IMG/VR virus record: IMGVR_UViG_3300031886_000047 | Coordinates: 1-23,079 of that record | Length of the DNA: 23,079 nt | Source of the DNA: a virus | Reading direction: 5' to 3' (one strand) | Shown: positions 1 through 23,079 of the stretch, piece by piece | Layout of the letters: each line of letters begins with the position of its first letter | Numbering within the stretch: the stretch's first letter is position 1 | Translations under genes and position numbers: made by a program | Notes under the pieces: generated by a model | What the model was told of the DNA's origin: nothing | The model's database searches: none | The model's input: the letters and a program-made list of their open reading frames with translations, nothing else

Positions 1-2
1 CC

Positions 3-275
3 GGCGCAGATGCACTATCGAGTCCGAGCTTGTCAAGAGAATGGTTGATCCTCCGACAGAATGCGTTGACTAACGCGGTCAATTTCACGGCAAACAACCC
101 CAATAGTGACTTAACGGTTGAGGCAGTGCTAGAAACTGCTGCGGAGTTCGTGGCTTGGACATCAGGAGACTCAGAAAAACTTGAGCTTGAGGAGGGTGGA
201 GCACAGGAGAAAGGTGAACCAACGGTTGCGGATTGGAAGGAGGCTGCTGTTGAACTTGTAAAAGCAGCTTCTTAA
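3..275 (+). CDS. Hypothetical protein, 5'-truncated by the window edge
   Basis: The reading frame is open from the first bases of the window to a TAA at 273-275, so the true start probably lies upstream. A TTG at 30 is the only start-like codon near the edge and has no convincing ribosome site. The visible C-terminal part (about 90 residues) opens with a helical, Trp/Arg-containing stretch (SREWLILRQNALTNAVNF), then a second helical part (EAVLETAAEFVAWTSGD) and an acidic linker, ending in a short Lys/Ala-rich helix. I do not recognise a named family. Small proteins with this RQ-A-V/ F-W pattern sit next to replication genes in marine podoviruses, and a DNA-binding accessory role is possible but unproven. 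It lies 15 bases upstream of the exonuclease gene in the same orientation, so it belongs to the early/replication operon. Confidence 0.6.
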   Translation, partial: GADALSSPSLSREWLILRQNALTNAVNFTANNPNSDLTVEAVLETAAEFVAWTSGDSEKLELEEGGAQEKGEPTVADWKEAAVELVKAAS

Positions 276-290
276 AAGGGAGTCAAGCTC

Positions 291-1133
291 GTGCCAGACA
301 CAATAGCTTTATTTGATGGTGATATTATCGCCTACCGTGCTGGCTTCGCCGCTGAGAAGCGGGTCTACTTTGATACACGTAACCCCCCAAAAGCGGGGGG
401 TTCTTCTTTTGGTACAAAAAAAGAAGCTTTGTTGGCGGTAGACAAGGAGCATTTGGACTATCAACGGAACTTGGAACCGCTGGAACACGCACTCCAAAAC
501 GCCAAGTCCCTGATCGACGGATCTTTAGAATATTTAAGGGAGGCGCGGAGCGTCCCTGTTAGTGACTACGTGACGTTTCTCTCGGGGAACGATCAAAAAC
601 CTAACTTCAGAATTAAAGTTGACCCTGAGTACAAGGCTAACCGTGACCCTAAGCACAAGCCTAGCCACCTTCCAGGTTTGATAGATTACTTAGTGGAACA
701 CCACGCGGGTTACCGCACACAAGGTTGCGAGGCGGACGATTTTTTCGGACACGCACAAACAGACGCTATTCAACAGGGTTTAGTGCCGGTGATAGTGTCT
801 ATTGACAAAGACTTGACACAACTAGCTGGATGGCATTACAACCTTGTCAAACAAGAGCTAATAGAGATTTCTAAGGAGGAGGCTACCTTAGTTTTTTGGC
901 GACAGATGTTAGAAGGGGACTCCGTAGACAACATCAAAGGGGTCGTTGGTATAGGGAAAGTCAAGTCCCGGCAATACATACCTAACAAGACAACCGACGA
1001 AGAAGCGAAGAAGATCGTTACAAAATATTATCAACGGGATCACGGAGATGTCTGGGAAAAGGAATACAACAAAAACTGCGACCTCCTTTGGATATGGCGT
1101 AAAATCCCAGACGAGTGTCCCCACAAAGTCTAG
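291..1133 (+). CDS. 5'-3' exonuclease, PIN/FEN type (T7 gp6-like)
   Basis: This is a structure-selective 5' nuclease of the PIN/FEN superfamily. In T7-like phages this enzyme (gp6) degrades host DNA and removes RNA primers. The metal-binding acidic residues are visible in order: D9 and D11 in LFDGD near the N-terminus, E147/D149/D150 in CEADD, D172/D174 in SIDKD, and D210/D213 in GDSVDN. The last is followed by a helix-hairpin-helix-like segment (VVGIGKVK) that would bind DNA. At 280 residues the length is normal for a phage member. Translation starts at GTG 291; AAAAGGG at 274-280 is a usable ribosome site. The 3' end overlaps the endonuclease gene by 86 bases. Residues 30-40 are encoded across a terminator-like hairpin (separate entry), in a region where family members are variable. 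The family call is confident; the specific biological role is inferred. Confidence 0.9.
   Translation: MPDTIALFDGDIIAYRAGFAAEKRVYFDTRNPPKAGGSSFGTKKEALLAVDKEHLDYQRNLEPLEHALQNAKSLIDGSLEYLREARSVPVSDYVTFLSGNDQKPNFRIKVDPEYKANRDPKHKPSHLPGLIDYLVEHHAGYRTQGCEADDFFGHAQTDAIQQGLVPVIVSIDKDLTQLAGWHYNLVKQELIEISKEEATLVFWRQMLEGDSVDNIKGVVGIGKVKSRQYIPNKTTDEEAKKIVTKYYQRDHGDVWEKEYNKNCDLLWIWRKIPDECPHKV
381..410 (+). terminator. Terminator-like hairpin inside the exonuclease gene
   Basis: A perfect 8-base stem, AACCCCCC (381-388) with GGGGGGTT (395-402), encloses a 6-base loop. It is followed immediately by CTTCTTTT (403-410), which is the architecture of a plus-strand intrinsic terminator. It lies wholly within codons 31-40 of the exonuclease. 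Ribosomes following the polymerase could mask it. It could otherwise attenuate the downstream operon or be a palindromic insertion tolerated in frame. The structure is certain from sequence; activity is not shown. Confidence 0.5.
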
Positions 1134-1554
1134 TATAAAACCGTATAGGTCTAGGTTTGAATTTAATATAGCTCTTTGGTTAGAGCAGTCTGGTGTCGCT
1201 TTTGAGTACGAACCAAAGAAGATTTCGTACTTGCACCCAGTACACCAAGGTACTTGCCTTTCTTGTGCGTCTTCGTATGTCGGTAGGCGCTCAGTGTATC
1301 TTCCCGATTTTTGGCTCCCTGAGCAAAAGCTTTGGATAGAGGCTAAGGGGAGATGGCCGGGGTCAGGCAGAACCAAGACGTTAGCTGTGTTGAGCAGTGA
1401 CAATGAACTTACGTTGGAAAATTTCAGGATGCTTTTCATGTATGACAATTGGCTTACGAAGAAACACCGCCAAACTTATACCGGATGGTGCCAAGCTCAG
1501 GGGATCATATGTGCAACAGGCGTTGAGCTTCCAAAGGAGTGGTTAAATACATAG
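1048..1554 (+). CDS. Endonuclease I, Holliday-junction resolvase (T7 gp3-like)
   Basis: Members of this family cut branched DNA and, in T7, help degrade host DNA and resolve replication intermediates as a domain-swapped dimer. The catalytic pattern of T7 endonuclease I is present: E38 in YRSRFE, D87 in LPDF, and E98/K100 in IEAKG. The GYG near the N-terminus and the C-terminal GIICATGVELPKEWL also resemble T7. Compared with T7 there is an insertion between the first and second catalytic elements (residues about 63-83) carrying a CxxC (C70, C73). The ATG at 1048 lies inside the exonuclease gene (86-base overlap) and no better start exists downstream before the conserved core. The two nucleases are thus translationally nested. 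The pairing of exonuclease with endonuclease supports a host-DNA breakdown and recombination role. Confidence 0.88.
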   Translation: MSGKRNTTKTATSFGYGVKSQTSVPTKSSIKPYRSRFEFNIALWLEQSGVAFEYEPKKISYLHPVHQGTCLSCASSYVGRRSVYLPDFWLPEQKLWIEAKGRWPGSGRTKTLAVLSSDNELTLENFRMLFMYDNWLTKKHRQTYTGWCQAQGIICATGVELPKEWLNT

Positions 1555-1563
1555 GAGATTACC

Positions 1564-2010
1564 ATGAAATATTTGCTCACTTATAAAGATGAAGAAAACT
1601 GTCTTGATGAAATGGGGTGGCCCCCTCCAGAAGAAGATTTAGAACTCTTTGACACGGAAGAAGAGTTAGTAGCCTACTTAGTGACGGAACTAACCTTCAA
1701 CGATCTTCAATTTCTCGATTCTCCTTACTTTGACAAGAAGTTTACCGCAAAAGAGTTGTGGGAACCCCCAAAGGATCAGTGGGTAAGAAAATCCGTAGTC
1801 AGGACGCTTGTGAAGACTCTTGAAGATTTGGAGAACCTTTCTGTAGACATACGAGTCTATACTACGTTTGATTGGTATGAGGTTGAAGACGATTACACGT
1901 TGACAGGACTTCACCACATGAGCGAAGGGCTTTACGATGCTCTTTATGACCCAATCTCAGGACACTCATACATGAGTACTATAGGACATGTTCCCGGCTA
2001 CAGGGATTAA
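1564..2010 (+). CDS. Acidic hypothetical protein, 148 aa
   Basis: This is a short, strongly acidic protein (many Asp/Glu in the first 50 residues, with a PPPEED stretch) that I cannot assign to a family. It has no signal peptide, membrane segment or Cys motif. The middle third (residues about 60-110) looks mixed alpha/beta, and the C-terminus is rich in Tyr, Ser and His. GGAG at 1554-1557, six bases before the ATG, supports the start. It sits 9 bases after the endonuclease gene and 3 bases before the phosphoesterase gene in one operon. Small acidic early phage proteins often act as inhibitors or DNA mimics, but nothing here shows that specifically. Confidence 0.75.
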   Translation: MKYLLTYKDEENCLDEMGWPPPEEDLELFDTEEELVAYLVTELTFNDLQFLDSPYFDKKFTAKELWEPPKDQWVRKSVVRTLVKTLEDLENLSVDIRVYTTFDWYEVEDDYTLTGLHHMSEGLYDALYDPISGHSYMSTIGHVPGYRD

Positions 2011-2013
2011 CAT

Positions 2014-2775
2014 ATGAAACACGCGATGATTCCAGACACACAAATTTATCCTGGTAGTAAGACAGGACACTTACTTGCTGCAGGCAAGTATCTTAGAAAA
2101 CACAAGCCGGATAAGATTATTATCATAGGTGATTGGTGGGATATGCCGTCCTTGTCTAGTTATGATAGGCCGGGAGACAAGGGGTGGGAAACAAAAGACG
2201 TACACGCAGACCTAACTGCTGGTTGGGACGCTATGAAAACATTCCTTGCCGCTGTCCGTGCTAGAAACTACGACCCGGAGATACACTACTGTGTTGGGAA
2301 TCACGAAGACCGTATTACCAGAGCAGCAGATAGTGCTGTGACGAGAATGTTAGGTAAGTATCTTTCTCTTGAAGAGTTAATTCTCTCCCCCCTTGATGAC
2401 CTTGGGGTAAAGACACACCCGTTTTTGAAAGTCATTCAACTAAACGGAATATGTTACAGCCACTACTTTGTTAACCCAAGCAGCCTACTCTCTAACCCTA
2501 TCGGGGGTACAATAGAGAATAAGCTAAAGAACCTTGGACACAGCTTTACTATGGGTCACCAACAACAAAAGCAAACAGGAGAAATTTATACATGCAATGG
2601 ACAAAGACGGCGTGGGCTTGTGTGCGGACGCTTCTATCAAGATTACCATCCGTACCTTGGGCCGCAGAAAAACGCGCAATCTTGGAGTGGCATACTTATG
2701 AAACACGAAGTCAAGCAGGGAGATTACGACTTGATGGAGGTAAGTATGTCATATCTTCTGAAGGAGTCTGGATGA
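2014..2775 (+). CDS. Calcineurin-like metallophosphoesterase
   Basis: This is a phage metallophosphoesterase of the two-metal calcineurin superfamily. The metal ligands are recognisable: D8 in IPDTQ, D40 in IIGDWWD, N96/H97/E98 in GNHED, H150 in YSHYF and H182 in TMGHQQQ. The first motif is D-x-Q instead of the textbook D-x-H. I know this variant from related phage proteins that begin with PDTQ and carry MPSLSSYD, so it is probably normal for this subfamily and not a lesion. The substrate is unknown; phosphomono- or diester bonds in nucleotides or nucleic acid are plausible. The start is ATG 2014, three bases after the previous stop, with AGGGA as a modest ribosome site. Its stop overlaps the next start as ATGA (2772-2775), indicating translational coupling. 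Confidence 0.88.
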   Translation: MKHAMIPDTQIYPGSKTGHLLAAGKYLRKHKPDKIIIIGDWWDMPSLSSYDRPGDKGWETKDVHADLTAGWDAMKTFLAAVRARNYDPEIHYCVGNHEDRITRAADSAVTRMLGKYLSLEELILSPLDDLGVKTHPFLKVIQLNGICYSHYFVNPSSLLSNPIGGTIENKLKNLGHSFTMGHQQQKQTGEIYTCNGQRRRGLVCGRFYQDYHPYLGPQKNAQSWSGILMKHEVKQGDYDLMEVSMSYLLKESG

Positions 2776-2963
2776 CCTTAACCGTTGAAGAGCTTGTAGA
2801 ACGCATCGCGGATAGGTATGATCCAGACTTTATCGTGGAGATCCTAGACATAACTTCCGAAAGCCTACTGTATGCTTTCTTGGAGGAGGTTATAGAGAAA
2901 CAAGCCAGATTTGACTTGTGGGAGAACGGAAATGAAGGTGGAGAAGAGGAGGAAACGGCGTGA
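2772..2963 (+). CDS. Small conserved phage protein, 63 aa, acidic
   Basis: The frame stays open far upstream of 2772, but the start is set by AAGGAG at 2761-2766, five bases before an ATG that overlaps the phosphoesterase stop (ATGA). The upstream part is only a shadow of that gene. The product is a small helical protein beginning MTLTVEELVERIADRYDPDF, with a second helix around LLYAFLEEVIEK and a Glu-rich end. Proteins of this type (RYDPD..VE.LDI) are common in the early region of marine phages and have no known function. No signal peptide or membrane segment is present. The 3' end overlaps the next small gene by 32 bases. Confidence 0.72.
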   Translation: MTLTVEELVERIADRYDPDFIVEILDITSESLLYAFLEEVIEKQARFDLWENGNEGGEEEETA

Positions 2964-3096
2964 CCCTTACGCGAAAGAAGTTAGGACACCAAAGTATCGG
3001 CAAAGAATTGTCCCAGACATCAAAAAATATGACAGGGAAAAAGAAAAAAGAAAACGTTTCCGCGACCAAGAAGAACACCCTGTTCCTAGCGACTAG
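2932..3096 (+). CDS. Small very basic protein, 54 aa
   Basis: This short protein is extremely rich in Lys and Arg (starts MKVEKRRKRRDPYAKE; contains RTPKYRQRIV and KKYDREKEKRKR). It is presumably nucleic-acid associated, but that is inference from composition only. Short basic proteins with this 'RxPYAKE.RTPKYRQRIV' pattern recur in marine phage genomes as uncharacterised proteins. The start at ATG 2932 is chosen because GGAG at 2921-2924 precedes it by seven bases; an in-frame TTG at 2911 has no such support. The gene overlaps its upstream neighbour (to 2963) and its downstream neighbour (from 3029). Confidence 0.65.
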   Translation: MKVEKRRKRRDPYAKEVRTPKYRQRIVPDIKKYDREKEKRKRFRDQEEHPVPSD

Positions 3097-3208
3097 TGTT
3101 ATTGAGAGTGCTCACTATACGGTAACACGCTCCGGTAGAGAGCTAGACCAAGAGAATTTTAAGATTACTTACAACCGACTAAAGAAACTTTACGAGGAGC
3201 TTGGATGA
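3029..3208 (+). CDS. Small hypothetical protein, 59 aa
   Basis: The second half of this frame lies in sequence not used by another gene and encodes a plausible domain (VIESAHYTVTRSGRELDQEN, ending KITYNRLKKLYEELG). Its stop overlaps the ribonucleotide reductase start as ATGA, the same coupling seen elsewhere in this operon. The start is uncertain. ATG 3029 is inside the basic-protein gene and lacks a clear ribosome site; a GTG at 2960 overlaps the stop of the 63-aa gene but would duplicate 67 codons of another frame. No family is recognised. The Lys-rich N-terminus (MTGKKKKENVSATKK) is partly imposed by the overlapping basic gene. Confidence 0.55.
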   Translation: MTGKKKKENVSATKKNTLFLATSVIESAHYTVTRSGRELDQENFKITYNRLKKLYEELG

Positions 3209-5118
3209 ACCTGTATCAAGAGTATATACACAAGTCCAGATACGCCAGGTATCGAGAAGACTTAGGGCGTAGAGAAACTTGGGACGAAACTGTAGACAGG
3301 GTTGGGGAGTTTTGGGATGCTCGAATCCCTCAAAACGAAGTCCTAAGAACTGAGCTTAAATTAGCTTTAGAGGCTGTGCGAAGAATGGATGTCATGCCCT
3401 CTATGAGAGTTATGATGTCTGCAGGGAAAGCTTTAGAAGACCATAATGTAGCGGGGTACAACTGCGCCTATGTTCCGGTTGATGACCCGAAAGTATTTTC
3501 TGAAATTGTTTATGTATTAATGTGTGGTACAGGTGTGGGCTTTTCTGTAGAACGGGCTTACGTCAATAAGCTACCCTCGCTCCCTGACGAGTTGAGCACT
3601 ACTGACACTGTTATTACCGTAAGGGACAGCAAACTAGGGTGGGCGTCTGCCTACAGGGAGTTAGTATCCCTTTTGTACGGGGGTTTAGTACCCTCTTGGG
3701 ACTTAGGAAAAATTAGACCTGCAGGGAGCAGACTTAGAACCTTTGGTGGCAGAGCTTCTGGTCCCGCACCGTTAAATGATTTATTCCAGTACACCGTAGA
3801 GACTTTCAAAAACGCTTCTGGCAGACAACTTACAACGCTAGAGGTGCATGATGTTGTGTGCAAAATTGCCGACATAGTTGTTGTTGGAGGCGTCCGACGA
3901 AGCGCCCTCATCTCACTCAGCAATTTATCTGATGACCGCCTGCGAGGTGCAAAAGCAGGGCAGTGGTGGAACCCTATAGAGGAAGGTGGAGCACCGCAAC
4001 GACGGTTGGCAAATAACTCTGTTGCTTATACCGGCAAACCGGATGTGGATAGCTTTATGTCAGAGATGGTTTCGCTTTACAGAGACAAAAACGGAGAGCG
4101 TGGGATCTTCAATAGAGAAGCGGCCAGAACAAAGTATGTAGAGCACCGACGAGAAGAGAACCAAGAGTGGGGTTGTAACCCCTGTTCCGAGATCCTCCTA
4201 AGACCAGCACAGTTCTGTAACCTCACTGAGGTCGTTGTCAGGCCAAAAGACACTTGGAAAGACCTACTGGATAAGATTAAGTATGCGACCCTTATAGGCA
4301 CTCTCCAAGCCTCTCTCACTGACTTCAAATTTATCTCTAAGCGGTGGAAGACTAACTGTGAAGAAGAGGCGCTACTTGGAGTATCATTAACGGGTTGTTG
4401 CGACCACCCCCTTCTTAGTGGGCATAGGTTATCAACCGTTAAAGAAGATGAACTCCTCAAAGGGCTGGAGACATTAAAAGAGACTTCGATTGAATACAAC
4501 GAACTTTTCGCCGAAGCTTTGGGTATAAACAAAGCAGCCGCTATTACCTGCGTCAAACCAAGCGGTACGGTGTCACAACTTTGTGATACTGCTTCTGGCA
4601 TACACCCGCGCTTCTCCCCCTACTATGTGCGGAGAGTGCGAAGTGATACAAAAGATCCTTTAACAGCGTTTTTAAAAGATGCCGGAGTGCCTTGGGAAAA
4701 CGACCAGTTGAACAGCGAGAACGTGGTCTTTTCTTTCCCTACTAAATCTCCTAGTAAAAGCGTTTGTGTTAACGATGTTGGTGCGGTAGATCAGCTTGAG
4801 ACTTGGCAGCTATACAATGATTACTACACTGAACACAAACCTTCTGTCACTATTTATTACGGAGAAGATGAGTTTTTGAATGTGTGTAACTACGTGTGGG
4901 ATAACTTCAATACTATGAGCGGAATAGCTTTCCTACCCAAGAGTGGACACACATATCAGCAAGCACCTTATGAAGAGATAAGTAAGGAGATGTACCTCTC
5001 GTTAAGTGAGGCTATGCCAACGAAGCTTGATTGGGATAAATTAGTTGACTACGAGAATGAAGACAACACCTCTGTTCAACCTGAACTAGCCTGCAGTGCT
5101 AATGGCTGCGAGTTGTAA
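3205..5118 (+). CDS. nrdJ: Class II (adenosylcobalamin-dependent) ribonucleotide reductase
   Basis: This enzyme reduces ribonucleoside triphosphates to deoxynucleotides using a radical generated from coenzyme B12, feeding phage DNA synthesis. The pattern matches the monomeric Lactobacillus-type enzyme. C87 (YNCAY) and C338 (QFCNL) form the active-site disulfide pair. N325-C327-E329 (NPCSEI) contains the radical-bearing Cys, exactly 11 residues before C338 as in that family. C630 and C635 form the C-terminal redox shuttle (ACSANGCEL). LMCGTGVGFSVER and GGVRRSALISLSN are typical core blocks. At 637 residues it is shorter than cellular homologues, as usual for phages. GAGGAG at 3194-3199 supports the ATG, which overlaps the previous stop. 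No B subunit gene is needed or present. The terminal 13 codons recur at 5922-5963, so this 3' end may have been replaced (see findings). Confidence 0.93.
   Translation: MNLYQEYIHKSRYARYREDLGRRETWDETVDRVGEFWDARIPQNEVLRTELKLALEAVRRMDVMPSMRVMMSAGKALEDHNVAGYNCAYVPVDDPKVFSEIVYVLMCGTGVGFSVERAYVNKLPSLPDELSTTDTVITVRDSKLGWASAYRELVSLLYGGLVPSWDLGKIRPAGSRLRTFGGRASGPAPLNDLFQYTVETFKNASGRQLTTLEVHDVVCKIADIVVVGGVRRSALISLSNLSDDRLRGAKAGQWWNPIEEGGAPQRRLANNSVAYTGKPDVDSFMSEMVSLYRDKNGERGIFNREAARTKYVEHRREENQEWGCNPCSEILLRPAQFCNLTEVVVRPKDTWKDLLDKIKYATLIGTLQASLTDFKFISKRWKTNCEEEALLGVSLTGCCDHPLLSGHRLSTVKEDELLKGLETLKETSIEYNELFAEALGINKAAAITCVKPSGTVSQLCDTASGIHPRFSPYYVRRVRSDTKDPLTAFLKDAGVPWENDQLNSENVVFSFPTKSPSKSVCVNDVGAVDQLETWQLYNDYYTEHKPSVTIYYGEDEFLNVCNYVWDNFNTMSGIAFLPKSGHTYQQAPYEEISKEMYLSLSEAMPTKLDWDKLVDYENEDNTSVQPELACSANGCEL
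5105..5118 (+). repeat. 14-bp direct repeat, copy 1 (3' end of nrdJ)
   Basis: GCTGCGAGTTGTAA at the end of nrdJ is identical to 5950-5963. The similarity extends upstream to 5077 (30 of 42 bases equal by my count), with most differences at third codon positions. Together the two copies bracket the PAPS-reductase-family gene. Confidence 0.85.
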
Positions 5119-5122
5119 CAAT

Positions 5123-5806
5123 ATGAAACAATTAAAATTTAGTCTTAACCAAAGAACTTTTATTCATGTTCCCACTGATAGGGAGATTATTGTTCCTGTA
5201 TCTGGAGGAAAAGATAGCACTGCTACTCTCATACTCGCTTTACAAAATTTTGATAAGAAAAAAATAATCCCTTTACATTGTAATACAGGGTGGGATAACC
5301 CTAAAACTTATGAGTATTTGGAATATATGGAAAAACTTTCTGGGATCAAAATTCATCATACTTTTTTCAAAGAAGCTCCGAGTATGCCTGATTTAGTAAG
5401 AAGGGCAGGGAAGTTTCCTAACAGAAGAATGAGGTTCTGTACTGCTAGATATAAGGAAAGAGCAACAGGGCGCTGGTATAACGAAAATGGATTTTCTGAG
5501 GACAGGAAAGGCCAAGTGTGGTTAGGTATTAGGTCAGATGAATCTTGGCAACGGAGAAAAAAATATGGACAGCTAGACTCGGCGGATATACATGATTATA
5601 GGGAAATTTTTTCTTGGGTTCCGAAAAAAACAAATAGGAATATAAATGTAAGGTTTCCAATTATAGATTGGAGTACAGAGGATTGTTTTCAACACATTAA
5701 AAATTACGGGTGGAGCCACAATCCTTTGTACGATGAAGGCAGTAATAGGGTGGGGTGTTATCCCTGTTTGTTATCTTCCAAAAAAAATACAAGCCAAAGA
5801 GTTTAG
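5123..5806 (+). CDS. PAPS reductase-family PP-loop protein, main part (frameshifted)
   Basis: This is an adenine-nucleotide alpha-hydrolase-type protein of the phosphoadenosine phosphosulfate reductase family. The PP-loop motif SGGKDST is at residues 27-33, followed by LHCNTGWDNPKT, a RFCTARYK block with C106, and C212/C215 (GCYPC). Phage relatives have a second Cys pair near the C-terminus, which here lies in another frame (next entry). The real substrate is unknown; such phage proteins are variously linked to sulfur transfer or nucleic-acid modification. ATG 5123 is five bases after the nrdJ stop, with no ribosome site, so reinitiation after nrdJ is likely; a GTG at 5096 is inside nrdJ. The gene is much more AT-rich than nrdJ: 17 G/C in 5221-5280 against 33 in 4141-4200. 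As read it ends with 6 aberrant codons after an A8 run (5780-5787). Confidence 0.8.
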   Translation: MKQLKFSLNQRTFIHVPTDREIIVPVSGGKDSTATLILALQNFDKKKIIPLHCNTGWDNPKTYEYLEYMEKLSGIKIHHTFFKEAPSMPDLVRRAGKFPNRRMRFCTARYKERATGRWYNENGFSEDRKGQVWLGIRSDESWQRRKKYGQLDSADIHDYREIFSWVPKKTNRNINVRFPIIDWSTEDCFQHIKNYGWSHNPLYDEGSNRVGCYPCLLSSKKNTSQRV

Positions 5807-5921
5807 TACCGAGTTTGGAAAAAAACAACTTGAAATTATAAGAGGTTTGGAGAGGGAATTAAATATAAAATATGAAGCCCATGAAGAAACTTCGGGAACT
5901 TGTGAAATTTGCAATATCTAG
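5787..5921 (+). pseudogene. Displaced C-terminal part of the PAPS reductase-family protein
   Basis: In the frame one base ahead, reading resumes right at the A8 run and gives 44 residues with family-like content (KEFSTEFGKKQLEIIRG, then ending TCEICNI). Joining after two AAA codons, that is with seven As in place of eight, yields a continuous protein of about 265 residues with paired CxxC motifs (C212/C215 and C260/C263). Those could hold a metal or Fe-S centre. The stop is TAG 5919-5921. Either an extra A in the assembly, a real loss-of-function mutation, or slippage at the A-run explains the split. Confidence 0.7.
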
Positions 5922-5963
5922 CAGACGGAATTGACTTGTAGCGCAGATAGCTGCGAGTTGTAA
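5922..5963 (+). pseudogene. Orphan second copy of the nrdJ redox tail
   Basis: Starting at the base after the TAG of the PAPS-type gene, 13 codons plus TAA encode QTELTCSADSCEL. The nrdJ terminus encodes QPELACSANGCEL. Nine of 13 residues are identical, including both redox cysteines and the final CEL, while many wobble bases differ. The fragment has no start codon or ribosome site. It is best read as the original nrdJ 3' end, separated from its gene by a cassette that brought its own tail. It is in the same frame as the displaced PAPS-type C-terminus, separated only by the TAG. Confidence 0.85.
5950..5963 (+). repeat. 14-bp direct repeat, copy 2
   Basis: This is identical to 5105-5118 (GCTGCGAGTTGTAA). 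Recombination between the two copies would delete 845 bases and leave a single intact nrdJ terminus next to the convergent terminator, which is the presumed ancestral arrangement. Confidence 0.85.
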
Positions 5964-5977
5964 TCTTTCGAGATGTC

Positions 5978-6003
5978 ACAAAAGACACCCGCCGAAGCGG
6001 GTG
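5978..6003 (-). terminator. Intrinsic terminator ending the late (minus-strand) operon
   Basis: Read on the minus strand there is a 7-base stem CACCCGC / GCGGGTG closed by a UUCG tetraloop, followed by TCTTTTGTG. On the plus strand the stem is followed by AATGAGAGG, with no U-run, so it chiefly stops leftward transcription. It occupies the 66-base gap between the two converging gene blocks. Confidence 0.8.
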
Positions 6004-6029
6004 AATGAGAGGTCTTCACCGAGTCCAAA

Positions 6030-6317
6030 TTACTCGGTTTCACCACAAACGGCTGCTACAGATTTATTGTGCAGCACGATTTTCCGCTTATCTTCTAAGG
6101 CGATGCCGGAAATACTTTTCTCGGTAAGGTAAATAGCCTTGGTGAACTCACAGTCTTTAGTGAGCACCTGCACTTTTTCAGCAGAGGCAGCGCGGTAAGA
6201 CCAGAATGCAGAGGCAGCATTAACCCCTCCCAGGGCGAGTTCTGGCAGGATCGCGCAACCCGGCATCAAGCTCAGTATCATCATACTCAGCAACATCCTT
6301 GCGTACTTTGTTAACAA
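6030..6317 (-). CDS. o-spanin (Rz1-like outer-membrane lipoprotein)
   Basis: This is the outer-membrane half of a two-component spanin, which with the i-spanin fuses inner and outer membranes in the last step of lysis. From TTG 6317 the product begins MLTKYARMLLSMMILSLMPGC, a clean lipoprotein signal: basic n-region, hydrophobic core and lipidation Cys at residue 21. After that come a Gly/Ala/Pro stretch and a C-terminal part with two more cysteines (DCEF and VCGE) that could form a disulfide. The gene starts out of frame inside the i-spanin gene and runs 190 bases past its end, an arrangement known from many phages. AAAGGAGGGG at 6329-6338 lies 11 bases upstream. An ATG at 6296 is an alternative start but would lack the basic n-region. 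Confidence in the spanin role is good. Confidence 0.75.
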   Translation of the reverse strand: MLTKYARMLLSMMILSLMPGCAILPELALGGVNAASAFWSYRAASAEKVQVLTKDCEFTKAIYLTEKSISGIALEDKRKIVLHNKSVAAVCGETE

Positions 6318-6438
6318 GTGTTTGAATACCCCTCCTTTGGCGCTCAGTTTCTGCCCGAGTGGTCTCACGCTCCCACCTACGGCCTATCCAGATTGCCCCT
6401 GCCAGTGCCACCAAGACAGCAAGTGTAGTCCAAGTCAA
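6220..6438 (-). CDS. i-spanin (Rz-like inner-membrane protein)
   Basis: This 72-residue protein has one N-terminal membrane anchor (TTLAVLVALAGAIWIG, residues 4-19) and then a highly charged, helical periplasmic stretch rich in Arg, Glu and Asp. This is the topology of Rz-type i-spanins, although it is shorter than lambda Rz. It starts with TTG, overlapping the TGA of the holin-like gene (6435-6438). With no ribosome site nearby, translation probably depends on reinitiation after the holin. Its 3' half contains the o-spanin start in another frame. Identification rests on topology and on the embedded lipoprotein partner, not on a sequence motif. Confidence 0.68.
   Translation of the reverse strand: MTWTTLAVLVALAGAIWIGRRWERETTRAETERQRRGIQTLVNKVRKDVAEYDDTELDAGLRDPARTRPGRG
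6329..6338 (-). promoter_or_regulatory. Ribosome binding site for the o-spanin, inside the i-spanin gene
   Basis: AAAGGAGGGG on the minus strand lies 11 bases upstream of TTG 6317. It is the strongest Shine-Dalgarno match in this overlap and is the reason for preferring 6317 over ATG 6296. Confidence 0.5.
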
Positions 6439-6620
6439 GTTGAGATAGAGTCTTCCGTGACGAACCTCAGTACTAGATTCACACCACCCATAATCACTGC
6501 GACAGTCTCAACCTGTACCTCTGGGGTCAGAATATTCGTAACACCAGCACCCTCAAGAATCACTGCGAGTACGGCCAAACCATTCGCCCAGATTGTTTTA
6601 CTTTTGTACCATTTCTTCAT
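6435..6620 (-). CDS. Holin-like small membrane protein, 61 aa
   Basis: This is a very small membrane protein beginning MKKWYKSKTIWANGLAVLAV, with a second hydrophobic segment around VAVIMGGVNLVLRF and a charged C-terminus. It therefore has two candidate membrane helices, the architecture of class II holins. The KSKTIWAN start is a pattern I know from small phage proteins annotated as holin-like. It sits directly upstream of the spanin pair, which supports a lysis role. AAAGGAG, six bases before the ATG, is a strong ribosome site. A lytic enzyme is not recognisable next to it. Confidence 0.68.
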   Translation of the reverse strand: MKKWYKSKTIWANGLAVLAVILEGAGVTNILTPEVQVETVAVIMGGVNLVLRFVTEDSIST

Positions 6621-6636
6621 AATTTACTCCTTTCCT

Positions 6637-6960
6637 TTAAATAGCGAAAGACGAACCACAACCACATGTCGTAGTTACATTCGGATTACTAATTTCAAAA
6701 TGACAGGATTCAAAGCTCTCCGTGTAATCTATTTTAGCCCCGTGTAAGTACTGAGCACTGATAGGGTCCACAACGAGCTTGACTCCCTGATTCTCAACTA
6801 TCAAATCCCCTTCCTCTTCCTTTTCGTCCAAAGTAAATCCATATTTAAATCCAGAACACCCCCCACCTGATACAAGAACACGAAGATTTAACTTAGCCTC
6901 GCCCTCTTCTTTTAAGACCTCTTGTACTTTTAAAGCTGCAGTGTCGGTGAAAATAATCAT
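6637..6960 (-). CDS. erpA: ErpA/IscA-type iron-sulfur cluster carrier protein
   Basis: This is an A-type carrier that accepts Fe-S clusters from the Isc or Suf machinery and delivers them to apo-proteins. It is full length (107 residues) with all three cluster-binding cysteines: C35 in SGGGCSGF, and C99 and C101 in CGCGSSF at the C-terminus. Close similarity to Escherichia coli ErpA runs through the core ([29 protein letters not shown]). It is probably functional and acts in the host cytoplasm as an auxiliary metabolic gene. It begins one base after the stop of the 58-aa gene upstream (TAACATG) with no strong ribosome site, so translation is probably coupled. Position within the late operon implies expression late in infection. 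Confidence 0.93.
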
Positions 6961-6961
6961 G

Positions 6962-7138
6962 TTAAGAAGCGTCTTCCGCAGCTTCGTTTATGTCAATAGC
7001 GCCCAAAATAAAACCCTGCTGCTCTTCAAAAAGATCCCTAAAGTCCTCCAATTTCATAAAACTTATTCCCGCTTTACTTTGGTGTTTGGCATAAATACCA
7101 TACAACATTTGAAGCTGTTCCTCAGTATATAGAATCAT
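6962..7138 (-). CDS. Small conserved phage protein, 58 aa
   Basis: This is a short helical protein ([20 protein letters not shown], then a [12 protein letters not shown] segment) with an acidic C-terminus. The combination of 'Y[ST]EEQL...Y' and 'L/R-EDFRD.[FY]E' is one I associate with uncharacterised proteins common in marine phages. No function is known. ATG 7138 is preferred over the in-frame GTG at 7150 because the purine-rich GGGGGTGG lies just upstream of it. It is followed after one base by erpA, and the two are presumably translated as a unit. No membrane segment or signal peptide is seen. Confidence 0.65.
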
Positions 7139-7165
7139 CACCACCCCCACGCACAGCCACCAAGC

Positions 7166-7273
7166 TTATCCTAAGTAGCACCCGCGTAAAGTCACCACAA
7201 CGCAAAGTGCTAGCATCCCCACTACTACCCACTCCCACCTACGCCAATCTCTCCAATTAAAATTTAAACGCAT
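7166..7273 (-). CDS. Trp-rich single-span microprotein, 35 aa
   Basis: This is a short gene that automatic calling can miss. Reading leftward, AAAAGGAG is followed six bases later by ATG 7273 and 34 further codons to TAA 7166-7168. The product starts MRLNFNWRDWRRWEW, an amphipathic Trp/Arg-rich head, followed by one hydrophobic segment (VVVGMLALCVVVTL) and a short tail with a Cys. This gives the look of a tiny inner-membrane protein with its N-terminus in the cytoplasm. It fills the otherwise empty gap between 7139 and 7289. The strong ribosome site and the coherent protein make it more than a chance frame. Function is unknown; position suggests lysis or envelope action. Confidence 0.6.
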   Translation of the reverse strand: MRLNFNWRDWRRWEWVVVGMLALCVVVTLRGCYLG

Positions 7274-7289
7274 CTGCAACTCCTTTTCT

Positions 7290-7631
7290 CTAAATAGAAC
7301 AGTGAAAATATGCTAAACCTATTACGGCATTATTCCTGTGACCCTTTGCTTCTAGTTGTGCGATAATTCTCTGGGCTTCTATTATCTCTGATTTAAGAAT
7401 ATTGTATTGGGCTTGTGTTATTATACCAGCCCTTAACTTAGTACCTAAAAAAACTCTCCAACGTCCGATTAAAAGCTCTCGGTTCTTTGCAGGAACCAGT
7501 ACCTCTATGAACTCCAGTACGTGGGTGCAGGCCGTAGGTACAGAGGACTCAACAGCAACGGCCTCAAAAGACAACGACAACAGAAGTAGCAAAAACACCC
7601 TTAATCGGCGTGAGCAACTGCATACCACCAT
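7290..7631 (-). CDS. Exported hypothetical protein, about 113 aa
   Basis: The N-terminus carries two arginines followed by a long Leu run (RRLRVFLLLLLSLSFEAVA), a typical signal peptide with a likely cleavage after AVA. The mature part is about 80 residues, mostly helical, with charged segments (AQYNILKSEIIEAQRIIAQ) and cysteines near both ends. I recognise no enzyme motif, so I cannot call it an endolysin. ATG 7631 overlaps the end of the oxygenase gene by 31 bases; an in-frame TTG at 7640 and a GTG just before the Leu run are alternative starts. A periplasmic role near the lysis genes is plausible from position only. Confidence 0.6.
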   Translation of the reverse strand: MVVCSCSRRLRVFLLLLLSLSFEAVAVESSVPTACTHVLEFIEVLVPAKNRELLIGRWRVFLGTKLRAGIITQAQYNILKSEIIEAQRIIAQLEAKGHRNNAVIGLAYFHCSI

Positions 7632-8164
7632 CCCGTACAAATGTATTTAACCCCTTGTAATGGCGGGTTGCCCCGGTGTTGCCAAGGCCAAGCTGCAGGC
7701 CATATAGCTAATCTACCGGCTTTGGGTTGTACCCGCATAGCTTGATTTAAGAACTCCGTTTCTCCACCCTCTGTTATGTCATTCATGTACAAAGACCAAA
7801 CTAACCGTCTGGCTGATGCTTGAGCCTTGTTCATCTGCTCACTGTGCCAAACGTGATAGCCGCCTCCGGGTTCTGTTCTTTGCATCTTAACGTTATAACC
7901 TTGGAGGTGTAGCTCCACTCCCCCAGGAAATAAAGACAAGTAATCGTCAAGATATGGTTGAAGAAGGCTGTGGATCACCCCTGCTAGGTGCGGGGAATGG
8001 TCTTCAATCATTATTGAACTGTCTTTTCTTCCAAGGGACGATTGAAATTGACTTTCGCCACTAAAAGAAGACACTTCACTAATCTCGTCAAACCTTTTTA
8101 TTATTTTCTGTAGTGTTTCCTCATCTATAACATCATCATAAGCTCTTATAAAAGAGTCCATCAT
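7601..8164 (-). CDS. 2-oxoglutarate/Fe(II)-dependent oxygenase, prolyl-4-hydroxylase type
   Basis: This is a cupin-fold dioxygenase that would use 2-oxoglutarate, O2 and Fe(II) to hydroxylate a protein or other substrate. The metal triad is H107-x-E109 (YHVWHSEQ) and H163 (WQHRGNPP), with K173 (KYICTGWW) as the likely 2-oxoglutarate anchor. The block YMNDITEGGETEF is diagnostic of phage and bacterial members. The first motif is HxE in place of the more common HxD, which I have seen in marine phage relatives. At 187 residues it is a single catalytic domain. GAGAGG lies upstream of ATG 8164. It sits between the large ejection protein gene and the lysis/accessory genes. The substrate cannot be told from sequence; virion or host proteins are possible. 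Confidence 0.86.
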   Translation of the reverse strand: MMDSFIRAYDDVIDEETLQKIIKRFDEISEVSSFSGESQFQSSLGRKDSSIMIEDHSPHLAGVIHSLLQPYLDDYLSLFPGGVELHLQGYNVKMQRTEPGGGYHVWHSEQMNKAQASARRLVWSLYMNDITEGGETEFLNQAMRVQPKAGRLAIWPAAWPWQHRGNPPLQGVKYICTGWWYAVAHAD

Positions 8165-8182
8165 TAGAAAACCTCTCGTTTG

Positions 8183-11100
8183 CTATTCTTCTATAGGATC
8201 TTCAAAAGCGTCTTTAAAATTATACTTACGCTCAATTCTTGCAAGCTCCGTTCTCCAAGCTCCTGTGTTAGGTTTTCTGCGTGCTCTTGCTATAACTTTC
8301 CAAAAGTCTTTCCGGTTTGAAAGGCGTTTTAAGTTTGTTCTTGGTGTGTCAGAAAGTAAAGAATGCAACGCTGCTTTTGAAGGCACTACTCCTTTTAAAT
8401 CTTTTGAAAAGAAAATCTTTCTAGCCGCTGCTTTACCTACAAGATTTTTTAAATCTATATAAAGTTTTGCTAAACCTTGTTGAGCAGCGTACTGCACTCT
8501 TAAAGTTTCTTCGTAATCCTCAAGTAAACTTACAGGATCAAGTTCTATATTAGGGTCTCGTAAAGATTGTTGTAGTGTTTTATAAAATTTGTTCCAATAA
8601 GCGTTAGCATTTCTATTTAACTCTCGCAAAGCATATCCAGAAGAGGTTTTTAAATTAATTCTATGTGTTTTCAAAGCCCCAGGATTAAATCCTTGTCTTT
8701 GTAAGATAGACCCTAGTTCCGATATATCTTTTGGAGGCTGTCTGTATTCTCCGAAAGCCTTTGGATACATAATTTTTTCTATAGCTTCTGGCATAGCGCC
8801 TACAGCGCGAGTAGCATCTGCAGATAATTTAACAAAGGAAGGTAAAGCACTGCGTACAAATGTTCTTGTGTCTTTAGCAGAATCATAGTTAGGATCATCT
8901 AAATTAGTTGCTAAATTAAAGAGTGCTTGGCCTCCTTGTAAGACTAAACTAGGATCAGTAAACGGCGAGACAAAAGCCTTTGCAGCTTCAAGACCTTGGT
9001 TTCGTAACAATTCATTTACTGGTGCTCCATCAGCTATTCCTTGCATAACCGGAGCTACTACAGCAGTTAGCGGCTGGTATGGATTAGAATAATCCCAAGT
9101 AAGGTACTCAGCTTCTAATGTTTTAGGGTCTAAATTCTCTAGTGTCAAAGCGCCATATTGATGAAAACTTGGTAAAAAATCTCTAAGGCTTTCTACTTTT
9201 TGTTCGTCATTTCTTTCAGAATTTAAATGTTGAGAGATTGCAAAAGGAGTTGCAGCCAGCCCATACATAGAAGCCATCCGTGTACCGCCTTTAGTTATTA
9301 AGGCTTTGTTTCCCAAGGCATAACCTTCTTCCATTTCTTTAGCGCCTAATCTAAAAATATTCCAAGCGTTCCTAAAAACTTCTGCAGGATACGCGGAGAA
9401 ATTACCTATAACAGGGACTGCAGCCATTTTCTCTAAAGCCAAAGGTACTCTAGTGTATACGGGCATAATGTTTAAAGTTTTTTGTGCGGCTAGCTCCGCT
9501 ATAGCTTTCTCTTCCGAAAAACCTTCGCGACCAATCTTTGCTCTTTGCGCAGCTAACGGCCCCGCACCTTCTAACTCAGTGCCTCTCCCAAACCCTTTAT
9601 TTAATGCCCTAATTTTAATTAATTTTTGTTCGGGGGTTAGTGTTTTCCAAAGTTCTTTTTCTGCCCCTAATTCAGAAAGATAGGTTGATATTTTGGCTAT
9701 ATTATCTGTACCTTGATATAGTTTCATAGCAGCTTTACCTGCTTTCGTACCTGCTAACCCTAATGTACCATATTTTTCAATAACACCTGGGTCTTCTGTT
9801 ATTTCTCTGCCTAATCTAGTTAATATTTGTTCAAGCTCAACTGACGTACTTGTGATTCCAGAGCGTTGAATACCTTCAATAAGCTCTGCTCTTTCTGTTT
9901 TAGACATTTTTGAAAGTGCTTGTATTTCTTTTCTTGTTCTTACCCAAGCACCAGAGCCGACAAATGCTTGCGCTGCTCCTAAAGCATTTCTCATATGTGC
10001 TATAGGATTGTAAACAGTCTTACCGAGTTTAAACGTGCCTTGTAACCGCGCAATGGGTCTTAAATGCTGAGTAATCGTGCCACTAGTATAGGGGTTTTGC
10101 CATCTGTTTTTATTTAAAAAAGGGCTTACGGCAGGAGCTAGCCGTTCAGCTTCTGCCCGTGAAATCCAAACTTGTTCCCCATCACTGGTAATTCTATTAG
10201 GTCCAACCGCTATTAGCGATTCTGTTTCACGGCCAAACTTGTCTTTAGTTCCGCTACCTACTACGCGAACCACATCTGACTCAAGTATACCTTCGCTTTT
10301 ACCTGCAGCCTGGGCCGCTGCGTTTAACCTCTCGGCAGCTTCTTCCTGTGTAGTGGCTCTAACTGCTTTGTTTCGAGAAAGAAGACTATCAGATAGACTT
10401 GTTCCAAACCTTATACCATCTACTGAATCTAATATTCCAGCAACTGACCAAACTAATCTTTGAGAAGGGGAGTAATTTTTTCCCCAGATTAATTTTTGAA
10501 ACTCTGGAATAGCTTTTCGAGCTTCTGTAACATTTCCTTGGAGTTTAAAACCCCTGCCATTCGTAGGCTCATACATTCTTCTAGCTAAACTTTCTGCCCA
10601 CTGTAGCCCTTCTGTACCACTCAAAGCCTCCGACAACGCCTTTGGATCAACAAAATGTTTACGACCGTTAACTTTTAAAGAAACAATATTTAAATCCTTA
10701 ACAGTTTTAGAGACCCAATCCGGGTTTGCTCTTGCGTGGGTTAATAAATCATTGACTACATCAGTACCTCCTTGTTTTGTCTGTTCAACAAACTTATCAA
10801 AAGTTTGTGAACGTTTTGAAACAGAAAACACTTCGTAAATTTGTCGCGCATAATCCTTGTCAGCATTAAAAATTGACGAAAAATCTTCTTTAAGATATCG
10901 AGTTTTTTGCGCATACCTTTGCAAATCTTTAATAAAATTTTGTGAAGTTCCTATAGCTTCTTTAAGTTCTGTAGGTATAGAAGCATCTTGTAAATTAGTT
11001 TCTCTAAGCTTTTTTTCACCTGGAGCTAAGATGTCATTAACAAATTTTTGTGCCTCTTCCATGTCGGTAAAACGTCCTGTTTCTACAGACCTAGCTAAAG

Positions 11101-11926
11101 CTTTGTTGAGCTGCTCTCCTATTGCATAAGCTTGCGTTTGAAATGTTTTTGACTCTGCTGCCTGTTGCTCTGCAAGCCTTACTTCAAATCCTTTTCCTAC
11201 ATCTCTCGGTAACATATTGTTAACAAGCCACCGAGCAGCGCCTGTATCTCCAATAGTTTTATCTAATGTTCTAATACCAGCGCCTAGTCCTGCGCTTAAA
11301 GCTCCTCCAGCAAGTACCGAAGCTGGCCCCTCTATAGTCCCAACAAGAGCCGCTTCACCTAAGTCTATATCCGTCCTATTACCAATATCTATTTCGGTTT
11401 GTTGCTTCTTTATATTCCTAAAAGAAGAACCAGCACCAGTTACTGCAGACTCTGTAAGCATAGGAGCTAAAGACGCTCTAAGTTTAGCTTTTAAATAATT
11501 TTTTGTAGTTTGTTTAGCTGTTTCTTTGGCTCCAAATACTGCTGCACCCCCTACCCCAAAGCTTGCCATCCCCGCAAAAGCACCTAAGATATTAGTTGGG
11601 TCTGCTATCGCAGAAAGTAAATGGTCTTTTATTGCATCAAAAGCTGGTGCTCCTCCTTTTTTATGAAAGTCAGGTATTTGTTTAGCTAATGATAAAGCTG
11701 CACCAAATTCTGCTTTTTGCCTAGGAGACATTTTTTTTACACTACCAGCAACTCCTAACGTAGTAACAAAATTATTTTCAAAATATCTTTCTTTACTTAA
11801 AAAATCATCTACTATCTCTTTAGGGTTTTTATTAGGGGTCTCGCCCAAAGCAACTAAAGACCTATAGGCAGAGTTTACAAAACGTTTGTTATTGATTAAA
11901 CTATTATATGTTACTTTAGAAACCAT
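8183..11926 (-). CDS. Large internal virion / DNA ejection protein, 1247 aa
   Basis: This is the largest protein in the window, in the position of T7 gp16, at the far end of the internal virion block. It has no visible lytic transglycosylase motif, unlike T7 gp16. Alanine/glycine-rich hydrophobic segments at residues about 103-132 and 190-218 could insert into the host membrane when the protein is ejected. The remainder is largely helical and polar, with a long central part (LGKTVYNPIAHMRNALG region) that resembles very large virion proteins of uncultured marine podoviruses. The ribosome site is weak (CAGAG). It follows the 355-aa virion gene after 29 bases. Its role in ejecting DNA across the envelope is inferred from gene order and composition. 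Confidence 0.72.
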   Translation of the reverse strand: MVSKVTYNSLINNKRFVNSAYRSLVALGETPNKNPKEIVDDFLSKERYFENNFVTTLGVAGSVKKMSPRQKAEFGAALSLAKQIPDFHKKGGAPAFDAIKDHLLSAIADPTNILGAFAGMASFGVGGAAVFGAKETAKQTTKNYLKAKLRASLAPMLTESAVTGAGSSFRNIKKQQTEIDIGNRTDIDLGEAALVGTIEGPASVLAGGALSAGLGAGIRTLDKTIGDTGAARWLVNNMLPRDVGKGFEVRLAEQQAAESKTFQTQAYAIGEQLNKALARSVETGRFTDMEEAQKFVNDILAPGEKKLRETNLQDASIPTELKEAIGTSQNFIKDLQRYAQKTRYLKEDFSSIFNADKDYARQIYEVFSVSKRSQTFDKFVEQTKQGGTDVVNDLLTHARANPDWVSKTVKDLNIVSLKVNGRKHFVDPKALSEALSGTEGLQWAESLARRMYEPTNGRGFKLQGNVTEARKAIPEFQKLIWGKNYSPSQRLVWSVAGILDSVDGIRFGTSLSDSLLSRNKAVRATTQEEAAERLNAAAQAAGKSEGILESDVVRVVGSGTKDKFGRETESLIAVGPNRITSDGEQVWISRAEAERLAPAVSPFLNKNRWQNPYTSGTITQHLRPIARLQGTFKLGKTVYNPIAHMRNALGAAQAFVGSGAWVRTRKEIQALSKMSKTERAELIEGIQRSGITSTSVELEQILTRLGREITEDPGVIEKYGTLGLAGTKAGKAAMKLYQGTDNIAKISTYLSELGAEKELWKTLTPEQKLIKIRALNKGFGRGTELEGAGPLAAQRAKIGREGFSEEKAIAELAAQKTLNIMPVYTRVPLALEKMAAVPVIGNFSAYPAEVFRNAWNIFRLGAKEMEEGYALGNKALITKGGTRMASMYGLAATPFAISQHLNSERNDEQKVESLRDFLPSFHQYGALTLENLDPKTLEAEYLTWDYSNPYQPLTAVVAPVMQGIADGAPVNELLRNQGLEAAKAFVSPFTDPSLVLQGGQALFNLATNLDDPNYDSAKDTRTFVRSALPSFVKLSADATRAVGAMPEAIEKIMYPKAFGEYRQPPKDISELGSILQRQGFNPGALKTHRINLKTSSGYALRELNRNANAYWNKFYKTLQQSLRDPNIELDPVSLLEDYEETLRVQYAAQQGLAKLYIDLKNLVGKAAARKIFFSKDLKGVVPSKAALHSLLSDTPRTNLKRLSNRKDFWKVIARARRKPNTGAWRTELARIERKYNFKDAFEDPIEE

Positions 11927-11955
11927 TTATATTTTACTCTGGATAACTTTTGCAG

Positions 11956-13023
11956 TTACTCATAAAGTCTTGGTTCGCTAGATCCTTTGCGTTCAACACG
12001 CAGGTACTCCCTCTGTGGATAACCTCCTTCAGGGGTTCCTTTATGATATGTTACGCTCCAAGGCATTAACTCCTCTAGTACTTTACTAATTAGTGCTCTA
12101 GGGCCAGGATTCTTTTTTGTGCGTGCTATGCTATCTTGAATAAGGTTGTACATAGATTCCATTATTTTTGGTGTAATGTCTGCTAGCAATGGGACGTCTG
12201 TAATACCTATTCTGCTTGCTAACTGGTACACAAGCTTTTCAAGATCTGGAGAGTACCCTGCCTCCTCTAAATTTTCTCCAATGCTCTGCCTTTGGACAGC
12301 AGACGGCACATTTGAATCCACAGTGGTATCCTTCGGGCCTCCAGTACCAAGAAGTCCTTCGTCGTCGTCCCCACCCACGGCCCCTAGTGTTTCTAGCTTT
12401 AGGGTAGGCATGGCTTGACTTGTCCCAACGCCAGCCTTAATGCCAGACCCAATAGCAAGCTCCGTTAAAATCTTATTATACGCTCCTATTTGTTCCTGGT
12501 AAGCTCCAATATGTTCCGCATAGGTTTGAAGAATACTAGGGTCGGTTTCTGCTAACTTATATATTCTATCTAGTTCTTTTTCAATAGATGATATATTACT
12601 AGTTATTGTTTTAGAGGCTCTAGTAAAGTCCGCAGTAGATTCCGCTCGGCGTGCTGTGTCTGCGGCTTTGGTCATCCTGTCTTTAGATTCTAAAAGAGCG
12701 TGGTCTTGAACCTTTAACTCTGAGTCTAATTTTCTGATGTCTCTTTTTTCTTTTCTACCTTCTTTTTCTCTTGTATAAAGTGTATCTTGTAGCTCTATAA
12801 TCTTTTGAGGATCTGAGAACCAAGTTCCCATACCTTGTCGCACAGTTTCAATAGCTTCTGGTGTACCTAACGTACCATGCTGTGCTAAAGCTTTGTTTAT
12901 AGCACCTCTAGTCTTAGCTCCTCTGATGAGACCCGTCAGTTCCTTGCCTAGCGCAAGGCCGTCAACTTCTTTAGTACGTCGGTCAGGCATTACGAAATTT
13001 GGTATATCTGCTCTAGTAATCAT
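11956..13023 (-). CDS. Internal virion protein candidate with coiled coil, 355 aa
   Basis: Residues about 70-170 are a charged, heptad-like helical region (EKEGRKEKRDIRKLDSELK and neighbours) expected to form a coiled coil. A Gly/Asp-rich linker (GGDDDEG) follows, then a helical C-terminal domain. There is no signal peptide or enzymatic motif. It lies between the Gly-rich 410-aa virion protein and the 1247-aa ejection protein, the place occupied by T7 gp15-like internal core proteins. A structural role is inferred from this synteny; no family is recognised. The gene is separated by only 11 bases from its upstream neighbour. Confidence 0.68.
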   Translation of the reverse strand: MITRADIPNFVMPDRRTKEVDGLALGKELTGLIRGAKTRGAINKALAQHGTLGTPEAIETVRQGMGTWFSDPQKIIELQDTLYTREKEGRKEKRDIRKLDSELKVQDHALLESKDRMTKAADTARRAESTADFTRASKTITSNISSIEKELDRIYKLAETDPSILQTYAEHIGAYQEQIGAYNKILTELAIGSGIKAGVGTSQAMPTLKLETLGAVGGDDDEGLLGTGGPKDTTVDSNVPSAVQRQSIGENLEEAGYSPDLEKLVYQLASRIGITDVPLLADITPKIMESMYNLIQDSIARTKKNPGPRALISKVLEELMPWSVTYHKGTPEGGYPQREYLRVERKGSSEPRLYE

Positions 13024-13034
13024 TATATCTACCT

Positions 13035-14267
13035 CTATGCCAACGGACTATAATAGCGCCCACCGCCTTGGCTTTGTGGGCTTCCTTGGAAAAACCTGCG
13101 TTTGTCAAAAACTGTACTATTACCACCAGTGCGCCCACTGGTGTTCATTGAACTACCTGCAAACTGCGAAGCGCCTCCGAGAGCACCTCCCATGTTAAAA
13201 CTTCCGGCTGTAGCGCCTGCAGAGGCTCCAGGCATACCACCGCCTCCGTAACCCCCAAGAGCTACCATAGTCCCGAAATCTAGCATTGGTGCAAATCTTT
13301 CCCAACCACCTCTCTTAGCGGCTCGTCGCTCGTCTAATGCCGCAGCAATGTTAGCCTCTGAACCAAGCTCTCCTTGTAGTTTTTCCCAATCTAATTCAGT
13401 TAAACCTGCACTCCATAACCGGGCAGTCTCTGGGCCGAACCTTAACCTCTCTATCATCCTATCTTGTTCCTTGCCATATCCTGCAATATCTTTGTCATAA
13501 TCTCTTCCGTACTGGTCATAAGTCCCTTGAACTGCCAATAAGTCTGATATTCTTTGTCTTTGGAGGTCTGCAAAAGTACTAGCTTGTCTACGATGTAGAT
13601 CTCCAGCTTGTGCTGCCGTTCCTGAACTCATGCCGCCTACATTAAACAGTTTAGATAACGCATTTGAGGTAGCAAAATCTTCTTCCCTTTGTCCCTGCTC
13701 CATAGTAGTAGTAAGCAAATCGTCAAGTCTTCCTCCGGTTAATACTGAGGGGTCTACGCCAAATAAATCTCTTCGTTGCGCTTCCCGTGCTTGTCTATTT
13801 TGTTCAGCTTCTCCAAATAAACTAGTGTATCTATTAAATATATTTTCTTGGTCTGGAGAGAATTGGGCGCTTACTCCACTGCGATCTGCAGTAGCAGACC
13901 CAAAAGGGTCGTTGTAATACCCCGGAGTCACATCAAACTCCCTGTAGGCTCTAGCAGCCCTATCTGCATGTGCTCTTTGGTATGCACTTGTATCTTTCCG
14001 ACCACCAAAAGCTGACTGAAGAATAGACCCTAGAAAAAATTCTGGTTGTCCTGTAACGGGGTTAATAGAGTTAGCATCAGAACCAACAGTATACCTGTCG
14101 GGATCTAGCCCTACTTCTTGCATACTCATGCTAATATCTCTATCTACACTTTCTGGAAGTACGCCTCGGGGAGGAAGGACTCTTTCACCACCGCCTATAT
14201 GAGCAAGGTAGTTGTCTCCAAACCTCCCAAAGCTTTTGAGCAACTCTGCCTCTGAATTAATTGTCAT
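13035..14267 (-). CDS. Virion / DNA ejection protein with Gly-rich C-terminus, 410 aa
   Basis: The N-terminus carries a block (YLAHIGGGERVLPPRGVLP ... GLDPDRYTVGSD...NPVTGQPEFF) that I know from predicted internal virion proteins of marine phages. The middle is helical and charged with coiled-coil character (about residues 150-300). The C-terminal 80 residues are dominated by Gly, Ala, Ser and Met (GGYGGGGMPGASAGATAGSF), suggesting a flexible or membrane-active tail like those of ejection proteins. Gene order after the collar fibre and two small proteins fits the T7 gp14 position. Function is by synteny and composition, not by a catalytic motif. Confidence 0.72.
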   Translation of the reverse strand: MTINSEAELLKSFGRFGDNYLAHIGGGERVLPPRGVLPESVDRDISMSMQEVGLDPDRYTVGSDANSINPVTGQPEFFLGSILQSAFGGRKDTSAYQRAHADRAARAYREFDVTPGYYNDPFGSATADRSGVSAQFSPDQENIFNRYTSLFGEAEQNRQAREAQRRDLFGVDPSVLTGGRLDDLLTTTMEQGQREEDFATSNALSKLFNVGGMSSGTAAQAGDLHRRQASTFADLQRQRISDLLAVQGTYDQYGRDYDKDIAGYGKEQDRMIERLRFGPETARLWSAGLTELDWEKLQGELGSEANIAAALDERRAAKRGGWERFAPMLDFGTMVALGGYGGGGMPGASAGATAGSFNMGGALGGASQFAGSSMNTSGRTGGNSTVFDKRRFFQGSPQSQGGGRYYSPLA

Positions 14268-14270
14268 CTC

Positions 14271-14573
14271 TTATCTCCACCAAAGTTTCTTTAAAATTGT
14301 AATTTTATCTACACACCCTTTTGGTATTACCGTATCAAAACTTAGCAAGCCTTCTTCTCCGTGCCAACCAACTGTTGATACGACAAGTAAAAAGTCTTCA
14401 TTATTTTCCAAGATTATCCCTGGAGTCTTTACTGTCGCTGTTGTCATCCCACTCGTTGAATCGAACCAACCCGCGTGGGTCGAGGTTATATCCTGCCAAG
14501 TCACCAGAACTAATGGCCGCTTCTTTAGCTCGTTGAAACTCCAACACAGCGACTGTGGCTCTTTCAACCCCAT
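14271..14573 (-). CDS. Small conserved phage protein, 100 aa
   Basis: This is a compact beta-rich protein with the pattern RPLVLVTWQDITS ... GIILENNEDFLLVVST ... VIPKG. It resembles uncharacterised proteins found beside internal virion protein genes in many phages, where W-x-D-I-x-S and IPKG are the conserved parts. The start is uncertain. ATG 14573 is preceded by GAGG at six bases and gives 100 residues, overlapping the upstream gene by 173 bases. A GTG at 14504, close to the conserved core, would shorten this overlap. It ends 3 bases before the 410-aa virion gene. Function unknown. Confidence 0.65.
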   Translation of the reverse strand: MGLKEPQSLCWSFNELKKRPLVLVTWQDITSTHAGWFDSTSGMTTATVKTPGIILENNEDFLLVVSTVGWHGEEGLLSFDTVIPKGCVDKITILKKLWWR

Positions 14574-14820
14574 CAACAACCTCTTTTTTCATTTGACTAA
14601 TTTCTGCTGCGGGTCTGTGGGCAGTCTGTATAAGTTCTACCATCAAAGCTTGTGACATCGTAAAACCGCAGCCGCTTTTTATTACTTGATTCCCATTCGC
14701 CTTATCTGTCCAAACCTGTTCCCACCAAGCAGGGCATCCATCCTCTTTACTACTTTGTGGACACCTTTTACAATTAAAAGCGTTTTTATACCTTGTATGT
14801 GTAACAACCTCAGACTCCAT
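14401..14820 (-). CDS. Small protein with Cys cluster, 139 aa
   Basis: The N-terminal half has a Cys-rich patch (NCKRCPQSSKEDGCPAWWE, then KSGCGF near residue 50), giving four cysteines spaced as in a small zinc- or disulfide-stabilised fold. It continues with a helical segment (MVELIQTAHRPAAEISQMKKE). Proteins with 'C..CP....GCPAWWE' recur beside tail genes of marine phages and are uncharacterised. The C-terminal third overlaps the following gene in another frame. TTAGG lies about seven bases before ATG 14820. A virion-assembly role is only a guess from location. Confidence 0.65.
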   Translation of the reverse strand: MESEVVTHTRYKNAFNCKRCPQSSKEDGCPAWWEQVWTDKANGNQVIKSGCGFTMSQALMVELIQTAHRPAAEISQMKKEVVDGVERATVAVLEFQRAKEAAISSGDLAGYNLDPRGLVRFNEWDDNSDSKDSRDNLGK

Positions 14821-14826
14821 ATTTGC

Positions 14827-15438
14827 CTAATCTTTTGAGCAAGCTATTACTTCTACGTGTGCAGGTCTCCAATTACCGCTAGTCATCGTACCACTTGCCG
14901 GTGCAATATTATCAATAGTAACCGTAGTTGATACGTTGGCAGCATTTGATGCAGCCGTAGCTCCGGTAATAGCGTGATTATGCGCCGCATGTAACCAGGT
15001 GCCATTATCAAGTATATTGGCGTTATCTACAGCATTAACCCTAGCTCCCGCAGCAAGATTACCGACTGCGTGGGTGTGGGAAGGCATAGACCCAGAAAAT
15101 GCAGTAGACGGAAAATTCATTTTCAATTCTGTATCAGATACTGTCCAATTACCCGCTGTATCTGGTGACCCATCATCTGTAACACTAGACTTAATAATAG
15201 GTACTACATTATTCCAAGTAGTAGAAAGTGTCCACCCATTAGGCGCTGCTGTCCTTACAAACAACATCATAGTACCTGAAGGTATATCAGAAGATGTTGA
15301 GTCTCGTTTACTTGAAATCGCAGTAGCTATGGCACTAAACTCTGTGTCAACGTCACTACCTTTAATAACCTTTGATGCGTTACCAGAGGCGAGACTATCT
15401 TTTGCAGAAAAGTCTGTGGTTTGTGAATAATTACTCAT
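14827..15438 (-). CDS. Collar-type tail fibre / receptor-binding protein, 203 aa
   Basis: The N-terminal 40 residues (DSLASGNASKVIKGSDVDTEF) match a linker common in fibre proteins of marine phages. Residues about 50-75 (IPSGTMMLFVRTAAPNGW) are typical of the start of a phage tail-collar domain. The C-terminal part is rich in Ser, Thr, Ala and Asn with paired His motifs (PSHTHAVG, AAHNHAIT) like those that bind metal in collar and short-tail-fibre tips, and ends WRPAHVEVIACSKD. AGG lies five bases before ATG 15438. It directly follows the nozzle gene, a usual position for host-recognition proteins in podoviruses. Assignment to the collar class is reasonably firm; the receptor is unknown. Confidence 0.8.
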   Translation of the reverse strand: MSNYSQTTDFSAKDSLASGNASKVIKGSDVDTEFSAIATAISSKRDSTSSDIPSGTMMLFVRTAAPNGWTLSTTWNNVVPIIKSSVTDDGSPDTAGNWTVSDTELKMNFPSTAFSGSMPSHTHAVGNLAAGARVNAVDNANILDNGTWLHAAHNHAITGATAASNAANVSTTVTIDNIAPASGTMTSGNWRPAHVEVIACSKD

Positions 15439-15440
15439 AC

Positions 15441-17597
15441 TTACCTATCCTCTCGTCCTAATTTCATAAAAAGTGACAACTGTTCTACACAAATCTCGCT
15501 ACCAGTTGATTCAATTTTAAACCCAACACTCCAGACTCTTCCTTCTTTTGAGGCAGAGGTTTTCAATCTTGACAAAGAAAGACCACCTCCCCACTCTGCA
15601 ACATTCCATTCAGCAGTCCCCCACTCGGCTAGCGTACCAGCGCCGGGAATAGTTAACTGCTTAGATCCCGTCTTTCCAGAAAAGTCAGTAGCCCACTTTA
15701 TAGTAAACTGCTGACCACTTGCCCCTTCTACTGCGACACCGACTTTCTTTAACATCTTCGTTCTTGAACTATCAAAGTCTGCGTATATACTTTCCCAATC
15801 ACAAAGGTAACTAGTTGCTACTGCAGAATTAGGAAGTGTGTCTTGAAAGCCACTATATGTACCTATACCCCCCTTAGCACCAATATAAGTTTCTTGTTCA
15901 TCATAAGCAAAGCTATACCAATCAGTATTAACAAATTTTGTAATTCTTACAGGTGTCTTCTCATCTAAAGTGTGCATGTCTACAACCCAGATATTCCCCG
16001 AAGGGGCTTTGAGCCAGTACTGACCCTCTTCTAAGTCATAGTTTGATCTAATAGCAGAGGCACTACCAGAAGTCATATCTGATACCAACTCTCGACGCAC
16101 TAGCTTTGATACTTCTGCAAGCTCTACTTTATCCGTAGAGAAGATGACTTGTTTTAAAGACCTTATCCCTGTAGCAGAGAGAAAATATAAGTCATTACCA
16201 ATCCTTTGTATGCTGTCTCTAGCTATACAGCCTACACCCTGGATAATTTGCTCTATACCTAAGCTGCCGGGAGCGTCCGGGCTATTGTAAATTACTATAC
16301 TATCTCGAAGAAAAGCTACAAGAAACCTGTCAAAAGAAGAAATAGCTGTTAAATTATCATAGCCGTGGGCAACTGCTCCTGCAGTTCCAAGTACATTTAT
16401 TTCCCCGGCACCCGTTGACCAATGTGTCTCGTCAAGTAACGCACAATAAGATATTATATTTTGAGCAGTGCCTGTATCACCTTTTTGTGCCCAAAGTCTA
16501 CCAAAGGCGCTATGTAATATATTACCGTCTGGGACTGAACCACTCGCTGCACCGATAGCCGCAAAGTTACCTGTCGTAGCGACAACCATAATGTTAGCTG
16601 TCCTTGCACCAATAACTTTGTCGTTAAAGTTCACAAATTGCCAATCATTTCCTCCATTAACAGTGATACCTGTTATATCTTCAAAGTCAGTAAAAGGCGA
16701 ATCTAATTTAAAAATCTTTTTAGTAGCCGATCCTCCCGAAGCTGTCCGAGCACCTGCGGTAGCTATTAAACTATTACCTCCAGAGTGGTTGTACATAAAG
16801 AGTTGTTCAATATCTGGATAATCTAATAAACCTATAAACTTCTCTACTACAGAACCTCCTCCTCCAGCAGTACTACCAGAAGAAACTGTATCTAAGGCTA
16901 CTATAGTATAAGTATCATCATTAGCTGCTACAGACGCTAAAGTGTGGGAAGCATTAATAACTCCTGCGTCTATTCCGTCAACTGCCGCAGAGCCACTGAA
17001 CGTAACTACATCTCCTACCGCTCTACCACAATCTGTATGCGCTACAGTCAACACCGTTGAAGCTTGTACACCAATTTCAACATTACCAGCAGGCATTGCA
17101 GATATAGTGACTGCTGTAACTGTTTTAAACAGCGCAGTGCCAGCTACAGTTTCCGCAGAACCTGTTAATGTTATTGTTTCTTCAAGAGCGTTAGTAAGTA
17201 CATCTGTCCCCGTAATGGTAACAATTTTACCACTATCTGAAGTTCCGGCAGTCGTGGTACTTACAAATCTTGGAGAAGCAAAAGTAACAGTACCCCCACT
17301 AGCTAAAGCCCCAGTTATACTGAACTGTAAATTAGGTTTTTGAGCTACAGAAATACCATTAGTGTCTGCCGCGTTAGTTGATGCAGCCGTTGTGATTGGG
17401 TTCGACCCGAGCGTAGTTGCTTCTTTAGCACTTGTAGGAGAAAACCCTTTTCTATTGCATAACCTACCCGAAGCATCATAAGCTACATTGTCTGCAAGCT
17501 TTGCATACTCTGGCGTCTTTTGTACAGCCTCTCCCTCGAAATTTAATCCGTAAATTCCGGGTGCTCTAAGTACAACAGAGTGTAGTTTACTCGCCAA
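15441..17597 (-). CDS. Tail nozzle protein (tail tubular protein B / T7 gp12-like)
   Basis: This 718-residue protein follows the gp11-like adaptor immediately and starts with a block (LRAPGIYGLNFE ... KLADNVAYDASGRLCNRKGF) characteristic of podovirus nozzle proteins. The C-terminal two-thirds are beta-rich with repeated aromatic strands, fitting the propeller-like fold. Residues about 75-240 hold two Thr/Ser/Val-rich beta domains, including one with HTDCGRAVGDVVTFSGS, of a kind often inserted in marine phage nozzles and likely exposed on the surface. Start is TTG 17597 directly after the TAA of the previous gene, with AGGGGA eight bases upstream. It forms the distal tail tube through which DNA leaves. 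Confidence 0.82.
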   Translation of the reverse strand: MASKLHSVVLRAPGIYGLNFEGEAVQKTPEYAKLADNVAYDASGRLCNRKGFSPTSAKEATTLGSNPITTAASTNAADTNGISVAQKPNLQFSITGALASGGTVTFASPRFVSTTTAGTSDSGKIVTITGTDVLTNALEETITLTGSAETVAGTALFKTVTAVTISAMPAGNVEIGVQASTVLTVAHTDCGRAVGDVVTFSGSAAVDGIDAGVINASHTLASVAANDDTYTIVALDTVSSGSTAGGGGSVVEKFIGLLDYPDIEQLFMYNHSGGNSLIATAGARTASGGSATKKIFKLDSPFTDFEDITGITVNGGNDWQFVNFNDKVIGARTANIMVVATTGNFAAIGAASGSVPDGNILHSAFGRLWAQKGDTGTAQNIISYCALLDETHWSTGAGEINVLGTAGAVAHGYDNLTAISSFDRFLVAFLRDSIVIYNSPDAPGSLGIEQIIQGVGCIARDSIQRIGNDLYFLSATGIRSLKQVIFSTDKVELAEVSKLVRRELVSDMTSGSASAIRSNYDLEEGQYWLKAPSGNIWVVDMHTLDEKTPVRITKFVNTDWYSFAYDEQETYIGAKGGIGTYSGFQDTLPNSAVATSYLCDWESIYADFDSSRTKMLKKVGVAVEGASGQQFTIKWATDFSGKTGSKQLTIPGAGTLAEWGTAEWNVAEWGGGLSLSRLKTSASKEGRVWSVGFKIESTGSEICVEQLSLFMKLGREDR

Positions 17598-18296
17598 TTA
17601 ATAGTCCCCTAATACAATCCAATCTCCACCACCTTGAGCTTGCCACTTGTGCCTCTGCTCAAACGCTACAGCATCTCCTAACGCTTGTTGGTATGCCATT
17701 TGCATTTCAGAAGAAGCTTCTCCTTCATCTTCTCCTCGTTCTCTGATAGCTAAAGCTAAGGCTTTTAAATAAACAGGATACCAAGGAACTTTAGTAAAGT
17801 CTGTTTCCGTGGTCATATCCTCTTCTGGTATAATTACTTCAACATCCATATTGTAGACTGCATCCGGCACTAAGAAAAATCTAATCTTCATAGATTGGGT
17901 ATTATTATAACCAGCATGAGCATAGGCAAAAGGTTCTTGTTCATCTTCATTATTAGCTTGTGTTTGTATTCTAATCCATTCAAAAGGGCGCGGTGTTAAC
18001 CGGACATCCGTAGATGTATTATACACATCTATAAGTCTTGATCTTTGATTAGTAAAAGCACCTGCCCCCGCATTTTCTACATCATAAGTATGTGTACTTG
18101 CGGCTGTTGTTACAGTAATAGTATTCTGTAATGCTACCCAATCAAAAGAATCTTCTACTTCTCTTTTAGCATCATTAAGCAAACGAAGTAAAGTAAGGGA
18201 GTAGTCTGTTTCATCCACAGTACCTACTTCTGACTCGCGTAAGCGAACCAAGATTTTATTGATTAGCTGTAGTACTGTTGTTACTGTCTGCGACAT
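17598..18296 (-). CDS. Head-tail adaptor (tail tubular protein A / T7 gp11-like)
   Basis: This 232-residue protein has the helical N-terminus typical of podovirus adaptors (TTVLQLINKILVRLRESEV ... LLNDAKREVEDSFDW), followed by a beta-rich middle (NTITVTTAASTHTYDV) and a C-terminal helix bundle (YPVYLKALALAIRERGED). Such proteins form a dodecameric ring joining portal and nozzle. AGGAG lies six bases before ATG 18296. It is the first gene after the terminator that follows the capsid genes and abuts the nozzle gene without a gap, as in T7-like phages. Family assignment is confident on domain layout and synteny. Confidence 0.83.
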   Translation of the reverse strand: MSQTVTTVLQLINKILVRLRESEVGTVDETDYSLTLLRLLNDAKREVEDSFDWVALQNTITVTTAASTHTYDVENAGAGAFTNQRSRLIDVYNTSTDVRLTPRPFEWIRIQTQANNEDEQEPFAYAHAGYNNTQSMKIRFFLVPDAVYNMDVEVIIPEEDMTTETDFTKVPWYPVYLKALALAIRERGEDEGEASSEMQMAYQQALGDAVAFEQRHKWQAQGGGDWIVLGDY

Positions 18297-18310
18297 TAAC
18301 CACTCCTATT

Positions 18311-18341
18311 TAAAATAAGGGGGAGCATCTACCTCCCCCTT
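18311..18341 (-). terminator. Intrinsic terminator between capsid and tail genes
   Basis: A perfect 9-base stem AAGGGGGAG / CTCCCCCTT (arms at 18317-18325 and 18333-18341) has a 7-base loop. On the minus strand it is followed by ATTTTAAAT. It lies in the 52-base gap between the second decoration-like gene and the gp11-like gene. T7 carries its main late terminator Tphi at the equivalent place, after capsid gene 10 and before gene 11. Partial termination here would lower tail protein relative to capsid protein. Confidence 0.75.
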
Positions 18342-18348
18342 TACTCAG

Positions 18349-18627
18349 TTAAGCATCTGCAAAAGGCACGACTCGAACTCTTAAAGTACCAGAGTCTAAG
18401 TTTATAGAGCCTCCTGTGTTATTAGCTAAAACTGCTGTCACTGTATTGGCAGCGGTAACCGCCGATGTTAGCATTAAATCAGCTACATCCAAAGAGAACG
18501 AAGACATAACAAAGTCACCAAGGCTTGCGCCTGGGACAGTTACGTCTGTCGCCTCTTCATTGCCATCGGCAATAGCACCCGCATCCCAAGTTGCAGAGAC
18601 AACAGGAAATCCTGATAATCTAGACAT
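18349..18627 (-). CDS. Small beta-rich virion protein B (capsid decoration-like)
   Basis: This 92-residue protein is a paralogue of the gene just upstream. The shared core runs from a W-x-x-G start through LGDF, SxD, VTAANTV, LANNTGG and LxSGTLRVRV. The regular alternation of hydrophobic and polar residues and the near absence of charged helices indicate a small beta sandwich. Small proteins of this kind lie next to the major capsid gene in many marine phages and are likely capsid decoration or cement, which I infer only from position. The strong ribosome site AAGGAGG (18635-18641) sits seven bases before the ATG, fitting a high-copy structural product. It ends 7 bases before the terminator stem. 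Confidence 0.7.
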   Translation of the reverse strand: MSRLSGFPVVSATWDAGAIADGNEEATDVTVPGASLGDFVMSSFSLDVADLMLTSAVTAANTVTAVLANNTGGSINLDSGTLRVRVVPFADA

Positions 18628-18634
18628 TAGATTT

Positions 18635-18641
18635 CCTCCTT
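18635..18641 (-). promoter_or_regulatory. Strong ribosome binding site, decoration-like gene B
   Basis: The consensus AAGGAGG lies seven bases before ATG 18627. It is preceded by a TTTAATTTAA stretch that also occurs in front of decoration-like gene A, consistent with duplication of gene plus leader. Confidence 0.6.
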
Positions 18642-18652
18642 ATCTGTTTAAA

Positions 18653-18955
18653 TTAAATAACTTCTCTTGGCATAACCATTACATAGAGAGTACCAGACCC
18701 TAAGTCTATTGCGCCACCAGTATTGTTAGCTAAGATTACAGTAACTGTGTCAGCCGCTGTTACCGTAGCAGTCAAAGTTATATCTGTGGTATCTATACTC
18801 ATGGAAGCCAAAGCAAAGTCTCCTAGTTGTGCGCCAGTTACGGTCACTTCCTCGGCGGCTTCGTCCCCATCTGAGACACTACCCCAATCTTTTGTTTCCG
18901 AAGCAATCGCAAATTTAGTTACCGACTGCCCATAATAAGTGCTTGATAAAGCCAT
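18653..18955 (-). CDS. Small beta-rich virion protein A (capsid decoration-like)
   Basis: This 100-residue protein is directly downstream of the major capsid gene and closely related to its own downstream neighbour. Both share the ordered blocks LGDF, SxDxxD, VTAAxTV, LANNTGG and SGTL. It differs in its N-terminal 20 residues (MALSSTYYGQSVTKFAIASE) and in having more Thr. The composition (Val, Thr, Ala, Asp; almost no Lys/Arg in the core) suits a beta-sandwich surface protein. It is preceded by TAAGGAGATATATAATG, nearly the ribosome site of T7 gene 10. A decoration or cement role on the capsid is inferred; a head-fibre base is another possibility. Confidence 0.72.
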   Translation of the reverse strand: MALSSTYYGQSVTKFAIASETKDWGSVSDGDEAAEEVTVTGAQLGDFALASMSIDTTDITLTATVTAADTVTVILANNTGGAIDLGSGTLYVMVMPREVI

Positions 18956-18962
18956 TATATAT

Positions 18963-18969
18963 CTCCTTA
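18963..18969 (-). promoter_or_regulatory. Strong ribosome binding site, decoration-like gene A
   Basis: TAAGGAG lies seven bases before ATG 18955 in the context AAGGAGATATATA. This matches the leader of the capsid gene nearby and resembles the well-known T7 gene 10 leader. Confidence 0.6.
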
Positions 18970-18985
18970 AATTAAATTATGTCAG

Positions 18986-19942
18986 TTAAGCAACAACAGC
19001 GATTTTAACACCAGCATCATTACGAAGCTCGCCAGTACCATAAATGGTATCAGCAGTAAACAAGTCTCCTAAGAACTCTTGCTTGTACTGTGTTTGTGTA
19101 CGCACACCCATTTGCTCTACGTGAACCATCGCAGATTTGTGGGCCAAGAGACACAACCGAGCGTCCTGAGAACCTTCCGTATCTGTTGGGCTATTGGTAG
19201 ATACATATATCGGAATACCGTAAATATCTCCCATCAAACCGTTACGGATCGTATTAGAACTACCAGCTTCACCTGTGAACGCCTGTTCTGTAAATCGTGA
19301 AAGGCCCGTTAAGTTCTTCTTCTCAACTGGCGGTATCACTAAATAGCGATCCATCAAAGGAACATCAACATCATCAAGCGTTTGAATAGCTTTCCGAATA
19401 CCTACGTCCGCTAAAGCGGCAGCATTATCTGATCCAGCATTAAAAGCCGTTGACCCATCAGACCCGATAACAGTACCCGCAGTACCAAAGTCTACAGTCG
19501 TACCTGAGCTTACTGTGTTAACAGTACCACCCTGTAGTCCGTAGCACCTTAGCCAAAGGTCACTGTCAACTTGTGAGGACAACGCAAAACCGGCATCATC
19601 AGTATAAAACTGACGCATACTTTGTAAAGCCTGCTTATCCAACAAGTCCTCAATCAAACGGGAATACTCATAATGCTTATCAATCGAAATTGAAATTTCT
19701 GAGTCCGTTGCTGCAATCAAGGTAACCTGTTGCCGCGTAGTTTTAGCACTAGCAGAACCACGAGTAGGAGTTGGTACGTGAATCGTATCTCCTTTTTTAC
19801 CATTGTGATTCATCTTGGTAACCAGGTTAGCTAAAACCAAGTTACTTTTGTATGCAGCTACGACTTCGTTAGACCACAATTCAGGAATAAATTTATCCTG
19901 TGTGGTGGTATTCATCGCCGCTGCGGCTGAAAAATTAGCCAT
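18986..19942 (-). CDS. Major capsid protein (HK97-fold)
   Basis: This 318-residue protein forms the icosahedral shell. It follows the scaffold gene, carries the strongest leader in the window, and shows the typical marine podovirus capsid layout: an N-terminal arm (IPELWSNEVVAAYKSNLVLANL), an E-loop/spine region with GKKGDTIHVPTP, the DKHYEYSRLIEDL spine helix, the YLVIPPVEKKNL A-domain strand, and a C-terminal TADTIYGTGELRNDAG strand. No protease is encoded nearby and no propeptide is evident, so the protein probably assembles around the scaffold without cleavage of a delta domain. Assignment is strong from these blocks and from synteny. Confidence 0.92.
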   Translation of the reverse strand: MANFSAAAAMNTTTQDKFIPELWSNEVVAAYKSNLVLANLVTKMNHNGKKGDTIHVPTPTRGSASAKTTRQQVTLIAATDSEISISIDKHYEYSRLIEDLLDKQALQSMRQFYTDDAGFALSSQVDSDLWLRCYGLQGGTVNTVSSGTTVDFGTAGTVIGSDGSTAFNAGSDNAAALADVGIRKAIQTLDDVDVPLMDRYLVIPPVEKKNLTGLSRFTEQAFTGEAGSSNTIRNGLMGDIYGIPIYVSTNSPTDTEGSQDARLCLLAHKSAMVHVEQMGVRTQTQYKQEFLGDLFTADTIYGTGELRNDAGVKIAVVA

Positions 19943-19949
19943 CTTATAT

Positions 19950-19956
19950 CTCCTTT
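19950..19956 (-). promoter_or_regulatory. Strong ribosome binding site, major capsid gene
   Basis: AAAGGAG lies seven bases before ATG 19942 in the context TTTTAAAGGAGATATAAG. It is nearly identical to the leader of decoration-like gene A and fits the high expression needed for the capsid protein. Confidence 0.65.
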
Positions 19957-19970
19957 AAAAGTTAAAACGT

Positions 19971-19990
19971 ATAGAGTTATCTAACTCTAT
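19971..19990. repeat. Inverted repeat between scaffold and capsid genes
   Basis: ATAGAGTTA (19971-19979) and TAACTCTAT (19982-19990) are exact inverted copies separated by two bases. In RNA the likely form is a 7-base stem with a 6-base loop. It spans the scaffold stop codon and lies about 30 bases upstream of the capsid start. It is AU-rich with no U-run directly after it, so a processing, stabilising or operator role is more likely than termination. Confidence 0.5.
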
Positions 19991-20819
19991 CTTGCTTGTA
20001 TGCCTTATAAATTTCTGGGGCTAGGTCCGCGTATCTTTGAGGATCTTGTATCTGTAAACGAATAAGCTCTGTTCTTTTGTAAATCGGTAAACCCGAAGAA
20101 CTAGCATCCGCTGAAGATCCCGATGATACAGTCGTGGCGGCTTGAAGTTCTCGCTCACGTTCTTTTTGGACTTCTTTTGTTTGCTTTTCATGGGCAGTTT
20201 GAGTTAGCTCTTTGTACTGTGAAAACAGTTCATCTGCGTACTCAAAATCTCCATTACTTGCTTTTAGCCACATGTCTTGTCGGGGAGAACTAGTCATTAC
20301 CCACTGTTGAAATTGTGCATCATTCACAATTTTGTCAACATCTGGGTGCTTTGCTTGCAAACGCTGTAGCGTACTTTCCGCTTGTGTTTGATTTATAGCA
20401 CCCTTAATCGGCTGTAATGCCTCCTCAACTACCCGACGTACAGCTTTTAAAGGATTTTCGTGGAAATCTTCCTCCGACAAAGCTTCCTCGTTATTCTGTA
20501 CTTGTTGTGTTTGAGCCTCTTGTAGATTATTCTGTATAAGTGTATCGGCTAGTTTTCTAAGCTCACCTAACTCATTACCTTGTTTGCCATACTGTTGCTC
20601 TAAATTTTGATAAGAACTCAAAATTTCATCTACAGATTTTCCTTGAAATTTAGAAGGAACTTCTGCATTATTATCAGTAAGCGCACTCTCAGCATTCTGA
20701 GCTTCAGGCTCTGCAGCCTCTTTACTAGTTGTCTCTTCACTTTCCAGCCGACTTGTCAGATCAGAATAGTCAACAGCTTTCGTGTCGTCTAAGTCGGGGT
20801 CTACTATATTATTAGCCAT
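19977..20819 (-). CDS. Capsid scaffolding protein
   Basis: This 280-residue protein is very polar, with an acidic disordered N-terminal third (DPDLDDTKAVDYSD and many Glu/Ala). A conserved FQGKSVDEILSSYQNLEQQYGKQ motif leads into a coiled-coil region, a Gln-rich linker follows, and there is a short basic C-terminus (ending YKAYKQDRVR) that would contact the shell. The motif and the placement directly before the capsid gene are characteristic of podovirus scaffolds (T7 gp9-like). GAGGAG lies before ATG 20819. It acts during procapsid assembly and is not expected in mature virions. Confidence 0.85.
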   Translation of the reverse strand: MANNIVDPDLDDTKAVDYSDLTSRLESEETTSKEAAEPEAQNAESALTDNNAEVPSKFQGKSVDEILSSYQNLEQQYGKQGNELGELRKLADTLIQNNLQEAQTQQVQNNEEALSEEDFHENPLKAVRRVVEEALQPIKGAINQTQAESTLQRLQAKHPDVDKIVNDAQFQQWVMTSSPRQDMWLKASNGDFEYADELFSQYKELTQTAHEKQTKEVQKERERELQAATTVSSGSSADASSSGLPIYKRTELIRLQIQDPQRYADLAPEIYKAYKQDRVR

Positions 20820-20854
20820 ACGGTACTCCTCGTTTTAACCCTTTTAAAGGGGAA

Positions 20855-21088
20855 CTAACATGGTATACCTAATCTTTTTAAATTAGGTTTGTTTGCTTCT
20901 CTATGTCTCCTTGCCCACTTATCGGCAGTCGTAGGGAAGCCTTGGTCTATTCCAGGTAATGAGAAAAACCCGCCTGAAATAATTCTTTTAGCTGGCCCGC
21001 CACAAAAGGTACATTCATTTTCTTTTTGTCCAGACCACTGTTCTTCAATTTGTCCACAAACAGAGCATTTATAATCATTCAACATCAT
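20855..21088 (-). CDS. FmdB-like zinc-ribbon protein, 77 aa
   Basis: Two CxxC knuckles (YKCSVCGQIEEQW and ECTFCGGPAKRI), 14 residues apart, form a zinc ribbon like that of FmdB-family regulatory proteins. After it comes a phage-specific tail (SLPGIDQGFPTTADKWARRHRE) with a positively charged end. Such proteins commonly sit between portal and scaffold genes in marine phages, with unknown purpose. I start it at ATG 21088, eight bases after AAGGA; ATG 21094 is too close to that site but is equally open. The gene overlaps the end of the 82-aa gene. DNA or RNA binding during packaging is possible but unproven. Confidence 0.75.
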   Translation of the reverse strand: MMLNDYKCSVCGQIEEQWSGQKENECTFCGGPAKRIISGGFFSLPGIDQGFPTTADKWARRHREANKPNLKRLGIPC

Positions 21089-21323
21089 TGTCATCTTCCT
21101 TGGCTCGTTCTAATTCTCCTTCAAGCACCGACTCCAATTCTATAATTAAATGAAGCATTCCTAATGACCCTCTTTGCTGCCAAAAACTTTTTTCGTCCGC
21201 TATTGACATTATATTATTTTGTTGTTCGTACATTTCTACTAGGCGTTCGCGGATTAATCCCCAGCCCTCCGTAGCTAATGTCTCGAACATTTTGTCATAA
21301 ATTTGCTTTTCCTCTTCTTTCAT
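21075..21323 (-). CDS. Small helical hypothetical protein, 82 aa
   Basis: This acidic, entirely helical protein (MKEEEKQIYDKMFETLATEGW, then QQNNIMSIADEKSFWQQRG, ending in an Asp/Glu-rich tail) resembles uncharacterised proteins found in the head-gene region of marine podoviruses. Those carry the 'F.TEGW' and 'F..RG.L..L..I..LE' pattern. GAGAGG about eight bases before ATG 21323 supports the start. It begins one base after the stop of the 68-aa gene. Its position between tail fibre/membrane genes and scaffold suggests a head-assembly accessory, which is inference only. Confidence 0.68.
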   Translation of the reverse strand: MKEEEKQIYDKMFETLATEGWGLIRERLVEMYEQQNNIMSIADEKSFWQQRGSLGMLHLIIELESVLEGELERAKEDDNDVE

Positions 21324-21324
21324 A

Positions 21325-21531
21325 TTAGCCGCCTCTCATTGTTGCTAACATAATTAATGCGGTGATCTCCTCGTCATCTTTTATTATGTGTATTAGTTGT
21401 TGTTGTTTTCTTAATCTTTGTATTATTTTTGGGTCTACCTCTACCCCTTCTCCACCTGCAGCTACTGGCAGTCCATATTGACCAGAACCATACATCCTCC
21501 TTCCATAGCCACTTCTACCTGCTACTGCCAT
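21325..21531 (-). CDS. Small hypothetical protein, 68 aa
   Basis: The N-terminal third is rich in Gly, Tyr and Arg (AGRSGYGRRMYGSGQYGLP), and the rest is helical (VDPKIIQRLRKQQQLIHIIKDDEE). No family is recognised. AAGGGA lies before ATG 21531, and the first 17 bases overlap the end of the 100-aa membrane protein gene. It could be a small head or tail accessory protein judging by its neighbours. Confidence 0.6.
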   Translation of the reverse strand: MAVAGRSGYGRRMYGSGQYGLPVAAGGEGVEVDPKIIQRLRKQQQLIHIIKDDEEITALIMLATMRGG

Positions 21532-21817
21532 TGTTATTCCCTTGGTGACGACCTCCGTTCATTCTTCCTTGTAAAAAGCTTATTTTTCCTTTCAAGTCAG
21601 AGATTTCTTGCTCTAAATCTCCTAATTTTTCCACGGTAAGCTCGTACCTTCTTGCACTTGTTTCATCACTTCTATTGTGTCTATCTATTACTTTTACATT
21701 TATTTCGTAAAGTTCTTTTAGTTTATTTCCTACAAGTCTTTGGAGAAAAGTTACTAAAGTTAGTAATAAACCTAAACATAGGGTAATTGCACCCCCTTCA
21801 AGAAAAGAAATCTCCAT
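21515..21817 (-). CDS. Membrane-anchored coiled-coil protein, 100 aa
   Basis: The N-terminus is a single membrane segment (GGAITLCLGLLLTLVTFL, residues about 8-25). After it comes a long charged helix with heptad character (VEKLGDLEQEISDLKGKISFLQ), then a short Gly/Asn/Arg-rich tail. This layout resembles XhlA-like holin accessories or an i-spanin, but it lies far from the lysis genes at 6030-6620 and no lipoprotein partner overlaps it. It begins three bases after the tail fibre stop. Role unknown: a holin-related or membrane-tethered assembly protein are the options. Confidence 0.65.
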   Translation of the reverse strand: MEISFLEGGAITLCLGLLLTLVTFLQRLVGNKLKELYEINVKVIDRHNRSDETSARRYELTVEKLGDLEQEISDLKGKISFLQGRMNGGRHQGNNNGSSR

Positions 21818-21820
21818 TTA

Positions 21821-23079
21821 TTATCCACTTTCTAATGTGGCTATTCGAGCTTCAAGAGCATCGTTTTTAGCACTAAGTTCTTGTATCGCAGATGTTAAAT
21901 AACAAGCCAGTTTTTCGTAAGCTACAACTTTTGTACTCCCTAATTCTTCATTTAAGGTTTTTTCTCGTGTATCCTCTCCTGACAAGTCATCGTGTTGCGG
22001 GACATCGTTCTCGTCTACTAAGTGCGGAAAAATAAGTTCAACTTCTTGGGCAATTAAACCAATTTGTTCATCCGACACACCCTTTCCCTGCTCTGATTCC
22101 GGCTTCCATTTGAAATACGTTGGTTGAAGCTGGTTGATTTTTGCAAGAATACCATCTGATACAGAAATTCTACTTTGAATGTCTTTGAGTCTTATATCAG
22201 AGTGAGTTGCTGCTCCTGAAGAGTAAACAAGCCCGACTCCATACATAGCATGGGTAGTGCTATAACCTAGAATTCCATATTTATCCCCTGCTGCGTTATA
22301 CCCTAAGACGCCTCCATAGGAGGGGTGGAATGTTTTCCCATATATCCCATAATAACCCGTCGAAGGAGATGAGCCAGACACGCCAGAAAGACCGTATAAG
22401 CCATAATGCGCCCCGTTAGTGTGTCCTGTAAGCGCTGCGCCTCCTCCATCAGTTGTTATATAAGCACCCATTTGAGTACCCGATGCATTATCTAGGTGGA
22501 CTCTTAGTCCTATACTTCCTGTACCATTATCATATGAATAGAGTTGTGCTCCTGTGTAGGCACTAGCACCTATTCCAACCTCGCCAGATCCAAGAATATG
22601 CATGGCAGTTGTTGTTGTTGCAGACCCAACATACCCACTATCAGGGATAACAATGTTGCCCCCTGTAGTCATTAAACCGCCACCAGTGTAAGCACCTGCA
22701 ACTGCAAGCGTACTTGCCATGTCCACTGCGCCATCAATATCTACAATATCTAAATTAGCAGTTCCGTCGACATCAATATCCCCTGAAATATCAAGTTCAG
22801 TAGCAATAATCTTATCATTAAAGGTAGCTGCTCCTGCTTCACTACCATCAAGCGTAAGCATTGTTATATCAGAAGTATTATCAGTTCCTTTAAAAATAAT
22901 GTCGCTATCATTAGCTGTTGCATCTATTGTGATATTTCCAGAAGAAGTGGAAAGTGTAACAGCCGCATCTCCTTCTGTTAAATCGTCTGCTGCTAAGGCG
23001 GTGGCTCCCGAGACTTCAAAATCTAATGTTCCATCCGCATCTTGATAAGTCACGGTAATACCCGTTTCGGTATTGCCCG
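21821..23079 (-). CDS. Tail fibre/spike with C-terminal S74 intramolecular chaperone, truncated at the window edge
   Basis: The frame is open to the right edge, so the N-terminal anchor is missing; GTG 23053 is only an internal Val. Visible parts, in order, are Asp/Thr/Ala-rich beta repeats (GTDNTSDITMLTLDGS and similar) and a central stretch with recurrent Gly-Tyr strands (YGLYG, YYGIYG, YGGVLGYN, KYGILGYS) suggesting a trimeric beta-helix. The C-terminal chaperone domain of the peptidase S74 type follows, with SDIRLKD (Ser at 22199-22201 and the Lys five residues on form the self-cleaving pair), IGLIAQEVE and a final coiled coil. Family knowledge says this domain drives trimer folding and then cuts itself off. 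The protein probably recognises the host surface. It lies upstream of the head genes. Confidence 0.87.
   Translation of the reverse strand, partial: GNTETGITVTYQDADGTLDFEVSGATALAADDLTEGDAAVTLSTSSGNITIDATANDSDIIFKGTDNTSDITMLTLDGSEAGAATFNDKIIATELDISGDIDVDGTANLDIVDIDGAVDMASTLAVAGAYTGGGLMTTGGNIVIPDSGYVGSATTTTAMHILGSGEVGIGASAYTGAQLYSYDNGTGSIGLRVHLDNASGTQMGAYITTDGGGAALTGHTNGAHYGLYGLSGVSGSSPSTGYYGIYGKTFHPSYGGVLGYNAAGDKYGILGYSTTHAMYGVGLVYSSGAATHSDIRLKDIQSRISVSDGILAKINQLQPTYFKWKPESEQGKGVSDEQIGLIAQEVELIFPHLVDENDVPQHDDLSGEDTREKTLNEELGSTKVVAYEKLACYLTSAIQELSAKNDALEARIATLESG

Follow-up and report, generated by a model that had tools for sequence, protein, structure and literature searches.

A covarying RNA hairpin inside the exonuclease gene of a DNA phage family and its possible role at a cistron junction

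The window analyzed here is a virus record of 23,079 bases. Its left part carries a series of plus-strand genes, among which the gene for a 5'-3' exonuclease contains a compact inverted repeat close to its start (Table 1). The exonuclease is assigned to PHROG 107, a family to which gp6 of phage T7 belongs. In the AlphaFold model of the protein (mean pLDDT 92) the residues encoded by the repeat form a loop between a strand and a helix, a placement which fits the tolerance of this segment to changes in length described below. The ribonucleotide reductase gene is directly followed on its 3' side by a gene for a phosphoadenosine phosphosulfate reductase-like protein (5096-5806, by PHROG/Pfam). Two products encoded among the minus-strand genes were recognized by eye only, namely, an A-type iron-sulfur carrier-like protein (6637-6960) and a 2-oxoglutarate oxygenase-like protein (7601-8164). 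The junction between the plus-strand replication genes and the minus-strand genes bears terminator-like hairpins on both strands (5932-6003).

Table 1. Genes and hairpin elements in the left part of the window (coordinates are those of the window)
Feature	Coordinates	Strand	Basis or remark
OB-fold (probable ssDNA-binding) gene, 3' part	1..275	+	Cut at the left edge of the window; ORF 3-275, open on the 5' side
5'-3' exonuclease gene, T7 gp6 type, host of the hairpin	291..1133	+	GTG start; PHROG 107, E 8.9e-52; Pfam 5_3_exonuc_N
Hairpin, left arm AACCCCCC	381..388	+	Sequence and fold
Hairpin, loop AAAAGC	389..394	+	Sequence and fold; codes part of the exonuclease loop between strand 22-28 and helix 43-49
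Hairpin, right arm GGGGGGTT	395..402	+	Sequence and fold
T-rich tail CTTCTTTT	403..410	+	Ser-Ser-Phe codons; T-rich in only part of the family
Endonuclease I gene, next downstream of the exonuclease	1048..1554	+	Pfam Phage_endo_I, E 8.2e-15
Ribonucleotide reductase gene	3205..5118	+	PHROG 367, E 3.5e-170

A sequence-only reading of this DNA had described a hairpin of 8 bp with a loop of 6 nt and a T-rich tail at 381-410, about 90 bases into the exonuclease gene and encoding NPPKAGGSSF, and this description is exact in both sequence and fold. Folding yields a single hairpin at 381-402 with a predicted energy of -15.7 kcal/mol, which starts 90 nt into the exonuclease ORF. Taken alone, it is not an exceptional structure. 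The terminator scan returned 24 terminator-like sites in the window, the hairpin being the second in the list, against a mean of 16.1 (sd 3.7) in shuffled sequences. Dinucleotide shuffles gave an MFE z of -1.73, with 11 of 200 shuffles equally stable, and the comparison with synonymous codons gave p = 0.087 under the codon usage of the gene and 0.054 under uniform usage. The latter result is marginal because the CCN codons of proline and the GGN codons of glycine are naturally complementary. The hairpin is real, then, but marginal by itself, and its significance comes from homologues. No Rfam family matched the window at the gathering-score threshold over its whole length. An alternative fold of 8 bp at 403-426, CTTCTTTT-ggtacaaa-AAAAGAAG, in which the U-tract would be hidden, is listed for the window and for its near-identical relative L001 only.

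Homologues were collected by protein and alignment scans of viral contigs, by two further scans and from named phage loci. The collection comprises 66 distinct exonucleases in which the start motif is present, 40 of which, by our count, form the clade that possesses the hairpin-coding protein loop. The hairpin scores at least 19 in 36 of these 40 sequences and lies 64-72 nt from the DGD motif; a 37th scores 18.0, and the in-gene hairpins of L004, L019 and L024 are weak. Among the 36, L002 and L005 were scored in an alternative register, and their native 8-bp hairpins fold too. The encoded peptides vary (NPPKAGG, LPRNEGE, LPERGA, HPPSSPG, DPEG), with in-frame changes of length that include deletions, and the stems are built from differing bases: ACUCCUCCC/GGGGGGAGU, CUCCCUC/GAGGGAG, CACCCCCC/GGGGGGUG and GGCUCCC/GGGAGCC. 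Even in the near relatives L010 and L020, where R and A are replaced by S and D, a G-C pair has become a U-A pair. The most divergent example is L083, whose exonuclease is 40% identical; at the same place it carries AGGTGGGGC-gaggag-GCCCCACCT, a hairpin of unrelated sequence with the arms swapped, the G-rich arm coming first. Neither the loop nor the stem sequence is conserved among the hairpins of the clade. The suggested comparison of sequence and length across homologous exonucleases thus shows the hairpin kept through in-frame length and residue changes, with compensating base changes in the stem. The earlier view that selection normally removes such structures from coding DNA does not hold at this site, and the pattern named as refuting a role, homologues with the same residues and synonymous bases that break the stem, is the opposite of what is seen: residues change and the stem stays.

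The hairpin is absent from L061, which lies outside the clade, and nine named phage records (L118-L126) are without this loop, the hairpins near their exonuclease starts sharing no common place. We found no isolate of the hairpin clade. Megablast of the window against 50,697 phage records returned no close relative, and a scan of genome contigs yielded no relative. Further viral scans with the exonucleases of L047 and L036 recovered already known contigs only, and that with the exonuclease of L061 added one new contig with the same sequence as L061. Literature searches in a largely open-access collection listed no report of this hairpin.

Selection on the RNA was examined with several nulls. 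When each lineage was recoded synonymously with the codon usage of the gene, p was at most 0.007 in 9 of 17 lineages; the window (0.087), L002, L003, L004, L019 and L024 fall short of 0.05. A sliding synonymous null of 45 nt, applied to 17 of 26 genes picked by hand (the 26 being 25 of the 40 distinct clade sequences plus L083), gave mean z values of -2.78, -3.12 and -2.49 at nt 72, 81 and 90, with z below -2 in 12, 12 and 11 of the 17 lineages, respectively; since the lineages share ancestry, these z-scores are not fully independent. Over the rest of the exonuclease gene the mean z ranged from -0.73 to +0.71, apart from an overlapping edge window at -1.08. The lowest mean z in neighboring genes was -0.86 for the OB-fold gene (the 11 sequences that passed our motif filter), -1.10 for the polymerase (14 sequences) and -1.19 for the phosphoesterase (17 sequences); endonuclease I was represented by only six sequences and was kept out of the averages. 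Single genes often reach z of -3 to -4.8 somewhere by chance, and for this reason hairpins in other exonuclease subfamilies (L097, z -6.5; L065, -4.7; L072, -3.8) were not counted.

Two of these uncounted structures may be recorded in their own right. In the subfamily of L097 and its relatives (L089-L103), AGTCAGAAAGTGACG-aatac-CGTTGCTTTTTGACT (L097 3148-3182) forms 13-15 bp about 120 nt into the gene, again 3' of a small upstream gene that is OB-like by eye. In L072, a 42%-identical relative, the start of the exonuclease gene contains a perfect 8-bp inverted repeat, AGAGGGTC-tatc-GACCCTCT (4050-4069), whose surroundings fold at -22.2 kcal/mol and lack a U-tail.

Pairing between the arms was evaluated with stem and loop registers set by eye, as was done for the strand, tail, promoter-set and distance analyses. 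Across 18 lineages, the left arms pair with their own right arms better than in all 20,000 cross-lineage shuffles (135 versus at most 124), and the result persists in 15 lineages without L083 (114 of 120 versus at most 108). Pairing holds for 94.9% of the cells in an alignment of 15 sequences, falling to 69-74% when the partner is slid by one column, and the covariation score is 0.150 versus 0.076, a value reached in none of 500 shuffles. Pairs with double changes number two in the same alignment, which is unexceptional, since 203 of 500 shuffles reach as many. The hairpin thereby combines, on the evidence of these alignments, the two properties that mark a selected RNA structure within coding sequence, namely, stability beyond synonymous choice and covariation. 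It is well supported by these comparisons that the RNA fold has been selected, beyond being merely tolerated, and at the level of comparative analysis the coding strand is shown to be under selection for a hairpin of 6-12 bp at about 90 nt from the start of the exonuclease gene.

A palindrome could also act as DNA, as a cruciform or a single-strand hairpin in replication, recombination or packaging. The location among replication genes agrees with such a role, as does the fact that both strands can fold. However, the coding strand gives the more stable fold in 17 of 21 rows, 6 of 21 rows have G-U pairs within the first eight positions, and A-C oppositions are present in four rows, all with weaker hairpins (L003, L004, L019, L024). 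Moreover, a covariance model of the hairpin matched only this site in 41 loci, the records being fragments; it found 17 sources on the plus strand and missed the rows with other stem sequences. We consider a DNA-level element improbable. The exact core likewise occurs once in the 23-kb record, and both results speak against a dispersed palindromic repeat. The proposal that the gene had captured a palindromic element is likewise not supported for a recent event, as the hairpin occupies the same place family-wide.

Template switching as a source of stems is a serious rival to selection. According to PMC8794818, the process is able to create and maintain perfect stems, so that replication might keep perfecting an inverted repeat in a tolerant, length-variable protein loop without any function. 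Yet the position is fixed across the family, G-U pairs are present, and the three neighboring genes contain no comparable site. A purely mutational by-product therefore appears quite improbable to us.

We then considered the T-rich tail. Of 26 rows, 12 have the tail, 11 have the hairpin without it and three are weak, and the tail label requires four changes on the tree. Compared with the expectation conditioned on the peptide, 17 of 19 lineages show nothing unusual in the tail, and two fall below 0.05. Ten Ser-Phe lineages together have a weak excess of T (summed value 52 versus 42.7, sd 3.0, p 0.0016). The U-tail was thus mostly rejected as a selected feature, being largely implied by the Ser-Phe codons, and it is the hairpin, not the tail, that is kept. 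This bears on the reading of the site as a plain intrinsic terminator and nothing more. GC stems with T-rich tails in the window, L002, L007, L009, L012 and L083 have the corresponding shape, and the summed T excess points the same way, but the hairpin is retained without a U-tail in 11 of 26 rows, and we consider this explanation quite improbable. The label of textbook terminator given to the site is apt for the GC stem-loop on the transcript strand and not for the U-tract, which the family does not keep.

In the sisters L019 and L024, where the in-gene hairpin is eroded, the enlarged intergenic gap contains U-tailed hairpins of -23.4 and -24.0 kcal/mol; as the two are sisters, the relocation is possibly a single event. 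No obvious substitute hairpin or terminator was seen in the gap of L004 or L061. Separately, in L033 (3363), L045 (3367) and L053 (3369), whose exonuclease hairpins are without a U-tail, a terminator-like hairpin followed by a T-rich tail is located close to where the polymerase ORF ends, immediately 5' of the promoter of the OB-fold gene.

The gene directly 5' of the exonuclease encodes 161-195 aa. The two genes are separated by 15 nt in the window and overlap or lie a short distance apart in most relatives. The gene is complete (166 aa), together with its promoter, in L001, which shares 99.7% identity with the window along 3,479 bases. The part within the window matches PHROG 993 (E 4.8e-4), and 20 of 21 members of the gene family match PHROG 18140, which is annotated without function. 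For a homologue, AlphaFold models an OB fold at the N terminus (mean pLDDT 82). Foldseek of this model against the PDB gave nothing at E<=0.001, and VIA-align Z scores were 8.7 for RecO, 8.5 for the Rim1 SSB and 8.0 for PriB and SsbB. Judged by fold and gene order, the product is probably an ssDNA-binding protein.

A putative promoter sits 3' of the C-terminal ORF of the polymerase and 5' of the OB-fold gene. Most contigs have TTGACA-like and TATAAT-like boxes there, 16-17 nt apart and often with an extended -10. The sigma70-like score summed over 22 gaps was 240, against a null mean of 183.7 and a maximum of 198 in 20,000 draws; individually, the match has p<0.05 in 15 of the 22 gaps and is not significant in seven. 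The extended -10 by itself gives a Fisher p of 0.0015, and it is the two-hexamer test, not this value, on which the promoter claim rests. A search for a T7-type RNA polymerase in 11 contigs gave no matches, but its control gave no signal either, so that the result carries no weight. From the stop codon of the OB-fold gene to the start of the hairpin the distance is 86-131 nt (median 94, n=20 junctions), and 105 nt in the window.

A comparable arrangement is found in the gal operon of Escherichia coli. As described in PMC9239205, the 3' end of galE mRNA lies inside galT at the E-hairpin, which has seven G-C pairs and one G-U pair and is located about 100 nt past the galE stop. The hairpin spans 1142-1161 and termination occurs at 1183, stated to be 143 nt from the stop; by our arithmetic on these figures, the stop-to-hairpin distance is about 101 nt. 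The E-hairpin protects the 3' end and is proposed there to prolong a pause at a site of Rho-dependent termination, which occurs when translation of galT fails to start. Set against the gal account, the phage hairpin is likewise GC-rich, of about 8 bp, at the start of the next gene and behind an intercistronic gap of only a few nt, and its spacing after the upstream stop is similar (105 nt in the window and 86-131 in the 20 junctions versus about 101). It differs in its conservation and covariation across a divergent family, and in that some members add a U-tail. The likeness is one of anatomy, the phage case being known from sequence comparison. Four observations (the narrow stop-to-hairpin range, the promoter, the substitutes in the gap and a U-tail that can be dispensed with) agree better with a 3'-end element at a cistron junction than with a plain terminator or with a site acting on exonuclease translation. 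We give about an even chance to the interpretation that the hairpin is a 3'-end, pause or leaky-termination element of the upstream mRNA that lies within the following gene in the manner of the gal E-hairpin. The hairpin probably marks where many messages of the OB-fold gene end.

The main competitor, possible but in our judgment doubtful, is that the hairpin is a cis-element of the exonuclease's own mRNA, which would slow ribosomes, be cut by an RNase or be bound by a phage protein such as the structure-specific nuclease or the OB-fold protein, thus controlling exonuclease synthesis or mRNA decay with no part in ending the upstream transcript. The main-clade hairpin is always within the exonuclease gene and its U-tails are dispensable, as this explanation would have it, and branched or hairpin nucleic acids are substrates of such 5'-3' exonucleases, which also counts for it. 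On the other hand, the unconserved loops and stems make a sequence-specific protein site unlikely, and the replacement hairpins of L019 and L024 are U-tailed and 5' of the gene start.

For the cistron-junction element, we infer effects on pausing, termination, 3'-end protection and the ratio of the proteins, which could arise as follows. The sigma70-like promoter would give rise to mRNA for the SSB-like OB-fold protein. If translation of the exonuclease started late after the upstream stop codon, the hairpin would form behind RNA polymerase and stabilize a pause. Where a U-tail follows, intrinsic termination could ensue; where it is missing, termination might be Rho-dependent, with the hairpin protecting the trimmed 3' end. 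A prompt ribosome on the exonuclease gene would melt the hairpin and let the polymerase proceed into the exonuclease, the endonuclease and the genes beyond. As an outcome, the ssDNA-binding protein, needed in stoichiometric amounts, would be served by abundant mRNA, and the catalytic nucleases by less. We propose that two circumstances placed the element inside the exonuclease gene: the space between the genes amounts to only a few nt, and the stretch codes for a loop tolerant of length changes. The sequence-only reading, without the upstream gene in view, had suggested an attenuator for a downstream operon running from the nuclease to nrdJ. The hairpin may plausibly influence how the nuclease genes are expressed, but the position about 100 nt behind the OB-fold stop codon points to the 3' end of the upstream mRNA rather than to an attenuator only. 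A bolder version is unlikely in our view. In it, a single dual-coding hairpin would serve as a switch throughout the phage family: by registering whether translation of the exonuclease has begun, it would determine how much ssDNA-binding protein is made relative to the replication nucleases, and it might be sensed or cut, as feedback, by the phage's structure-specific exonuclease or the OB-fold protein.

It is from RNA viruses that covarying RNA structures within protein genes are best known. The present hairpin is a clear comparative case in the coding sequence of tailed DNA phages. Its parts are ordinary; its maintenance as a covarying structure across a DNA phage family is unusual. It shares with intrinsic terminators the stable GC stem, the short loop and, in about half of the family, the T-rich tail; unlike them, it lies inside a gene that must be read through, its tail is not conserved and it is known from sequence. 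RNA 3' ends within coding sequences, some with intrinsic-terminator scores, are reported for E. coli in PMC7815308, where they were mapped by experiment in a bacterium, in contrast to the comparative evidence of the phage case. At this site, it is apparently the protein that yields to the RNA. Should the proposed mechanism hold, phages without intergenic room would divide a single operon into parts of high and of low output, and the formation of 3' ends at cistron junctions, known from gal, would become a testable feature of phage operons.
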